A stretch of 64,000 nucleotides of DNA from Verrucomicrobiota bacterium (GTDB lineage Bacteria > Verrucomicrobiota > Verrucomicrobiia > Verrucomicrobiales > Akkermansiaceae). The position numbers and the translations under genes are program-made. Below are positions 1 to 64,000 of the stretch, piece after piece (the stretch's first letter is position 1; each line of letters starts with the position of its first letter). The stretch covers positions 1 through 64,000 of the forward strand of contig RDZR01000031.1 of the NCBI GenBank assembly GCA_004294095.1, given 5' to 3'. The notes under the pieces are model-generated. The model was not told the DNA's origin, searched no databases, and saw only the letters and a list, made by a program, of their open reading frames with translations.

Positions 1-357
1 GCGCCGCCACTCGGCCACGGGGTTCCAGTGATCATAGAGATAAGAAATTTGCTCGCTGCTGTGCGGCGTGACTGCACGATTCACGATCGTTTTTCCGATA
101 CGACGGCTGAGATAATCGTAAGCGAATGTGACCAGCACATTCGGCACTCCAACGGAAAGAGCAGCAGCGGTTGGGGTCATGGATATAAGGCGATTTTCAC
201 CATTCCAAGTGTAAATCCAGCGCCCGTCGTTTGTCAAGTTTCCATCCAAATCATAGCTCGGCACAAAAGATGCCTGTGGAACCCAGGTTGAGATACTGCC
301 CGGGACAGCAATGCCGTTGCGTTGGAACGTGGTTTGAATGTGCGAAGAAACAATCCA
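1..357 (-). pseudogene. RHS/YD-repeat protein remnant (5'-truncated, runs off window edge)
   Basis: The minus strand is open from base 357 to base 1 and reads as RHS/YD-repeat sequence, including YDLDGNLTNDGRWIYTW, NGENRLISM, AYDYLSRRIGK and YLYDHWNPVAEW. These are the YDxxGN and YTWNGENRL signatures of RHS repeats. The frame begins directly after the glnD stop codon and in the same frame; there is no plausible start codon in the first 60 codons, and the first in-frame ATG lies inside the repeat (base 180). It therefore looks like the 3' part of a larger RHS gene whose 5' end was lost. The remaining 3' part lies outside the window, so a toxin tip cannot be assessed. Polymorphic RHS proteins are usually large surface or secreted proteins; this fragment is probably not expressed as such. 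Confidence 0.7.
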
Positions 358-3108
358 CTACTGCGTTTCTGATTTTGAAATGAGGTCGGTAATTTCCGCT
401 TCTAACTTTTTGATGATTTCCGAATCTAACAGCTTATTGCCGTCTCGGGTGGTGATGTAGAGTGTATCCATGGCCACGCCTTTCTCGGTGGAAATTCGCG
501 CATGAGCGGTGTTGAGTTGGTAGGAATTGATGGTGTGGAAAAGATCGTGCAAAAGGCCGATGCGATCGAGCGCTTGAATTTCGATCGTGGTGCAATTCGG
601 GTGCAGTGAATTGCTGATCCATGCGCGCACCGGCACTGGGATTCCATGCTCAGTTCTCGGTTTGAGAAAATTCGTTTTATAGCGAAGATATTTTTCCGGT
701 TGGTAATCCTCGGTGTTGAGAATTTCCTGGAACGTTTTTAAGATCGCTTGGCGAACCGACGCTTTGCTCACTGGCTCGAAATTGGTGGTGCAGACGCGGA
801 AAATGTTGACCACGATGCTGTCTGCTCGCGTGAAAAAATCAGCGGAGAGAATGTTGATTTGCTGTGATGCCAATGCGCAGCAAATTTTTTCTAACAGGAG
901 TGGTTTGTCGCGGCAGGCAAGAACCAATTCCGAGTATCCTTGATCGATATGATCGATCCACTTGATGCAGATCGCACTTTCATCGTTACTATCTTTCTCA
1001 CTTGTTAGAAAATGCCGCACGGTGCGCACTTGGGTGACGATGTGTGAGGCTTGTCGCGCGTGGAATGCGGCGGCGGGCATGCGCTCGAGGTGTTGTTTGA
1101 CCTCTTGGTGGTAATCCTCGCGCATCAATGCCAGCACTTCATTCCCCAACGCGCTGCGGTCTGCATCGATTTTGCGGATGTATTTCTCTTTGCCACTTTC
1201 TAAGAACTGGTGAGTGGTGGTATGAAGTTTGATCATTAGGCTTTCCTTCCACGCCGTCCAACTTTGTTGTGAGGTGGCCTTGGAATCCGCAAAGGTGAAG
1301 AGGAATAGCGCATCCAGATTCGAGGGTGTTTTGACGATGTTGGCGAATTGGGAAATCACTTCCATGTCGTCCAGATTTTTCGTCGTCGCGGTGCGCCAAA
1401 ATGTTAGATGATTATCGACTAAGAACATGATCAGCTTGCGCTGCGCCCCGCCAATTTGCAATCGGCTGCATAAACGAGCGGCCAGCATCGCCGAGCCATC
1501 GATGTGCTCTCGCACATTTTCCGCGCGGCCTGCGTCATGCAAAATGGCGGCAAAAAATAGCGCGTAAGGATCCTGCATTTCGTGGAACAAACGCTGATAG
1601 ACTTTTTTGTGAGGATCTTGGCTTGAGCTTAATTGATCTAACTCATCTATGCAGCGCAAGGTGTGCTCATCGGCTGTATAGCGGTGGAAAAATTCATGCT
1701 GCACCAAGCAATCAAGCGCACCAAATTCTGGTAAATATCGGCCGAGAACGCCCGCGCGGTGCATCAGCCGCAGCGTGCGAGCGACGTCGCCTTTGCGCTC
1801 TAAAATCGCTTGGAATACTTGCCGGTTCGCCTTCGCGGTGCGGAAGCCACGATCGATGTCCGGCCAGTGCGCAGCGATCAAACGACGGATCGGCGGGCTG
1901 AGTTGCAAATTTCTCAACTGGCAATGTTGGAACAAGCGCATCAGGCGATTCACGTCATCGGTGAAAATTTCTTGGTTCGATGGGAAAAGCCTTCCATCTC
2001 GTGCGATAAAGCCATCGAACTCTTCACGATTTTTTTTGCGAAAGGTAAGATAAGACATCAATCCCGCCGCCGGTGCTTCTTCATATTCGATCTCATAAGT
2101 TTCCATCAGTGAGGTCGTATGCCGGTAGAGATCGCGCGTGTGCAGATAGTAATCTCGCATGAAAAACTCGATGCGCCTGAGAATGTCCTTCTGCGGATAA
2201 TTCAGCGCAGTGGCGACTACGCCTTGGAGTTGCAACGTGAGCTGATCCGTCGCCTTGCCAGTTGAATAATGCAGCTCATTGCGCACGCGGTGCAGGAAGT
2301 CGTATGCGGCCATGAGCTCTTTGCGCGTGGCGGCGGTAATGATGCGTTCTTCGACGAGTTTGGCGAGAGAGGTCGTGCCTTTTTTGACCCGAGAAATCCA
2401 TAAGATGCTGTGAAAATCGCGCATGCCGCCGCAGCCTTCTTTCACAGACGGCTCTTGTAAGAAAACGGTGTGGGAGTGCTTTTCATGGCGCGAGCGCAAA
2501 TCGTCGCTGCGGATTTTGAAAAATGCTTGTTGACCGCGCATGATGCAGTCTTTCTCAAAGCGTTGCACAAATTGCTGATAGAGTTCTTCATTGCCCGTGA
2601 TGAGACGCGAGTCCATCAGCGCAGTTTTGTTTTGTTGGTCTGCCTGCGCTTGTTCGATGCACTCAGCAATCGAGCGGCTCGCATGGCCCACTTTCAATCC
2701 GAGATCCCATAACAGATAGAGCACCTGCTGGACGGCCTCTCTCAAAGGAACTGGCAGACTGGTGGATGCTCGTGGCAATAAAAATAGCAAATCCACATCC
2801 GAAAATGGATTCAGCGCACCTCTGCCATAACCGCCGATAGCCACTAACGCAAAATTTGTTGTTAGGCGGGGAGTTTGGCCTGCCAAAACGTTCTCTAAAA
2901 TCACCCCTAACAGAAAGTCCATCAACTTTGCACGAGCCTCTGCAATTTCCAATCCGCCGGCTCCGCTGCGGTGGGCTGCTAAAATTTTTTGCTCCTCGTT
3001 GTTGAGAAACGTTTTGAAGCATTGGATTTTTTCTGCGGGCGAGAGCTGTCCTTCGATCGCAGGCTTGAGGCATTCGCAATCGAAGGATTTTGGTAGATCA
3101 ATAGTCAT
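358..3108 (-). CDS. glnD: [Protein-PII] uridylyltransferase/uridylyl-removing enzyme GlnD
   Basis: The 916-residue product has the full GlnD architecture. A nucleotidyltransferase domain carries GGYGRGALNPFSDVDLLFL (about residues 92-110, with the G-G and D-x-D metal ligands). A central HD phosphohydrolase domain contains ILHDAGR (about residue 520). Two C-terminal ACT domains begin near ELVLACRDKPLLLEKI and TIEIQALDRIGLLHDLF. GlnD uridylylates PII under nitrogen limitation and removes the group under nitrogen excess, with the ACT domains sensing glutamine. Length is normal for the family, so the gene is complete. It follows psd by 18 bases on the same strand and is probably cotranscribed. 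The stop codon is immediately followed, in the same frame, by an RHS remnant. Confidence 0.97.
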   Translation of the reverse strand: MTIDLPKSFDCECLKPAIEGQLSPAEKIQCFKTFLNNEEQKILAAHRSGAGGLEIAEARAKLMDFLLGVILENVLAGQTPRLTTNFALVAIGGYGRGALNPFSDVDLLFLLPRASTSLPVPLREAVQQVLYLLWDLGLKVGHASRSIAECIEQAQADQQNKTALMDSRLITGNEELYQQFVQRFEKDCIMRGQQAFFKIRSDDLRSRHEKHSHTVFLQEPSVKEGCGGMRDFHSILWISRVKKGTTSLAKLVEERIITAATRKELMAAYDFLHRVRNELHYSTGKATDQLTLQLQGVVATALNYPQKDILRRIEFFMRDYYLHTRDLYRHTTSLMETYEIEYEEAPAAGLMSYLTFRKKNREEFDGFIARDGRLFPSNQEIFTDDVNRLMRLFQHCQLRNLQLSPPIRRLIAAHWPDIDRGFRTAKANRQVFQAILERKGDVARTLRLMHRAGVLGRYLPEFGALDCLVQHEFFHRYTADEHTLRCIDELDQLSSSQDPHKKVYQRLFHEMQDPYALFFAAILHDAGRAENVREHIDGSAMLAARLCSRLQIGGAQRKLIMFLVDNHLTFWRTATTKNLDDMEVISQFANIVKTPSNLDALFLFTFADSKATSQQSWTAWKESLMIKLHTTTHQFLESGKEKYIRKIDADRSALGNEVLALMREDYHQEVKQHLERMPAAAFHARQASHIVTQVRTVRHFLTSEKDSNDESAICIKWIDHIDQGYSELVLACRDKPLLLEKICCALASQQINILSADFFTRADSIVVNIFRVCTTNFEPVSKASVRQAILKTFQEILNTEDYQPEKYLRYKTNFLKPRTEHGIPVPVRAWISNSLHPNCTTIEIQALDRIGLLHDLFHTINSYQLNTAHARISTEKGVAMDTLYITTRDGNKLLDSEIIKKLEAEITDLISKSETQ

Positions 3109-3126
3109 GGAGATTATCTAAGCGGG

Positions 3127-4026
3127 TTATCGAGGGAACATCTTTCCCATATGGCTGCCTTGAAGGGCGTAAAGTTCAGTTTGCACCTGGCTATGGCTCA
3201 ATAAATCTTCATCTAACACTACTCTGTTAGGCTCGAAGATGACGATGGTCGATGAGCCGCCAAATGCGAAATATCCTTTTTCATCGCCTTTACGGACGAG
3301 CTTGCCTGCCGCATACGTTTGCTGGATGGATCCCACGCAGGTGGCACCAATCTCCAACAAAACAACAGTGCCGAGTGTTTCCGTTTCTAACAAGGTGATG
3401 GCTCTTTGGTTGGTCCAGAGATACGCGAGATTGCGCCGCAGGGCGAGCGGGTTGACAGAAAAAAGTGGTCCGGAAATCAGCCGTGTTTGGCTTGGAATTC
3501 CCGCTGCAGGAAAGTGAAAGCGATGATAATCGAGTGGGCAAAGCCGAGATAAGACGAGGCTGCCATCTGCATATTTGGCGGCCAACTGCGCATCACCTAA
3601 CAATTTTTCCAAATCGAACGATTGTCCTTTCACAAAAACCGAGCGGATCTGACTGGCGCGTTCAAAGCCCAGATGCCTGCCATCCGCGGGAAAGACCACC
3701 GAGTGATTTGCCGCATCGATGGGCCGTGCTTCGGGCTTCAAGCGGCGATAAAAAAACTCATTAAAACTGCGAAAAGCTGAAAGCGGATCGCGGAATTCAT
3801 CGGCATTGAGTCCGTATTTTTCAACGAATGGAGCGACGCGTTGAGAGGACTTTGCGGCATTCATTCGCATACCATACCAGCGCGAAAAGCACGCGCGCTT
3901 GACTAACGCGTGAAGTGCCAATTTCCCGATTGGGTGCCCGTAGATCCAACGTAGAAAGCTCTCTCCATAGATCTCCTCAATTTCGTATTCCTCACGATGC
4001 CGATTGTAATAGCGGATGCTTTCCAC
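3127..4026 (-). CDS. psd: Phosphatidylserine decarboxylase proenzyme
   Basis: The 299-residue protein starts with IRYYNRHREEYEIEEIYGE, the N-terminus typical of the longer, type II-like Psd branch. It has the HRFHFPAAG motif (family HRYHxPxxG) and ends with FGGSSTIVIF, where the GSS/T segment is the self-cleavage site that makes the pyruvoyl cofactor. The family motif is more often LGST, so the GGSS variant is mildly divergent but seen in this subgroup. The enzyme converts phosphatidylserine to phosphatidylethanolamine at the inner membrane. It is upstream of glnD on the same strand, with no evident functional link. The ATG at 4026 gives the canonical N-terminus. Confidence 0.93.
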   Translation of the reverse strand: MESIRYYNRHREEYEIEEIYGESFLRWIYGHPIGKLALHALVKRACFSRWYGMRMNAAKSSQRVAPFVEKYGLNADEFRDPLSAFRSFNEFFYRRLKPEARPIDAANHSVVFPADGRHLGFERASQIRSVFVKGQSFDLEKLLGDAQLAAKYADGSLVLSRLCPLDYHRFHFPAAGIPSQTRLISGPLFSVNPLALRRNLAYLWTNQRAITLLETETLGTVVLLEIGATCVGSIQQTYAAGKLVRKGDEKGYFAFGGSSTIVIFEPNRVVLDEDLLSHSQVQTELYALQGSHMGKMFPR

Positions 4027-4202
4027 AGCAGATTTTTAATCCGGCATTGAGCTGCGATCAAGAACTCAGAAATAGCTTCGCATCATTGACTTTGTGCCAA
4101 TCGTTTATTGCACGACGAGCGCAGTGAATTTTCGTCGGTTGTTAGAATCCATAATTGCATTGCGCCGCGGGAAGAAACCTAGCGGAATGTCTGGCCATCA
4201 CC

Positions 4203-4691
4203 ATGTCTTCAGACCGCGCACCATTTTCTGTTTTGTTCGTATGTTTGGGAAATATTTGCCGCTCGCCTGCTGCGGAAATTATTTTCACCCACATGGCTCG
4301 TGAGCGTGGCATTGCAGAGCGAATTGCAATCGATTCAGCGGGCACGATTGGCTATCACCAAGGCGCGCCGCCGGATGCTCGGATGACGGCGGCGTTGACG
4401 AAAAAAGGGTATGATGTTTTCGGCGCGTCTCGTCAGATCGTGGCGGATGATCTTACGCGCTTTGATTGGATTGTGACGATGGACCAACAAAATTTCCGCA
4501 ATGTGTGTGAGTTAGATACGCATCAGAAGCATGTGGGAAAAGTTCGCCCGTTTGTTGGTTTTTGCCGTGAGCACGAGGTCAAGGATGTGCCTGATCCTTA
4601 CTATGGAGGAACGCGTGGATTTGACTTCGTGATCGAGTTGTTAGAAGACGGCTGCGCGGCAATGCTCGATGAGTTGGAAAAACGGGTATGA
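4203..4691 (+). CDS. Low-molecular-weight protein-tyrosine phosphatase
   Basis: The protein begins with SVLFVCLGNICRSPAAE, the P-loop C-x5-R-S of low-molecular-weight phosphatases, and has the general-acid DPYYGG motif near residue 129. A start at 4203 (MSSDRAPFS) gives 162 residues, the usual family length; an upstream in-frame ATG at 4155 would add 16 residues unlike the family and is less likely. Its stop overlaps the start of the UbiA-like gene by the ATGA arrangement, so the two are translationally coupled. Bacterial members dephosphorylate tyrosine kinases of polysaccharide export or arginine-phosphorylated proteins; the substrate here is unknown. Confidence 0.93.
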   Translation: MSSDRAPFSVLFVCLGNICRSPAAEIIFTHMARERGIAERIAIDSAGTIGYHQGAPPDARMTAALTKKGYDVFGASRQIVADDLTRFDWIVTMDQQNFRNVCELDTHQKHVGKVRPFVGFCREHEVKDVPDPYYGGTRGFDFVIELLEDGCAAMLDELEKRV

Positions 4692-5584
4692 ATTGTTCTC
4701 GACCAATCGCGGGACTGCTCGCCACCAGTCGGGTGGCGAATTTGCCTAGCGTGGTTTGCAATGTGTGGGTGGGAGTTGCGCTTGCTTCACTTAGCGGAAT
4801 TTTTGTCGGTTGGTTAGAATTCGTCGGCATGGCAATGGCGGGGGTGATGTTGTGCCTTGGCGGAAATTTTCTAAACGATTGGGCGGATGTGATGTGGGAT
4901 CGCCAATTCCGTGCCGAGCGGGCATTGCCACGAGCCGATTTTTCGCGTTCTGTTTATGGATGGATCGCGATTGGATTTTTGCTGTTAGGTTGCGTGCTGG
5001 CGTTTGCGGTATCATCGGCAAGTGGCTGGGTGGCGGTGGCCATTATTATAAGTATTTTGGCATACACGTATTGGCATAAACGCAGCCCATGGGCGGTATT
5101 GGCGATGGGAACTTGCCGCGGTTTGTTGCCGATCATGGGCGCTGCGGCGGTCTGGCCCGCGGCGGTTTTTTCCGCGGCTGCTGCTTTGCTTTGTTACATT
5201 GCCATGCTCTCGTGGAGTGCGCGCCGCGAGGCATCGGGTGCGGTTGGCAAGCATCCGTTATTTGGCTTCGGGGTGGTGATTTTGCTGACGCTGTTTTGCC
5301 AACGCTTTGATTTCGCGGAAATGATGATCTGGCTGATTGCGGTGGTTGTTTTTGGTGGGTGGCTTCATCACGCGAGAAAAAATTTATCGCACAGTATCTC
5401 TCGCTATGTGGCGAGCTTACTTGCCGGAATTCCATGGGTGGATGGCATGATTTTATGGCCGCTCGCGTGGCATACGATGCATCAAGAAAATATCCCACTT
5501 GCTCTCGTGCTGTGCTGTTGGATGATGCCCGCAGCTGCATGGTCGCTCGCGTGTCTTTTCCAACGCATCGCCCCTGCAACGTGA
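4688..5584 (+). CDS. UbiA-family prenyltransferase (EboC-like?)
   Basis: This 298-residue integral membrane protein has about eight hydrophobic segments and the UbiA signature NDWADVMWDRQFRAERALP near residue 60, with the N-D-x-x-D-x-x-x-D aspartates that bind Mg-diphosphate. The second Asp-rich loop of typical UbiA enzymes is not obvious. UbiA proteins transfer prenyl chains to aromatic or other acceptors. The weak second motif makes the substrate uncertain. A UbiA homologue (EboC) is part of ebo/edg metabolite-traffic loci, and an EboE-like gene lies 16 kb away, so an EboC-type role is possible but unproven. It overlaps the upstream phosphatase gene by four bases and is followed 15 bases later by sufE. 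Confidence 0.85.
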   Translation: MNCSRPIAGLLATSRVANLPSVVCNVWVGVALASLSGIFVGWLEFVGMAMAGVMLCLGGNFLNDWADVMWDRQFRAERALPRADFSRSVYGWIAIGFLLLGCVLAFAVSSASGWVAVAIIISILAYTYWHKRSPWAVLAMGTCRGLLPIMGAAAVWPAAVFSAAAALLCYIAMLSWSARREASGAVGKHPLFGFGVVILLTLFCQRFDFAEMMIWLIAVVVFGGWLHHARKNLSHSISRYVASLLAGIPWVDGMILWPLAWHTMHQENIPLALVLCCWMMPAAAWSLACLFQRIAPAT

Positions 5585-5599
5585 TTCTTTTTTACCAAC

Positions 5600-6028
5600 G
5601 TGATGACGATTTCCGAACAACAAGAAAAATTGTTAGAAGAGCTGACCTTCTTTCATGATTGGACAGAGCGCTATGAATACGTCATTGGCTTGGGGAAAAA
5701 ATTGCCTGCTTTGCCAGAGGCTGCACGCACGCCAGAACATTTGATCAAAGGCTGCCAATCGCAAGTTTGGTTAGATGCTCAATGTGAAAACGGCGTGATG
5801 CAATTTCGTGCGGATTCTGATTCGGTGATCACCAAAGGCATGATCGCGTTGTTCGTCAACGTGCTCGATGGCCAACCAGCCGATGCCGTGGTAAAAGCGG
5901 ACCTTAGCTTCATCGATCGCACCGGACTCAAGGAGCATCTCGCACCGACTCGCGCCAATGCCCTCGGACTGATGGCAGCCCAAATGAAGCAACTCGCATT
6001 TCATCACGCGACGCAATCATCCATCTAA
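5600..6028 (+). CDS. sufE: SufE-family cysteine desulfuration protein
   Basis: The 142-residue protein carries the SufE active-site segment EHLIKGCQSQVWLDAQ, whose cysteine accepts sulfur from SufS, and the C-terminal LAPTRANALGLMAAQMK segment (family: SRTRGLQAMLxxI). SufE boosts cysteine desulfurase activity for Fe-S cluster assembly. No sufS or sufBCD gene is adjacent; the gene sits at the end of the phosphatase-ubiA operon. Translation can begin at either of two consecutive ATGs (5600, 5603). The TAA stop lies inside a TCTAACA heptamer that pairs with an inverted copy immediately downstream. Confidence 0.95.
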   Translation: MMTISEQQEKLLEELTFFHDWTERYEYVIGLGKKLPALPEAARTPEHLIKGCQSQVWLDAQCENGVMQFRADSDSVITKGMIALFVNVLDGQPADAVVKADLSFIDRTGLKEHLAPTRANALGLMAAQMKQLAFHHATQSSI

Positions 6029-6039
6029 CATTTGTTAGA
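6024..6039. terminator. Inverted heptamer pair between convergent sufE and fmt
   Basis: TCTAACA at 6024-6030 and TGTTAGA at 6033-6039 are separated by two bases and form a perfect 16-base palindrome. It spans the sufE stop codon and the last codons of fmt, which is transcribed toward it. As RNA it can fold only weakly (about five A/U-rich pairs with a six-base loop), followed by AAAA on the plus strand. It may act as a weak bidirectional terminator, but it is also one of about 90 copies of a genome-style repeated heptamer, so termination need not be its main role. Confidence 0.45.
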
Positions 6040-6949
6040 AAAATGCGGTTGCGGCTTGGCCTCTTTGGAAATCATGGATCGCCATGCGCCGCCCGCCATC
6101 TGCCTGCACTTGCTGAATTTCTAAAGCACCGCTGCCGCAACCTATCAGCCAGCGGCCAGAATGATTCACCAGTTGGCCGATGGGAATCACCTCATCATGG
6201 CAAGTCGTCGGTGGGAAAATTTTGATGCGTTTTTTAGAAACGGCATCGTGGGTAAATGTTCCGGGCCATGGATCATACGCGCGGATGCGGCGCTCGATGT
6301 GTGCCGCAGATTGATGCCAATCGATGGCACCGTCATCGCGCTCCAGCTTGCCGATATACGATGAAGCCGCATCATCTTGCGGCACTCCTTCGGCACTGTT
6401 GATAGAGATTTTTTTTAAGGCATCCAGCATGACCTCAGGAGCAAGTTGCGCCAAGCGATCATGCAATGAGCCGCCGGTTTCTTGAGGATGAATCGCGATG
6501 CTTCTCGCGGCAATCATCGCTCCTGCGTCAAGGGCTCGCACCACATGCATCGCCGTGATGCCTGTCTCTGGATCACCGGCATCAATCGCGGCTTGAATGC
6601 AGGCGGCCCCACGAAAACGAGGCAACAATGAAGCATGCAGATTGATGATCGCTCGGCTGGCGATCGAAAGCACACGCTGAGGTAAAATTTGGCCATAGGC
6701 CATGACCACGATCACTTCTGGTTGCAAGGCGGCGATTTCATCTTTTGCACTGCCAATTTTTTCCGGCTGAAGCACCGGCACATTTGCTTCGAGGGCGAGT
6801 GTTTTGATGGCAGGTGCCGTCATGGTCAGATGGCGTCCGCTCGGTTTATCGGGCTGCGTGATCAGCGCCAGCGGGCGTGGCCCTTCCTCTAACAATTTCT
6901 GAAATGAGGGCAGGGCAATATCACCGGTGGCGATGAAAACGAGACGCAT
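6035..6949 (-). CDS. fmt: Methionyl-tRNA formyltransferase
   Basis: The product (304 residues from the ATG at 6949, MRLVFIATGDIALPSFQ) has the formyltransferase core with VMAYGQILP, NLHASLLPRFRGAACIQAAI and GDPETGITAMHV, which hold the catalytic Asn-His-Asp and the SLLPxxRG loop. An upstream start at 6970 would add seven residues before the canonical N-terminus and is less likely. Fmt formylates the initiator Met-tRNA using 10-formyl-tetrahydrofolate. def is not adjacent. It lies 25 bases downstream of a membrane-protein gene on the same strand and converges with sufE. Confidence 0.95.
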   Translation of the reverse strand: MRLVFIATGDIALPSFQKLLEEGPRPLALITQPDKPSGRHLTMTAPAIKTLALEANVPVLQPEKIGSAKDEIAALQPEVIVVMAYGQILPQRVLSIASRAIINLHASLLPRFRGAACIQAAIDAGDPETGITAMHVVRALDAGAMIAARSIAIHPQETGGSLHDRLAQLAPEVMLDALKKISINSAEGVPQDDAASSYIGKLERDDGAIDWHQSAAHIERRIRAYDPWPGTFTHDAVSKKRIKIFPPTTCHDEVIPIGQLVNHSGRWLIGCGSGALEIQQVQADGGRRMAIHDFQRGQAATAFF

Positions 6950-6974
6950 GATCTTGATATATGAGGGCAAGTGC

Positions 6975-7916
6975 TCAGGGCAATCCAGTCCTGATGTAGG
7001 CTAAATAAATGATGCAAGGCGTGAGCAATGCCGCATTGGCCATGATGCTTAGAGTTTCTAACGAAAATTTTTCATGAATGCGATTGATGGCGTAGAGCAT
7101 CGCACAACTGATGAGGATCGAGTAATAAAACGGGCGAGTTGCAGAGACATCGTCCTTAATCGAGAAATAGACGACGGCCACGGCGAGCAACGTCAGCGGC
7201 AAGGTGAGGGACATATCGCTGAACACACGAGATGGTTCATCGGTTAGATTGAATGATTTTTTCCAAAGATCAATCGCCGTGATGTTGAGAATGACGAGCA
7301 CGACAAAGCAGAGGAACTCACGAGTTGCGAACATCTCATAGACGTTAGTTGCCGGCAGATAAACGTGGGCAAAAATTGCCGTGCCACATGCGAAACTCAG
7401 GCCAGCGAGACAATTTTTCAGGTAAGGAATTTCGTTCGATTCCGGATCCGTCATCATCGTTAATCCGAGAAATCCGCCGATCAATACTCCGACTACTAAC
7501 AGGTAGCCATAAATAGCGAGAGACATGTAGGCGATGGTGATGCCAGCACCTAACAGAAAAAGAAGCACTGCGAACCATTTGAGAAATGGATGGTATCGTA
7601 GCAAAAATTGGTCTTGCGCATTGAGTGGTTGGTTGCGGCGGACGAGCAGCATCGCGTCCATCCAGCGCGCAGTGATCGAGATGATCCAACTGAAGATTAT
7701 GAGCACGAGGTATGCTTCCCACGGGTGGTAATCGACGCGCCATGTTTTGGTAAAAATGTAGAGCCACGCCATCGCCACGAGCGGAACATCTAGGCTCAAT
7801 ACATGGGGTATTCGCCAAAATGGCTTATACAATTGGTCAGGCACAGGGCGCGAAACATCCTCAAGTCGGCTGATAAAGGCAAGTGTTTTCAAAGGATGGT
7901 GAATCCTGCAGCGCAT
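6975..7916 (-). CDS. Uncharacterised polytopic membrane protein
   Basis: I do not recognise this family. From the ATG at 7916 the product has 313 residues and about nine hydrophobic segments, for example VPLVAMAWLYIF, YLVLIIFSWIISI, FAVLLFLLGAGITIAYM, YLLVVGVLIGGFLG and FLCFVVLVILNITAIDLW. The overall arrangement recalls UbiA-like prenyltransferases, but the Asp-rich loop is not visible. A longer frame to 8009 exists but runs over the malQ promoter and start, so the shorter form is preferred. The gene precedes fmt with a 25-base gap, suggesting cotranscription, and is divergent from malQ. The function is unknown. Confidence 0.75.
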   Translation of the reverse strand: MRCRIHHPLKTLAFISRLEDVSRPVPDQLYKPFWRIPHVLSLDVPLVAMAWLYIFTKTWRVDYHPWEAYLVLIIFSWIISITARWMDAMLLVRRNQPLNAQDQFLLRYHPFLKWFAVLLFLLGAGITIAYMSLAIYGYLLVVGVLIGGFLGLTMMTDPESNEIPYLKNCLAGLSFACGTAIFAHVYLPATNVYEMFATREFLCFVVLVILNITAIDLWKKSFNLTDEPSRVFSDMSLTLPLTLLAVAVVYFSIKDDVSATRPFYYSILISCAMLYAINRIHEKFSLETLSIMANAALLTPCIIYLAYIRTGLP

Positions 7917-7974
7917 GGATTTTTTCCATGGCCAACCGTTTGACAAAATTCGACATTCATCACGCAACCCATTT

Positions 7975-10680
7975 ATGAAGATTCTTTTCCGTCTGAATTT
8001 CCACACCACTCTAGGTCAATCGCTATGGCTGAATTATGTCATCATCAGCGATTCTACGGAGAAACTCAAATTAGAACAGTGGGTGGAATTGCACTATCGC
8101 AACGATCAACAATGGGAGGGTCTGGTGGAACTCAAAACCTCCGGCGCGGTTCGCATCGAATATCGCTATCAACTCAGGCAAGCAGGCAATGGCGTGCGGC
8201 TCGATGAGTGGAATGGACCTCGGAAAATTGAAGTGCATGCTCAATCGCCGGATGCCGTCGTGCTGTTAGATTCGTGGTGTTCCGCTGGCACTTTGGACTA
8301 CGCGCTTGAAACAAAAGCGTTCCGCCATCTCTACCCGATTTCGCAAGTAGGCAAGCCTCGCAAAAAGCCAGCGCATGCCAATCATCTTTTCCAATTAAAG
8401 ATGGCTGGGTTGGGCGAAAATTTAGTGCCATGTCTGTTAGGCAGCGTCGATGAATTAGGCGGCTGGGATTGGCGCAAAGCGATTCCGTTAGACGCGTGTG
8501 GGCCCAATGCTTGGCAACTGGAAATTTACCTCCCGCTTGATTGGAACATTCATTACAAATATGGTCTTTACGATTTAGAACGTCAGCAAATGATCAGCAT
8601 CGAGCAGGGGGAAAATCGCTGGCTCGATTCGCGTGCACTCGGCTCGCAGACATGGGTGCGCATTGCGGATGAAGCATATCGCCGCGATCTAACACACGCA
8701 TTTCGCGGCGCCGGTGTGGCCATTCCCATTTTTTCTCTGCGCTCCGAGCAAGGTCTCGGAGTCGGTGAATTTAGTGATCTCAAATTGCTGGCAAAGTGGG
8801 CATCTGCCGTCGGCATGAAAGTGATCCAAATTTTACCAATCAACGATACCACCTCGTCTCACACATGGACGGATTCTTATCCATACTCGGCGATTAGCGT
8901 TTTCGCCTTGCATCCCATTTATCTGCGGATCGATGAAATGACCCTCGCTCTAACAGCCGCTCAGCTCAAAAAAGTTGCTGCGCTGCGCACTCAGCTCAAT
9001 GCGCTGCCGGCCGTGGATTACGAGGCTGTGATGGCGGCCAAGTCTGAGATCACTCAAGAAATCTATCAGAAAAATCAAGCGAGCCTTTTAGCGCGGATCG
9101 ACTTCCAAACGTTCTATCAGGAAAATCAGGATTGGGTGATCGACTATGCTGTTTTTTGCACCAAGCGCGATCAATTCTACACCGCGGACTTCAGCCAGTG
9201 GGGCGATTGGGCGGTGTATGATCGCGAGCGCATTGAATCTTTGCTCGACCCAAATCACTCGGAGTATAGAGAAATTTTCTATCACATTTGGCTGCAATTC
9301 GAGTTGGCTCGCCAGCTAACAAGCGCGGTGGAAGATTTGCATCATCATCAACTTGCGCTGAAAGGTGATTTGCCGATTGGCATTGATCGTTTCTCCGTCG
9401 ATGCATGGTCGCACGCGCCGTTGTTTAAATTGCATGCTCAAGCGGGTGCGCCTCCTGATGCGTTTGCGATCAAGGGCCAAAATTGGGGATTTCCCACCTA
9501 TGATTGGGAGGCGATGCGCGAAGATCACTACGCATGGTGGCGCTCGCGTTTCGCTCAGCTTAGCCGATATTTTGATGCTTACCGCATCGATCACATCTTG
9601 GGCTTCTTCCGCATTTGGCAAATTCCGTATGAGCAAGTGGAAGGAATCATGGGCACCTTTGACCCAGCGATGCCGATTCATCTCGATGAGATTCGCCAGC
9701 GCGGCATCCCATTTGATTTTAATCGCTACTGCCGCCCTTATCTAACCAATGAGGTGATCTATCAGTTATTTGGAAATTCATCCAATGAGATTAAAAAGCA
9801 ATTCATGCACGATTGCGGCTACGGCTACTGGCAGATGAATGAAGCATTTTCCACGCAGCGCCAGATCGTCGATTACTTTGCAAATCTTGCGGATGACGAT
9901 TGGCACCGCTTGGTCAAGCAAGCGTTGTTAGATTGTGTGAGCGAGGTTCTCTTTTTTGAACTTCCAGGCTCGAATGGTTCATGGTTCCACCCGCGCTGCT
10001 CACTGCATGCGACGCGTAGTTTTCAAAATTTGCCAGAAGACGCGCAATGGAGAGTCAACGAACTCTACATCGATTATTTCTACCGCCGCCAAGAAGATTT
10101 CTGGCAAGCACGAGCTTATGAAAAACTTCCCGCGATGCGTGAAGCGAGCCCGATGTTGTTGTGCGGAGAAGATCTTGGCATGGTCCCTAATTGCGTGGCC
10201 AATGTTCTCCAACAGTTAGGCATTCTCTCACTCGAAATCCAGCGGATGCCAAAGGATTCTAAAATCGAATTTTTCCACCCAGCAAACGCTCCATACATGA
10301 GCGTCGTCAGCCCATCCACGCATGACATGCCCACGCTGCGAGCATGGTGGAAAGAGGATTCCAGAACCACTGCGCGTTTTGCATGGCAGATGTTTGGCAT
10401 CGATTTTGCCCCGTCAGAACTTTCTGGTGAAATCGCAACACGCATCATCAATCAACACCTTCATTCACCGGCAATGTGGGCAATTTTCCCCATCCAAGAT
10501 CTGCTCGCCATTGATGAATTGATCCGCCATCCGGATGCGGAATCAGAGCGCATCAATGTGCCAGCCATCATTCCGTTTTACTGGCGCTACCGGATGCATT
10601 TGACGCTTGAGAAATTGTTAGAATGCCAGGACTTCAATCGGGAAATCAAGTCACTCGTCAGCCATTCCGGGCGGTGCTGA
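7975..10680 (+). CDS. malQ: 4-alpha-glucanotransferase, DPE2-like, with N-terminal starch-binding modules
   Basis: The roughly 901-residue protein carries a C-terminal GH77 catalytic domain with AYRIDHILGFFRIWQIP (nucleophile Asp), LLCGEDLGMVPNCV (acid/base Glu) and SPSTHDMPTLRAWW (third acidic residue). Its first 250 residues contain two beta-rich segments, KILFRLNFHTTLGQSLWL and LVPCLLGSVDELGGWDWRKA, which look like tandem CBM20 starch-binding modules. This is the layout of plant DPE2 and some bacterial long amylomaltases, not the 500-residue Thermus type. It transfers glucan segments between malto-oligosaccharides or from maltose to a glycan acceptor. Start 7975 (MKILFRL) is chosen because an upstream start at 7915 would overlap the divergent gene. 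A perfect TTGACA lies 30 bases upstream but without a clear -10. Confidence 0.93.
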   Translation: MKILFRLNFHTTLGQSLWLNYVIISDSTEKLKLEQWVELHYRNDQQWEGLVELKTSGAVRIEYRYQLRQAGNGVRLDEWNGPRKIEVHAQSPDAVVLLDSWCSAGTLDYALETKAFRHLYPISQVGKPRKKPAHANHLFQLKMAGLGENLVPCLLGSVDELGGWDWRKAIPLDACGPNAWQLEIYLPLDWNIHYKYGLYDLERQQMISIEQGENRWLDSRALGSQTWVRIADEAYRRDLTHAFRGAGVAIPIFSLRSEQGLGVGEFSDLKLLAKWASAVGMKVIQILPINDTTSSHTWTDSYPYSAISVFALHPIYLRIDEMTLALTAAQLKKVAALRTQLNALPAVDYEAVMAAKSEITQEIYQKNQASLLARIDFQTFYQENQDWVIDYAVFCTKRDQFYTADFSQWGDWAVYDRERIESLLDPNHSEYREIFYHIWLQFELARQLTSAVEDLHHHQLALKGDLPIGIDRFSVDAWSHAPLFKLHAQAGAPPDAFAIKGQNWGFPTYDWEAMREDHYAWWRSRFAQLSRYFDAYRIDHILGFFRIWQIPYEQVEGIMGTFDPAMPIHLDEIRQRGIPFDFNRYCRPYLTNEVIYQLFGNSSNEIKKQFMHDCGYGYWQMNEAFSTQRQIVDYFANLADDDWHRLVKQALLDCVSEVLFFELPGSNGSWFHPRCSLHATRSFQNLPEDAQWRVNELYIDYFYRRQEDFWQARAYEKLPAMREASPMLLCGEDLGMVPNCVANVLQQLGILSLEIQRMPKDSKIEFFHPANAPYMSVVSPSTHDMPTLRAWWKEDSRTTARFAWQMFGIDFAPSELSGEIATRIINQHLHSPAMWAIFPIQDLLAIDELIRHPDAESERINVPAIIPFYWRYRMHLTLEKLLECQDFNREIKSLVSHSGRC

Positions 10681-10688
10681 AATAAGTT

Positions 10689-11672
10689 TCAAATTTTAGG
10701 CAGCCGTTCTAACAACTTTTTATTGGCTGTTAGATTTGGTTTTTGATCGAGCATCGCCTTGAGCGATGTGGCGATTGCGTCTGCATCTAACTGGTGGCCG
10801 ATGAATACGGCGCAGGGTTGCGTGGTTTCAGGCATTTTCCCTTTGAGAATCATGGGCCGCTCAAGATCATCGTCCGTGCGTTGGAAAAAACACGCTTCAT
10901 CATCAGAATCCAGCAACAACGTCGCGCCTTTGATGCGAAGCACGTCCGGTGGAAATGACTTGAGCCAACGGATCAAGATTTCTTCCGGCAGTGGCGGCAT
11001 TTCGATGCGCGTCGCAATGTGCGGATGTCCGTGGGGCAGGGGAGCCTCCATATTCAAAACCGGCTGCGTCGCTCCATCCAATGACTTCAGAATAGTTGCG
11101 AATTGCTCGATCGAATCGATCCGCATCGCTTGTGGATTGTATGTTGCAAGGTCGCTGCGCACTTGCAGTTGCTGGCGTAACGACGCTTCCAATCGCCGAT
11201 TGGTAAACAAGTGGCTGGCGGTCATCGCTTGCGCACGTTCCAGCGCACGGTCCCACGGAGCTAATCGTTTTTGCCAGCGTTTTTCATTGATGATATTGAG
11301 CTGCAAGACCGGCCCGAAGCGTCGATGATGCTGCGGCAACAGCATGATCAGCTCGATCAATGGATACGGATCGGTTGTGCCATTCGCTTCGATCAACACG
11401 AAATAGGGCGGCTCGTCGGGAATTTTTTCCAACGCCTCATTCAGAGAGACGTTGGCATCACAACAAACGCAGCCTGCAGAAATCGGGAAAATTTCTTGGC
11501 TCACTTGGCGCAACATCGCCGTATCGATTTCCGCGTTCAAAAAATCATTGAGAATCACGTATGGCTTTCTCGGGCCATCAAGCATCGGTAGAAGCTGGCG
11601 CAAAAAAGTAGTTTTCCCCGCGCCCAAAAAGCCAGTCACGAGGACGATTGGGATTTTAGGTTGATTGGGCAT
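10689..11672 (-). CDS. CobW/G3E-family GTPase (metal chaperone)
   Basis: From the ATG at 11672 the product has 327 residues and begins IPIVLVTGFLGAGKTTFLRQ, the Walker A typical of G3E GTPases. It has the metal-binding GCVCCD motif (family CxCC) near residue 66 and a CobW C-terminal domain (PPLPEEILIRWLKSFPPDVL, then CAVFIGHQLD). COG0523 proteins deliver zinc, cobalt or nickel to client enzymes. No client is adjacent: convergent malQ is downstream and lpdA is divergent. An upstream start at 11762 adds 30 residues without family similarity. The C-terminus is encoded within an inverted pair of heptamers. Confidence 0.9.
   Translation of the reverse strand: MPNQPKIPIVLVTGFLGAGKTTFLRQLLPMLDGPRKPYVILNDFLNAEIDTAMLRQVSQEIFPISAGCVCCDANVSLNEALEKIPDEPPYFVLIEANGTTDPYPLIELIMLLPQHHRRFGPVLQLNIINEKRWQKRLAPWDRALERAQAMTASHLFTNRRLEASLRQQLQVRSDLATYNPQAMRIDSIEQFATILKSLDGATQPVLNMEAPLPHGHPHIATRIEMPPLPEEILIRWLKSFPPDVLRIKGATLLLDSDDEACFFQRTDDDLERPMILKGKMPETTQPCAVFIGHQLDADAIATSLKAMLDQKPNLTANKKLLERLPKI
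10708..10734. repeat. Inverted heptamer pair at convergent malQ/cobW ends
   Basis: TCTAACA (10708-10714) and TGTTAGA (10728-10734) face each other across 13 bases inside the last codons of the minus-strand GTPase gene, just past the malQ stop. The arrangement can form a seven-pair stem and might help end transcription of malQ. Both copies are in the reading frame of the GTPase gene, coding Leu-Thr and Leu-Glu. Confidence 0.5.
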
Positions 11673-11788
11673 GGCAGGATTGTTTTTCACTCTAAACCTA
11701 AAAAACAGCACGTAAACGCATTTTCCATCTTTGACAAATCCAAACCCTCGGCACAGTTTCACCGCGCACTACTAGCAACACTTCATTT

Positions 11789-13171
11789 ATGGCCTACGAT
11801 CTCATTATTATTGGTGGCGGCCCAGCCGGATATGTGGCCGCAATTCGCGCAGCTCAACTCAAGAAAAAAGTCGCCTGCGTGGAGATGGATCGGGCGGGCG
11901 GCACTTGTCTCAATTGGGGCTGCATTCCTACCAAGGCATTGCTCAAAAATGCTGAAGTCTATCAGATGTTGTGCCATAAAGCCTCGGAATTTGGCTTAAA
12001 AATCGACGGGCTTTCCTATGATTGGAGCCAAGTCGTCGGTCGCTCGCGCAAAGTTTCAGACCGCCTTGCCGGTGGCATTGAGTATTTGTTGAAAAAAAAT
12101 GGCATCGATTATGTCCGTGGTTATGGCGCGATTGAGGGCACTGGCAAAGTCGCCGTGACTGCGCCTGATGGGACCACGCAGATGTTAGAAGCACGCGATA
12201 TTTTGATCACCACCGGTTGCAAATCGCGCGGCTTGCCTGATCTGCCTTTCAACGGCCACTCGGTGATAGGCTCCAAAGAGGCGATGGTCCTTGGCCAGCA
12301 GCCTAAGGAAATGCTGATCATCGGGGCCGGTGCGATTGGCGTCGAATTTGCCTACATCTACAACGCGTTTGGAACCAAGGTGACGTTGATTGAAATGGCA
12401 CCGCGCTTGCTGCCGGTCGAGGACGATGAAGTTGGCGAAGCACTTGAAAAATCACTCATCAAACAAGGCATCCGCTGCCTCACGAATACAAAAATCACAG
12501 CCATGCGCGATCATGGCACGCACGTGGATTTGCAAGTCGATGGGCCAAAAGAAAAAGGCGTCCTGAGCGCGGAAGTTTGCTTAGTCGCCATCGGCATTCA
12601 GCCAGTTTTACCCGGCGGCATGCAGCCACAACTCAGCGATCGAGGATACATTCAAGTCGGCGATCGTTACGAAACTTCCATCCCCGGAGTCTATGCTGCG
12701 GGCGATATCACCGGCCCGCCTTGGTTAGCTCACACGGCATCCTTCGAGGCGGTGCAATGCGTCGAAGGATTGTATATCGAAGGGCATCAGCCACGCAAAA
12801 TTCGCAATTTCCCGGGCTGCACGTATTGCCACCCGCAAGTCGCCTCCGTCGGCCAGACCGAGCGCGCGCTGAAGGAAAAAGGCATTGAGTATTCCGTTGG
12901 GAAAATTCCGTTCATGGCGATTGGCAAAGCGATTGCCTCGGGCGAGCCCGATGGATTTGCCAAGCTCTTGTTTGGCAAAAAACATGGTGAACTCCTCGGT
13001 GCGCATATCATCGGTGATAATGCCACTGAGCTAATCGCGGAAATGGGCCTCGCGCTCGACCAAGAACTGACGGCTGAGGACATCCATGCCACGATTCACG
13101 CGCATCCGACGCTCTCAGAAGTCATCCACGAAGCGACGCTTGCTTCGGAAGGTCACGCGATTCATTTTTGA
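11789..13171 (+). CDS. lpdA: Dihydrolipoyl dehydrogenase
   Basis: The 460-residue flavoprotein has the FAD-binding IIGGGPAGYVAAIRAAQL at its N-terminus, the redox disulfide in GGTCLNWGCIPTKALLKN, the NAD-binding IIGAGAIGVEFAYIY, the AAGDITGPPWLAHTA segment and the C-terminal HAHPTLSEVIHEA with the His-Glu pair of the dimer active site. It reoxidises dihydrolipoamide of pyruvate or 2-oxoglutarate dehydrogenase or the glycine cleavage system. No other subunits are nearby, so it may serve several complexes. A perfect TTGACA at 11731-11736 lies upstream, but the matching -10 is poor. Confidence 0.96.
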   Translation: MAYDLIIIGGGPAGYVAAIRAAQLKKKVACVEMDRAGGTCLNWGCIPTKALLKNAEVYQMLCHKASEFGLKIDGLSYDWSQVVGRSRKVSDRLAGGIEYLLKKNGIDYVRGYGAIEGTGKVAVTAPDGTTQMLEARDILITTGCKSRGLPDLPFNGHSVIGSKEAMVLGQQPKEMLIIGAGAIGVEFAYIYNAFGTKVTLIEMAPRLLPVEDDEVGEALEKSLIKQGIRCLTNTKITAMRDHGTHVDLQVDGPKEKGVLSAEVCLVAIGIQPVLPGGMQPQLSDRGYIQVGDRYETSIPGVYAAGDITGPPWLAHTASFEAVQCVEGLYIEGHQPRKIRNFPGCTYCHPQVASVGQTERALKEKGIEYSVGKIPFMAIGKAIASGEPDGFAKLLFGKKHGELLGAHIIGDNATELIAEMGLALDQELTAEDIHATIHAHPTLSEVIHEATLASEGHAIHF

Positions 13172-13230
13172 AGTAGCTCAGGCAATGCGGGCCAGTGAAA
13201 AATGGCCTACTTGTAATCAAGGGTGAAGCG

Positions 13231-13971
13231 ATGTCCTTAGAGTTTCTCATCTTGATGACTTGCGCGATTGCGGTCATCGCATTTCTCTACTCATCGGTGG
13301 GGCATGCTGGCGCATCTGGCTACATCGCCGTGATGGCCCTCGCGGGATTTGCTCAGACGGAGATCCGCCCAATCGCGCTGGTCTTGAACATCGTGGTAGC
13401 AACCATCACTTCATGGCAATTTTTTCGGGCCGGCCATTTTTCGTTCAGCTTATTTTGGCCATTCGCGGTGCTCTCGATTCCATGCGCATTTCTCGGTGGA
13501 TCGATTAAGCTGCCGAATCATGTTTTCGACTTATTGATCGGTGCTGTATTGATTTTTTGCGCGGTGCGGTTTTTAGGAAAACCTACGGAGGAAAATACTG
13601 CAAAACCTCCATGTGTGCCGCTGGCATTATCCATCGGCGCGGTGCTCGGTCTGTTTGCCGGACTCACTGGCACCGGCGGCGGAATTTTTCTAACACCTCT
13701 CTTGCTGCTGATGAAATGGGCCAGGACCAAACAAGCCGCGGCAGCTTCCGCCTTGTTTATTTTGACCAACTCGATTTCAGGACTGTTAGGAAATTTTTCC
13801 AGCACCCAATACTTGCCGAGGTTCACTTGGGGCTTTGTGGCTGCCGCGCTGTTAGGCGGCTTTATCGGATCCACACTCGGCAGTCAGCGATTCTCTCATG
13901 GCGTGATCAAAAAAATGTTAGCCTGCGTGCTTATCGTCGCAGGCGGCAAGCTCATTCTAACATTTTTCTAA
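13231..13971 (+). CDS. TSUP (TauE/SafE) family membrane transporter
   Basis: The protein (246 residues from ATG 13231) has about eight membrane segments and the two characteristic halves of TSUP proteins: FLYSSVGHAGASGYIAVMAL in the first and GLFAGLTGTGGGIFLTPLLL in the second. Members export sulfite, sulfoacetate or other organosulfur anions. The start at 13231 is preferred over 13195 because GGGTGAAG lies five bases upstream and the N-terminus then begins with the first hydrophobic helix. The stop codon is inside one of two closely spaced TCTAACA copies (13956-13962, 13967-13973). The substrate cannot be deduced. Confidence 0.9.
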   Translation: MSLEFLILMTCAIAVIAFLYSSVGHAGASGYIAVMALAGFAQTEIRPIALVLNIVVATITSWQFFRAGHFSFSLFWPFAVLSIPCAFLGGSIKLPNHVFDLLIGAVLIFCAVRFLGKPTEENTAKPPCVPLALSIGAVLGLFAGLTGTGGGIFLTPLLLLMKWARTKQAAAASALFILTNSISGLLGNFSSTQYLPRFTWGFVAAALLGGFIGSTLGSQRFSHGVIKKMLACVLIVAGGKLILTFF

Positions 13972-13981
13972 CAGAAGAAAC

Positions 13982-15958
<1,977 letters not shown>

Positions 15959-15993
15959 TGGAAATGAGGTGAAGTTAAAGTGTTAGAAAAATT

Positions 15994-16701
15994 TTAGCGG
16001 CCAAAGCCAAAGGCGATCGCGAGAGGAATCGAGATAAAGCCGAGCCAAATCACGACGCTGTAGGCTAAGGAAAATTGATGAATGAGCCCAGATGCCTTCT
16101 TCGAGCGGAACCCGAGCGTCTGGAAAATCGAGCCAACTCCATGCACCAAATGCGTGCACAGCAAGCTCATTGAAATCACGTAAACAAGAGTGGCTGGCCA
16201 CCATGAGAAGCCATCAATCACCATTTTCCATGCGTTGTGCACTTCCTCACCATCGAGCATGAAGCGGTAAAGCTCAGGATTGTTATATTCATTGCCGATG
16301 CGCACGGTGAAATGCAGTAAATGATAGATGATGAAGCCGAGAACGGTTAGACCTGTTAGAATCATCGTGCGCGAGGCGCGGCTTGCTTGAATCGTCGCCG
16401 GGTAGGAGTAAGGTTTTCTAGCAGCTTTATTTTGGCGAGTGAGGGCAACAGTCGCCACCACATGCGCCACAATTGCTCCCAACATTAAAATGCGAAATGC
16501 CCAAATCCCAGCACCATGCATCATGTGATGTAGAAAGTGAGCGTAGGCATTGAACGCCTCTGGCCCGAGGAAAATCACGAGATTGCCAGCTAAGTGGCCG
16601 GCGAGGAAAAAGACCAAAAATAATCCTGTTAGGGCGACAATCCATTTTTTACCGATCGAGGATGACCAATACGCCAGCAGGCTGCGATTCAATGCGTTCA
16701 T
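15994..16701 (-). CDS. sdhC: Succinate dehydrogenase cytochrome b subunit
   Basis: The 235-residue membrane protein has five hydrophobic helices with haem-ligand histidines in FFLAGHLAGNLVIF, HFLHHMMHGAGIW, VAHVVATVAL, IIYHLLHFTVR and LLCTHLVHGVGSIF. This is the fused, di-haem type-B cytochrome b558 of long-SdhA complexes. It anchors SdhA/SdhB and passes electrons to menaquinone or ubiquinone. It is first in a two-gene sdhCA unit. The 205-base interval upstream separates it from the divergent ATP-grasp operon and should hold both promoters, although no convincing boxes could be picked out. Confidence 0.93.
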   Translation of the reverse strand: MNALNRSLLAYWSSSIGKKWIVALTGLFLVFFLAGHLAGNLVIFLGPEAFNAYAHFLHHMMHGAGIWAFRILMLGAIVAHVVATVALTRQNKAARKPYSYPATIQASRASRTMILTGLTVLGFIIYHLLHFTVRIGNEYNNPELYRFMLDGEEVHNAWKMVIDGFSWWPATLVYVISMSLLCTHLVHGVGSIFQTLGFRSKKASGLIHQFSLAYSVVIWLGFISIPLAIAFGFGR

Positions 16702-16906
16702 AGGAAAATAATCTGTAAAACATCCTTTTCGAGGTGTCCGCCGCAGAGATAACCTCCGCGATTTGTTTTTTCAAGAGAGGATGTTGTTCATATTTGCTCG
16801 ATTACAAAGCACGGATTGCGAAGTCCGATCGGATGCAAAGTTTTCGCAAAATCTGCTAAGTGTTGGTAAAGTTGGCCCGCACTGTGCTATTTCAAGCAAT
16901 TAACCC

Positions 16907-18343
16907 ATGCAGATGTTTTCTGATTACCAAGCGGACGGCTTTTTTGATGAAATGTTTCATCCGGACGGAACGGTTCGCTCGCACTGCGCGGCGCTACTGC
17001 AAAATTTTTGTCAGCTCGATTCAAACGACTTTCTAACACAAAAGGCCAACTCAGAACTCTACTTCTTGCGGCAGGGCATTACCTTCAATGTTTATCACGA
17101 CAGTAAGGGAACCGAACGCATTTTCCCGTTTGATCCGATTCCGCGCGTGATGCCAGCCTCTGAGTGGGAGCACATCGAGGCTGGGCTGACGCAGCGCATC
17201 ATCGCGTTGAATTTATTTCTGCACGATATTTACCACGATCAACAAATTCTCAAAGACGGAGTCATTCCAGAGTTTTACATCCATGAGGCGCGTCATTACC
17301 GAAAAGAATTTCGTGGCATGGATGTGCCTGCGGATATTTACATCCATATTTGTGGCAGTGATTTGATCCGCGGCGCAGATGGTAAGTATTATGTGTTAGA
17401 AGATAATGGCCGCTGCCCTTCCGGAGCGTCATATCTGTTAGAAAATCGCAACGCGCTTAAACGCGCCTTCCCGAAAATTTTTGAGAGCCTCGGAGTGCGT
17501 CCTGTTGATTCCTACGCGGGAGATTTGTTGAACATGCTGCATCACATTTCGCCACGGCGAGATGGAGATAATGTTTGCGTGTTATTGACGCCCGGTTGTT
17601 TCAATAGTGCTTATTTTGAGCATTGCTACTTAGCGCGGCAGATGGGCATCGATATTGTCGAGGGCAAGGATTTAGTCGTCGTCGATCAATTCGTTTACAT
17701 GCGGACGACGCGCGGGTTGCGCCGAGTGGATGTGATTTATCGGCGGATTGATGATGATTTTATCGATCCAGTCGTGTTCCGCAAAGATTCGGTGCTGGGG
17801 GTGCCTGGGCTGATGAACGCTTACCGCGCGGGCAACGTCGCGCTCGCCAATGCGGTGGGAACCGGCGTGGCAGATGACAAAGTGATTTACTACTTTGTGC
17901 CAAAAATGATTGAGTATTACCTCGGCCAAGAGCCGATTTTGCCCAACGTGCCGACGTATCTCGCCTCGGAGGAAAAAGACCGAAAATTCATTTTAAGTCA
18001 TTTACCGGAATTGGTGGTGAAAGCAGCCAATGAATCCGGAGGCTACGGCATGTTGATGGGCCCCACGGCGAGCAAGGATGAGATCGAAAAATTTCGTGAA
18101 TTGATCGTTGCAGATCCTCGCAATTACATCGCGCAGCCGGTCATTTCTTTGTCTCGCGCGCCCACTTGGTGCGATGGAGCCATCGAAGGACGCCACATTG
18201 ATCTCCGCCCATATATTATCTACGGAAAAGAGATCAAAATTGTGCCCGGTGGGCTGACCCGCGTGGCGCTGAATCGCGGCTCGTTGGTCGTTAATTCTTC
18301 ACAAGGCGGCGGCAGTAAAGATACTTGGGTGCTGCGCGACTAA
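16907..18343 (+). CDS. Circularly permuted ATP-grasp type 2 protein (DUF404/DUF407)
   Basis: The 478-residue protein matches the circularly permuted ATP-grasp family: GITFNVYHDSKGTERIFPFD, FYIHEARHYRKEFRGMDVP, YYVLEDNGRCPSGASYLLEN, DVIYRRIDDDFIDPVVF, LPELVVKAANESGGYGMLMG and LDLRPYII-like sequence near the C-terminus. ATP-grasp enzymes join a carboxylate to an amine through acyl phosphate, so a peptide or amide ligase activity is expected. It is followed 16 bases later by an alpha-E protein and then a transglutaminase-like protein. This triad recurs in many bacteria and has been proposed, from comparative genomics, to make and process a peptide-like product; the substrate is not established. 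Confidence 0.95.
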   Translation: MQMFSDYQADGFFDEMFHPDGTVRSHCAALLQNFCQLDSNDFLTQKANSELYFLRQGITFNVYHDSKGTERIFPFDPIPRVMPASEWEHIEAGLTQRIIALNLFLHDIYHDQQILKDGVIPEFYIHEARHYRKEFRGMDVPADIYIHICGSDLIRGADGKYYVLEDNGRCPSGASYLLENRNALKRAFPKIFESLGVRPVDSYAGDLLNMLHHISPRRDGDNVCVLLTPGCFNSAYFEHCYLARQMGIDIVEGKDLVVVDQFVYMRTTRGLRRVDVIYRRIDDDFIDPVVFRKDSVLGVPGLMNAYRAGNVALANAVGTGVADDKVIYYFVPKMIEYYLGQEPILPNVPTYLASEEKDRKFILSHLPELVVKAANESGGYGMLMGPTASKDEIEKFRELIVADPRNYIAQPVISLSRAPTWCDGAIEGRHIDLRPYIIYGKEIKIVPGGLTRVALNRGSLVVNSSQGGGSKDTWVLRD

Positions 18344-18359
18344 CTTTTTCTTCACAAGC

Positions 18360-19400
18360 ATGTTATCACGAGTTGCCAATACGTTTTACTGGATGGTCCG
18401 CTATGTTGAGCGGGCGGATAATCTCGCGCGCTTGGTGGATGTGAATCAGCATCTTCTGTTAGATTTCGAGAGTTTGGATAGCGAGCGCTTGCGAGATTTT
18501 TGGCAGCCCATCATCTCCAGCACGGGCGACGAAGAGGTCTTTCATGAAATCTATCAGAACGCAGGTAGCCATGAGGTGATTCATTTTCTAACAGATGATC
18601 CTAACAATCCAAATAGCATCCGTTCTTGCATTGCTTTGGCCCGTGAAAATGCGCGAACGGTGCGGGATCAGCTCTCTGACGAGCTGTGGGAAGAGCTGAA
18701 TTCCCTTTATCTTTTTTCTCAGTCGGACGAGGCGGAGCGATTGATTGTGGAAAATCCGAGTCGATATTACGAAGCAATTCGCACTGGCGTGATGACGTTC
18801 CACGGCATTGCATCATCGACGATCGCGCGCAACGAAGCGTGGGAGTTCATGGATTTAGGGCGGCATCTGGAACGTGCCGATAAAACGACGAGGTTTTTGG
18901 ATATTTCCAGCTACCTCGCCAAGCCAAGCAATGGTCATGGTTCGATGCACCAAGAAGAATCCTTGCACTGGACGGCGATTCTCCGCTCTTGCAGTGCGAT
19001 GGGTGCCATGCGCCAGAAAAAAAACGAAGCGAATGCGCGCAACGCGATTGATCTGCTCATTTTCGATCGGGACTTTCCCAGATCGGTGCGCTATTGTGTG
19101 GAGCGAGTGGATTTATGCTTGCACATGATTTCTGGAAGCCCTCGCGGTAGTTTTGCCAATGAAGCGGAGCGGGAATCGGGCAAATTGTTTGCAGATCTCA
19201 ATTATGGATCCACGCGCGATGTGTTCAGCATTGGGCTTCACGCATTTTTAGATGATCTTCAAGCACGGTTCAATACCATTGGAGAGCAAGTGTTTGAATC
19301 TTTTGTGCTGATGCCGGAGCGTTTGCAAGATAAGCCAGTCCTTACTCCGCAACCGCTTTCTGCCGCGGCCGCATGGCAGCAGGCTCAACAACAACAGTGA
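18360..19400 (+). CDS. Alpha-E domain protein (DUF403)
   Basis: The 346-residue, mostly helical protein begins MLSRVANTFYWMVRYVERAD, the almost invariant alpha-E N-terminus, and contains a second copy of the pattern, FMDLGRHLERADKTTRFLDI, near residue 165. The R-x-x-E-R-A-D motifs repeat across the two halves, suggesting an internal duplication. Alpha-E proteins are nearly always encoded beside a circularly permuted ATP-grasp protein and a transglutaminase, as here, and may be its partner or scaffold. No catalytic motif is visible. The C-terminus ends in a Gln/Ala-rich tail that overlaps the upstream in-frame extension of the next gene. Confidence 0.93.
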   Translation: MLSRVANTFYWMVRYVERADNLARLVDVNQHLLLDFESLDSERLRDFWQPIISSTGDEEVFHEIYQNAGSHEVIHFLTDDPNNPNSIRSCIALARENARTVRDQLSDELWEELNSLYLFSQSDEAERLIVENPSRYYEAIRTGVMTFHGIASSTIARNEAWEFMDLGRHLERADKTTRFLDISSYLAKPSNGHGSMHQEESLHWTAILRSCSAMGAMRQKKNEANARNAIDLLIFDRDFPRSVRYCVERVDLCLHMISGSPRGSFANEAERESGKLFADLNYGSTRDVFSIGLHAFLDDLQARFNTIGEQVFESFVLMPERLQDKPVLTPQPLSAAAAWQQAQQQQ

Positions 19401-19435
19401 ATTCAGATTCTTCTTATTTGATGCATGGAGATGGG

Positions 19436-20281
19436 ATGCGTTTGTCCGTTCTCCATAGAACAACGTTTTATTACCATGGCGCGATTTTTCAAAACGAGAA
19501 TCATCTGCACTTAGAGCCGCGCACCTTTCCCTACCAAAAAACGCTTTCTTCCATCATTCGGGTCATGCCGGCGACGCGACTGATCCGCTATATCGATCTT
19601 TTTGAGAACGTCTGTCATCGCTTCGAGTTGCTTCATGAGCACTCGCGCCTTGAAGTGGAGAGCCGTATCAAAGTGCATAACTTGCCGTTGATGCTAACAG
19701 ATTTTTCCAAACAGGCGGATCTAACATTCTATCAGGACTCTGAAGTCCAGGAGCAGACATGGCAATTCATGCACGCAAGCCGTCATGTGGACACATATGG
19801 CAATGTATGGCAGATCGCCCACCAACTTACCGAATCGATCGATTCGATATTTCGTAAATCATGGACGATCATGGAGTGGATCAACGCCTCCTTCACCTAC
19901 GAAAAAGGCACTACTTGTGTGGAATCTCCATTCCAGCAAATTTTTCACCAAAAAACCGGAGTGTGCCAAGATTTTGCACATGTTATGATCGGCATGTGTC
20001 GCTCGGTTGGAATTCCTGCGCGATACGCATCGGGATATTTGTATAATGGGCCGTTAGATCATTTGGTAGGTGCACAAGCATCGCACGCATGGGCCGAAGT
20101 TTTTTTGCCAACGGCAGGGTGGATCGGATTTGATCCTACCAATCAAACACTGGCCGATGAGCGCTACGTTAAAATTGCGGTGGGCCGCGATTATGAAGAT
20201 GTAGCCCCAATCAAGGGAAATTATCACGGCACTGGCAGCCAGATGGAGGTGCAAGTCGAAGTCAAAAACATCAGCGTGTGA
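19436..20281 (+). CDS. Transglutaminase-like cysteine protease family protein
   Basis: The protein has the bacterial transglutaminase N-terminal domain (LSVLHRTTFYYHGAIFQNEN) and the core catalytic triad: Cys in KTGVCQDFAHVMIGMCRSVG, His in ASHAWAEVFLP and Asp in WIGFDPTNQ. Such proteins act as peptidases or amidases or form isopeptide bonds. It is the third gene of the ATP-grasp/alpha-E operon and may cleave or transfer the product of the ligase. The frame is open from 19373, overlapping the alpha-E gene, but ATG 19436 is preceded by GGAG at suitable spacing and starts at the conserved MRLSVLHR; 19421 is an alternative. Confidence 0.93.
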   Translation: MRLSVLHRTTFYYHGAIFQNENHLHLEPRTFPYQKTLSSIIRVMPATRLIRYIDLFENVCHRFELLHEHSRLEVESRIKVHNLPLMLTDFSKQADLTFYQDSEVQEQTWQFMHASRHVDTYGNVWQIAHQLTESIDSIFRKSWTIMEWINASFTYEKGTTCVESPFQQIFHQKTGVCQDFAHVMIGMCRSVGIPARYASGYLYNGPLDHLVGAQASHAWAEVFLPTAGWIGFDPTNQTLADERYVKIAVGRDYEDVAPIKGNYHGTGSQMEVQVEVKNISV

Positions 20282-20352
20282 CTTGCGCAGTTCGATCCAG
20301 TGCAGGATTAGCCCGACTAGAATTTGGAAATTGATCGGTATTTCGCGAATGC

Positions 20353-20379
20353 TCTGGGCGGTTTTCTAAATCGCCCAGA
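20353..20379. terminator. Hairpin between convergent transglutaminase and cyclophilin genes
   Basis: TCTGGGCG (20353-20360) and CGCCCAGA (20372-20379) form a perfect GC-rich eight-pair stem with an 11-base loop. It lies in the 106-base gap between two convergent genes, the expected position of a bidirectional terminator. There is no long T-run on either side, so it would be a non-canonical intrinsic terminator. Confidence 0.6.
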
Positions 20380-20387
20380 TAAATCAC

Positions 20388-20930
20388 TCAGCGATCGAGA
20401 ATTTTATTCCAATGCTCGACATGATCTTTCTGTGATTCAAACAGAGTTGAAGCATCATCTAACAGAGTGATTGAATTAATTTTATCACCAATGCCGTTGT
20501 GTTTGCAGCCGCGCTCGCCGGTGTTATTTTTGCCAGTAATTTTCGCAACGACATCCATGCCGTTGGTCACTTGGCCGAAGACGGAGTGGCGGTTATCAAG
20601 GAAAGGAGTGGCGGTGGAGGTGATGAAAAATTGCGATCCATTGGTGCCTGGTCCCGCATTGGCCATCGAGAAAATGCCCGGTGAACGGTGGCGAAGTTCA
20701 GGATGAAATTCGTCGGCAAATTTGTAACCAGGGCCACCGCGTCCGGATTCGGTTGGATCGCCACCTTGGATCATGAATCCTTCAATCACGCGGTGGAAAG
20801 CGATGTTATTGTAGTAGCCGCGCTTGGCGAGGTTGAGGAAATTAGCGCACGTGAGCGGAGCTTTTGAGGCGTAGAGCGTGGCATCGATATCGCCTGCGGT
20901 GGTGTGGATGGTGATTTTAATGTCGGACAT
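20388..20930 (-). CDS. Cyclophilin-type peptidyl-prolyl cis-trans isomerase
   Basis: From the ATG at 20930 (MSDIKITIHTTAGDIDATLY) the 180-residue protein has the cyclophilin core: AFHRVIEGFMIQGGDP, GTNGSQFFITSTATPFLDNR and HSVFGQVTNGMDVV, which include the catalytic Arg, Phe and Gln and the substrate-binding loop. There is no signal peptide, so it is probably cytoplasmic. A C-terminal extension of about 25 residues beyond the barrel (ASTLFESQKDHVEHW) is unusual but short. The frame is open further upstream to 21209, but that part lies over the next gene in another frame. Confidence 0.93.
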   Translation of the reverse strand: MSDIKITIHTTAGDIDATLYASKAPLTCANFLNLAKRGYYNNIAFHRVIEGFMIQGGDPTESGRGGPGYKFADEFHPELRHRSPGIFSMANAGPGTNGSQFFITSTATPFLDNRHSVFGQVTNGMDVVAKITGKNNTGERGCKHNGIGDKINSITLLDDASTLFESQKDHVEHWNKILDR

Positions 20931-20967
20931 GGGATGAATGATGAGTGTGGAAATGTGCCTTGGCAAC

Positions 20968-22116
20968 TCAAGCATTTGCAAAAACCCAAGCATATTCGCT
21001 GGCAATTTGCTGGGTGATCGGGCGCTGCAAAGATGGCGGCAATACATCCCACGTGTAAGTTTCAATTTCGTAGTGGTCGCATGCGTGGGGATGCGCAGCA
21101 CGCCATGCAAGTGTTTCTCTGACCGTAGCATCGGTGGAGCCAAGCGGTGCGTTTGGTTGAGCATCCAGCGGGATGTGGAAATGAACGCGAGCCTCGTGAG
21201 AAAGCGCATGCTGCGAAGCGTTCAAAAAATCAGGTAAATCAGCGTAGCGGGTGAGCTGCCCATGCTCATTGCGGGTGATGACTTGGTGAAAATAGCGAGG
21301 CTCGTCAAACGGGCGAATCGACTCCAATGCATCGGCCATCTTGAGGTCCACCCTAAGTGCATTTGACAGGTGAATTTTTGAAATGCGAATGCCAGCGGCT
21401 TGCATGGCGAGAAGTGCTTCTCTGGCAGATTCGTATTGGAGCGCAAAATGGCAGCAATCAAAGTTGATGCCGATGCGCCTACTGACGGCGTTTGAATTGC
21501 TGGCATATGCATGCAGATCTTGGAAAAATCGTAACGTTTCCTCGGTGTTTTCAATGTGGCCAAGTGGCTCTGGTTCCAAGCCTAGGTGGAAATCGCGCCC
21601 TGTGCTTGCCGACAACGCGTCTAACCAATTAGCAAATTCTGTTAGGTTCTGATAGATGAGCGATGAGTCTGCATGAAATGCTTTGAGCGAACCTGGCACC
21701 GTCGAGACTGAAGCACTGCTGCTTTGATCCGAAATGGCGGCGAGAATTTGGAACAATTGCTGGGTGTATCGCACGCGTTCTACAGATGTCCAATCTGGCA
21801 AGAACACTTGTTCTTTGACTCGCGAGCCATGAAAATTTCCATAGGGAAATCCGTTAATGCTCACCACGTAGCAACGATTTCGCGCAAGCCAATCACGAAA
21901 ATTTGTGAGATGATTTCCGCTAACAAGCTCTGCGGCAGCGATCGCCGACAAGCGCAGGCCGATCGCGAATGGCGATTGAGCATCAAGCGTGTCCTTGTTC
22001 ACCAAATGATCTCTTACTTTGAGCACCTCGGCATCTAACATGATGGCAGTTTCGCCCCAAGTTTCTGCCGAGTGGATATTGGTGCAATAAGCGAGATGCG
22101 ATGCTCCGAATTTCAT
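20968..22116 (-). CDS. eboE: EboE-like metabolite-traffic protein (TIM-barrel sugar-isomerase fold)
   Basis: The 382-residue product starts MKFGASHLAYCTNIHSAETW, the characteristic EboE opening. It has a xylose-isomerase-like TIM barrel with LGLEPEPLGHIENTEET (metal-binding Glu region), GINFDCCHFALQYE and ISKIHLSNAL. EboE belongs to the ebo/edg loci (eboA-F), linked to transport of secondary metabolites to the periplasm in cyanobacteria, algae symbionts and Bacteroidetes. Only eboE is recognisable here; eboB, eboD and eboF are not in the window, and the nearest UbiA gene (possible eboC) is 16 kb away. Start 22116 overlaps the stop of the ArsC/Spx-like gene by the ATGA arrangement, so they are coupled. 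Confidence 0.8.
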   Translation of the reverse strand: MKFGASHLAYCTNIHSAETWGETAIMLDAEVLKVRDHLVNKDTLDAQSPFAIGLRLSAIAAAELVSGNHLTNFRDWLARNRCYVVSINGFPYGNFHGSRVKEQVFLPDWTSVERVRYTQQLFQILAAISDQSSSASVSTVPGSLKAFHADSSLIYQNLTEFANWLDALSASTGRDFHLGLEPEPLGHIENTEETLRFFQDLHAYASNSNAVSRRIGINFDCCHFALQYESAREALLAMQAAGIRISKIHLSNALRVDLKMADALESIRPFDEPRYFHQVITRNEHGQLTRYADLPDFLNASQHALSHEARVHFHIPLDAQPNAPLGSTDATVRETLAWRAAHPHACDHYEIETYTWDVLPPSLQRPITQQIASEYAWVFANA

Positions 22117-22490
22117 GTGGCTGAGGAAAGTAGGCGATTTTGCCACAACGTTGGATCAAAGCCGATCAACGTAGCCTGCGGGTGAACCAGCAGCGGCCGC
22201 TTCACCAAATTTCCATTTTGGCTGAGAAGTTCTAAAACTTGCTCGGTGCTGAGTTGCTTGAGCTTGTTTTTCATTTCCAGCTCGCGGTAGGCATGTCCCG
22301 AGCGGTTTAAAAGATCCTGCAATTTTCCATTTTTTCCCGCTAAAGCGCGATTTAACTCCTCGATGCTTGGAGCATGCTCGCGGATCGCGATGCTGCGAAA
22401 TGGAATCTGATGTTGATGCAACCAATTCTTCGCTTTGCGGCATGTATCGCACTGGTCCAATACGTAAATGATGCATTCAGATTCTAACAT
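22113..22490 (-). CDS. ArsC/Spx-family thioredoxin-fold protein
   Basis: The 125-residue protein contains VLDQCDTCRKAKNWLHQH (CxxC in the Spx/ArsC P-loop position) and NGNLVKRPLLVHP, the conserved KRP motif of the YffB/ArsC family. The length and motifs match the ArsC/Spx/MgsR superfamily; with CxxC it is closer to Spx and YffB than to true arsenate reductases (single Cys plus Arg). No ars genes are nearby. The first codons M-L-E sit in a TGTTAGA heptamer. It overlaps the eboE-like gene downstream, suggesting a shared transcript. Substrate unknown. Confidence 0.85.
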   Translation of the reverse strand: MLESECIIYVLDQCDTCRKAKNWLHQHQIPFRSIAIREHAPSIEELNRALAGKNGKLQDLLNRSGHAYRELEMKNKLKQLSTEQVLELLSQNGNLVKRPLLVHPQATLIGFDPTLWQNRLLSSAT

Positions 22491-22512
22491 CAATGATCGG
22501 ATTCGCTTTTAA

Positions 22513-22995
22513 TCATTTGAAGGATCTGGCTTTGCGCTTTTTGGGCTGCTCCATCGCTGGCAGTCGTAAATTGCTGTTTTTCTTCAACAGATCAAAGGTA
22601 GAACCGCAATACATGCAGCGGAAGCGCTGGGAAAAAATGATCGATAGCATCGCAGATACACCATGGTTGAATGGGAAAATGCGAGTTGCTCGCTCGTTCA
22701 CGAGAGCTCCTGAGTTTAGGAGCGGAGTTCCTTTGCAAAGCGGGCAAATTGTGCCACGTCGTTTCAAGAATGTGATGAACCAGACGATTCCACACAGCAC
22801 AATTCCGCCGATGATTGATCGCGTTTCATTTGGAGTGTGTAAAGCAATCGAAATGACGATGACTGAGATGGTTGCCGCAACGGTGAGAAGCCAAAAGATG
22901 AAAAGTATCGCACAAATATAAAACGGCCTTGTGTGCGGCAGTGAACGGTCACGCACTAATTTTCTGCTTGGGTCATTGGGTGCGGATAAACGCAT
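22513..22995 (-). CDS. Small membrane protein with two CxxC motifs (zinc-ribbon-like)
   Basis: The family is not recognised. The 160-residue product has two membrane segments (FYICAILFIFWLLTVAATIS and IIGGIVLCGIVWFITFL), followed by a soluble tail with TICPLCKG near residue 84 and FRCMYCGSTFDLL near residue 127. The paired CxxC motifs look like a treble-clef or zinc-ribbon binding one zinc on the cytoplasmic side. The C-terminus is strongly basic (KKRKARSFK). It is 20 bases upstream of the ArsC/Spx-like gene on the same strand and may be part of that operon. Confidence 0.7.
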   Translation of the reverse strand: MRLSAPNDPSRKLVRDRSLPHTRPFYICAILFIFWLLTVAATISVIVISIALHTPNETRSIIGGIVLCGIVWFITFLKRRGTICPLCKGTPLLNSGALVNERATRIFPFNHGVSAMLSIIFSQRFRCMYCGSTFDLLKKNSNLRLPAMEQPKKRKARSFK

Positions 22996-23136
22996 AGCTA
23001 GCCTTTCATTGACAAAGGATTGCAGGCTTGCACAAGCACAGAATTTTGGAACGGCAGAATTCGCCTTCCACGTTAAGACACAGACTCTCTATTTTTTCCA
23101 TTTGCGGCAGGGATCAATGCCCAGAATTGTGCCGAC

Positions 23137-24033
23137 TCATTTATCCGTCGGGCGGCTTGGTTTACTAACCGCCTTTTCGATAAATTCGATGATCATTTTT
23201 GCCACGTCTTTTTTGGAGGATTGTTGGATGCCTTCTAAGCCGGGCGATGAATTCACTTCCATGACCACTGGTCCGTGGTTGGAGCGCAGTAGGTCCACGC
23301 CTGCGACGTTGAGGCCCATCGCTTTTGCCGCGCTGATGGCGACGGCGCGCTCGGCTGGCGAGATGCTCACTTTTTCTGCGGAGCCACCGCGGTGGAGATT
23401 GGAGCGGAACTCGCCTTTCGGGGCTTGGCGTTTCATGGATGCCACCACTTTTCCGCCGATGACGATGCAGCGGATATCGGCTCCCTCGGCTTCTTTGATG
23501 AATTCTTGAACGAGAATGTTGGCGTTGAGACCTTTGAACGCTTCGATCACCGACTCCGCCGCATTGGCGGTTTCTGCAAGAACCACGCCGACTCCTTGGG
23601 TGCCTTCTAACAATTTGATCACCAGCGGAGCGCCGCCACACATTTCGATGAGCTTGGTGGTTGCATCGGTGTGGTGCGCGAAGCCGGTCACGGGAAGTCC
23701 GACGCCGCGCTTGGCCATGATTTGCAAGGCGCGCAATTTATCCCGAGATCGAGCGATCGCCACTGAATCGTTGAGAGTATAAACACCCATCATCTCAAAT
23801 TGGCGCACCACGGCATTGCCGTAGAACGTGTGCTTGGCGGCGATGCGTGGAATGATCGCATCTGCGAGAATTTTTTCCCCATCCACATAAATCATCGGCT
23901 TGCGCGAGGTGATGTTCATGTAGCAGCGCAAATAATCGACGACGCGCACATCGTGCCCAAGTTTTTCTGCGGCCTGAACGAGAGCAGCGGTGCTATAAAG
24001 TTGTGAATTGCGTGAGAGGACGATGATTTTCAT
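23137..24033 (-). CDS. rimK: RimK-family ATP-grasp alpha-L-glutamate ligase
   Basis: The 298-residue protein has the RimK features: [58 protein letters not shown] (ATP-grasp loop), [20 protein letters not shown] and [15 protein letters not shown] (metal ligands). RimK adds glutamates to the C-terminus of ribosomal protein S6; relatives make other glutamylated products. The C-terminal motif and length fit the E. coli-like group. No rpsF, rimB or related gene is adjacent, so the target is presumed S6 but not proven. Confidence 0.92.
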
Positions 24034-24126
24034 GGCAAATTTCCGCGATGTGACGCGATGTGGCAGTCACGAATTCTCCTTTGATGTAGGAACGATCAGT
24101 GGGCAATCAGATAACGATGCTGCCAA

Positions 24127-25602
24127 TCAAATTGTGTCACGAAATTGTTGATAAGCACGCTGCCACGCCTCGGCATCCTGCGGAGTGAAGGTCTGGAATT
24201 CAAATGATTCTCGGATTAAGGCACGGCCATCGCTGAGTGTATCGAGATGGCCCATGGCGAGCATTTGAGTGATGATGTTGCCGCAGGAGGTGGCTTCGAT
24301 CGGCCCGGCAAGCACGGGAATTCCAAGCGCGTTGGCGGTTGCTTGGCTCAGGAGCGTGTTTTGGATTCCGCCACCGCCGGCATTGAGTTGCTCAAAGGAA
24401 AATCCGGTGAGTTCGCAAATGCGGTCATACACCGAGCGGTATTTAAGCGCGAGCGAATCATTGGCCACGCGCAAAATCTCGCCATGAGTCTGTGGAATCA
24501 CCTGTCCTGTAGATTTGCAAAATGCTTGGATTTTTTGCGGCATCTCACCTGGACTTGCGAAGCTCTCGTGATCTGGATCAATGAAGGCAAAAAACGGCGG
24601 AACTTCGCTCGCAGCAGTGGCCAGTTGGGCATAGCTAAGCGGAGTGCCCGCTGCTTCCCATTCGCGTTTGCATTCTTGGATGAGCCACAGGCCGGAAATG
24701 TTTTTCAAAAAGCGCACGCTGCCATCGGTGCCAAGCTCGTTGCAAAATCCGTAGCGCAGCGCAGCGCGATCGGTAATCGGCTTGGCGGCTTCAATCCCCA
24801 TGATCGACCATGTGCCGGATGAAAGCCAGAGCTGGTTCGGCCCGCACATCGGAATACCAGCTACGGCGGATGCAGTATCATGGCATGCCGTCGCCACCAC
24901 CGGGATGTTAGAAATGCCGATCGCCTCAGCCACTTGCTCGCGGATCATGCCCAGCACGGTTCCGGGCGGGACGACTTGACCAAACAACCGCTTTGGCAAG
25001 CCGAGGGCTTCGATGACTGGCCATGCCCACTCACCCGTGCGCGGATCTAACAACTGTGAGGTGGAAGCGATGGTGCGCTCATTGCGCTTCACTCCGGTGA
25101 GCCAATACGCAAGTAGGTCCGGCATGAAGAGCAAGCTTTCCGCATAGTGCAGCGCTTGGTTGTTTTGCTTGGCGGCGGCAAGGAGGTGCAGCGAGGTGTT
25201 GTAAAAATTGGTTTTGATGCCGGTGTGTTGAAAAATTTCATCTTCGCTTATCAACTCATGCATTGCGTCTGCCATGCCTTCGAAGCGCGAATCCCGATAT
25301 TGGTGAGGCATGCCCATCAATTCTCCATCGCTGGCGATCAGGCCAAAGTCACAGCCCCACGTATCAATGCCGATCGAGACGATTTGGCTCCCATGCAGAT
25401 CCACGCAGCGCCGGAGGCCTTCTAAAATATCCCGATATAATCCGACAATGTTCCAAAATGACCCGCCGGGAAGTTCGGTGCCGGGGTTCTCGAAGCGATG
25501 AATTTCCTCTAACGCTAACTGCTTCTGATTTGCGCGTGCGGCAATCACGCGGCCACTACCTGCGCCCAGATCCACTGCAATGTAAACACGATCTTCTGCC
25601 AT
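24127..25602 (-). CDS. rhaB: Rhamnulokinase
   Basis: The 491-residue FGGY kinase begins VYIAVDLGAGSGRVIAAR, has SIGIDTWGCDFGLI (the RhaB signature with substrate-binding residues), ATACHDTASAVAGIP, WLSSGTWSIMGIE and NAGGGGIQNTLLSQATANAL (ATP site). It phosphorylates L-rhamnulose to rhamnulose-1-phosphate. The usual partners rhaA, rhaD and a regulator are not adjacent, although a lone rhaB in a scattered pathway is known from other phyla. It is possible that it acts on another ketose; the TWGCDFGL signature favours rhamnulose. Confidence 0.9.
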   Translation of the reverse strand: MAEDRVYIAVDLGAGSGRVIAARANQKQLALEEIHRFENPGTELPGGSFWNIVGLYRDILEGLRRCVDLHGSQIVSIGIDTWGCDFGLIASDGELMGMPHQYRDSRFEGMADAMHELISEDEIFQHTGIKTNFYNTSLHLLAAAKQNNQALHYAESLLFMPDLLAYWLTGVKRNERTIASTSQLLDPRTGEWAWPVIEALGLPKRLFGQVVPPGTVLGMIREQVAEAIGISNIPVVATACHDTASAVAGIPMCGPNQLWLSSGTWSIMGIEAAKPITDRAALRYGFCNELGTDGSVRFLKNISGLWLIQECKREWEAAGTPLSYAQLATAASEVPPFFAFIDPDHESFASPGEMPQKIQAFCKSTGQVIPQTHGEILRVANDSLALKYRSVYDRICELTGFSFEQLNAGGGGIQNTLLSQATANALGIPVLAGPIEATSCGNIITQMLAMGHLDTLSDGRALIRESFEFQTFTPQDAEAWQRAYQQFRDTI

Positions 25603-25641
25603 GATAATTAATGATAGATTTTTGTTAGATTTAAAATTTTT

Positions 25642-26118
25642 TCAAACTCGCTTGTAGGAGGTGACGTGAAATGAGTCATGCCGCTCGATCTCAAACTCGA
25701 TTGGAAAATCTTTTTCAAACGATGGGAAAAAAGTATCTCCAGCGTAGCTTCCATTCACATGACTCACCAGCAATTCATCCAAATACGGCAAACATAGTGA
25801 ATAAATTTCCGCGCCGCCGATGACGAATGCTTCGGCAATTTTCGGCGTGAGCAAGGCGAGATCGCTCAGTTCATGAATCACTTCAACTCCCACCATTTCC
25901 CAGCTGCGGTCTCGGGTAAGAACGATGTTGCGCCTCTTCGGCAAGGGCCGCCCGATCGATTCATACGTCTTGCGTCCCATCACGATCGCATGCCCTTGAG
26001 TGGTGCGTTTGAAAAATGCCAAATCCTCCGGCAACTGCCATGGCAATTGCCCGCGATGGCCAATCACGCGGTCTGCCGTCATCGCAACAATGGCGGTGAG
26101 CTTGATTCCTTCAAACAT
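25642..26118 (-). CDS. folA: Dihydrofolate reductase
   Basis: The 158-residue enzyme has TAIVAMTADRVIGHRGQLPWQLPEDLAFFK (W22/D27 region, quoted in part), VMGRKTYESIGRPLP, and AFVIGGAEIYSLCLPYLDE. It reduces dihydrofolate to tetrahydrofolate. It lies one base after the thyA stop, and the junction is inside a TCTAACATG sequence: TAA ends thyA and ATG starts folA. Coupling thyA to folA is logical because thymidylate synthase produces dihydrofolate. Confidence 0.96.
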   Translation of the reverse strand: MFEGIKLTAIVAMTADRVIGHRGQLPWQLPEDLAFFKRTTQGHAIVMGRKTYESIGRPLPKRRNIVLTRDRSWEMVGVEVIHELSDLALLTPKIAEAFVIGGAEIYSLCLPYLDELLVSHVNGSYAGDTFFPSFEKDFPIEFEIERHDSFHVTSYKRV

Positions 26119-26119
26119 G

Positions 26120-26932
26120 TTAGATGGCGACGGGTGCTTTGATGGGAGGATGCGCCTGATAATTTTCTAACCGAATATCGTCAAAGGTGAAATCATCAAT
26201 CGATTTGATCGCTGGATTAAGCCACAGAGTGGGCAATGGATACGGCTCGCGGCTGAGTTGCAGAGCGGCCAATTCCAAGTGATTTTGATATAAATGCAAA
26301 TCGCCAAACGTGTGGACAAAATCCCGAGCTTCGTAGCCGCAGACGTGGGCAATCATGTGCGTTAAAATGGCGTAGGAAGCGATATTAAATGGCACGCCTA
26401 AAAATAAATCAGCACTGCGCTGATAGAGCTGGCAAGATAGGCCAGTTTTTCCATCCGCACCTGGATCATGCACGTAGAATTGGAATAATAAATGGCACGG
26501 CGGCAGCGCCATTTGGTGAAGCTGCCCGACATTCCATGCAGAAACGATGTGCCGCCGAGAGTGGGGATCTCCAACCAACCCGTCTAACAGTAATCGAATT
26601 TGGTCGATACTACGGCCGTCTGGCGTGGGCCATGAGCGCCATTGGTGGCCGTAAACGGGCCCGAGATTTCCATCCTCATCTTCCCACTCATCCCAGATGG
26701 TTACGCCATTTTCTTTAAGGTAGCCGGTGTTCGTTTCGCCTTTGAGAAACCATAACAGCTCGTGAACAATCGAGCGCAAGTGGAGTTTTTTCGTCGTCAC
26801 GCACGGGAATCCTTGGCGTAAATCGTAGCGAACTTGCCGGCCAAAAACCGAGCGCGTGCCCGTCCCAGTGCGGTCGCTGCGAGTTTCCCCGTGCTCCATC
26901 ACATCGCGCAATAATTCGTGATACCCTTCCAT
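26120..26932 (-). CDS. thyA: Thymidylate synthase
   Basis: From the ATG at 26932 ([16 protein letters not shown]) the 270-residue enzyme has [20 protein letters not shown], the catalytic cysteine in [34 protein letters not shown] and [17 protein letters not shown]. It methylates dUMP to dTMP with methylene-tetrahydrofolate. A start at 26968 would add 12 residues lacking family similarity. It is first in a thyA-folA operon. The stop codon is inside a TCTAACA heptamer. Confidence 0.97.
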
Positions 26933-27073
26933 GCCGCTGATCAAGCCACGGTGCGCGCAGCCCGGCAATCATGCTTTTCTCATTTTTTCCCACCACCCGT
27001 CCGCGAGCGGTAACCTGCGCATCTGGGTGGGGGACTTGTCTCAATTTCATTTGAAAAATCCGAGTCAGCATTC

Positions 27074-27103
27074 TTGACGAATGCCGATTCATCAGCATGA
27101 TAC
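27074..27103 (+). promoter_or_regulatory. Candidate promoter for the 27158 lipoprotein gene
   Basis: TTGACG at 27074-27079 and TGATAC at 27098-27103 are separated by 18 bases and resemble sigma-70 -35 and -10 boxes, 55 bases upstream of the lipoprotein ATG. The -35 overlaps a perfect inverted repeat GCATTC-N5-GAATGC, which could be an operator. The call is by inspection only. Confidence 0.4.
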
Positions 27104-27157
27104 TCCCGTTACGGCACAGTGGTGCTGTTTTTACAAAGACCTCACATTCTAACAGCC

Positions 27158-27607
27158 ATGAATCCTCGCATTCTTCTTTTCCCCATCCTATTGATCATTG
27201 CGTCATTGGCCTCTTGCTATCCTTATCCGGAGACTCCTCGCAAGAAGGAATCTTCCAAGCCGCAAGAATCCGTGAGTGGTGAAGAGCAGCAAAAAATCAA
27301 AGAACAGCGCGATAAACTGAAAAAGGAAGCTGCTGAGAAAAAACGCATCGCTCAGGAAAATGCGCCAAATGATCAAGAGGACGCGACGCAGCCTTCAGAG
27401 CGAAAGACAGAACCTGATTCCACCACAAAACCATCTCCTGCTCCTCGTCGTGAATATCCTGTGGCGATTCCGATTCCCGGAAAAGATGGATTCGTTTTTA
27501 GCCCTTATAACAACAAGCCTATCGACGTTCGCGGCATCGCCAAAGGCACTCTCGTGCAAGACCCGACTTACCCTGCTGCAGAAAAGAAAAACTTCCGCGT
27601 GCCATAA
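27158..27607 (+). CDS. Small charged lipoprotein
   Basis: The 149-residue product begins MNPRILLFPILLIIASLASC, a lipoprotein signal peptide with LASC lipobox. It is followed by a long Glu/Lys/Gln/Pro-rich segment (roughly residues 25-95) that is probably helical and then disordered. The C-terminal 45 residues are better ordered and carry DGFVFSPYNNKPIDVRGIAK and GTLVQDPTYPAAEKKNFRVP, a pattern I associate with small verrucomicrobial lipoproteins whose function is unknown. Start 27158 is chosen over 27119 because the signal peptide begins there. It is monocistronic, with a candidate promoter upstream and a strong terminator downstream. Confidence 0.8.
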   Translation: MNPRILLFPILLIIASLASCYPYPETPRKKESSKPQESVSGEEQQKIKEQRDKLKKEAAEKKRIAQENAPNDQEDATQPSERKTEPDSTTKPSPAPRREYPVAIPIPGKDGFVFSPYNNKPIDVRGIAKGTLVQDPTYPAAEKKNFRVP

Positions 27608-27631
27608 TTTCCCGAGTGGTTTTTGCCGCTC

Positions 27632-27664
27632 ATGAATTTCTTCTCAAATCATACAACCCATTAA
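27632..27664 (+). promoter_or_regulatory. Possible leader peptide ORF ahead of tyrA (MNFFSNHTTH)
   Basis: A ten-codon ORF with two adjacent Phe codons (ATG AAT TTC TTC) ends ten bases before a terminator hairpin that abuts tyrA. A Phe-rich leader would fit attenuation of an aromatic amino-acid operon, but there is no clear Shine-Dalgarno sequence and no obvious alternative antiterminator stem. The match may be accidental. Confidence 0.25.
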
Positions 27665-27673
27665 ATTTTCTAA

Positions 27674-27706
27674 CCGGGTCCGGCACTCACTGGACCTGGT
27701 TTTTTT
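27674..27706 (+). terminator. Intrinsic terminator/attenuator touching the tyrA start
   Basis: CCGGGTCC (27674-27681) and GGACCTGG (27692-27699) form an eight-pair stem with one G-U pair and a ten-base loop, followed at once by seven T residues (27700-27706). This is a textbook rho-independent terminator. The T-run ends exactly at the ATG of tyrA. It may simply end the lipoprotein transcript, or act as an attenuator for tyrA-aroA-cmk-plsC. Confidence 0.8.
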
Positions 27707-28573
27707 ATGACACCTCACTTTTCCAATATTGCCATTCTCGGAGGCGGCCTCTTAGGTGGCTCTCTCGGACTTGCACTTGCGGAGCGATTGCCGCCGCAGA
27801 AGCATCGATTGTGGATGCGAAAAAGTGCTTCTTACGATGAGGCATGCGCGCTTGGAATGGCGGATTTCGCGACGTTGGATCTAACAAAAGCAGTTGTAAA
27901 TGCCGATATGTTAGTGCTCGCGGTGCCAGTTGGTGCGATGCCAGATTTGGTGCTGGCCGCGATTCAAGCAGGCCTGCCAGACACTTGCCTCATCACGGAC
28001 GTCGGCAGTGTAAAGGCCACGCCGCATCGCACCATTGCTCCGCTGTTAGAAGGGCGAGGGAATCGCTTCATCGGCAGTCATCCGATGGCTGGCTCGGAGC
28101 GCAATGGCCTCGCCGCTGCATCGAGTCGATTGTTCGATCATGCGGCTTGTTTGCTCACCCGAGATGCATCCACTGTGCCATCTCAGGCCGCCGCACTCGA
28201 AGCATTTTGGCAAACGCTTGGCTGCCGCACCACGTGGATGGATCCGGCCGAGCACGATCGATTGGTCGCCCGCATCAGCCACATGCCGCATCTTCTTGCG
28301 GCAAGTGCCGCCCGCATTTGCCTCAGTGAGCCGAGCGACGGCCGCTTCGGCGGCGGCGGGCTGCGTGATACCACCCGAGTGGCCGCTGGAAATCCCTCAA
28401 TGTGGGCGGAAATTGTGATGGAAAATCGCCAGGCACTCATTCCAATGCTCGAAGAATCCATCGCCGACTTGCGCGAAATCCTTGCCAGCCTCGAAAATGC
28501 CGAGCATGAAAATGTTCAGCGCTGGTTGGCCGAGGCAAAACAACAACGCGATCCATTAAATTCTATCTGTTAG
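27707..28573 (+). CDS. tyrA: Prephenate dehydrogenase
   Basis: The 288-residue protein has a Rossmann N-terminus (IAILGGGLLGGSLGLALAER), the catalytic-domain segments CLITDVGSVKATPHRTI, RFIGSHPMAGSERNGLAAAS and VARISHMPHLLAASAA, in which the two histidines are conserved. It converts prephenate to 4-hydroxyphenylpyruvate for tyrosine synthesis. No chorismate mutase or ACT domain is fused. It is first in a tyrA-aroA-cmk-plsC operon. The ATG at 27707 directly follows the terminator T-run and has no visible Shine-Dalgarno; no alternative start precedes the Rossmann motif. Confidence 0.94.
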   Translation: MTPHFSNIAILGGGLLGGSLGLALAERLPPQKHRLWMRKSASYDEACALGMADFATLDLTKAVVNADMLVLAVPVGAMPDLVLAAIQAGLPDTCLITDVGSVKATPHRTIAPLLEGRGNRFIGSHPMAGSERNGLAAASSRLFDHAACLLTRDASTVPSQAAALEAFWQTLGCRTTWMDPAEHDRLVARISHMPHLLAASAARICLSEPSDGRFGGGGLRDTTRVAAGNPSMWAEIVMENRQALIPMLEESIADLREILASLENAEHENVQRWLAEAKQQRDPLNSIC

Positions 28574-28581
28574 TATATTCC

Positions 28582-29934
28582 ATGTCCTATTTACGTGTTG
28601 CGCCCATTTCTTCTCTCACTGCGGAATTTTCCGTTCCGGGCGATAAAAGCATGTCTCACCGCGCAGCAATCCTCGGTGGGTTATCCAATGGAATTTGCAC
28701 GATTGATAATTTTCTACCGAGTGAAGATTGCGTCAATACGCTGCACGCGATGCGGCTGTTAGGAGTAAAACATGAAGTGTTAGAAGAACGCCCGGAATTT
28801 GGCCCAACTCGCCTGCGCATCCATGGCAAATCTATGGCACTTTCCACGCCGGATGCGCCGATTGATTGCGGGAATTCGGGCACCGGCATGCGTCTGTTAG
28901 CCGGATTGTTAGCTGGGCAGGAGTTTTCCTCAGAATTGTTTGGCGATGCCTCACTTTCCTCTCGCCCGATGGGCCGCGTGATCGATCCGCTTTCTCTGAT
29001 GGGAGCGAAAATCATCGGTGCGGGCATCCGTCCTGGATGTGCGCCACTGCAAATTTCCCCAGCAAAGCTAACGCCGATCCAGTATCAAATGCCGATGGCC
29101 AGCGCGCAGGTGAAAAGTGCGATTCTGTTAGCCGGTCTTTTTGCTTCGGGCAAAACGTCCGTCACCCAACCGGCCGAGACTCGCGATCATACCGAGCGGA
29201 TGATGGCAGCCTTTCGCGTCACCACGCGGCGTGAGGGCCAGGAAATTTCCATCTACGGTGGGCAAGTTCCAGAAGCCTGTGACTTCCGGGTGCCGGGCGA
29301 TATTTCCAGCGCCGCATTTTGGTTAGTCGCTGCTGCAGCGATGCCGGGATCTCGCTTGCGCATCCAAGACGTGGGACTCAATCCCACCCGCACGGCCATT
29401 CTCAAAGTGCTCAGCAGAATGGGCGCGAGGATGTTAGAAATCGTTGATCGCTCTGATGGCGAACCGATCGGCCACATCGAAATTCATGGCACTTCACTGC
29501 GCGGCACGACGATTTTGTTAGAAGAAGTGCCCAATTTGATTGATGAAATTCCGGTCATCGCCGTCGCCGCGGCTCTTGCGCAAGGCCGCACGGTGATTCG
29601 CAATGCCAAAGAGCTGCGTGTGAAAGAAACCGATCGCATCACGACCGTTGTCAATGGTCTGCGGGCGATGGGCGCGGAGGTTGAAGAATTTGAGGACGGC
29701 ATGGAAATCGAAGGTGGCAAGCCACTCAAAGCGGCCACCATCGATAGCTGCGGAGATCATCGAATTGCCATGGCATTTGCCATCGCTGGCTTATTTGCCA
29801 AGGGCGAAACCACCATCCGTCATACCGATTGCATTAACACTTCCTATCCCGGATTCTCTCATCATCTTCAAGCTGTGATCCGACAGCAAACGGCACCGTC
29901 CGCTTATCATTTGCCGACGATTGTTCGCGCCTAA
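28582..29934 (+). CDS. aroA: 3-phosphoshikimate 1-carboxyvinyltransferase (EPSP synthase)
   Basis: The 450-residue enzyme has VPGDKSMSHRAAILGGLSNG, GNSGTGMRLLAGLLAGQEF, LSSRPMGRVIDPLSLMGA, AQVKSAILLAGLFASGKT and KELRVKETDRITTVVNGLRA, with the basic residues that bind shikimate-3-phosphate and PEP. GMRLLAG where class I enzymes have TAMRPL suggests a class II-type (glyphosate-tolerant-like) enzyme. It follows tyrA by eight bases. Together with tyrA it serves aromatic amino-acid synthesis. Confidence 0.97.
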   Translation: MSYLRVAPISSLTAEFSVPGDKSMSHRAAILGGLSNGICTIDNFLPSEDCVNTLHAMRLLGVKHEVLEERPEFGPTRLRIHGKSMALSTPDAPIDCGNSGTGMRLLAGLLAGQEFSSELFGDASLSSRPMGRVIDPLSLMGAKIIGAGIRPGCAPLQISPAKLTPIQYQMPMASAQVKSAILLAGLFASGKTSVTQPAETRDHTERMMAAFRVTTRREGQEISIYGGQVPEACDFRVPGDISSAAFWLVAAAAMPGSRLRIQDVGLNPTRTAILKVLSRMGARMLEIVDRSDGEPIGHIEIHGTSLRGTTILLEEVPNLIDEIPVIAVAAALAQGRTVIRNAKELRVKETDRITTVVNGLRAMGAEVEEFEDGMEIEGGKPLKAATIDSCGDHRIAMAFAIAGLFAKGETTIRHTDCINTSYPGFSHHLQAVIRQQTAPSAYHLPTIVRA

Positions 29935-29945
29935 CACTTTTTGCC

Positions 29946-30611
29946 ATGCCCGCTCACTACGCCATCGCCATTGACGGGCCAGCCGCCTCAGGAAAGTCCA
30001 CGCTTGCTCGCAATTTGGCAGATCGCCTTGGCTTGGTGATGGTCAATTCCGGCGCGATGTATCGAGCCATCACATGGCAGGCGCTGCGCTTGGGCATCGA
30101 GCCATCGGATCACCCAGCGGTCGTCGCCATGCTCGATGGGCTTGAAATTATTTGTGGAGAAAACGGAATTGAATCGACGATTTTGATCAACGGCATCGAT
30201 CCATCGCCGGAGCTACGCCATGAATCGATCAACGCGCATGTTTCTGAAATTTCTGCAATCCCACAAGTGCGCGAGCGCCTCGTCGCCCTCCAGCGTGGAT
30301 ATTTGGAGCATACCAATGTGATCATGGAGGGCCGCGATATCGGCACGGTGGTTTTTCCGGATACCCCGTATAAAATTTTCGTAATCGCGGATCAGTCCGT
30401 GCGCACCCATCGGCGAGTTGAGGCAGGGGAAGCGGATTCGGTGCTTGCCCGCGATGTGGCAGATTCCAGCCGAGCCACCTCGCCCTTGCGGCAGGCGGAA
30501 GATGCCGTCTTGCTCGATACTTCGCATCACGATATCGAAACCGCTGTGCAAGCTGCGCTCGTCATTTTGCGCGGCCAAGGCCTTGAGTTCGATTGCTCCC
30601 TTCTCACATGA
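29946..30611 (+). CDS. cmk: Cytidylate kinase
   Basis: The 221-residue protein opens AIAIDGPAASGKSTLARNLA (Walker A), has VNSGAMYRAITWQALRLG, NVIMEGRDIGTVVFPDTPYK and DSSRATSPLRQAEDAVLLDT, matching Cmk. It phosphorylates CMP and dCMP. The aroA-cmk order is common in bacteria; here rpsA, often the next gene, is replaced by plsC, which overlaps the stop by the ATGA arrangement. Confidence 0.97.
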   Translation: MPAHYAIAIDGPAASGKSTLARNLADRLGLVMVNSGAMYRAITWQALRLGIEPSDHPAVVAMLDGLEIICGENGIESTILINGIDPSPELRHESINAHVSEISAIPQVRERLVALQRGYLEHTNVIMEGRDIGTVVFPDTPYKIFVIADQSVRTHRRVEAGEADSVLARDVADSSRATSPLRQAEDAVLLDTSHHDIETAVQAALVILRGQGLEFDCSLLT

Positions 30612-31240
30612 ATCTACCTCCCACAGAACGACCGATGCGTTGGATTTACTGGCTCGGATGGATGGCCTTTGGCTCAGCTTTCCGCACTTTATTCGGTATG
30701 AAAATTGTCGGCGCGGAGCGCTTGATTAGTCATGGCCCGGTGCTGGTTGCATCCAATCATCAAAGTTATCTCGACCCGCCATTGATCGGAAATCTCTATC
30801 AGACAGAAATGGTCTATCTTGCTCGCAAGACGCTCTTCAAAGGATTTTTCAAATGGCTCTATAGCCAGTGGAATGCGATTCCTGTGGATCAAGATCGCCC
30901 GGACATGACCAGCCTGAAAACAATCATCCGCAAGCTCAAAGAAGGTAATCGGGTGCTGATTTTTCCCGAAGGTGAGCGCACTCTAACAGGCGAAATTGGT
31001 TCGTCTGCGGCAGGTATCGGACTGGTTGCCGTGAAAGCTGGAGTGCCGATCCAGCCGGTGCGCATCTCGGGCGCATTTGAAGCATTGCCGCGCGGTTCAT
31101 CGCGAGTGAGATTTTCTCAAATTACCGTCACAGTGGGCGAACCTATCATTCTAACAGATCGAGATCTCGCCGGCCGCGATGCCAAGGAGACGTATGAGCA
31201 AGTGAGCTTGCGGATCATGGATGCCATCCGTGCGTTGTGA
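30608..31240 (+). CDS. plsC: 1-acyl-sn-glycerol-3-phosphate acyltransferase
   Basis: The roughly 210-residue protein carries LVASNHQSYLDPPLIGNL (catalytic HX4D), LFKGFFKWLYSQWNAIPVD and RVLIFPEGERTLTGEIGS (substrate-binding motif III), with a hydrophobic N-terminal segment. It acylates lysophosphatidic acid in phospholipid synthesis. ATG 30608 overlaps the cmk stop and is preferred over 30593. Placement of plsC after cmk is known in other bacteria. Confidence 0.95.
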   Translation: MNLPPTERPMRWIYWLGWMAFGSAFRTLFGMKIVGAERLISHGPVLVASNHQSYLDPPLIGNLYQTEMVYLARKTLFKGFFKWLYSQWNAIPVDQDRPDMTSLKTIIRKLKEGNRVLIFPEGERTLTGEIGSSAAGIGLVAVKAGVPIQPVRISGAFEALPRGSSRVRFSQITVTVGEPIILTDRDLAGRDAKETYEQVSLRIMDAIRAL

Positions 31241-31258
31241 AAATTTCACACGAAATGG

Positions 31259-31873
31259 TTAGATGTTAGGCGCAGTGTCCAGCATGCGTGAAACTCGCAT
31301 CCGCTCGGCGGTCACAATTCCGGAAAATTGCTCGAAGTCTTTCTCACGCGAGCACGACATCAGAAGGTAACGGTAGTTGTGCCAGTGGCGCATTTCTTCT
31401 AACGCATTTTTCATCCGCAGAGCGATGGTTACCAAATCGTCCGTGCCGCGTCCGCTGAGCCGTTGGGCAAGTTCATTTTCATTAGGTGGCATGACAAAAA
31501 CATCGACGAAGGCAAGTTGAATCACCCCATCGGCGCACTGGCGAATTTGCGCCGCGCCTTGCACATCGATGTCCATCACCACATCCACGCCTTTTTGCAG
31601 ATGCCCGATCACTTCGGACTTGAGCGATCCGTAGTGGTGGCCATGGACTTGGGCGTGTTCAAGAAACTCTCCTTGCTCAATGTAGCTGGCAAATTCGGCA
31701 GGTGTTAGAAAATGATAATCCTCGTCGGGAACTTCAGAAACGCGGGGCGCACGTGTGGTGCATGAGATCGAATAGTGCACGTTGCTCGATTCTGCGAGCT
31801 TGCGGCAGAGCGTTGTTTTCCCAGATCCAGACGGACCGGAAACCACCAATAATATGCCAATTCTCGATGACAT
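31259..31873 (-). CDS. gmk: Guanylate kinase
   Basis: The 204-residue protein (from ATG 31873, MSSRIGILLVVSGPSGSGKT) has the P-loop, CTTRAPRVSEVPDEDYHFLT (GMP-binding) and VVMDIDVQGAAQIRQ. The frame is open to a TTG at 31945, which would add 24 residues not seen in the family. It makes GDP from GMP. It converges with plsC. rpoZ, often linked to gmk, is not seen next to it. Confidence 0.95.
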   Translation of the reverse strand: MSSRIGILLVVSGPSGSGKTTLCRKLAESSNVHYSISCTTRAPRVSEVPDEDYHFLTPAEFASYIEQGEFLEHAQVHGHHYGSLKSEVIGHLQKGVDVVMDIDVQGAAQIRQCADGVIQLAFVDVFVMPPNENELAQRLSGRGTDDLVTIALRMKNALEEMRHWHNYRYLLMSCSREKDFEQFSGIVTAERMRVSRMLDTAPNI

Positions 31874-32049
31874 CGGGCCACGATCTAGGGGCCAATCGCC
31901 GTGCGAATCCAGAAGTTTGTCTAAAAATAATTGATCAAATGACAAATAAATTAGTTGAGAAAAATGCCTTCCGAGCAGATGAGTTTACTTGTTGGCACAT
32001 GTTATGCGAAATGACCTGTGATTCAATTCATCTCAACCATCTGAAGTTT

Positions 32050-32226
32050 ATGAAAATTACTCGTATCGATCGTAATGGTAAGCGCCGTGAGGCACTCTTG
32101 AAAGAATACTTTATCACCGCTTCTTTAGTGGCGTTGCTGAAACAAGTCGGGCAAGAGGCATCTAAGTTTGCACCCAAGCAGCTTCCCGAGGCGGCACCAA
32201 TTCGTGTGGGTAAACAATCGCGCTAA
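32050..32226 (+). CDS. Small basic protein of unknown function (58 residues)
   Basis: A 58-codon ORF reads MKITRIDRNGKRREALLKEY, then FITASLVALLKQVGQEASKF and a short C-terminal tail ending in RVGKQSR. It is basic and mostly helical by composition. It occupies an otherwise empty plus-strand gap between divergent gmk and selO and is followed by a palindrome plus T-run that could be its terminator. The Shine-Dalgarno is weak. The frame remains open further upstream (31702) but that part overlaps gmk. I do not recognise the family. Confidence 0.5.
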   Translation: MKITRIDRNGKRREALLKEYFITASLVALLKQVGQEASKFAPKQLPEAAPIRVGKQSR

Positions 32227-32233
32227 GCATCGC

Positions 32234-32254
32234 ATGATTCACTGAGTGAATCAT
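32234..32254. repeat. Perfect 21-base palindrome at the selO start
   Basis: ATGATTCACT-G-AGTGAATCAT gives ten-base arms around a single central base, followed nine bases later by eight T residues (32264-32271). It could be the terminator of the small ORF that ends at 32226, or an operator. The GTG used as the upstream selO start candidate (32246) lies inside it. Confidence 0.6.
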
Positions 32255-33736
32255 CAGAGCATCTTTTTTTTGGAACATTTATCCAATTCATTTCAAGGGT
32301 GGCAGTTGGAGCATGGCTATGCTCAATTGCCATCCGTTTTTTTTCAAGCGGTCATGCCTCGCTTGCCGTCGGCGCCTCAACTCGTCGTGCTCAACAAGCC
32401 GCTGGCTGGAAATCTTGGCTTGGAGTTCGATGGCCTTACTTCTTTGGAAATCGCAGATTTGCTGAGTGGAAAAAAAATGCCTCCGGGTGCCTATCCAATC
32501 GCTCAAGCATATGCAGGCCATCAATATGGACATTTCACCGGCTTGGGTGATGGGCGAGCTATTCTGTTAGGCGAACAATTGACGCCCTCCGGTGAGCGCT
32601 TCGATATCCAACTCAAAGGCTCAGGCCCAACTCCTTATTCCCGCCGTGGAGATGGCTTGGCCGCGTTGGGCCCGATGCTGCGCGAATATTTGATCTCCGA
32701 GGCGATGCATGCTTTTGGCGTTCCCACGACGCGCAGCCTTGCCGTCGTTTCTACTGGAGATCCAGTATTTCGTGATGAAAAATTGCCTGGTGCCGTCTTA
32801 GTGCGGGTGGCGGCGAGTCATCTTCGCTTTGGCACCTTCGAGTGGGCAGCCGCGCATCGCAAGATCGATCAGCTCAAGGCACTGGCAGATTACGCGATCC
32901 AACGCCATTTCCCAGAATCGATCGATGCGGGCGATCGATATCTGAAATTTTTGCAAAACGTCATTGCGCGCCAAGCCGCATTGATCGCGCGTTGGCAATG
33001 CCTCGGATTTGTCCACGGAGTGATGAATACGGATAACATGTCGATTTGCGGTGAAACCATCGATTACGGTCCTTGTGCCTTCATGGATGCCTATGATCCC
33101 GCAACGGTTTTTAGCTCGATCGATCGCCATGGTCGCTATGCTTACGGCAAGCAACCGAGCATCGCTCAGTGGAACTTGGCGGTTTTTGCAGAGGCGATTC
33201 TTCCTCTGTTAGATTCTGATAGCACTCAAGCGTTTGAAATGGCGCGTGAGGCGATCAATGGATTCCAGGTGGAATTTGACCGAGCATGGCTGCATGGCAT
33301 GGCTGCCAAGATCGGCATCTTCGATCCTCAAGCTGCCGATGAGGCTTTGATCCGCGAGCTGCTGGCATGGATGCATCAAGCGCGTGCTGATTTTACCAAC
33401 ACCTTCCGCTTGTTAGATCCAGAGCAAGCAAGCTCTTCGGTTGATCCAACATTTCTTGCATGGGATGCCGCTTGGCGCGACCGACTTAGCCGCCAAGCGC
33501 ATTCATTCGCAGAATCCAGGCAACTCATGCACGAACAAAACCCGCGGGTGATTCCGCGCAATCACCTCGTTGAGCATGCCTTGGAACAAGCATGGAGTCA
33601 GGGCGATTTGAAGCCGTTTGACCGATTGTTAGAAATTTTGACCAATCCGTTCGATGCATCAATGGAGTTGTTAGAAAGCGAGCAACAACCAGCACCCGCC
33701 GGCTCAGCTCGCCATCAAACTTACTGCGGCACCTAG
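32246..33736 (+). CDS. selO: SelO-family protein adenylyltransferase (YdiU)
   Basis: The roughly 490-residue protein has the SelO pseudokinase signatures AYAGHQYGHFTGLGDGRAIL, FDIQLKGSGPTPYSRRGDG, GAVLVRVAASHLRFGTFEW, FVHGVMNTDNMSICGETIDY and GPCAFMDAYDP. SelO proteins transfer AMP to protein targets, including those in redox homeostasis. The C-terminus ends TYCGT; the Cys is in the position of the selenocysteine of eukaryotic SelO. The start is uncertain: GTG 32246 sits in a 21-base palindrome, and TTG 32270 follows the T-run. Neither has a good Shine-Dalgarno sequence. Confidence 0.93.
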   Translation: MNHQSIFFLEHLSNSFQGWQLEHGYAQLPSVFFQAVMPRLPSAPQLVVLNKPLAGNLGLEFDGLTSLEIADLLSGKKMPPGAYPIAQAYAGHQYGHFTGLGDGRAILLGEQLTPSGERFDIQLKGSGPTPYSRRGDGLAALGPMLREYLISEAMHAFGVPTTRSLAVVSTGDPVFRDEKLPGAVLVRVAASHLRFGTFEWAAAHRKIDQLKALADYAIQRHFPESIDAGDRYLKFLQNVIARQAALIARWQCLGFVHGVMNTDNMSICGETIDYGPCAFMDAYDPATVFSSIDRHGRYAYGKQPSIAQWNLAVFAEAILPLLDSDSTQAFEMAREAINGFQVEFDRAWLHGMAAKIGIFDPQAADEALIRELLAWMHQARADFTNTFRLLDPEQASSSVDPTFLAWDAAWRDRLSRQAHSFAESRQLMHEQNPRVIPRNHLVEHALEQAWSQGDLKPFDRLLEILTNPFDASMELLESEQQPAPAGSARHQTYCGT

Positions 33737-33745
33737 CCTAACCAT

Positions 33746-35410
33746 TCAGCGTGGTCCACGGTCCACATCAATGCGGAATGGTTTGCCTTTGAGCCTTGAA
33801 TTGCGAGTGCGCTCCATGACTTGGGGAACCAGATTTTCAGGAACATCCACCAGCGAATGTTTTGGAAAAAGCGTGATGCGGCCGAGGCTGCCATCTGGCA
33901 GGCCGACTTCGCGATACATCATGCCGACGATTTCCTTGGCCATCACGCCGTGAGTTTTTCCCAATGAAAGAAACATGCGCGTCATCCCAGCTTCTTGGCC
34001 GCTCTCCGACATCTCGCGGCGCGGGCGTGGCTTGTGTTCCGGCCGCTCCGATGAGCGTGCGCCACTTTCGCGGTTGCGCTCTGGTTCGCGATCCTCCTCG
34101 ATCGTCGATCCCTCGCGGCCGCTGGACTCGCGGAGCATCGTCACCAAGGCACCGGCAATATCAGTCGGCGTGTGTCCTTGTTCTAACAGACGATCAATAT
34201 TGTCTTGGTAGGATTGAAATTTCCCTGACTCAAGGCGTTCTTTTAAATTATCAAAAATCAAATCCGCGCGGCGATCTTCCACTTGCTCGGCGGATGGAAT
34301 TTTCTCACGCCTGACGACGGAGCGGGTGTAGCGCTCGATGGTTTGCAGGCGGTAAATTTCTTTGCCAAACACAAAACTCACTGCGCGTCCCGAGCGGCCC
34401 GCCCGGCCAGTGCGCCCGATTCGGTGCACGTAGTCTTCGGGGTCCGTCGGCAAATCATAGTTAAAAACGATATCGATTTCATCAATATCCAGGCCGCGCG
34501 CAGCGACGTCGGTTGCGACTAGAATTTCCACCGTTCCATCGCGGAAGCGTTTCAGCACCCGTTCGCGCATTTGCTGGGTGATGTCGCCATGCAAGCGGTC
34601 CGCAGCATATCCGCGGTGAATCAAATCTTCAGTGCATTCATCTACGGCGCGCTTAGTATTACAGAAAACGATGCCCAAGCGCGGCGGATTCATATCCAAA
34701 ATTCTCGAGAGCACTTCGACTTTGGAACGCTGGCGCACTTCAAAATAGGACTGCTCCACCGTCGAGACCGTGCGTGCTTTTTGCGCAATCTCCACAATCT
34801 GCGGAGACTTGCCAAATTTTTGGATCAAACGAGAAACGCCAGGATTCATCGTCGCCGAGAAAAATAACGTCTGCCGCGTGCTCGGCAATGCGCCTAACAG
34901 CTCATCCATTTCGTCTTTGAACCCCATGTCTAACATGCGATCCGCTTCGTCCAAAATCGTCATTTGAATGCGCGATGGATCGAAGCTGCCTCGGCGCAAA
35001 TGATCTAACAGTCTGCCGGGAGTTCCCACCACCACTTGGGCACCGGCACGCAGCGCGCGCAGTTGGCGGTCCATCGGCGCGCCGCCATAGACGGGCGTGG
35101 CATGCAAGCCGGGCATTTTAGCACCCAAGCGGTGAACTTCCTCGCACACTTGAACGGCGAGTTCGCGCGTTGGGCAGAGGATGAGCACTTGCGTGTAAGC
35201 GGCATCGGTATTGATTTTCGCCAAGGCTGGCAATGTGAATGCCGCAGTTTTGCCGGATCCCGTCGCAGAGAGGCCGACCAAATCCTTGCCCTCCAGCGCA
35301 GGGCCGATGCTCATGAATTGGATCGGAGAGGGCCGCTCGTAGCCGAGGGTTTCGATGGCGGAGAGTAAAAAATCAGGTAATCCGATTTCGGAAAAAAGAG
35401 GCGTGTCCAT
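33746..35410 (-). CDS. deaD: DEAD-box ATP-dependent RNA helicase with DbpA-type RNA-binding domain
   Basis: The 554-residue protein has all helicase motifs: [18 protein letters not shown] (I), PTRELAVQ (Ia), [25 protein letters not shown] (II), FFSATMNPG (III), [17 protein letters not shown] and [15 protein letters not shown] (VI). A charged Arg/Glu-rich linker (about residues 420-470) leads to a C-terminal DbpA-type RNA-binding domain starting [20 protein letters not shown]. It is likely a ribosome-assembly or mRNA-decay helicase of the DeaD/CsdA/DbpA kind. Its upstream leader can form a large stem-loop, consistent with cold-shock-type regulation in this group. Confidence 0.95.
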
Positions 35411-35424
35411 GCAGAAGTATCGTT

Positions 35425-35483
35425 AAATTCCGCGTGGCCACCACTGTGTCGCTCTTGCGGGAGGCGACGCTATGGCGGAATTT
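35425..35483 (-). promoter_or_regulatory. Structured 5' leader of the deaD mRNA
   Basis: Between deaD and the upstream gene, AAATTCCGC (35425-35433) and GCGGAATTT (35475-35483) form a perfect nine-pair outer stem; inside it GTCGC and GCGAC form a second stem around an 11-base loop. On the minus strand this is the untranslated leader, 14 bases before the deaD ATG. It may be a cold-shock or autoregulatory structure, or the terminator of the preceding gene. Confidence 0.4.
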
Positions 35484-35498
35484 TTGGAAATAACAAGC

Positions 35499-35526
35499 AA
35501 GGAATGTTTTATTTTCAAAATTCCTT
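35499..35526 (-). terminator. Hairpin after the cobalamin adenosyltransferase gene
   Basis: AAGGAAT (35499-35505) and ATTCCTT (35520-35526) form a seven-pair stem with a 14-base loop, 17 bases after the stop of the adenosyltransferase gene on the minus strand. There is no T-run after it, so termination is only probable. Confidence 0.35.
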
Positions 35527-35542
35527 AAATGGCCATACCGCT

Positions 35543-36064
35543 TCAAGCGCGGGCGAGAATCCAGAGGTAATCGGCGAGGCGATTGAGGAAAAGCAGATGA
35601 GCTTCGGCCACCGGCTGGCCGGATTCGTGCAGCCGCCATAGGCTGCGCTCGGCGCGGCGAGAAACTGCTTTGGCCACATCCAGGGCGGCGCGGGCCTGCG
35701 ATCCTTCCGCGCCCGGACGAGCCCAATCGACGAATTTCACCCCGGCGGCTTCTAACTGATGGGAGCGCTCGACGATGGTCTCGACTTCTTTCATCGTTAG
35801 GCACGAGAATTTTTGTTTCACGTAGCGCTCCTGATCCTCGGGCAATGTGGCGATCTGGCCCATCAGCGCGACGAGCATTGCTTGAATATCATCGATCGCG
35901 GCGATGCGTTCTGGGATCGATTCCATCGTGCGAGCAAGGCCGAGAGCGGAGTTGAGTTCATCGACATCGCCGAGTGCGTTGATGCGCGCGGAGGATTTTG
36001 CAATGCGTTTGCCAAATAACAAATCGGTTTGTCCGGAATCTCCGCGGCCGGTGATGATGCTCAT
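35543..36064 (-). CDS. Cob(I)alamin adenosyltransferase, PduO/MMAB type
   Basis: The 173-residue helical protein starts IITGRGDSGQTDLLFGKRIA (family TKxGDxGxT ATP-binding loop), continues INALGDVDELNSALGLART and has RRAERSLWRLHE and LFLNRLADYLWILARA (the RRAER and NRLSD motifs). It converts cob(I)alamin to adenosylcobalamin. The N-terminal TGRGDSGQTD differs slightly from the usual TKTGDxGxT. No B12 synthesis or B12-dependent enzyme is adjacent, and no cobalamin riboswitch was seen. Confidence 0.9.
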   Translation of the reverse strand: MSIITGRGDSGQTDLLFGKRIAKSSARINALGDVDELNSALGLARTMESIPERIAAIDDIQAMLVALMGQIATLPEDQERYVKQKFSCLTMKEVETIVERSHQLEAAGVKFVDWARPGAEGSQARAALDVAKAVSRRAERSLWRLHESGQPVAEAHLLFLNRLADYLWILARA

Positions 36065-36132
36065 GGGCGCAGTTTAGATGCGGAAATTATCGTGTCCATC
36101 ATTGATCATTCCTGCTTTGATTTTTGGCGACG

Positions 36133-36885
36133 ATGAAACTTGCGAAATTAGGTGATGGGCCGGAAATTTTTCACACCATCCAGGGTGAGGGGATCAGTGC
36201 CGGAATGCCTGCTGTTTTCATTCGTGCATCGCGTTGCAATTTGCACTGCGTCTGGTGCGATACCGATTACACATGGAATTTCACTGGCACGCGTTGGCGG
36301 CATGAGAAGGACGCGCAGCCGGGCTATGCCAAATTTGAGAAAACTCAGGTGACGATCGAAATGGAGCCTGCCGAAATTGCGCGGCGCGTGCTTGAATATC
36401 CATGCTCGCGGGTGGTGCTCACCGGTGGCGAGCCGCTCTTGCAACAAGCCGAGTTTTTAAAAGTGTTAGAATTACTACGAGCTGAGCGGCCCGATTTGCA
36501 GTGCGAAGTGGAAACCAACGGCACACAGCTTCCGAGCGAAGCATTTGCTGCGGCGGTCAATCAATTCAACGTCTCACCCAAGTTGGCCAACTCTGGCATG
36601 GCTGCCGATCTGAGATTGAACGCTGGGGTGATGAATTTTTTCGCAAAATCTAACAAGGCATGGTTCAAATTCGTGATCGCCTCACACGATGATTTGCTCG
36701 AAGTGTTAGATCTAACCAAGCAATGGGCGCTTCCGTTAGAGCGCGTGCTCTTGATGCCTGAAGGGCGCACGGCAAATCGGTTAGATGAAAATGCCACATG
36801 GCTCGCCGAGCAATGCAAGCAGCACGGCATGCGGTTTTCGGATCGCCTGCACATCCGGCTCTGGGGCGAGCGAAGAGGTGTTTGA
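36133..36885 (+). CDS. queE: 7-carboxy-7-deazaguanine synthase
   Basis: The 250-residue radical-SAM enzyme has EIFHTIQGEGISAGMPAVFI, the cluster motif RCNLHCVWCDTDYTW (CxxxCxxC), VVLTGGEPLLQQAEFLKVL and QCEVETNGTQLP. It makes 7-carboxy-7-deazaguanine on the route to queuosine. An upstream TTG (36124) is possible, but ATG 36133 (MKLAKLGDG) is favoured. queC, queD and queF are not in the window. It is divergent from the adenosyltransferase gene and convergent with the SEC-C gene. Confidence 0.94.
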   Translation: MKLAKLGDGPEIFHTIQGEGISAGMPAVFIRASRCNLHCVWCDTDYTWNFTGTRWRHEKDAQPGYAKFEKTQVTIEMEPAEIARRVLEYPCSRVVLTGGEPLLQQAEFLKVLELLRAERPDLQCEVETNGTQLPSEAFAAAVNQFNVSPKLANSGMAADLRLNAGVMNFFAKSNKAWFKFVIASHDDLLEVLDLTKQWALPLERVLLMPEGRTANRLDENATWLAEQCKQHGMRFSDRLHIRLWGERRGV

Positions 36886-36967
36886 TTTGGCTGTTAGAAA
36901 AGGTATTTTTCAATCAAGGACCGTGGGCATCCCGCCCAGCGTTGAACCCACTGTTCGCTACTCCTCC

Positions 36968-37897
36968 TCAGTAGCTACAGCATTTTTTGAACTTACGTCC
37001 ACTTCCACATGGGCATGGATCATTGCGCCCGATTAGTGGTTTTTGGGATACATAAGATTTCGCAGGTGATGATGGTCGAAATTCAGTAGTCTGATGCAAT
37101 TCACTAAGTAACGCAGGGGGAAAGAAAGACTCAGTTGTCACTGACTTGGTGATCGCGGGCTGGAAGCAACACCAGTCTTTCATTTCTAAAATCGCATCAT
37201 CGATGAGGCTGGTATGGCGATCTTCGAATCGAGTTCGCCCATCTTTAGCTCGCTTTTCAATGCTCTCAAGACAATCGAAAAATTCTTCGCACAATTTTTC
37301 TTCAAAAGCTTGGTGCACTTCTGGTAGAAGAGAAACAAATCCTAAATCTCCAGATAGAGTGCAAAGGCTACTCCAAACATGAGAGAACTCGCGCTTTAAT
37401 TTCCCTTGGAAAAGCTCTCGAAAATATCCCTCCAAGTAATCTAAGCTTATCTTTTTTTGATGAAGCAATACGAGGTAAGTTCCCAGTCCTGCAGAAGAAC
37501 GTGCGTATTCGTCAGCATTTGGATCTTCGATCAGATGTTTTAGCGGCTCATCATCTCCATCAAAAACGCTTGCGATGACTTTGAAGATATCCTCAGTAAG
37601 CAGATCTCCAAACAAGTCATCTAGAATTTGGCTTTCCAGATGCATCATCACCATCAGTGGGCGATAAGCACGCGTTTCTCTAAACTGAGCTAAAAGAAAT
37701 ATGGCATAGCTGCAATGCAGGGCTTTTGCACCGTCGCGATAGAGTTTAGGATCTGCAATTACGGCATCTACTAGATCTAGTAGATGCGGAATCATTTCCT
37801 CTTTCCGCGCGATGATTTCTTCAACGGCCGCTTTCGGGAAAGGCCTTGATTTTTTGTAATCAAGTCTGGCGAGAAGTTCTTGGGGTGTGGATGACAT
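36968..37897 (-). CDS. DUF1186-like protein with C-terminal SEC-C zinc motif
   Basis: From the ATG at 37897 (MSSTPQELLARLDYKK) the 309-residue product is mostly helical. It resembles DUF1186-type proteins (MHLESQILDDLFGDLLTEDI, SSAGLGTYLVLLHQKKISL) and ends in a SEC-C motif, IGRNDPCPCGSGRKFKKCC, which binds one zinc. SEC-C tails occur on SecA and many unrelated proteins, where they mediate ribosome or protein contact. The longer frame to 38086 runs into the methyltransferase remnant and is not used. It lies in an island-like stretch without the genome heptamer. The role is unknown. Confidence 0.8.
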   Translation of the reverse strand: MSSTPQELLARLDYKKSRPFPKAAVEEIIARKEEMIPHLLDLVDAVIADPKLYRDGAKALHCSYAIFLLAQFRETRAYRPLMVMMHLESQILDDLFGDLLTEDIFKVIASVFDGDDEPLKHLIEDPNADEYARSSAGLGTYLVLLHQKKISLDYLEGYFRELFQGKLKREFSHVWSSLCTLSGDLGFVSLLPEVHQAFEEKLCEEFFDCLESIEKRAKDGRTRFEDRHTSLIDDAILEMKDWCCFQPAITKSVTTESFFPPALLSELHQTTEFRPSSPAKSYVSQKPLIGRNDPCPCGSGRKFKKCCSY

Positions 37898-37935
37898 GGT
37901 TTTGAAAAAACTGGAAAAGGAATGCGCTGCGATTT

Positions 37936-38626
37936 CACCACATTCACCTGCACGAGAGTCATCGTATCGTTTCCAAAAATGTCGATGAATTTGATGGCAA
38001 CGGTGTAGCGACCGGGCTTGGCGTAGGTGTGGGTAACGGTGATCATTTCCAGTTCGCGTTCGCGGCGGGTGCGGAAGCTTTGCCACTCGTTATCGAAGAT
38101 GTAGGCTCCGGTCCAGCGTTCTTCGACTTCGATGCCCTTCTGCTTGGACTCCTCTAGCACGGCGGGGAAGAGTCCCATCTCGAACTCGAAGGCCAGCACG
38201 TCCACCCGCGTGGCTCCGCGCTTGCGGCATTCCATGATGACTTCCTCCACAAACAGGCGGCCCACCGGCAGATTGATCGGGCAGACGACGACCAAGCGTC
38301 CGGCGGTTTTTCCGTGGAAGAAGGAATCGGGGAGCGCGGGCATCCTGCCGACAATATCTGCACAGTCATCGGGCAAGATGCCCGATGGAGCGACCGAGAC
38401 GGTCGCGCTCCCCACAAAACTGCCGCCGCCCAGTGGCTCGGCGCGGTAGGTCTTGAGGATCAATTCCCGGAATTCCTGTTCCTTGTGGGCGAGTGCCTGC
38501 TCCTTCATTTTTCCACTGAGCCGCCCGCTGTCTTCAAATCCCGCTGCACCTTGATCAGCCGCTTGCGCGTGGTATGGATGTCGAACTTGCCGAGATCGCT
38601 GGTGATCCACTCGCGCCCTAGCTTTT
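37936..38626 (-). pseudogene. Truncated, frameshifted adenine-specific DNA methyltransferase (type III Mod-like)
   Basis: The minus strand reads LGREWITSDLGKFDIHTTRK then RLIKVQRDLKTAGG and meets a stop at 38505-38507. The homologous sequence then resumes in another frame as KEQEFRELILKTYRAEPLGG, HGKTAGRLVVVCPINLPVGR, GATRVDVLAFEFEMGLFPAV and IDIFGNDTMTLVQVNVV. These segments match the C-terminal part of type III/related adenine methyltransferases. The catalytic DPPY and SAM-binding domains are missing, an internal piece of a few dozen residues appears deleted, and a stop lies just upstream of 38626. The one long frame that covers much of it (37792-38631) runs on into the SEC-C gene and is not a real gene. 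Confidence 0.7.
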
Positions 38627-38740
38627 AACAAACTGCTATTTTCACTTGTGTTAGCTAAGTTTCAAAGACTGTTGGATTGATCTCACCCTACACCAGAAGA
38701 TATTTTCCCGCGTATTCTTTCCACATATTGCATAGGAGCA

Positions 38741-38884
38741 GTGGTGACTACGGACGAAGACAGACAGATCACTCAGGCCGGATTCAGATTCTTTATGCCA
38801 GATGAATGGGACACAATGGATGTTTGGATCCGCTACCGTTTGTCAGGCATTCAGATGGAAGAAAAAGCCGAACGCCAAAGATAG
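38741..38884 (+). CDS. Small ORF with good ribosome-binding site (47-48 codons)
   Basis: Two tandem GTG codons (38741, 38744) follow AGGAG at 38734-38738 with proper spacing. The frame reads VVTTDEDRQITQAGFRFFMP then DEWDTMDVWIRYRLSGIQME and ends EKAERQR at a TAG. The acidic-to-amphipathic composition is protein-like. A 12-pair hairpin immediately follows the stop. No family is recognised; it could be a free small protein or the end of a lost gene in this degraded stretch. Confidence 0.4.
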   Translation: MVTTDEDRQITQAGFRFFMPDEWDTMDVWIRYRLSGIQMEEKAERQR

Positions 38885-38910
38885 GTTTGAGCGATAGCCT
38901 CAAACTTATC
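38880..38910 (+). terminator. Hairpin after the 38741 small ORF
   Basis: GATAGGTTTGAG (38880-38891) and CTCAAACTTATC (38899-38910) pair along 12 positions with one G-U, around a seven-base loop. It overlaps the stop codon of the small ORF. No T-run follows. Confidence 0.5.
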
Positions 38911-39018
38911 GTTTGTTGAACGAGCCTGGGGGCGAGGCAGGTGGGTTACTCCACATGCCCTCATATCAAAAATACTCTGAAAAATAGATCAGGGTTTGAC
39001 TTTTAATAAACCAGCACC

Positions 39019-40476
39019 ATGGATATTTCACGCATGCGTATTGTTCGTATTTGGCTGGGGTTGATGCTCAGGTTTTTTGGAATCAGCCTCGCGGGAGGGA
39101 TCTTGGGTTGTGCGGTGCCATCGCCGGACAGTCAGATGGGGAATTTGGCCTCTCCTTCGAGCTGGGCTGCGTCGCGCGAGGCCAAGGCGGGGATTGATCG
39201 CAATTGGGTCGCCTCATTTGGTGGTGCTGGACTCAAAAACGCGGTGCAAGAAGCGCTCTCATCCAATCAAGACATGCGTGCAGCCGCGGCACGAGTGGAT
39301 CAAGCCGCGGCGGAGGCACGCATCGCCGGTGCTGGCCGCTTGCCATCGCTCAGCGCGGGTGCTTCTGGCCAACGCTCGAAGCAAAATTTCATCGGTTTCC
39401 CAAGTGGTGGGGGCGGCGAGGGGCTTTCCAGTCTTTTTGATCAATTTGGCGTCTCCTTGAGTGCGGCATGGGAGCTGGATGTATGGGGAAAAATGAGAGC
39501 GAATCAACAAGCTGCCATCGCGGATGCCGAGGCGAGTGAGCGCGATTTTCAAGCAGCGCGCGTCTCGCTTGCGGCGCAAGTGACCAAGGCATGGCTCGCT
39601 TTGGCGGAAGCCAATGAGCAAGTAAAACTGGCGGAAGAGGGGCTAGTTGCTCGGCGCACCTTGGCCAGTGCGGTGCGGGAGAGATTTGATCGAGCGATTG
39701 ATACAGATGGAGGATCTGCCGCGCAAGTGCGTCTAACAGCCGCCGAGGTTTCCAATGGAGAAGGTCAACTCGCGCAACGCAAACAAGAGCGTGAGCGCGT
39801 GATCCGCCAGATGGAAATTTTGCTTGGCCGCTATCCATCGGGTTCATGGATCGGGGCCGCCGTGATGCCAAATTTTCCGCGCCAAACACCGGCCGGTTTG
39901 CCGTCCGAATTGCTGTTGCGGCGCCCGGATATACTCGCGGCGGAGCGCCGACTTGCGGCCGCCACCAGTAAGCGCCGTGAAGCGAGATTGGCGCGTTTTC
40001 CAAGCATACGCCTCACCGCAAGTTCCGGGACCAATAGCGACGCATTAGGGCGAGTGCTGCGCAGTGATTTAGGCATTTGGTCGTTGGCTGGCAGCGTCAC
40101 TCAGCCGATTTTTGAAGGTGGCAAACTGTTAGCGAGTGAGCAGCGTGCGAGTGCCAAAGAGCGCGAGGAAATGGCCATTTTGCAAAAAACCGTGCTCGCT
40201 GCTTTTGGCGAGGTGGAGCAGTCACTCGCCGCAGAATCATTTCTAGCAGAACGCGAAAGAGCCGCCAAACAAACCAAAGCAATGGCGAGTGAAGCTGCCC
40301 AACGCGCGGATGAAGAATTTAGTGCGGGAACAGGCGATGTGTTGACGCTCATCGATGCGAAAAAGTTAGAAATCGATAGTGCTTCCCAATACGTTGCCAT
40401 CCGCAGACTGCGATTGGAAAATCGGGTGGACCTCCACCTCGCGCTGGGTGGGGATTTTTCGGTTTCCCCAAAATAA
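39019..40476 (+). CDS. RND efflux outer-membrane factor lipoprotein (NodT/OprM family)
   Basis: The 485-residue protein has a lipoprotein signal peptide ending SLAGGILGC and the two OEP repeats of TolC-like channels: ALSSNQDMRAAAARVDQAAA / LSAAWELDVWGKMRANQQAA and LRRPDILAAERRLAAATSKR / AGSVTQPIFEGGKLLASEQ. It forms the outer-membrane exit duct of the RND pump encoded by the next two genes. ATG 39019 and 39034 are both possible starts. Two adjacent TCTAACA copies follow the stop. Confidence 0.94.
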   Translation: MDISRMRIVRIWLGLMLRFFGISLAGGILGCAVPSPDSQMGNLASPSSWAASREAKAGIDRNWVASFGGAGLKNAVQEALSSNQDMRAAAARVDQAAAEARIAGAGRLPSLSAGASGQRSKQNFIGFPSGGGGEGLSSLFDQFGVSLSAAWELDVWGKMRANQQAAIADAEASERDFQAARVSLAAQVTKAWLALAEANEQVKLAEEGLVARRTLASAVRERFDRAIDTDGGSAAQVRLTAAEVSNGEGQLAQRKQERERVIRQMEILLGRYPSGSWIGAAVMPNFPRQTPAGLPSELLLRRPDILAAERRLAAATSKRREARLARFPSIRLTASSGTNSDALGRVLRSDLGIWSLAGSVTQPIFEGGKLLASEQRASAKEREEMAILQKTVLAAFGEVEQSLAAESFLAERERAAKQTKAMASEAAQRADEEFSAGTGDVLTLIDAKKLEIDSASQYVAIRRLRLENRVDLHLALGGDFSVSPK

Positions 40477-40490
40477 TCTAACATCTAACA
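40477..40490. repeat. Tandem TCTAACA TCTAACA
   Basis: Two heptamer copies lie head to tail with no gap immediately after the outer-membrane factor gene and 14 bases before the fusion-protein ATG. They sit in the spacer of an operon, so they cannot be explained by codon preference. Confidence 0.7.
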
Positions 40491-40504
40491 CATTTCCAAT
40501 TTTT

Positions 40505-41680
40505 ATGCACGAAGAAGCTGAAAAAAATCGGCAAGCTCAACTCAGAGCAGTCATTTCATTTGTAGCGATCGTGTTGGTGATTATCATCACGGTGATCGGC
40601 ATGATCGTGATGAAGCTCAACAAAGCTGAGGCCAAAGAAGAGCCCAAGCCGCGGCCGATTCAATCGGTGGAAGTTGTTCCAGCAACAGTCGTCACTCACA
40701 TTGTTCAAATCACCAGCCAAGGCGTGGTGGAAAGCTCGCGCGAGACGGATCTCGCTGCGGAAGTTTCTGGGCGGGTCAAAGCGATTTCGCCCAATCTTAA
40801 GCGTGGCGGCATCGTCAAGGCTCAAGAGACGTTGGTGGAAATCGAGTCCGCTGACTACGCGGCGGCGTTGGCAACTGCAGAGGTGACTTTGGCAGATTCG
40901 CAAGTCGCACTCGAGCAAGAAAAGGCCCGCACGGAACAAGCCAAGATCGATTGGCAGAAGTTAGGCCGTGGTGAGCCGAGCAATCCGCTCGTTTTGCGCG
41001 GTCCGCAACTGGCAGCTGCCGAGGCGAAAGTGGATGCGGCGATGGCCGAGGTGGAACGCGCGCGCCGCAATCTTGAGCGCACAAAAATCATGGCACCTTT
41101 CGCCGCGGGTGTGCGTCTTGCTGAAGCGGAAATCGGGGCGGTGCTGAACATGGGCAAACGCGTGGCAACGCTATACTCGCTCGAATCCCTCGAGGTCAGC
41201 CTGCCATTGAGCATGGAAGACTTTGGCTTTCTGAATCGTGAAGAAACCGCGGTGGTGAAATTGATCGGACGCATGGGTGGGGAGACTTATGAGTGGCAAG
41301 CGAGTGCCCTGAGATTGGCCCCTGAGATCGACCGCCAGAGTTTATCTGCGCATTTTGTCGTTAGATTGTTAGAAAATAAAAATTCGCCATTTCCACTGCC
41401 ACCGGTCGGGCTATTTGTGGAGGCGAAAATTGAGGGAAAAAAACTTCCTAACATGATCGAGATTCCACGCAATGCGTTGTTAGACGCAAATCGCGTGATG
41501 CTGGCCAATGCGGAAAACAAGCTTGAATTTCGCGATGTGGATGTCATTCGCGTCACGCCGCAAGTGGCCATTTTACGCAGCGGGATTGCTGCTGGGGAGA
41601 AAGTAATCACCACCCGTGTTTCATCGGCGATTGCTGGCATTGATCTCATCATTCAAAGCAAGAAGGAGGAGAAAAAATGA
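40505..41680 (+). CDS. RND efflux periplasmic adaptor (membrane fusion protein)
   Basis: The 391-residue protein has an N-terminal membrane anchor (AVISFVAIVLVIIITVIGMI), a lipoyl/beta-barrel segment (GVVESSRETDLAAEVSGRVK), a long coiled hairpin (about residues 110-195, ALATAEVTLADSQVALEQEK) and the returning barrel domain. It bridges the inner-membrane pump and the outer-membrane channel. The stop overlaps the pump start by ATGA. ATG 40505 is preferred; the frame is open further upstream but over the previous gene. Confidence 0.94.
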   Translation: MHEEAEKNRQAQLRAVISFVAIVLVIIITVIGMIVMKLNKAEAKEEPKPRPIQSVEVVPATVVTHIVQITSQGVVESSRETDLAAEVSGRVKAISPNLKRGGIVKAQETLVEIESADYAAALATAEVTLADSQVALEQEKARTEQAKIDWQKLGRGEPSNPLVLRGPQLAAAEAKVDAAMAEVERARRNLERTKIMAPFAAGVRLAEAEIGAVLNMGKRVATLYSLESLEVSLPLSMEDFGFLNREETAVVKLIGRMGGETYEWQASALRLAPEIDRQSLSAHFVVRLLENKNSPFPLPPVGLFVEAKIEGKKLPNMIEIPRNALLDANRVMLANAENKLEFRDVDVIRVTPQVAILRSGIAAGEKVITTRVSSAIAGIDLIIQSKKEEKK

Positions 41681-44600
41681 GGGGATCGGTGAAATGGTTT
41701 GCGCGCAATCACGTCGCCGGAAATTTTTTAATGCTCGCGGTGATGCTGGCGGGTTTCGCCACCTGGTTCACCTTGAAAAAGGAAATTTTCCCGGACCTCG
41801 CGATCGATATGGTCTTGGTGCGGGTGGTTTACCCGAATGCCACGCCGGAAGAAGTTGAGCGCGGTGTTTGTGTGCCGATTGAAGAATCGATTGCTGATTT
41901 GCAGGGAATCAAAAAAGTTCGCAGCACGTCATCGCAAAATGTTGGCAGCGTCGTGGTCGAGGTCGAGACGGGCTACAATGTTCGCGAAGTGATGAATGAT
42001 GTGAAATCACGAGTGGATGCGATTGATACATTTCCCGAAGAAGCGGAGATGCCTATCGTCGAGGAAATCGTCATTAAAAATCCGGTGATGAGCCTCACGC
42101 TCACTGCGGATACGGATGAAGCAACCAGGCGCAAACTGGCAGAACAAGTGCGTGATGAATTGCTTACTTACAGTCTTGGACCGCCGACGACGGTCGGTGA
42201 GTTTTTTGCAAAAATGTTCCGCGGCGAGCCGAGCATTAGCCAGGTGGAACTGGCGGGCACGCGCCCATACGAAATTTCCATTGAGTTATCCGAAGACCGC
42301 CTAACAGAATTGAAGTTAAAGCTGTCTGACGTCGCTGCGGCCGTTCGTGGCAATACGCTAGATTTGCCCAGCGGCTCGATCCGCACCCAGCGCGGCGAGG
42401 TGATTCTGCGGGCGATGGGAAAGCGCTACCAAGCGGCTGAGCTGGCCAGCATTCCAATCACCACCTTACCCGATGGCAGTGTGGTGCGGTTGGGCGATGT
42501 GGCAAAACTGATCGATGGATTTGAAGAGGTGGACATCAATACCCGCTTCGATGGTGAAGAGGCACTCGTGATCAATATTTTCCGCGTGGGCAATGAAGAC
42601 ACTCTAACACTTGCTGCGATGGTTAAAAAATACATCGCTGAATCGAAGGGGAAATTGCCAGAAGGAGTCACGCTATCGATCTGGAATGATCAGAGCAGCT
42701 ACCTGTTAGGCCGCTTGGAATTATTGCAACGGAATGCCATCGTTGGGCTCCTGTTGGTGTTGCTGGTTCTCACACTTTTTTTGCGCCCATCGCTGGCATT
42801 GCTGGTGGCATTGGGCATTCCGCTTTCGTTTGCCGGTGGCATTTGGCTGATGCCGTTCTTCGGGATTTCGGTGAACATGATTTCTCTTTTTGCGTTCATT
42901 TTAGTGTTAGGGATTGTGGTGGATGATGCGATTGTCACGGGGGAAAATGTTTACACGCGCATTCAGCGCGGGGAGCATCCAAGCGTCGCCGCATGGAAGG
43001 GGACCAGCGAGGTCAGCACCGTGGTGGTCTTCGGCGTGCTGACGACGATGGTCGCCTTCACGCCGATGCTCGGGCTGAGTGGGGTGAGTGGAAAAATTTG
43101 GCCTAACATCCCGTTAGTCGTGATTCCGACCTTGGCGTTTTCTCTCCTCCAATCGAAGTTTGTTCTCCCTTCGCATTTGGCATTATTGTCGCCGACGGAT
43201 CACAGCAAGAAGGTGAACATTTTGTTCCGTATGCAGCGAAAAATTTCGGGCAGCTTGGAAGTTTTTGTTGAGAAAATCTATCAGCCCGCGCTCAACTTTG
43301 CGCTACACTGGCGTTATGTGACGGCGACCATTTTCATCGCCATTTTATTTCTATCCGTTAGTTTTGTGGGCAATGGGTTGATTAAATTCAAATTTTTCCC
43401 CGATGTGGAGGGCGATATTTTGAGTGCCAAGTTAGAATTGGCGCAAGGTGTTCCGTTTGAAGAAAACCAGCGAGCGATCCAACAAATCGAGGCGGCAGCC
43501 GTTCAGCTTGGGGAGAAATTTAAGACTCGCGATGGGAAAAGCATCATCAAGCACATCTTGAGCAGTGCCGGCACCCAGCCATTTCAGACCGGAGTTGCCG
43601 CTGGTGGTGTGCCTGTGGCCAGCCACATTGGTGAAGTCACCATCGAGTTGGCCAAAGCCGCTAGCCGCGATGTGACATCGGAAACGCTGGTGGCGGAGTG
43701 GCGCCGGATGACGGGTGGGATTCCGGGAATTGTCGAGTTGAGCTTCCAAGCGGAAACAGCTGCGGGCGGCAACGCGATTGATGTCAATCTAACAGGCCCT
43801 AATCTTGAACTGCTCGAGGAAGCCACTCTCTTCGCGAAAGATGGCTTAGCAAATTTTGCCGGAGTCATCGACATCGCCGATTCCAATCGCACCGGTAAAG
43901 ACGAGCTTCGTATCGAACGCTTAACCGCCGCGGGCAAAGCGATGGGCTTCCGTCTCGAAGACATCGCCCTCCAAGTGCGGGATGCTTTTTACGGCAATGA
44001 GGTGCAGCGATTGCAGCGTGGCCGCGATGAGGTGAAAGTCATGGTGCGTTTTCCTGAAGCTGATCGCCGCACTCTAACAAGTTTTGAAGAGATGATGGTG
44101 CGAACGTCCAGTGGGGCAGAAGTGCCGCTCAAGCAAGTGGCCGAGCTCACTTGGGGCCGTGGCCCGGCGGTGATCGAGCGCACCGATCGCCAACGCTCGA
44201 TCAAAATCACCGCCGATGTCGAGCCGGGCACGAATTCCAATGAAGTGGTAGCCAAATTTACCGCGCAAAAGTTAGATCGCATCGCGGAAAATTTTCCAAG
44301 CGTGCGCTATGCTTTTGAAGGTGAGCAAAAAGATCAGAACGATAGCGTGCGGGAAATTGGCATCGGCTTTATGGCCTCATTGATCGTGATGTATGTCTTG
44401 ATCGCCATTCCGCTTAAATCATATTACCAGCCGATCATCATCATGTCGGTGATTCCGTTCGGCTTAGTCGGTGCGATTTTTGGCCACTGGCTTCTCGGCT
44501 ACAACTTGAGCATCATGTCCATGTGCGGACTGGTGGCCCTCGCCGGCGTGGTGGTCAATGATTCGTTGGTGATGGTGGATTACGTCAATCGCCATAAAAA

Positions 44601-44898
44601 TGACTCGACCAGTTTACGCCAAGCCGCAATCGATGCCGGCGGGCGGCGATTCCGTGCGATCCTTTTGACTTCTCTCACCACCTTCATCGGCATTATGCCG
44701 CTTGTGTTAGAGACGGACGTGCAGGGCAAATTTTTAGCCCCGATGGCCGTTTCCCTCGCCTTCGGAATTTTATTCGCCACCGTCATCACCCTCTTTTTGG
44801 TGCCGTGTATCTATCTGATCTTGGAGGATCCGAAGATTTTTTTCGCAAAAATGCGCGAACGCAAAAAAGCCACGGCTACTCTCGAGAGTCGCGGATGA
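41677..44898 (+). CDS. RND efflux pump permease (HAE-1/AcrB family)
   Basis: The 1073-residue pump starts VKWFARNHVAGNFLMLAVML (TM1) followed by KKEIFPDLAIDMVLVRVVYP and GVCVPIEESIADLQGIKKV. The proton-relay helix carries GIVVDDAIVTGENVYTRIQR (TM4 Asp-Asp). The second half repeats the layout, ending near VALAGVVVNDSLVMVDYVNR. It belongs to AcrB-like RND exporters with three TM-plus-porter repeats; it has GxxxD, D-D and R residues typical of active pumps. Substrate range is unknown. No TetR or MarR regulator is adjacent, unlike most such operons. Confidence 0.95.
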   Translation: MRGSVKWFARNHVAGNFLMLAVMLAGFATWFTLKKEIFPDLAIDMVLVRVVYPNATPEEVERGVCVPIEESIADLQGIKKVRSTSSQNVGSVVVEVETGYNVREVMNDVKSRVDAIDTFPEEAEMPIVEEIVIKNPVMSLTLTADTDEATRRKLAEQVRDELLTYSLGPPTTVGEFFAKMFRGEPSISQVELAGTRPYEISIELSEDRLTELKLKLSDVAAAVRGNTLDLPSGSIRTQRGEVILRAMGKRYQAAELASIPITTLPDGSVVRLGDVAKLIDGFEEVDINTRFDGEEALVINIFRVGNEDTLTLAAMVKKYIAESKGKLPEGVTLSIWNDQSSYLLGRLELLQRNAIVGLLLVLLVLTLFLRPSLALLVALGIPLSFAGGIWLMPFFGISVNMISLFAFILVLGIVVDDAIVTGENVYTRIQRGEHPSVAAWKGTSEVSTVVVFGVLTTMVAFTPMLGLSGVSGKIWPNIPLVVIPTLAFSLLQSKFVLPSHLALLSPTDHSKKVNILFRMQRKISGSLEVFVEKIYQPALNFALHWRYVTATIFIAILFLSVSFVGNGLIKFKFFPDVEGDILSAKLELAQGVPFEENQRAIQQIEAAAVQLGEKFKTRDGKSIIKHILSSAGTQPFQTGVAAGGVPVASHIGEVTIELAKAASRDVTSETLVAEWRRMTGGIPGIVELSFQAETAAGGNAIDVNLTGPNLELLEEATLFAKDGLANFAGVIDIADSNRTGKDELRIERLTAAGKAMGFRLEDIALQVRDAFYGNEVQRLQRGRDEVKVMVRFPEADRRTLTSFEEMMVRTSSGAEVPLKQVAELTWGRGPAVIERTDRQRSIKITADVEPGTNSNEVVAKFTAQKLDRIAENFPSVRYAFEGEQKDQNDSVREIGIGFMASLIVMYVLIAIPLKSYYQPIIIMSVIPFGLVGAIFGHWLLGYNLSIMSMCGLVALAGVVVNDSLVMVDYVNRHKNDSTSLRQAAIDAGGRRFRAILLTSLTTFIGIMPLVLETDVQGKFLAPMAVSLAFGILFATVITLFLVPCIYLILEDPKIFFAKMRERKKATATLESRG

Positions 44899-46309
44899 CG
44901 AGCAGGCGGATCTCCGTCATATCTTCCATTGCGAAGCGGATGCCCTCGCGACCGAGGCCGCTGTCTTTCACGCCGCCGTAGGGCATGTGATCGACGCGCC
45001 AAGAAGGCACATCGCCGATGACCACGCCGCCGACTTCGAGGTGGTCCCACGCTTTCATGGCTTTGTGAATATCGCGGGTGAAAATGCCGGCTTGAAGACC
45101 GAAGGCGGAATCGTTGACGGTGGCCAGCGCGGCATCGAATGATGAAAATTTTGAGAGCACGGCAACTGGGCCGAAGGCCTCCTCGCAGACGATGGATTCA
45201 CCGGCGGGGACGTTTTCTAACAGAGTTGCAGCCAAGACTGGACCTTGGCGTTGGCCTCCGCAGAGCACGTTGGCTCCGGCTTTTTTGGCGGAAGCGATCC
45301 AAGCCTCTAAGCGTTGGGCTTCTTTTTCGGTAATCATCGGGCCGATGAAGGTCGTTTCCTCGAGCGGATCGCCGGAAATGAGTTTTTGTGTGGCAGTGAC
45401 CAACGCATCGCGGAAGACGTCATAAATCGCTTCGTGGACGATGATGCGCTGCACGCCGATGCAGCTTTGGCCGCTTTGATAAAATGCGCCAAACACCACT
45501 CGCTCAACCGCAGCAGGAATATCGGTATCCGCATCGATGATGACTGCGGCATTTCCGCCGAGTTCGAGAACGGTCTTTTTCTTGCCCGCCTTGGCCTTGA
45601 GTGCCCAGCCGACATCGGGTGAGCCGGTGAAGGAAAGAAGCTTCAAGCGATCATCGGTGGTGAAAAGTTCCGCGCCATCGCGGCTACATGGCAGGATGGA
45701 AAAAGCTCCTTCCGGGAGATCGGTCTCGGCTAAAATTTCGCCGATGATGAGTGCGCCAATCGGCGTGAGGCTGGCTGGTTTTAAGACAAATGGGCAGCCG
45801 ACGGCGAGCGCTGGAGCGATCTTGTGTGCGGCAAGATTGAGCGGAAAATTGAAGGGACTGATGAACGAGCAGGGACCAATCGGCACCCGTTTCCACATTC
45901 CGCGGTAGCCTTCAGCGCGGGCGCTGATGTCCATCGGCATCACTTCGCCAACCATGCGGGTGGCTTCTCCTGCGGCGACTTTGAAGGTATCGATTAAACG
46001 TGAGACTTCGCCGCGCGAGTCCTTGATGGGTTTCCCGGCCTCGATGCACAGCGCATGAGCAAGCTCGTCTTTGCGCTCCTCGAAGCGGCGGACGCAGTGA
46101 AGCAACACAGCTTCACGCTTGTGCGAGGGCATTTCAGCCATCGGCGCGGCGGCAGCCACGGCGGCAGCGATCGCGCTATCGATGCTGGCAGTATCTGCCA
46201 GTGGCACATGAGCGACGACCTCTCCGCTGAACTTGTTGGTCACAGCGAGATCGAAATTCGGCGTTTGTGGACGGCTGGCGAGATAAAGTGGGTAGTTTTT
46301 TTTCAACAT
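44876..46309 (-). CDS. NAD(P)-dependent aldehyde dehydrogenase
   Basis: The 477-residue enzyme (from ATG 46309) has ISPFNFPLNLAAHKIAPALA, LLSFTGSPDVGWALKAKAGK, the catalytic Glu in TVLELGGNAAVIID and the catalytic Cys in FYQSGQSCIGVQRIIVHEA. The SCIGVQR motif is shared by lactaldehyde, phosphonoacetaldehyde and related dehydrogenases. It is divergent from a LacI-type regulator and near amine-degradation genes, so an amino- or acylamino-aldehyde is a likely substrate, by context only. The stop region overlaps the end of the convergent RND pump gene by 23 bases. A longer frame to 46363 would overlap the operator region. Confidence 0.92.
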   Translation of the reverse strand: MLKKNYPLYLASRPQTPNFDLAVTNKFSGEVVAHVPLADTASIDSAIAAAVAAAAPMAEMPSHKREAVLLHCVRRFEERKDELAHALCIEAGKPIKDSRGEVSRLIDTFKVAAGEATRMVGEVMPMDISARAEGYRGMWKRVPIGPCSFISPFNFPLNLAAHKIAPALAVGCPFVLKPASLTPIGALIIGEILAETDLPEGAFSILPCSRDGAELFTTDDRLKLLSFTGSPDVGWALKAKAGKKKTVLELGGNAAVIIDADTDIPAAVERVVFGAFYQSGQSCIGVQRIIVHEAIYDVFRDALVTATQKLISGDPLEETTFIGPMITEKEAQRLEAWIASAKKAGANVLCGGQRQGPVLAATLLENVPAGESIVCEEAFGPVAVLSKFSSFDAALATVNDSAFGLQAGIFTRDIHKAMKAWDHLEVGGVVIGDVPSWRVDHMPYGGVKDSGLGREGIRFAMEDMTEIRLLVIRDSRE

Positions 46310-46313
46310 GGAA

Positions 46314-46402
46314 GTGAACTTAAGATTCACAACCAATTCACATTTTTGTTTTGTATTCAACAAAAAAAATGTTGCGTTCAGCGCTATTTTGTGAATCGTT
46401 CA
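46314..46402. promoter_or_regulatory. Candidate LacI-type operators between ALDH and regulator genes
   Basis: The divergent promoter region contains GTGAAC-N5-ATTCAC (46314-46330), a further ATTCAC (46336-46341) and TGAATCGTTCA (46392-46402), which ends four bases before the regulator start. The half-site GTGAA/TTCAC is repeated and palindromic, as expected for operators. Similar half-sites occur before the aminotransferase gene. Binding is inferred, not shown. Confidence 0.5.
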
Positions 46403-46406
46403 ATTT

Positions 46407-47456
46407 ATGCCAACGATTAAAGACATCGCTCAAAAAAGCGGCTTTGCCTGCAGCACGGTGTCTTATGCATTGCGAAATCATCCTCGGATTCCGGAGGAGA
46501 CGCGGGTTCATATCAAGGCGGTGGCGGATCAATTGGGTTACCAGCGCGATGCGCATTTGGGCCAATTGATGTCATATTTACAGGGCCGCGGACGCGGACG
46601 AAAAGCCTCGGTGTGCCCGCTGGTCTGGCTCAATTCAACAACGGACCCTTCCCATTGGCAAAAAACCCCATGGGCGAAGGAATTTTACGACAGTGCAGCA
46701 CGGCGAGCAGAGAGCCTTGGCTTTGCCTTGAGTGAATTTTGGGTTTGCGACCGAAAAATCCCCGCCTCTCGTCTCGATGATGTGCTCAAAGCCCGCGGCA
46801 CCAAGGGATTATTGGTGAGCACGCCGTTAGTCGATGAAGAATGGTCGCAATGGATCGATTGGAATTCTTACGCGACTGTGGTCATTGACGATCCTTTTGG
46901 ATTGCCACAATTTGATCGCGTTTATGCGGATTATGCCGCCAATATGCGGGTTGCACTCGAGCAAGTGCGCTCCCGCGGTTATCAGCGCCCGAAGGTTTGG
47001 CTGACGGAGAGAGAGGATTACTGGACCGCCCATGGCTATACTTACGAGTGCTTGAGGCAGAATCGATTGCATCTGGATTTGGATGTCTTGTTACCTGAAT
47101 ATATGAAAGACATCACGGCTGGGAGAGTAAAGGCTTGGATTGAGCGCCATAAGCCGGATGTGGTGATTGCCCCGACTCCTACGGTGGGGTTGCGCATGCG
47201 CGAGCTTGGCTACCGTATGCCCAAAGACATCGGCTACGTTGCGATGTATATGCTCAATGAAGACCACGCCTGGAGCGGCTTCAGTCAACGTCACGTGCAG
47301 CAGTCCGTCATCGCTGTCGATCGAGTAGCTGCCTTGCTCGAGAGCAATACGATCGGCAGGCAGCCATATCCGCAGAAAATTCAAATTGAAGGCGAATGGC
47401 GCGAGGGAACGACACTTCAGGCTCCGGTCTATGAGCCTGTGGATTTTACTCGTTGA
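46407..47456 (+). CDS. LacI-family transcriptional regulator
   Basis: The 349-residue protein has a LacI helix-turn-helix (PTIKDIAQKSGFACSTVSYA, then LRNHPRIPEETRVHIKAVAD) and a periplasmic-binding-like effector domain (KGLLVSTPLVDEEWSQWIDW, DVVIAPTPTVGLRMRELGYR, VAALLESNTIGR). It probably senses a sugar-like or small metabolite ligand. It is divergent from the aldehyde dehydrogenase and followed by the aminotransferase gene 124 bases later. The putative operators lie on both sides, suggesting that it controls itself, the dehydrogenase and the amine operon. Confidence 0.94.
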   Translation: MPTIKDIAQKSGFACSTVSYALRNHPRIPEETRVHIKAVADQLGYQRDAHLGQLMSYLQGRGRGRKASVCPLVWLNSTTDPSHWQKTPWAKEFYDSAARRAESLGFALSEFWVCDRKIPASRLDDVLKARGTKGLLVSTPLVDEEWSQWIDWNSYATVVIDDPFGLPQFDRVYADYAANMRVALEQVRSRGYQRPKVWLTEREDYWTAHGYTYECLRQNRLHLDLDVLLPEYMKDITAGRVKAWIERHKPDVVIAPTPTVGLRMRELGYRMPKDIGYVAMYMLNEDHAWSGFSQRHVQQSVIAVDRVAALLESNTIGRQPYPQKIQIEGEWREGTTLQAPVYEPVDFTR

Positions 47457-47488
47457 AAAATCCCATCAGCGGCCGCCATTTCCACAAG

Positions 47489-47570
47489 GTGAACGTATCG
47501 CTTAAAATTCACGGCAATCATTCACTTGGAAATCGACATGATCACCGCTTCGATTAAATTACTCCAAGTG
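47489..47570 (+). promoter_or_regulatory. Candidate operators and stem-loop upstream of the aminotransferase operon
   Basis: GTGAAC (47489-47494), ATTCAC (47507-47512) and ATTCAC (47520-47525) echo the half-sites of the regulator promoter. They overlap an interrupted stem in which CACTTGGA (47523-47530) pairs with TCCAAGTG (47563-47570) and AATCG with CGATT inside. The region lies 11 to 90 bases upstream of the first start codon. Confidence 0.45.
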
Positions 47571-47580
47571 TCAGCTTGCC

Positions 47581-48939
47581 ATGATAACACCAACAATTCC
47601 GACCATGACCCAGTCCCTCCGCGAAATTGATGCGGCCCATCACATTCATCCATTCACGCACAATGCAGACATGCACCAAACCGGTGCGCACATCATTGCA
47701 AGTGCGAAAGGCTCATACGTGACCGACGATCATGGCGTGCGTTTGCTCGATGGTCTTGCCGGCCTTTGGTGTGTGAATGTTGGCTATGGCCGCCGGGAAA
47801 TCATCGATGCAGTGACTCAGCAGATGGAAAAACTTTGCTTCTATCCATCGTTTTTTAGCTCCACCACAGAACCGACCATTCTCCTCGCAGACAAATTGCA
47901 CCGCCTTGGTTTGCCGCGGCTGACGCATACTTTATTTTCAAATTCAGGATCGGAAGCAAACGATACCGCGATCAAGGTCATTCTCCATTATTGGAATCTG
48001 AAAGGACATCCTCGGAGGACCAAATTCATCAGCCGGACATATTCATACCATGGTGTAACGATGGGAGCAACGAGCCTAACTGGCCTTGTTAGCTGCACCA
48101 AGCCCTTCGGTCTCCCTGCTGCTGGATTCGTGCGCCTGCCCGGCCCGTATCACTACATGTCAAATAGCGAACTCACCCCGGAAGAGTTTGGCAAAAAGTG
48201 CCTCGAAGAAACGGAAACGATCATCCGCTGTGAAGGACCAGATTCGATCGCCGCGCTTTTTGCCGAGCCGATCCAAGGGGCAGGCGGCGTGATCATTCCA
48301 CCTGCTGGCTACCTCAAAGGCCTGCGCGAATTGGCCCGAAAGTATGGCATCCTTTACGTTTCGGACGAAGTCATCACCGCGTTTGGCCGAGTCGGCGCCT
48401 ATTATGCCAGCGATAAATGGGATCTCGATCCCGACCTCGTGATCCTCGCCAAGGGAATCACCAGCGGCTACATCCCGCTCGCGGCCACGCGTGTCAGCTC
48501 GGAAATTGCGGAGACGCTGAACTCCGGCGGCTACTACGCCAATGGTCATACTTACAGCGGCCATCCCGTCGCCTGCGCTGCGGCACTTGCCAACATCGCA
48601 TTGATCGAAAAAGAAAATCTCGTCGATTATGTGGCCAATGACATCGGGGTTTATTTTGAGAAAAAATTCTTAGAATTTAACAATCATCCAGCCGTCGGGG
48701 AAGCTCGCTGCCATAAAATGATGGGTGCGATGGAGTTGCTGCGCCACGGCGAAAAAGTCACTGATCCAATGATCGGACTTGGCCCGAAGGCCGCCGCCAT
48801 CGTCCGCAAGCACGGCGCGATTGTCCGTGGATTGGCCAACCTGATCGCAATTTCTCCCTGCCTAAATATCACTCATGCCGAGGTGGACGAACTCTTCGCC
48901 AGCGTCAAAGCCGGGCTCGATGAATTCGCATCCATCTAA
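47581..48939 (+). CDS. Class III omega-aminotransferase (pyruvate-linked?)
   Basis: The 452-residue PLP enzyme matches the class III transaminases: HIHPFTHNADMHQTGAHIIA, FSNSGSEANDTAIKVILHYW, SRTYSYHGVTMGATSLTGL, ALFAEPIQGAGGVIIPPAGY, LYVSDEVITAFGRVGAYYAS and LVILAKGITSGYIPLAATR (Lys that binds PLP). It belongs with the omega-amine/taurine/beta-alanine-pyruvate group. Alanine dehydrogenase lies just downstream, which would recycle the alanine made from pyruvate. ATG 47605 is an alternative start. The stop lies inside TCTAACA. Confidence 0.92.
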   Translation: MITPTIPTMTQSLREIDAAHHIHPFTHNADMHQTGAHIIASAKGSYVTDDHGVRLLDGLAGLWCVNVGYGRREIIDAVTQQMEKLCFYPSFFSSTTEPTILLADKLHRLGLPRLTHTLFSNSGSEANDTAIKVILHYWNLKGHPRRTKFISRTYSYHGVTMGATSLTGLVSCTKPFGLPAAGFVRLPGPYHYMSNSELTPEEFGKKCLEETETIIRCEGPDSIAALFAEPIQGAGGVIIPPAGYLKGLRELARKYGILYVSDEVITAFGRVGAYYASDKWDLDPDLVILAKGITSGYIPLAATRVSSEIAETLNSGGYYANGHTYSGHPVACAAALANIALIEKENLVDYVANDIGVYFEKKFLEFNNHPAVGEARCHKMMGAMELLRHGEKVTDPMIGLGPKAAAIVRKHGAIVRGLANLIAISPCLNITHAEVDELFASVKAGLDEFASI

Positions 48940-48963
48940 CAGCTGAAGAACTTTTTTGTTAGA
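48935..48963. repeat. Inverted heptamer pair between aminotransferase and ald
   Basis: TCTAACA (48935-48941, containing the stop of the aminotransferase gene) and TGTTAGA (48957-48963) are inverted across 15 bases. They can form a seven-pair stem within the 34-base intergenic space, followed by A residues. It could modulate transcription within the operon. Confidence 0.5.
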
Positions 48964-48973
48964 AAATACGCAT

Positions 48974-50080
48974 ATGATCATCGGAGTCCCGAAAGAAATT
49001 AAGCCACAAGAATATCGCGTGGCACTTGTGCCCGGAGCCGTCGCGCCGCTGGTGAATGATGGGCACCGCGTGATCATCGAGAGAGGTGCCGGTCTTGGTT
49101 CCGGTTTTTCAGATCATGATTATCTAGCAGGTGGTGCCAGCATCGTGGAAACGCATGAAGATGTCTTTGCCGAAGCTGATCTGATCGTGAAGGTCAAGGA
49201 GCCGATCGCATCTGAATACGGGCTTCTTCGCCAAGGACAAATCATTTTCACCTATCTGCATCTCGCAGCCGAGAAGCCACTCACGGAGGCTCTCATCGCC
49301 TCTGGCTGCACCGCCATCGCCTACGAGACGGTGGTGAAAAACGGGCGGCTCCCGCTGTTAGAGCCCATGAGTGAAATCGCTGGTCGCATGTCCTCGATGG
49401 TCGGCGCGCTGGAGCTTTCTAAAAATAACAGCGGCATGGGTAAATTGCTCGGAGGTATCCCAGGAGTATTGCCAGCCAAAGTCACAGTCATCGGCGGCGG
49501 CACTGCTGGTGTGAATGCCGCACGCATCGCCGCTGGGCTCGGTGCCGATGTGACCATTTTGGAAATGGACGTCGATAGGATGCGTTTTCTCGATGCGACG
49601 TTGCCGAAAAATATCAAAACGCTTTTCTCTAACATCGCCAATCTAACAACTCTCCTACCGGATACCGATCTCTTAATCGGCGCCGTGTTAGTGCCGGGTG
49701 CCAAAGCTCCCAAATTGATCACGCGCGAAATGTTAGGCAGCATGAAACAAGGCAGCGTGTTGGTGGACATCGCCATCGACCAAGGCGGCTGCGCGGAAAC
49801 ATCGCGGCCCACGACCCACCAGAATCCAACTTACGTCATCGATGGCATCACGCACTATTGCGTGGCAAATATGCCCGGAGCTTTTGCACAAACGGCGACT
49901 CAAGGCCTCACCAATGTGACCTTTGGCTACTTGCGAAAAATTGCCAATCTGGGAGTCATCAAAGCCGCGCAAGACGATCAAGGACTGCTGCCGGGAATCA
50001 ATGTCATGAATGGAAAATTGCATTGCAGTGCGGTTGCCAGCGCGCTCGATTTGCCATACACTCCATTGACTTTGAACTGA
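48974..50080 (+). CDS. ald: Alanine dehydrogenase
   Basis: The 368-residue enzyme begins MIIGVPKEIKPQEYRVALVP and has HEDVFAEADLIVKVKEP, TYLHLAAEKPLTEALIA, EPMSEIAGRMSSMVGALELS, VTVIGGGTAGVNAARIAAGL (NAD site) and VANMPGAFAQTATQGLTNVT, matching Ald. It deaminates alanine to pyruvate and ammonia with NAD. Next to a pyruvate-dependent transaminase it would regenerate the amino acceptor. It starts 35 bases after the aminotransferase; an in-frame start at 48956 is less likely. Confidence 0.96.
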   Translation: MIIGVPKEIKPQEYRVALVPGAVAPLVNDGHRVIIERGAGLGSGFSDHDYLAGGASIVETHEDVFAEADLIVKVKEPIASEYGLLRQGQIIFTYLHLAAEKPLTEALIASGCTAIAYETVVKNGRLPLLEPMSEIAGRMSSMVGALELSKNNSGMGKLLGGIPGVLPAKVTVIGGGTAGVNAARIAAGLGADVTILEMDVDRMRFLDATLPKNIKTLFSNIANLTTLLPDTDLLIGAVLVPGAKAPKLITREMLGSMKQGSVLVDIAIDQGGCAETSRPTTHQNPTYVIDGITHYCVANMPGAFAQTATQGLTNVTFGYLRKIANLGVIKAAQDDQGLLPGINVMNGKLHCSAVASALDLPYTPLTLN

Positions 50081-50088
50081 TTTAAACG

Positions 50089-50940
50089 ATGCCCGAATGG
50101 CCGAAATACATCGATCCTCGCGATCTCTCATTTGGCGATTCGGTGCCGCATCCGCATCTTCCATCAGGCATTGAACTTTGCCGCATTGAATCGCCGGAAG
50201 ATCCGCTCTTTGAACAAGCCTATCAGTTGTTAGATGACGAGTTTTGCCGTTCTAACGAAATTGAGCCAAGAGGTGTTTTAATCGATCGCCTCAGTTGGCG
50301 GGCAGATCAGGAAAATGAAAATGGCTTCGCCATGGCCTATGAATTGCTGGTGCTAAAAGTCGCCGGAGAAATCGCTGCCGTCCGCGATCACAGCGCGATT
50401 GTTTCGCAATCTGAGGTGACGGTGCACATGTCGCATGTGTTGGTTTTACCAAGCTGGCGGCGGCGCGGATTAGCAACCATTTTAAGAACGCTACCAGTCA
50501 ACTTCGCGCGTCGCGTCGCGGCGATCGCCGGAGTCCCCGATGCTGAGCTGACGCTCTTTTGTGAGATGGATCCCGTCGTTCCTGAGTCGCCATCATTATC
50601 AAATCAAGTGCGCCGAGCTTCTTATGCAAAAGCAGGATTTCTCACTATTCCAGCCGGCCATGGTTATCTCCAGCCAGACTTCCGGCCTACGTCCCTGATT
50701 CATTCTGATCCAGATGGCCCGAAGCCAGTGACGCTGGACATTTTATTCCGCCGCATCGGTCGTGAAAATGAAGTAGAAATATCCAGTTCCGAGCTCATCG
50801 TCCACATCGAGCGGATTTATGAAATGTATCAACGCCACGTTGCGCCTGAACATATGGCCGCATGTCTCGCTTGGCTCGAATCATTCCACACTTTACCTCA
50901 AAAAATCTATCCGTTAGATAAACCCACCTTCGTTTTATGA
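50089..50940 (+). CDS. GNAT-family N-acetyltransferase
   Basis: The 283-residue protein has the acetyl-CoA-binding motif A in SHVLVLPSWRRRGLATILRT (family VxPxxRxxGxG/A), in a GNAT core of about 150 residues, followed by C-terminal extra helices (VHIERIYEMYQRHVAPEHMA). The substrate is not evident. It starts eight bases after ald and overlaps the deacetylase-like gene by ATGA, so an acetylase and an amidohydrolase are translated from one transcript. Together they suggest a protective acetylation step on an amine substrate. Confidence 0.85.
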   Translation: MPEWPKYIDPRDLSFGDSVPHPHLPSGIELCRIESPEDPLFEQAYQLLDDEFCRSNEIEPRGVLIDRLSWRADQENENGFAMAYELLVLKVAGEIAAVRDHSAIVSQSEVTVHMSHVLVLPSWRRRGLATILRTLPVNFARRVAAIAGVPDAELTLFCEMDPVVPESPSLSNQVRRASYAKAGFLTIPAGHGYLQPDFRPTSLIHSDPDGPKPVTLDILFRRIGRENEVEISSSELIVHIERIYEMYQRHVAPEHMAACLAWLESFHTLPQKIYPLDKPTFVL

Positions 50941-51875
50941 TTCCTATTTTCTATCACCCCGGTTACGCGGCACCCATCGGTGACAATCACCGCATGCCCA
51001 TTCGCAAATTCAGATTAGTGGCGGAAATATTGAGAAATGATCCTGCCGCGGATTTTCATACTCCGGAACCGATTTCCCTCGAAGCATTGGCGCGCGTGCA
51101 CACGCCTGAGTATCTCCATGCAGTGGAAACGGGTGAGCCACGCGAGCTTGCGGAAAGCCAGAAATTCCCATGGTCCCCGGAGCTGTTTCCGGCGGTGCGC
51201 CTGACCAATGGCGGACTGCTTGCCGCGGCGAAAAAAGCTCTAACAGACGGCGTTGCCTGTGCATTGGTCAGTGGTTTTCATCACGCTTGCAGCGATCATG
51301 GCGAGGGATTTTGCACCTTCAATGGCTTGGTCGTGACGTTGGATGCGCTGAAAGAAGAGGGACTCATCCAACACGGCGCAGTGTTAGATATGGATTTGCA
51401 TTATGGCAATGGCACCGCCTTGCTCGCTGCGAGTCGGCCGCACATCACCGCGCTCTCGATTTATGGCAATGATTATTGGAAAAATTTTGCCTACCTAGAT
51501 GTGGAAACCATTCGCCACCACGATGGAGAAAATCACTTCTGCACGATTTTACCCAATGGCACCGATGAGCCTGAAATGTTAGAAATTCTCGAACGCGCTT
51601 TGCCCCAGATTTTATCAAGAGGCAAACCAGACTTGATCATCTATCAGGCAGGAGCTGATCCGTATTGGGAAGATCCTTGCTCTCCTCTGAAGCTGGATCA
51701 CCAAGCACTGAAAAATCGCGACCTGCGCGTCTTCCGTTTTTGCAAAGATCACTCGATTCCAGTCGTCTGGGTTTTGGCGGGCGGCTACACCGAAGATGTG
51801 ATGAAAGTCGTCAAAGTCCACGTCAATACCTTCGAGGCCTGCAAGCAAGTTTTTGCACCCATATCTCATGACTGA
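50937..51875 (+). CDS. Histone-deacetylase-superfamily amidohydrolase (acetylpolyamine-type)
   Basis: The 312-residue protein has the zinc-site motifs of the superfamily: GFHHACSDHGEGFCTFNGL (catalytic His pair), VLDMDLHYGNGTALLAASR (Asp and His ligands), IIYQAGADPYWEDPCSPL (Asp ligand) and WVLAGGYTEDVM. Relatives in bacteria deacetylate acetylpolyamines or acylated small amines. The gene overlaps the GNAT gene upstream and the AstD-like dehydrogenase downstream by a few bases, so it belongs to one operon. An acylated amine or amino acid is the expected substrate. Confidence 0.93.
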   Translation: MIPIFYHPGYAAPIGDNHRMPIRKFRLVAEILRNDPAADFHTPEPISLEALARVHTPEYLHAVETGEPRELAESQKFPWSPELFPAVRLTNGGLLAAAKKALTDGVACALVSGFHHACSDHGEGFCTFNGLVVTLDALKEEGLIQHGAVLDMDLHYGNGTALLAASRPHITALSIYGNDYWKNFAYLDVETIRHHDGENHFCTILPNGTDEPEMLEILERALPQILSRGKPDLIIYQAGADPYWEDPCSPLKLDHQALKNRDLRVFRFCKDHSIPVVWVLAGGYTEDVMKVVKVHVNTFEACKQVFAPISHD

Positions 51876-53259
51876 AGCTTGGCAATTCTCCTCTCCCGGA
51901 AATCTCAATCGGCAGCTTGAGCGCATCGAGCCCAGCGCCGTCGAGCCGGCCATCGCCGCCGCAACAGCAGCTTGGCGAGGTTGGGCGAAGCTCGGCCTAA
52001 CAGAACGCATCGATCGGCTCAAAGCAGTCGAGGCTGGATTGCGCGAAATCAGCGAGCAATTGGCCATGGGCATCGCGCTGGAAACTGGTAAGCCACTCAC
52101 CGAATCGCGCGGCGAGCTCGGAGCGGTCTTGGCGAAATTCGCGCTGACCTTTGAAGATGCCGAGCGCTACCTCAGCCGCGAAGCCGCTCTCGGCGGCCCA
52201 TTTCCTGCGGAAGTTCGCCATCTTTCTCGCGGGCCCGCAGTCGTCATTGGTCCGTTCAATTTTCCGCTGCATCTCGCCAATGGCGCGATTTTACCTCACT
52301 TGGTCGCCGGAAATACCGTGATTTTCAAGCCCTCTCCGATTGGCGCGATCGTCGCGAAACATTATGCCGAAGTCTTCGAGCAGCATCTGCCCGCAGGCGT
52401 TTTTCAAGTCGTCCAGGGAGGTGCTGATGAAGGCATGAGCCTGTGCACGGACGATCGAGTGCGCGCGATTTGTTTCACCGGATCGGTAGGAGTCGGGCGT
52501 GCGATCGCCATCGCCGTAGCTGGAGATTTTTCTAAAAACCTCGCCCTAGAAATGGGTGGGAAAAACGCGCTGGTTCTGTTAGCCGACGGGGATTTGCGTG
52601 CTGCTGCAAAGGCCGCGGCCCTCGGTATTTGCGCCACAGCGGGGCAGCGTTGCAACTCGACGAGCCGCGCGATCATTCACGCCAGCCAGTTCGATCGATT
52701 TTGTGAAGCATTGAAAGAAGAGCTCGGCGCGTATCAACCCGGCGATCCCTGCTTGGAGACGACCACGCTGGGCACCTTAGTCAGTGAAGCCGCCCATCAG
52801 CGCTACGCAACTGCCCTGCAAAGTGGCGGCAATTGGTTGGTCGAAGGCGCGGCGATGCCCGAGTGGAATGGCCTCCCTGGCTATTATGTGAAACCAGCCG
52901 CACGAGTTTGGAAAAGTTTCCGCGCCGGTATGCAATGCCCGCACCTTGCTAACGAAATTTTTGCCCCGCTCATCGATGTGTTTCTAGCAGAAAACGACGA
53001 TGAAATCATCGCCTTGCACAATGCCACTCCGTTTGGCCTTACCGCGAGTATTTTCACATCAAGCCGCGCTCGTTTTGAGGAAATCGGCAGCGAGCTGCGA
53101 GTTGGCAACCTTTATGCAAATCTTGCGACCACATTTTCTCCATCCACGCTTCCCTTCGGTGGCCTCGGATTGTCCGGCAATGGCAAACCCACCAGCCGCG
53201 GCTTCATCCGCTTCACCTCCGATGAGCAAGCGGTGCAGTTCGGCAACGACTGCACATGA
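51868..53259 (+). CDS. Aldehyde dehydrogenase, AstD-like
   Basis: The protein (463 residues from ATG 51868) resembles succinylglutamate-semialdehyde dehydrogenase: IGPFNFPLHLANGAILPHLV, ICFTGSVGVGRAIAIAVAGD, ALEMGGKNALVLLADGDLRA (catalytic Glu), ICATAGQRCNSTSRAIIHAS (catalytic Cys) and PFGGLGLSGNGKPTSRGFIR. AstD oxidises an N-acylated amino-aldehyde, so an N-acyl-aminoaldehyde is a likely substrate. It overlaps the amidohydrolase stop (ATGACTGA). The true ast genes astA, astB, astE are not adjacent. A TCTAACA copy follows the stop. Confidence 0.92.
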   Translation: MTEAWQFSSPGNLNRQLERIEPSAVEPAIAAATAAWRGWAKLGLTERIDRLKAVEAGLREISEQLAMGIALETGKPLTESRGELGAVLAKFALTFEDAERYLSREAALGGPFPAEVRHLSRGPAVVIGPFNFPLHLANGAILPHLVAGNTVIFKPSPIGAIVAKHYAEVFEQHLPAGVFQVVQGGADEGMSLCTDDRVRAICFTGSVGVGRAIAIAVAGDFSKNLALEMGGKNALVLLADGDLRAAAKAAALGICATAGQRCNSTSRAIIHASQFDRFCEALKEELGAYQPGDPCLETTTLGTLVSEAAHQRYATALQSGGNWLVEGAAMPEWNGLPGYYVKPAARVWKSFRAGMQCPHLANEIFAPLIDVFLAENDDEIIALHNATPFGLTASIFTSSRARFEEIGSELRVGNLYANLATTFSPSTLPFGGLGLSGNGKPTSRGFIRFTSDEQAVQFGNDCT

Positions 53260-53372
53260 AATCTAACAGTGCACCGCAAAGCTCATCATTCCGAAAACCC
53301 TATCGGCCACCGCATCACGGCAGACGATAGTTGAAAGCTTATGGATCATCAAAAAATCATCATGCACTAAAA

Positions 53373-54092
53373 TCAAGGTTTGAGCGATTTGTTCATCGTG
53401 TCGCACCAGTGTTGGAGGAAAAATTTCTTTTCGGTGTTTAGAAATTTGTCGGAGGTTCCTAGGATGGGGCGAAGGCTGGTTGAGAGTTGCAGAGTGACGA
53501 GGAGAAAAATAATACTCCAGATGACAAGCGGTGCGGTTTGTGTTGCGCCGGTTACGCGAAGTGCGACACGCATGAAACGGAAGGCAAAGATCATTGCGGC
53601 AAGCCAGGATAGCAAAGCAAGTGCGCCGATGAATCCGAACGAGCTTGTTCCCTGAGCGAAGATCCACAAGGCAGGTGCGAAGCCAAGCAGAAGTAGGCCG
53701 GCCATGGCTAACATACCGCTAAGCAAGCCGCCTAAGCGTGCAGCAGATGCATTTGAGCCTGCAAGCGTAGAAAAGATATACAGACTGGGAAAGCAAATGA
53801 GCCCGGCGAAAAGTAGGCCACCGCCCATTTTGATTGGAGCTGCCCACAGTTGATCCTTGTAGGCAAAGGTGCCTAACACAAAACCGAAGACAAGAATGGA
53901 CAACAAAGCGATCAGGCCGAATCGCAGCAGAGTCGGTTTCTCTTCGCAAACTTGATGCCCAGCGAGCTGCGCTGGCCTGCGAAGCAGGATTTCAAATAGT
54001 TCTCGGAGATTGGGGTTTTTTGGAATCGGCACGTATTGCGTGGGATTGAGCGGAGGTGGGGTTGCGTTTGGTTCTGCATGTTCTTGGTTCAT
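53373..54092 (-). CDS. Membrane protein downstream of CreBC (Yip1-like topology)
   Basis: The roughly 239-residue product (from ATG 54092) has a cytoplasmic, Pro-rich N-terminus (NQEHAEPNATPPPLNPTQYV) and about five membrane helices (LIALLSILVFGFVLGTF, GLLFAGLICFPSLYIFS, LGGLLSGMLAMAGLLLLGF and others). The topology resembles Yip1-like proteins, but no diagnostic motif is seen. It overlaps the preceding gene by ATGA and is the last gene of the creBC unit. Its position corresponds to creD in proteobacteria, but the sequence is not CreD. Confidence 0.7.
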   Translation of the reverse strand: MNQEHAEPNATPPPLNPTQYVPIPKNPNLRELFEILLRRPAQLAGHQVCEEKPTLLRFGLIALLSILVFGFVLGTFAYKDQLWAAPIKMGGGLLFAGLICFPSLYIFSTLAGSNASAARLGGLLSGMLAMAGLLLLGFAPALWIFAQGTSSFGFIGALALLSWLAAMIFAFRFMRVALRVTGATQTAPLVIWSIIFLLVTLQLSTSLRPILGTSDKFLNTEKKFFLQHWCDTMNKSLKP

Positions 54093-54850
54093 TGTTTTGC
54101 TTTCTTTATTTGGTTTCTGATATGGAAGAGAAAGATTGGCATGATGATTCCTAACAGGATGAGAAGCACCATCCACATGAGATCGATTTCAGAGATCACG
54201 CGTTCAAAGGATCTCCATACTGCTTCGTAGAAATTTCCCCGCATGGGGTTTTCGCGTAAGAATGCGACCTCAAGACTTGGCGAACCGAAAAATGGCCGCA
54301 AAACCCATGAGAATTGGCAGCCGAGAAACGCGTTGCCCGCGATCCATGCGGTAAGTGTTGCGCGGGAAATCGTGCGGGATTCTGTGTAAGACTCTAGCAA
54401 CTTAGCCAGCTTCACGACTCCCGCCACACCCGCGATGGCGATGAGTGAAACATGAGTTAAAAGATAAGCTGAATGAGAAGTGGTGGCATTTTGTGAATCC
54501 GGTCCTGATATATTTAAGGCGAGAAAAAATGTGACAGGTGCAACTGAAGCGAGGATGAGTCCAGTGATCGCAAAGCCGCTGAGTAGAGCATGAAGAGATT
54601 GTTTAAAACCCAGTCCACTACCGAGCAACAAACCCAGCAAGCCATTCAGAAGGCCGTTGCAGGCAAGGGTAAGTGCGACGAGTAAAGGCATTTTCACTGC
54701 GACGTAACAACCCATCAAAGGCGAGCGCCAGTAGCCCACTGTGAATCCATAAACTCCGAAGCCCGCCGCCGCGATCAAGGCCGTGCGAAGTATCGCAGCG
54801 GTCTTTGGTGCGCGGATGTGTTGGGTGGTAGGGGTAAGGAGGTCTCGCAT
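54089..54850 (-). CDS. Membrane protein downstream of CreC
   Basis: The 253-residue protein has about six membrane helices (ILRTALIAAAGFGVYGFTVG, MPLLVALTLACNGLLNGLLG, LHALLSGFAITGLILASVAP, LLTHVSLIAIAGVAGVVKLA and a C-terminal helix LMWMVLLILLGIIMPIFLF). It shares with the following gene a similar helix arrangement and a W-x-L-R-P-F/I motif, so the two may be distant paralogues. It follows creC by 71 bases. It is probably a membrane target or partner of the CreBC system; function unknown. Confidence 0.75.
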   Translation of the reverse strand: MRDLLTPTTQHIRAPKTAAILRTALIAAAGFGVYGFTVGYWRSPLMGCYVAVKMPLLVALTLACNGLLNGLLGLLLGSGLGFKQSLHALLSGFAITGLILASVAPVTFFLALNISGPDSQNATTSHSAYLLTHVSLIAIAGVAGVVKLAKLLESYTESRTISRATLTAWIAGNAFLGCQFSWVLRPFFGSPSLEVAFLRENPMRGNFYEAVWRSFERVISEIDLMWMVLLILLGIIMPIFLFHIRNQIKKAKQ

Positions 54851-54921
54851 CGGATGCGCATATCAATGCAGCGCGACGAGAGAGTTTTATGAAGTTCGCG
54901 TGAAAATATGGTGAATTCCTC

Positions 54922-56367
54922 TCAACAACTTGGAATAGAAAAAATCGCTCTGGTTCCTGTGGGTGTGGCTGCTTCCAAGGAAGCACTTCCCATGTGCAGC
55001 TCAGCGGCCTCGCGAACTAAAGTCAAGCCGAGCCCAGTTCCCTTGCGACCAGTTCGTAAGTGCCGCAGTGAGAAAAATCGTTCAAATACTTTTTCCTTCG
55101 CATACTCTGGTATGCCTTCGCCGTGATCCTCAATGATCACGAGGTGATTTGCGCCTGAGCTTTCCAAGATTACGTAAACCACATCGCCACTTGGTGAATA
55201 GTCGATCGCATTTTCTAACAGATTGGTAATCGCTGCTTTGAGCATGAAAGAGTCTCCGGTGACCATTTTCGTCTTATCCGTTTTTTGGAGAACGATATTC
55301 ACACCAGCGAGCTCGGCCATGGCCTTTAAATCATCAACGACACGTGCGACGAGGATTCTCAGATCGATCACTTCCGTTTCATCCAGTTTGGATTTTCCTT
55401 CCATTACAGAAAGTTCGAGCAGCCTGCCTAGTAGCCGGTCTGCACGCAGCGCCTCTGCACAAATGTTGTTGAGAAAACGACGGCGATCCTCTCCAGACAT
55501 GACGCCGGCATCATCATTCAGTAGCTCAGCCGCACCACGTATTCCAGCCAGTGGGCTTTTCATTTCGTGAGTCAAAGTCTGCACGTAACGTTCTGCAAAT
55601 CGCCGGCCTTCGAGCGATTCACGCATCGATTCAAGCGCACGGGCGAGGGTATTCACTTCCTTTCCAAGTCCAAGGTATGGCAGTGGTCGGCGTTTGCCTT
55701 GCTCGATGTCGCGCGTGTATTCTGTGAGTTTGGCGATGGGCCGATACTGCCAAATAAATATAACGCCCACAGAAAATAGAATGCCACCTCCGATCAGCCC
55801 AGTGCCCCACCAGATCTCTGAAACCCGCCGCTGTATGATGGGGGAGACATCGGATTGTTTTTTATAAACAGATAACACTCCACGAGGATTTTCCGAGTCG
55901 CCAATCGGTGCGGCGACGTGAAGGACAGAGCTTTTGTCATCACTTTCAACCAGCCGACTACTACGTGCGCCGTATTTGCCACGCAGTGTCAGATAGACAT
56001 CACGATACTCAGAATAATCCGATCCTTTGTTTTTAGGATTTCCAGAATCAAACAGCACGATGCCCTTTTCATCCGTGACATATAGATTCACTCCGACATT
56101 GGTCTTGGTGTGATGGAAAATTTTGGCATTCAGTTCCCGCGTGCTTGCAGCATCCAATATTTCGCGAAATTCATTGGATTGGAATCCATCATCTCTGAAC
56201 GACCGTTCAGCGAACAATGCCAAGACGTTCGCGGTATCAACCATCGCTTCCTCTGTTGCTTGAAAAAGCTGCGGCTCAACTTCTTCAAGTTGCTTGCTGA
56301 CCAAGAGATAGAATCCCGCCGCGATGACTAGCGCGATGACTAGGAGAGTGATTCGTGTCAGGCGCAT
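54922..56367 (-). CDS. creC: CreC-like sensor histidine kinase
   Basis: The 481-residue kinase resembles CreC: a first TM helix (LTRITLLVIALVIAAGFYLL), a periplasmic sensor with VNLYVTDEKGIVLFDSGNPK and YREVYLTLRGKYGARSSRLV-like sequence (here YRDVYLTLRGKYGARS), a second TM helix near residue 195, a HAMP segment, then ERYVQTLTHEMKSPLAGIRG (phosphorylated His), NLLENAIDYSP (N box) and GTGLGLTLVREAAELH (G box). It responds to carbon or growth conditions in enterobacteria. It lies four bases downstream of creB. Confidence 0.92.
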   Translation of the reverse strand: MRLTRITLLVIALVIAAGFYLLVSKQLEEVEPQLFQATEEAMVDTANVLALFAERSFRDDGFQSNEFREILDAASTRELNAKIFHHTKTNVGVNLYVTDEKGIVLFDSGNPKNKGSDYSEYRDVYLTLRGKYGARSSRLVESDDKSSVLHVAAPIGDSENPRGVLSVYKKQSDVSPIIQRRVSEIWWGTGLIGGGILFSVGVIFIWQYRPIAKLTEYTRDIEQGKRRPLPYLGLGKEVNTLARALESMRESLEGRRFAERYVQTLTHEMKSPLAGIRGAAELLNDDAGVMSGEDRRRFLNNICAEALRADRLLGRLLELSVMEGKSKLDETEVIDLRILVARVVDDLKAMAELAGVNIVLQKTDKTKMVTGDSFMLKAAITNLLENAIDYSPSGDVVYVILESSGANHLVIIEDHGEGIPEYAKEKVFERFFSLRHLRTGRKGTGLGLTLVREAAELHMGSASLEAATPTGTRAIFSIPSC

Positions 56368-56371
56368 TGAT

Positions 56372-57070
56372 TTATAAAGTCAATGGCGAGTAGGAATAAC
56401 CCAGACCCCGTCGAGTTTCGATCATTTCCTCGGCGCCCGATTGAGTGGCTTTCAGTTTTGCACGTAGAGTTTTTACGTGAGCATCCACGGTTCTGTCTGT
56501 CACTGCTCCGGGATCATGCCATGCGTTTTCTAGCAGTTGATCTCTTGAAAAAACCTGTCGTGGATGACTGATCAAGACGGATGCCATACGAAACTCGTGA
56601 GCAGTGAGGTCGAGTGCGATTTCGTTCAACATAATGCGCTTCGCTGATTCATCAATTTTCAGCGATAACTCGGAATCATGCGAAACGGTTGTTACAGCAT
56701 GAGATGTGTTTCCTGCTCTTCTGAGAATTGCTTTGACTCTGGCGGCGACTTCACGAGGTGAAAACGGCTTTGTCACATAATCATCTCCACCAATTTCCAA
56801 GCCGAGCACCCGATCAATTTCCTCACTCCGCGCGGTGAGAAATAGCACAGGGATGCCTCGCATTTCCCGAAGCTGACGGCAAAGCTCGAATCCTGTCATG
56901 TCTGGCAAGCCGATGTCCAAAATCGCCAAGTCATGCGTGGTTTGCCGTTCCTGTTTTAATGCCTCGGCTCCCGTCATGACATGCACGACATCATAAAGCT
57001 CGCTCTTCAAAACGTAGATCAAGGCGTCTGCAATTGCAGGCTCATCTTCGACTATAAGAATGCGGGGCAT
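56372..57070 (-). CDS. creB: CreB-like response regulator (OmpR/PhoB family)
   Basis: The 232-residue regulator has a receiver domain (ILIVEDEPAIADALIYVLKS, the phosphorylated Asp in DLAILDIGLPDMTGFELCRQ, and VTKPFSPREVAARV) and a winged-helix DNA-binding domain (LTAHEFRMASVLISHPRQVF, DRTVDAHVKTLRAKLK, RRGLGYSY). It pairs with the CreC-like kinase four bases downstream. Its targets are unknown; the two downstream membrane-protein genes are the obvious first candidates. Confidence 0.92.
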   Translation of the reverse strand: MPRILIVEDEPAIADALIYVLKSELYDVVHVMTGAEALKQERQTTHDLAILDIGLPDMTGFELCRQLREMRGIPVLFLTARSEEIDRVLGLEIGGDDYVTKPFSPREVAARVKAILRRAGNTSHAVTTVSHDSELSLKIDESAKRIMLNEIALDLTAHEFRMASVLISHPRQVFSRDQLLENAWHDPGAVTDRTVDAHVKTLRAKLKATQSGAEEMIETRRGLGYSYSPLTL

Positions 57071-57298
57071 GGATGAGTTTTAAAGTGAATCATGCAATCG
57101 TCGAACAAAGAAAACACATTCTTTGCAAACGCGAGTTAGAGATTTCTTGGGATATTCGGGTGGTTATGAATCGTGCCACTTCTGCGACGAAGACCCCCTA
57201 CATTCGGCCATGCCGTTACCGAGCTGCTGCGGGAGGGTAATTGGGATTCGTGCTTCCCTTCCCGCCGTGGATCGCCTATACATTCGATAAATATCAAT

Positions 57299-57715
57299 AT
57301 GAAACCTACATCATTCGATCTTCCCTACGGCCCAATATCTGCGGCAATTCGAGTCTTGGTGCTTCCAATCACGGTTGCTACCTTCATTTGCATGGCAGGA
57401 TACGACGCATGGCTCGTGAGCACCCAGAAGAGAGCTGATTTCACGTTTCAGGATTCCGATATCGCCAACCGGAAGGCTCAATTTGCCGATTCAGTTTATA
57501 TCGCGCGCGGTTCAGCCGGGCCTTACAAGATGGGTCCTGGAGTAACTGGAGTTGTTGGTGGTGGCATCCGTTTGCAGGTCAAGGATCAGTCCGTCGAATG
57601 CCCCCCCGTTCCCAGGAGTCACTATGACGCATGCTCCTTCATCAATAAGGACGATAAGGCCTACATCATGGTCTTGCTGTTCAAAGACTCCGCTGCGATC
57701 GCTCAAACTAATTAA
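57299..57715 (+). CDS. Orphan protein with N-terminal membrane anchor
   Basis: From the ATG at 57299 the 138-residue product (MKPTSFDLPYGPISAAIRVL) has one membrane helix (VLVLPITVATFICMAGYDAW) and an exported or luminal-like domain with two cysteines (VECPPVPRSHYDACSF). I do not recognise the family. The Shine-Dalgarno is weak. It has an unusual composition relative to its neighbours and is bracketed by the creB leader and a remnant frame on the opposite strand, so it may be a recent or decaying gene. Confidence 0.5.
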   Translation: MKPTSFDLPYGPISAAIRVLVLPITVATFICMAGYDAWLVSTQKRADFTFQDSDIANRKAQFADSVYIARGSAGPYKMGPGVTGVVGGGIRLQVKDQSVECPPVPRSHYDACSFINKDDKAYIMVLLFKDSAAIAQTN

Positions 57716-57902
57716 TACCGAAGAAAGCTAACGGGGGAGAGGCGGGACCGAGTTTCATCTCTTTATGGAGGTGGATGAGGAAATCGAGCACACGCTGTGG
57801 AGGAAGCGAGGGGAGATCTTCATTGGAAAATGGCGGCTGAACTGAAATCACCGCTGTCGTTCTAGTAGATGAGTTTGTTAGAAATTGAAAATCACGATGT
57901 TG
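57708..57902 (-). pseudogene. Possible C-terminal coding remnant on the minus strand
   Basis: A 64-codon open stretch without a start codon reads HRDFQFLTNSSTRTTAVISV, QPPFSNEDLPSLPPQRVLDF and LIHLHKEMKLGPASPPLAFF. It is protein-like, and a TCTAACA copy falls in the Leu-Thr frame as in real genes. It begins after an in-frame stop (57903-57905) and overlaps the end of the plus-strand orphan. It could be the 3' end of a lost gene. The rest of 57716-58039 shows only a short weak hairpin (TACTA/TAGTA) and a T-run. Confidence 0.3.
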
Positions 57903-58039
57903 CTATTCGTAACCAGGGAAATCAGTCTGTTTCTCCACGCAAATTCTACTAGAAACGTAGTATTTTTCAAATTAGGCATTTTTATTTTTTGGGCGTAATC
58001 ATCGCTGGACGTTTCAGATGATGTGATTAAGTTGTTTCT

Positions 58040-58738
58040 ATGAAAAACATGTTCCTCTCCGCATTGCTGTTAGCAGCAGGCCTTGGCTTGAGTGGCTTTT
58101 TCATTGGCAAAGGCATTGCCGATCGTGATCGTGGCAGCCGTGCGATTTCTGTCAAAGGCTTGGCCGAGCGTCAGGTGCCTGCGACACTTGCGATTTGGTC
58201 AATCGGCTACCAAGGAAGCGGCGATGATTTGGTGCAGTTAAATGACAAGCTCAAATCTGATACGCAAAGCGTGCTCGATTTTCTCACAAAAAAACATGGC
58301 TTTGACCTAGCGGACATTGCCGTCCAGCCGCCATCATTTACCGACACCCAGTTGATCGAGCGCGAAGTGGATGTGCCACCACCAGCGACACGATACATCG
58401 GCTATCAGTCTGTTTTGTTGCGCACGGTTCGCATCGATGCCATCAAAAGCACGCAGGCAGACATGTCTGAATTGATTCAAAAAGAAGTGATGCTCGGCAC
58501 TCGCAGCGCACCGCGGTTTAGCTTTGAAGAACTCAATGAGATCAAGCCGGCAATGATCCAAGAAGCGACGAAGAATGCACGGATCGCGGCCGAGCAGTTT
58601 TCCAAAGATTCACAAACATCATTGGGGAAATTGCGCAATGCCTCGCAAGGATGGTTCCAAGTGGAAGATCGTGACGAGGCAACCCCTGAGCAAAAAGTCG
58701 TTCGTGTGATCGTAGAAGTGGAATACGAAGTCGATTGA
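58040..58738 (+). CDS. SIMPL-domain periplasmic protein
   Basis: The 232-residue product has an N-terminal hydrophobic anchor or signal (FLSALLLAAGLGLSGFFIGK) and a SIMPL/DUF541 domain (SRAISVKGLAERQVPATLAI, ending KVVRVIVEVEYEVD). SIMPL proteins are envelope or signalling-associated; the biochemical role is unclear. It is a single gene flanked by gaps, with an A/T-rich hairpin downstream. Confidence 0.88.
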   Translation: MKNMFLSALLLAAGLGLSGFFIGKGIADRDRGSRAISVKGLAERQVPATLAIWSIGYQGSGDDLVQLNDKLKSDTQSVLDFLTKKHGFDLADIAVQPPSFTDTQLIEREVDVPPPATRYIGYQSVLLRTVRIDAIKSTQADMSELIQKEVMLGTRSAPRFSFEELNEIKPAMIQEATKNARIAAEQFSKDSQTSLGKLRNASQGWFQVEDRDEATPEQKVVRVIVEVEYEVD

Positions 58739-58740
58739 TC

Positions 58741-58762
58741 CATTTTTTCTGCTAGAAAAATG
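58741..58762 (+). terminator. A/T-rich hairpin after the SIMPL gene
   Basis: CATTTTTTCT (58741-58750) and AGAAAAATG (58754-58762) pair over nine positions with one bulged T and a three-base loop, two bases after the stop codon. The low GC content makes termination uncertain. Confidence 0.3.
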
Positions 58763-58933
58763 ACGTAGGTGCCGTGATGATGAGTTTAGCCGACAAGTGT
58801 GAAGATGGTCGTTGGATCAGGGCGCGTGCGAGACGAGGTGGTCTGATGGAGGCATGGTCGAATTTCTCGTAATGAACTGAGACGACGTGATTTTTTTCTC
58901 ACCTTGAAGAATAATCTGTTCCATGCTCTGGCC

Positions 58934-59722
58934 ATGGAAGCGTCGCGGCCGGTGACCATTTGCCACAGCAGCGAGCTGGGCGCGACGGAGCGTGCCGATT
59001 TTGTGGTGGTGGAAGAGCCGTTAGAAATTCGCATCGATGGTCATCCAGTGGCGGTGGTGATGCGCACTCCGGGCAATGATCAGGAGCTGGCGGTGGGTTT
59101 TTTAATCAGCGAAGGAATAATTGGCATGGCGGAGGTGATTCGTGAGATTAAATCGGATCCAGAGGCAAACCGGCTGCTCATTTTTTTGCATGAAAACGCC
59201 GCGGTGGATCTTACACAATTGAGCCGACATTTATACGCGGCGAGTTCTTGCGGGATCTGTGGGAAAAAATCGTTAGATGCGATTTTTTGCGCGTTCCCGC
59301 CGATTGCGAGGCGCGAGTCCCCTGCACGCGGTGTATTGTTGGCGTTGCCGGCTAGGCTCCGTGCAGGGCAGCCTTCGTTTGCCACCACGGGTGGGCTGCA
59401 TGCAGCGGGGCTTTTTGATGAGGATGGAAATTTGCTGTGCGTATTTGAGGACGTGGGCAGGCACAACGCGGTGGATAAGGTCATTGGCCACGCGCTTATG
59501 AATCAGTTAGAAATGGCAAATTCGATATTGCTTGTCTCGGGGCGAGTCTCTTTTGAAATCATGCAAAAGGCACTTGCTGCGAGAATTCCCACCATCGCCG
59601 CCATTTCGGCGCCGAGTTCGCTCGCGGTGGATTTCGCCAAAAGCTCAGGACAAAGGTTGATTGGTTTTTTGCGGCCGCCGAGCTATAACGATTACAGCAT
59701 TGATGCGGCCTTGATTTTCTAA
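58934..59722 (+). CDS. fdhD: Formate dehydrogenase accessory sulfurtransferase FdhD
   Basis: The roughly 262-residue protein has IRIDGHPVAVVMRTPGNDQE, the sulfur-carrying SSCGICGKKSLDAIF (CxxC) and FATTGGLHAAGLFDEDGNLL and CVFEDVGRHNAVDKVIGHAL. FdhD transfers sulfur from IscS to the molybdenum cofactor of formate dehydrogenase. No formate dehydrogenase is in the window. ATG 58934 is the preferred start over the TTG at 58904. The stop codon is inside TCTAACA. Confidence 0.95.
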   Translation: MEASRPVTICHSSELGATERADFVVVEEPLEIRIDGHPVAVVMRTPGNDQELAVGFLISEGIIGMAEVIREIKSDPEANRLLIFLHENAAVDLTQLSRHLYAASSCGICGKKSLDAIFCAFPPIARRESPARGVLLALPARLRAGQPSFATTGGLHAAGLFDEDGNLLCVFEDVGRHNAVDKVIGHALMNQLEMANSILLVSGRVSFEIMQKALAARIPTIAAISAPSSLAVDFAKSSGQRLIGFLRPPSYNDYSIDAALIF

Positions 59723-59750
59723 CATAAAATTAAACCCCCATCACTTTTCA

Positions 59751-60869
59751 ATGAAACGAGTCATTTGCATTGTGTTAGATTCTGTCGGCTGCGGCCATGC
59801 ACCGGATGCGGCGAGTTATGGTGATGAGGGCGCAAATACGCTTGGGCATTTATTTGCTCGGCAGCCCGGGTTTGCTCTGCCGCATCTGGCGAGTCTCGGG
59901 CTCTATCAGATACTAGGACTCCCTCGCGCTGCTAAATTGTTAGAAGGCGCTTGCTTCGGCAAGCTCACGGCGGCGGCATCTGGAAAAGACACCACCTCGG
60001 GCCACTGGGAATTGATGGGCTGTGTGTTAGATCAACCGTTCGATACTTGTGAATTTTTTCCGCAGGTATTTTTAAAAGAGTTTGAGCGGCGGACGGGTGT
60101 TGAATTCATCGGTAATTATGCGGCATCAGGCACGCACATTCTAACCGATCTCGGGGAAGAACACTGCCGCACTGGCAAGCCGATTCTTTACACGAGCGCG
60201 GACAGCGTGTTGCAAATCGCGGCGCATGAAGAATACTTTGGACTTGAGCGATTGTGGGCAATTTGTCAGATCGCGCGAAATTTGTTAGATGAGTCTGGCA
60301 TGCGGATTGGCCGAGTCATCGCACGGCCATTTATCGGTGAAGGAGCGGGGGATTTTCAACGCACAGGAAATCGCCACGATTATTCTCTCACGCCAGACTT
60401 CACAGTGCTCAACGCGCTGCAAGCCGCCGGAGTGAAGACGATTGGCATTGGAAAAATAGCCGATATTTTTGCGAATTGCGGGATTGAGGAATCGTATCCG
60501 ACAAAATCGAATTCCGAGGGCATGGCCACCTTGGAAATGTTGTTAGAAAAACCTGCCCAGCAAAAAGAATTTCTTTTTGCGAATTTGGTGGATTTCGATT
60601 CGCTGTATGGCCATCGGCGGGATCCGCAAGGATATGGGCGATGCTTGATGGAATTTGATGGATGGTTAGGCGGCTTTCTCCAACAGTTAGATCGAGGCGA
60701 TCTTTTGATCATCACTGCGGATCACGGCAACGATCCGTATCATGCGGGCACGGATCACACTAGGGAGCAGGTGCCAGTGCTCTCGCTAGGTGCCGAAATT
60801 TGCTGGAAAAATGGCAGTTTTGCGGATGTTTCACGCCAGATCAAACAGCACTTTGAGCTCACTCCGTGA
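59751..60869 (+). CDS. deoB: Phosphopentomutase
   Basis: The 372-residue enzyme begins RVICIVLDSVGCGHAPDAAS (metal-binding Asp) and has GDEGANTLGHLFARQPGF, SGKDTTSGHWELMGCVLDQP (phosphorylated Thr region), PILYTSADSVLQIAAHEEYF and LLIITADHGNDPYHAGTDHT (metal ligands). It interconverts ribose/deoxyribose 1- and 5-phosphate. It is slightly shorter than E. coli DeoB. deoA, deoC and deoD are not adjacent. It overlaps the end of the convergent small gene by 11 bases. Confidence 0.95.
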   Translation: MKRVICIVLDSVGCGHAPDAASYGDEGANTLGHLFARQPGFALPHLASLGLYQILGLPRAAKLLEGACFGKLTAAASGKDTTSGHWELMGCVLDQPFDTCEFFPQVFLKEFERRTGVEFIGNYAASGTHILTDLGEEHCRTGKPILYTSADSVLQIAAHEEYFGLERLWAICQIARNLLDESGMRIGRVIARPFIGEGAGDFQRTGNRHDYSLTPDFTVLNALQAAGVKTIGIGKIADIFANCGIEESYPTKSNSEGMATLEMLLEKPAQQKEFLFANLVDFDSLYGHRRDPQGYGRCLMEFDGWLGGFLQQLDRGDLLIITADHGNDPYHAGTDHTREQVPVLSLGAEICWKNGSFADVSRQIKQHFELTP

Positions 60870-61188
60870 GTTCGTTTCCGTCCCAATCGAATAGCAGGCT
60901 CCATTCATCGAGTGCGATCATGCCAACTTCATCGCGGAAGTCTTGTTCATCTTCGCCACTCATCATCCAAATGGTATTGAGAAAAAATTGAATCACTGGC
61001 GGCGTGACTGAATCATCCACCCAGACCGGAGGATCATCGTATGAATCGGCATAGATTTCTTCTTCACTCGCTTTATCTGCATACAGAATCACCGCGTTTT
61101 TTACATCCGTTTGCATTTCCTCTGGCAGCACTTTGGTGACGGCGGCTACTTCCTCTTCCGCCCAGCTTTGCAATATCTTTAAATCCAT
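60859..61188 (-). CDS. Small acidic protein of unknown function
   Basis: From the ATG at 61188 (MDLKILQSWAEEEVAAVTKV) the 109-residue product is strongly acidic and mostly helical, with MMSGEDEQDFRDEVGMIALD near its end. It has no signal peptide or known motif; the HExxH of small metalloproteases is absent. It is divergent from the SRPBCC gene and convergent with deoB. The frame is open to 61323 but the upstream part overlaps the divergent gene. Confidence 0.7.
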   Translation of the reverse strand: MDLKILQSWAEEEVAAVTKVLPEEMQTDVKNAVILYADKASEEEIYADSYDDPPVWVDDSVTPPVIQFFLNTIWMMSGEDEQDFRDEVGMIALDEWSLLFDWDGNELTE

Positions 61189-61293
61189 AGTGGATAAGCT
61201 ACCGCAAACGTCGCTACGCACAACCGGAAAGTCGCGGCCAAATAACATCTCGCTCTTGCGCGGCGAGCGATGGCTTCGATGGTGCGGCAACCG

Positions 61294-61761
61294 ATGAAAA
61301 TCCACTCGCTGACTCAAGAGCAACGCCTGCCAATTTCGCTCGATGAGGCGTGGACATTTTTTTCCAGTCCAAAAAATCTCGACGAAATCACGCCGCCTGA
61401 GCTCGGCTTTAAAATCGTGAGCTTGCCGGGTGACGCGATGTATGAAGGGCAGATCATCACCTATCGGGTTAAAATTTTGCCCGGCCTCTGGATTCCATGG
61501 GTGACGGAGATCAAATCCGTCAAACAGCGCGAATCATTCATCGATGAACAACGCTTCGGACCGTATCAATTTTGGCATCACCTGCATCGTTTTGAGGAAA
61601 TCCCCGGCGGCGTGCTCATGCATGATTTGGTGCATTATGGATTGGGATTTGGCCCGTTCGGAGCCATCGCTCACGCGCTTTGGGTGAAAAATGAACTGCG
61701 GCGGATCTTTCACTTTCGCAAAGAGATGTTGCAGCAACGATTTGGCGACTTTCCCGCCTGA
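61294..61761 (+). CDS. SRPBCC-family ligand-binding protein
   Basis: The 155-residue protein (from ATG 61294, MKIHSLTQEQRLPISLDEAW) has the SRPBCC/START-like pattern: AWTFFSSPKNLDEITPPELG, YRVKILPGLWIPWVTEIKS, FIDEQRFGPYQFWHHLHRFE and MHDLVHYGLGFGPFGAIAHA. Members bind hydrophobic ligands or act as cyclases or hydrolases; no ligand can be inferred. It begins in the divergent gap with the acidic small protein. Confidence 0.88.
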   Translation: MKIHSLTQEQRLPISLDEAWTFFSSPKNLDEITPPELGFKIVSLPGDAMYEGQIITYRVKILPGLWIPWVTEIKSVKQRESFIDEQRFGPYQFWHHLHRFEEIPGGVLMHDLVHYGLGFGPFGAIAHALWVKNELRRIFHFRKEMLQQRFGDFPA

Positions 61762-61819
61762 GGCCGACTCGGCCCTTGACAAGCTGGCATCGACACGCTT
61801 GCCTGCGGCCACGTCATGC

Positions 61820-61836
61820 TTTTGCTATTAGCAAAA
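61820..61836. repeat. TTTTGCT/AGCAAAA hairpin in the 61.76-61.94 kb gap
   Basis: TTTTGCT (61820-61826) and AGCAAAA (61830-61836) form a perfect seven-pair stem with a three-base loop, followed by more A residues. It may terminate the SRPBCC transcript. A candidate promoter (TTGACT at 61896-61901) for the glycosyltransferase lies downstream, but its -10 is poor. Confidence 0.45.
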
Positions 61837-61935
61837 AACCATGGCATGGATGCCACAAACATCGGGAATTTAAGTCGATTTAGGCGCATTCTCGATTGAC
61901 TTTATTTAAGAAACCTTTACTAAACGACGATCACT

Positions 61936-63441
61936 ATGGATTGGACCTCACCCCTCTGGTATGCAAGCTACATTCTCGTTTTGATCGGCCTTGCAGGCTA
62001 TGGATCTCACCGTTTGACGATCGTATTTTTGTATCTCAAACACGCCAGCAAGAAGCCGAAGCCACTGTGTGAATTTGAGGAGCTGCCGTTGGTGACGATC
62101 CAGTTGCCTGTTTTTAATGAAATGCACGTGGTGGATCGGTTATTGGAATCGGTCTCTGCCTTGGATTACCCGCAATCGCAAATGCAGATTCAACTGCTGG
62201 ACGATTCCACCGATGAAACGGTCGAGATTTGCCGCGCTGGAATCGAGAGGTTGCAAGCGCGAGGCTTTGATGCGCAGCACATCCACCGCACGGACCGCAC
62301 TGGATACAAGGCTGGTGCGTTGGAGAATGGCACTCGCTACGCCAAAGGTGAATATTTGCTGATTTTGGACGCGGATTTTGTGCCGAATCCCGATTTGCTG
62401 CAAAAAACGATCCATTATTTCACTGATGAAAAAATCGGAATGATTCAAACGCGTTGGGGCCATTTAAACCGGACATACAACGTGCTTACGCGGATTCAGG
62501 CGATGTTTTTGGATGGGCATCTTGAGTTGGAACAAACGGCGCGCAACCGCTCAGGCCGGTTTTTCACCTTCAACGGCACTGGCGGCATTTGGAGAAAATC
62601 ATGCATCGCCGATGCTGGCGGCTGGGAGCACGACACGCTCACCGAGGACATGGATTTGAGCTACCGTGCTCAATTGAAAGGCTGGCGCTTTATTTTCCTC
62701 AATGATGTGGAAACTCCGGCAGAATTGCCTGTGGATATGGATGGCTTCAAAAGCCAGCAACACCGCTGGACCAAAGGCTCGATCCAAGTGTGCAAAAAAG
62801 TGTTGCCAGAAATTTGGCGCAGTAATGTGCCGTTATTTATCAAATTGGAGGCTACGGCGCATCTGACTTCCAACTTCGCCTACCTGCTGCTCATCTTGCT
62901 TTGTTTCCTGATTTATCCAAATCAACAATGGCAGCCAGATTTCGGAAAATTTACTTACTACATCATCAACGTCCCGATCTTTTTCTTCTCATCGGTTTCC
63001 GTGATTGTTTTTTATCTCATCTCGCAAAAAGCCCTACGCCCGGGCTCTTGGTGGCGAGAAATTCCCTATTTGCCATTGCTCTTGGCGCTTGGCATCGGCA
63101 TGTCCATCAGCAATGGCAAAGCCGTCATCGAAGCCATTTTCAACCATCAAACGGCATTCATCCGCACGCCCAAATACGGAATCGATAAATCCGCACAGCA
63201 TGATTGGAAAAAAAGTAGCTACAAGGCGATCAAATCACTCACGCCATTCATCGAATTATTATTCGGGTTCTTCTTCCTCTTCATCGTTTGTGAGGCAGCT
63301 CTCGAAGAAAGATGGAATTCTGCAATTCTTTTGCTTCCATTTCCGGTTGGATTCCTTTACACATCTTTATCATCTTTGTTGAGAATGTTGCAAAATAGTG
63401 AATTGACAACTCTCAGCAGGATTACAAATCGTAAGCCTTGA
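61936..63441 (+). CDS. Membrane glycosyltransferase family 2 (cellulose-synthase-like)
   Basis: The 501-residue protein has an N-terminal TM helix (YASYILVLIGLAGYGSHRL), a GT2 domain with VTIQLPVFNEMHVVDRLLES, LLDDSTDETVEICRAG, LLILDADFVPNPDLLQK (DxD), DTLTEDMDLSYRAQLKGWRF (ED) and KSQQHRWTKGSIQVC (QxxRW), then several C-terminal TM helices. This is a processive GT2 similar to glucomannan/mannan synthase-like CslA enzymes and bacterial relatives. It probably extrudes a beta-linked polysaccharide. No PilZ or BcsB partner is nearby. Confidence 0.9.
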   Translation: MDWTSPLWYASYILVLIGLAGYGSHRLTIVFLYLKHASKKPKPLCEFEELPLVTIQLPVFNEMHVVDRLLESVSALDYPQSQMQIQLLDDSTDETVEICRAGIERLQARGFDAQHIHRTDRTGYKAGALENGTRYAKGEYLLILDADFVPNPDLLQKTIHYFTDEKIGMIQTRWGHLNRTYNVLTRIQAMFLDGHLELEQTARNRSGRFFTFNGTGGIWRKSCIADAGGWEHDTLTEDMDLSYRAQLKGWRFIFLNDVETPAELPVDMDGFKSQQHRWTKGSIQVCKKVLPEIWRSNVPLFIKLEATAHLTSNFAYLLLILLCFLIYPNQQWQPDFGKFTYYIINVPIFFFSSVSVIVFYLISQKALRPGSWWREIPYLPLLLALGIGMSISNGKAVIEAIFNHQTAFIRTPKYGIDKSAQHDWKKSSYKAIKSLTPFIELLFGFFFLFIVCEAALEERWNSAILLLPFPVGFLYTSLSSLLRMLQNSELTTLSRITNRKP

Positions 63442-63455
63442 GTTTTGTCGGATCT

Positions 63456-64000
63456 ATGAATTTTTTGTTAAAGTGGCATCGCAAAGCAATTAGCTACGGC
63501 CTATGTGGCATGTTGGCAGTCGTCTTAGCGAGTTGTGGATCAGGTGCGTATGCAAACAAGGATACGCGCAACAAGATGATCGTCAGCGTTGCGGATCAAA
63601 AGATGCTCTTGGTCAAAGACGGGGATCCGGTAAAATCCTACAAAATTTCAACTTCCAAATTCGGCTTGGGAGACATCCCGAATAGCAATCGCACCCCGCT
63701 GGGAAGAATGCAGATTGCGAAAAAAATTGGCGGCAATGCCAAACCTGGCACCGTATTCAAGAGCCGCCGCCCGACCGGTGAGGTTCTGCAACCGAATGCT
63801 CCAGGCCGAGACCCAATCGTGACTCGCATTTTATGGCTAGCCGGCACTGAGTCACGCAATAACAACGCCTTCCGCAGAACAATCTATATTCACGGCACCA
63901 CCGAAGAACGCCGCTTGGGAAAACCCGTTTCTTACGGCTGCATCCGCATGTCGAGCCGCGATGTGATAGATCTCTACAACCGCGTCGGCACAGGTGCCGA
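63456..64000 (+). CDS. L,D-transpeptidase lipoprotein (partial, runs off window end)
   Basis: From ATG 63456 the frame is open to the end of the window. The product begins with a lipoprotein signal ending AVVLASC, followed by MIVSVADQKMLLVKDGDPVK (YkuD start) and the catalytic motif RTIYIHGTTEERRLGKPVSY then GCIRMSSRDVIDLYNRVG, with His and Cys of the L,D-transpeptidase active site. It cross-links peptidoglycan or attaches protein to it. The C-terminus is missing. It lies 14 bases after the glycosyltransferase and may be cotranscribed. Confidence 0.92.
   Translation, partial: MNFLLKWHRKAISYGLCGMLAVVLASCGSGAYANKDTRNKMIVSVADQKMLLVKDGDPVKSYKISTSKFGLGDIPNSNRTPLGRMQIAKKIGGNAKPGTVFKSRRPTGEVLQPNAPGRDPIVTRILWLAGTESRNNNAFRRTIYIHGTTEERRLGKPVSYGCIRMSSRDVIDLYNRVGTGA

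Follow-up and report, generated by a model that had tools for sequence, protein, structure and literature searches.

A hairpin lies between a small lipoprotein gene and tyrA

We analyzed 64,000 nucleotides (contig RDZR01000031.1) of the genome of a Verrucomicrobiota bacterium of the family Akkermansiaceae, and refer to this whole stretch of DNA as the window. A predicted promoter on the + strand (TTGACG-16 nt-CATGAT, 27074-27101, 9 of 12 matches) stands 57 nt upstream of the ATG of a small lipoprotein gene (27158-27607, + strand, 149 codons), whose product has the lipobox LASC and the YFRVP-like C-terminus NFRVP. No family was assigned to this lipoprotein in Pfam or NCBIfam. The C-terminal sequence GFVFSPYNNK.VDVR.I.SGTLVQDPTYP..KK.FRVP is kept across Verrucomicrobiales, where the gene lies directly 5′ of tyrA. 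Past the stop codon of the lipoprotein gene, and again on the + strand, are the tetranucleotide CCCG (27611-27614, 3 nt from the stop), a possible remnant of the CCCGGT box described below, and a ten-codon ORF, MNFFSNHTTH (27632-27664), which we judged to be a chance ORF; the minimum-energy fold contains a weaker hairpin, GAGTGGTTTTTGCCGCTC (27614-27631), between the lipoprotein stop and this ORF. Next come a terminator stem-loop (27672-27701, + strand) and its T-run (27700-27706), which reaches the start codon of tyrA. The genes for prephenate dehydrogenase (tyrA, 27707-28573), EPSP synthase (aroA, 28582-29934), cytidylate kinase (cmk, 29946-30611) and a plsC-type acyltransferase (30593-31240) follow on the same strand, and thyA and a dihydrofolate reductase gene are located upstream of the lipoprotein gene on the opposite strand. 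aroA was found 3′ of tyrA in 85 of the 96 relatives examined.

Read from the sequence, the hairpin has a 12-bp stem, AACCGGGTCCGG / CTGGACCTGGTT, in which the 5′ arm (27672-27683) pairs with the 3′ arm (27690-27701) around a 6-nt loop (27684-27689). Seven T residues extend from 27700 to 27706, two of them inside the stem, and the ATG of tyrA begins at 27707. The preliminary description of this DNA had claimed a strong stem-loop with seven T residues touching the tyrA ATG, and both our reading of the sequence and the predicted fold agree with it: the hairpin region folds with -31.7 kcal/mol, compared with -16.75 +/- 3.11 kcal/mol for shuffled sequences (z -4.8). The hairpin at 27672-27701 is confirmed as a real element, beyond chance. 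It is the best-paired among the terminator-like sites listed between 25000 and 34000, a region without an excess of such sites (11 versus 11.7 expected). A G+C-rich stem-loop immediately followed by a T-run, the hallmark of an intrinsic terminator, is present at 27672-27706, and we infer that the hairpin terminates transcription in vivo. It would also form the 3′ end of the lipoprotein transcript, in keeping with the earlier suggestion that it is the terminator of that gene. A search of Rfam returned no match at gathering thresholds in the whole window and none up to E = 5 around the site, and a known RNA family was rejected on these grounds.

The hairpin is conserved in relatives

We compared the region upstream of tyrA in relatives, among them Luteolibacter pohnpeiensis and other Akkermansiaceae. 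The gene was identified in 56 of the 59 genomes of a first set and in 68 of the 73 genomes of a genus set, to which 80 loci from named genomes were added; 132 sequences remained after removal of identical upstream stretches. The end of the lipoprotein gene, mostly FRVP-stop, was within 160 nt of tyrA in 116 of them. The other 16, with no lipoprotein end recognized within 160 nt of tyrA, were omitted from the gap analysis; some are contig ends, and others (L181, L182), on visual inspection, have a lipoprotein-like end immediately upstream of tyrA.

A strong stem was present in 88 of 107 gaps of at least 40 nt (106 distinct gaps, as genome G010 was counted twice), these being sequences related by descent and not independent events. 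It ended 5-24 nt (median 11) before tyrA, a range bounded by the design of the search, which was confined to the last 24 nt before the start codon. In nine further relatives (L017, L038, L039, L042, L051, L053, L056, L172, L177) the gap is 6-23 nt long and has no hairpin, so that tyrA is either co-transcribed with the lipoprotein gene there or has a promoter inside it. Roseibacillus-type genomes carry a different conserved sequence, AGGCCTTGTCAGA, in the lipoprotein-tyrA gap (L152, L153, L154, L156, L163, L164, L165, L170), and a third conserved terminator, GCCGGATTTCC...GGAATCCGGC, occupies the same gap in L159, L166, L167, L168, L171, L173, L178, L180 and L183.

An alignment of 32 genus sequences was used to analyze covariation in the stem. 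In these, 97.5% of the stem cells are paired, both sides have changed in 3 of 10 stem pairs, and 0 of 500 shuffles matched the stem in cells paired or in covariation score. Hence, the pairing of the hairpin is preserved by compensatory change in relatives. A conserved inverted repeat next to a biosynthetic gene could also be a DNA operator for a repressor of tyrA instead of an RNA hairpin, but we consider this very unlikely: the repeat is followed by a T-run, it has no adjoining promoter, and its stem contains a G-T pair in the window and in GGATCC-type sequences (for example L018, L023, L027, L028).

The letters of the stem are also well kept. Mean identity of the 5′ arm was 0.81 among 59 tyrA loci versus 0.61 among 20 mdh terminators and 0.59 among 7 pckA terminators, the controls coming from the best 30 orthologs of each gene, of 67 genomes with a match for each. 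The mdh proteins are about 87% identical and the tyrA proteins mostly 53-68%, yet the tyrA stem is the better kept. As the stem of the mdh terminators (L221-L250) is also partly kept across the genus (AATCCC.G...), this contrast is one of degree. Some terminators thus drift slowly in the genus, as those of mdh show.

On the forward strand, a covariance model of the hairpin matched 15 places in the genus (in 14 genomes, that of the window among them), all of them 5′ of tyrA and one per genome. The loci matched by the model are L281-L294 and L298, the latter being the match on the reverse strand at the position of L281. In other genera the model matched three places, which stand beside other genes, in loci that do not contain tyrA. 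With this model and the strict filters of Infernal, which weak copies may escape, we found no regulon of the element elsewhere.

Transcription of tyrA probably starts upstream of the lipoprotein gene

We searched the relatives with a strict promoter pattern of the sigma-70 type (TTGACn-N15-18-nAnnnT). Of 103 relatives, 70 have the pattern 5′ of the lipoprotein gene (2.2 expected) and 1 has it in the 140 nt 5′ of tyrA (1.7 expected), and it occurs 5′ of aroA in 0 of 85 (1.4 expected); no promoter of this sigma-70 pattern was found between the terminator and the next gene. TAnnnT was seen at -27 to -5 of the tyrA start in 6 of 106 gaps versus 26 expected, and the bases at -12 to -7 of tyrA in the window are CCTGGT. 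The preliminary description had allowed for transcription of tyrA from an unseen promoter or as a leaderless mRNA; the counts for both motifs speak against this for a promoter of the sigma-70 type, and a leaderless sigma-70 promoter at tyrA was discarded as unsupported. Since the one visible promoter lies 5′ of the lipoprotein gene, the RNA of tyrA should come from read-through, and judging from the sequence tyrA-aroA-cmk-plsC are probably transcribed by polymerases that pass the hairpin.

We also compared the position of the hairpin with that of other terminators of the same genome, in a sample of 378 kb made up of the window and 20 further stretches (L201-L220), about an eighth of the genome, with genes called by a simple ORF rule. 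Our terminator detector reported 21 strong terminator-like sites in this sample, and only the tyrA site directly adjoins the beginning of a long ORF. Where the other sites have a long ORF downstream on the same strand, it is at least 40 nt away; the nearer ORFs begin with TTG and span 79-115 aa, apart from one 91-aa ATG frame inside one of these. Clear terminators in the sample mostly begin 16-49 nt past a stop codon, and the tyrA hairpin starts 64 nt past the lipoprotein stop and leaves 5 nt before tyrA. We rejected the idea that the CCGGGTCC hairpin serves the genus as a general terminator, because its pattern is found once in the genome of the window.

Both sets of data bear on another explanation, by which the hairpin would simply terminate the lipoprotein gene at its 3′ end and tyrA would have its own promoter near or inside the hairpin, one outside the sigma-70 pattern that gives a leaderless or nearly leaderless mRNA. 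We regard this as unlikely. The hairpin does stand where a lipoprotein terminator would, and a leaderless start would not be odd in a genome in which Shine-Dalgarno-like sites are scarce (26 of 245 genes by a loose motif, window and L201-L220), but the shortage of TAnnnT and of the promoter pattern near tyrA, the bases CCTGGT in the window and the distances of 64 and 5 nt, where other terminators keep 16-49 nt from the stop and at least 40 nt to the next gene, all argue against it. With Shine-Dalgarno-like motifs so rare, their absence at tyrA is uninformative. C is in excess at -1 and -2 before ATG in the window and L201-L220.

The ten-codon ORF looks like a chance ORF

The ORF at 27632-27664 reads ATG AAT TTC TTC TCA AAT CAT ACA ACC CAT TAA, and its stop lies 7 nt before the stem, so the earlier observation that a ten-codon ORF with two consecutive Phe codons precedes the stem was accurate. 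When the 66-nt spacer was shuffled, an ATG ORF of at least 5 codons arose in 13.6% of the shuffles; 2.5% gave one in which two aromatic residues are neighbors. Among the 106 distinct lipoprotein-tyrA gaps of at least 40 nt, 12 contain a closed ATG ORF of at least 5 codons, Phe-Phe adjoining a start is confined to the gap of the window, and no Tyr- or Phe-rich ORF recurs. The ORF MGVRLFFS of L173, a distant relative, has FF, but it overlaps the hairpin. The stretch from the Phe codons to the stem offers no partner for the 5′ arm (its best match is 5 bp, p 0.17), and the probability that the 5′ arm pairs upstream is 0.543 in the window versus 0.543 in shuffles. Since the 5′ arm has no partner there, the terminator would still be able to fold when a ribosome stalls.

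Classical ribosome-mediated attenuation, in which MNFFSNHTTH would sense Phe-tRNA, is suggested by the two Phe codons, the terminator and the biosynthetic operon standing side by side, and we now give it hardly any credence. The ORF belongs to this genome only, the antiterminator segment is absent, and the ORF has no Tyr codon although tyrA makes a precursor of Tyr; with no antiterminator, stalling at Phe codons would promote termination, the opposite of what a biosynthetic gene requires. We therefore rejected leader-peptide attenuation in the species of the window, and the ORF looks like a chance ORF with no part in control. The preliminary description had proposed an attenuator of the aromatic operon with a Phe leader peptide and had named conservation in relatives as a check. 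An attenuator-like terminator that the operon has to pass is supported by the comparison, with the hairpin in 88 of 107 gaps and its compensatory changes; the Phe peptide, found in the window only, is not. As a caution, short aromatic ORFs next to terminators can arise by chance.

A CCCGGT box is a candidate antiterminator in part of the genus

In about a third of the genus-level relatives, a CCCGGT box is located 9-15 nt past the lipoprotein stop (24 of the 72 rows in the tree have CCCGG[TC] at a fixed position). The box is identical in sequence to the 3′ arm, CCCGGT, and complements the 5′ arm, ACCGGG. When the nascent RNA was truncated upstream of the 3′ arm, the mean probability of the 5′ arm being paired upstream was 0.935 in 25 sequences with the box versus 0.657 in their shuffles, and 0.658 versus 0.611 in 22 sequences without it. 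At most 10% of the shuffles scored as high in 15 of the 25 box sequences compared with 1 of the 22 others. Covariation in the helix between box and arm was no higher than in shuffles, with a both-side change in L015 only. The box is absent from L088-L090, which are closely related to the window, and from a clade of 15 sequences in the genus. We conjecture that the box may act as a peptide-free antiterminator in the relatives that carry it, as part of the mechanism at most. The window has CCCG alone, at another distance (3 nt past the stop) and with no measurable antiterminator pairing; going by this sequence, its species has lost or nearly lost the box, and we do not claim a box mechanism there.

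One could imagine the lipoprotein gene itself as the leader of a peptide-free attenuator in much of the genus, with the terminating ribosome covering the CCCGGT box, a reading that we find decidedly improbable. If release at the conserved ...RVP-stop were slow, the box would stay hidden and the terminator could form; if it were fast, the box would become available for pairing with ACCGGG, so that tyrA-aroA would be made. In this reading, the species of the window would keep the terminator alone. If it were true, synthesis of the lipoprotein, or a metabolite that slows release, would set the flow into the Tyr/shikimate genes.

Discussion

The comparative data point to a conserved intra-operon terminator or attenuator within a lipoprotein-tyrA-aroA-cmk-plsC transcription unit, an explanation that we consider likely, though well short of certain. 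Transcription would start at the conserved promoter 5′ of the lipoprotein gene, the hairpin would end most transcripts past that gene, and polymerases reading through would make tyrA and the later genes. In relatives with the box, CCCGGT could pair with ACCGGG, the 5′ arm, while the 3′ arm (CCCGGT) has yet to be transcribed. Because aroA and cmk tend to be essential genes, full termination cannot be the normal state. The site of the hairpin would set, and perhaps regulate, the flow into the Tyr/shikimate genes; that read-through is regulated is our conjecture. Several observations count against this explanation: no strong stem was found in the last 24 nt of 19 of the 107 gaps, the T-run is poor after some stems (L096, L098), the box is missing from the species of the window and from the 15-sequence clade, and the box-arm helix does not covary.

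Our confidence in the intra-operon terminator includes the case in which the terminator is unregulated and leaks constitutively, so that it only sets the proportion between lipoprotein and tyrA-operon transcripts; taken by itself, this is a tenable but somewhat doubtful version. Many species keep the terminator with no pairing between box and arm, and neither a regulator nor a ligand is indicated, with no match in Rfam. A mere terminator, however, does not need stem letters far better conserved than those of the control terminators, and the pairing of the 5′ arm upstream above the level of shuffles in box sequences also speaks against this version.

If the intra-operon terminator is right, essential shikimate/Tyr genes in Akkermansiaceae (Verrucomicrobiota), a large bacterial group that has been little studied, rely on read-through past a conserved terminator that follows a lipoprotein gene, and this would be an instance of control at the RNA level. 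In the open-licence PMC literature, we found no paper on a tyrA attenuator in Verrucomicrobiota. T-boxes and similar leaders are terminator/antiterminator leaders of amino-acid genes; the tyrA site differs from these and other Rfam leaders in having no Rfam match. In E. coli, aroF-tyrA is under TyrR, with tyrA behind aroF. The two systems are alike in the control of tyrA within an aromatic operon and differ in this gene order; a table in PMC2659441 refers to a possible attenuator 5′ of E. coli aroF.

Like attenuators of the trp, pheA and leu type, the hairpin is a terminator 5′ of a biosynthetic operon. Unlike them, the tyrA site has no conserved leader peptide with regulatory codons, has a full lipoprotein gene upstream, and has a candidate antiterminator that does not covary and is missing in the species of the window. 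For actinobacterial trp attenuators, complementary triples are described in PMC1262725, and the conserved complementary triple CCCGGT, ACCGGG, CCCGGT in part of the genus resembles them. The hairpin also resembles a second class of elements, as it probably lies between genes of one transcription unit. Intra-operon, or premature, terminators stand between the genes of one unit, and the downstream genes are made by read-through. The tyrA hairpin departs from them in touching the next start codon and in having stem letters kept genus-wide. The kind of element is known, and its place, the gene pair and its conservation are apparently new, at least to us.
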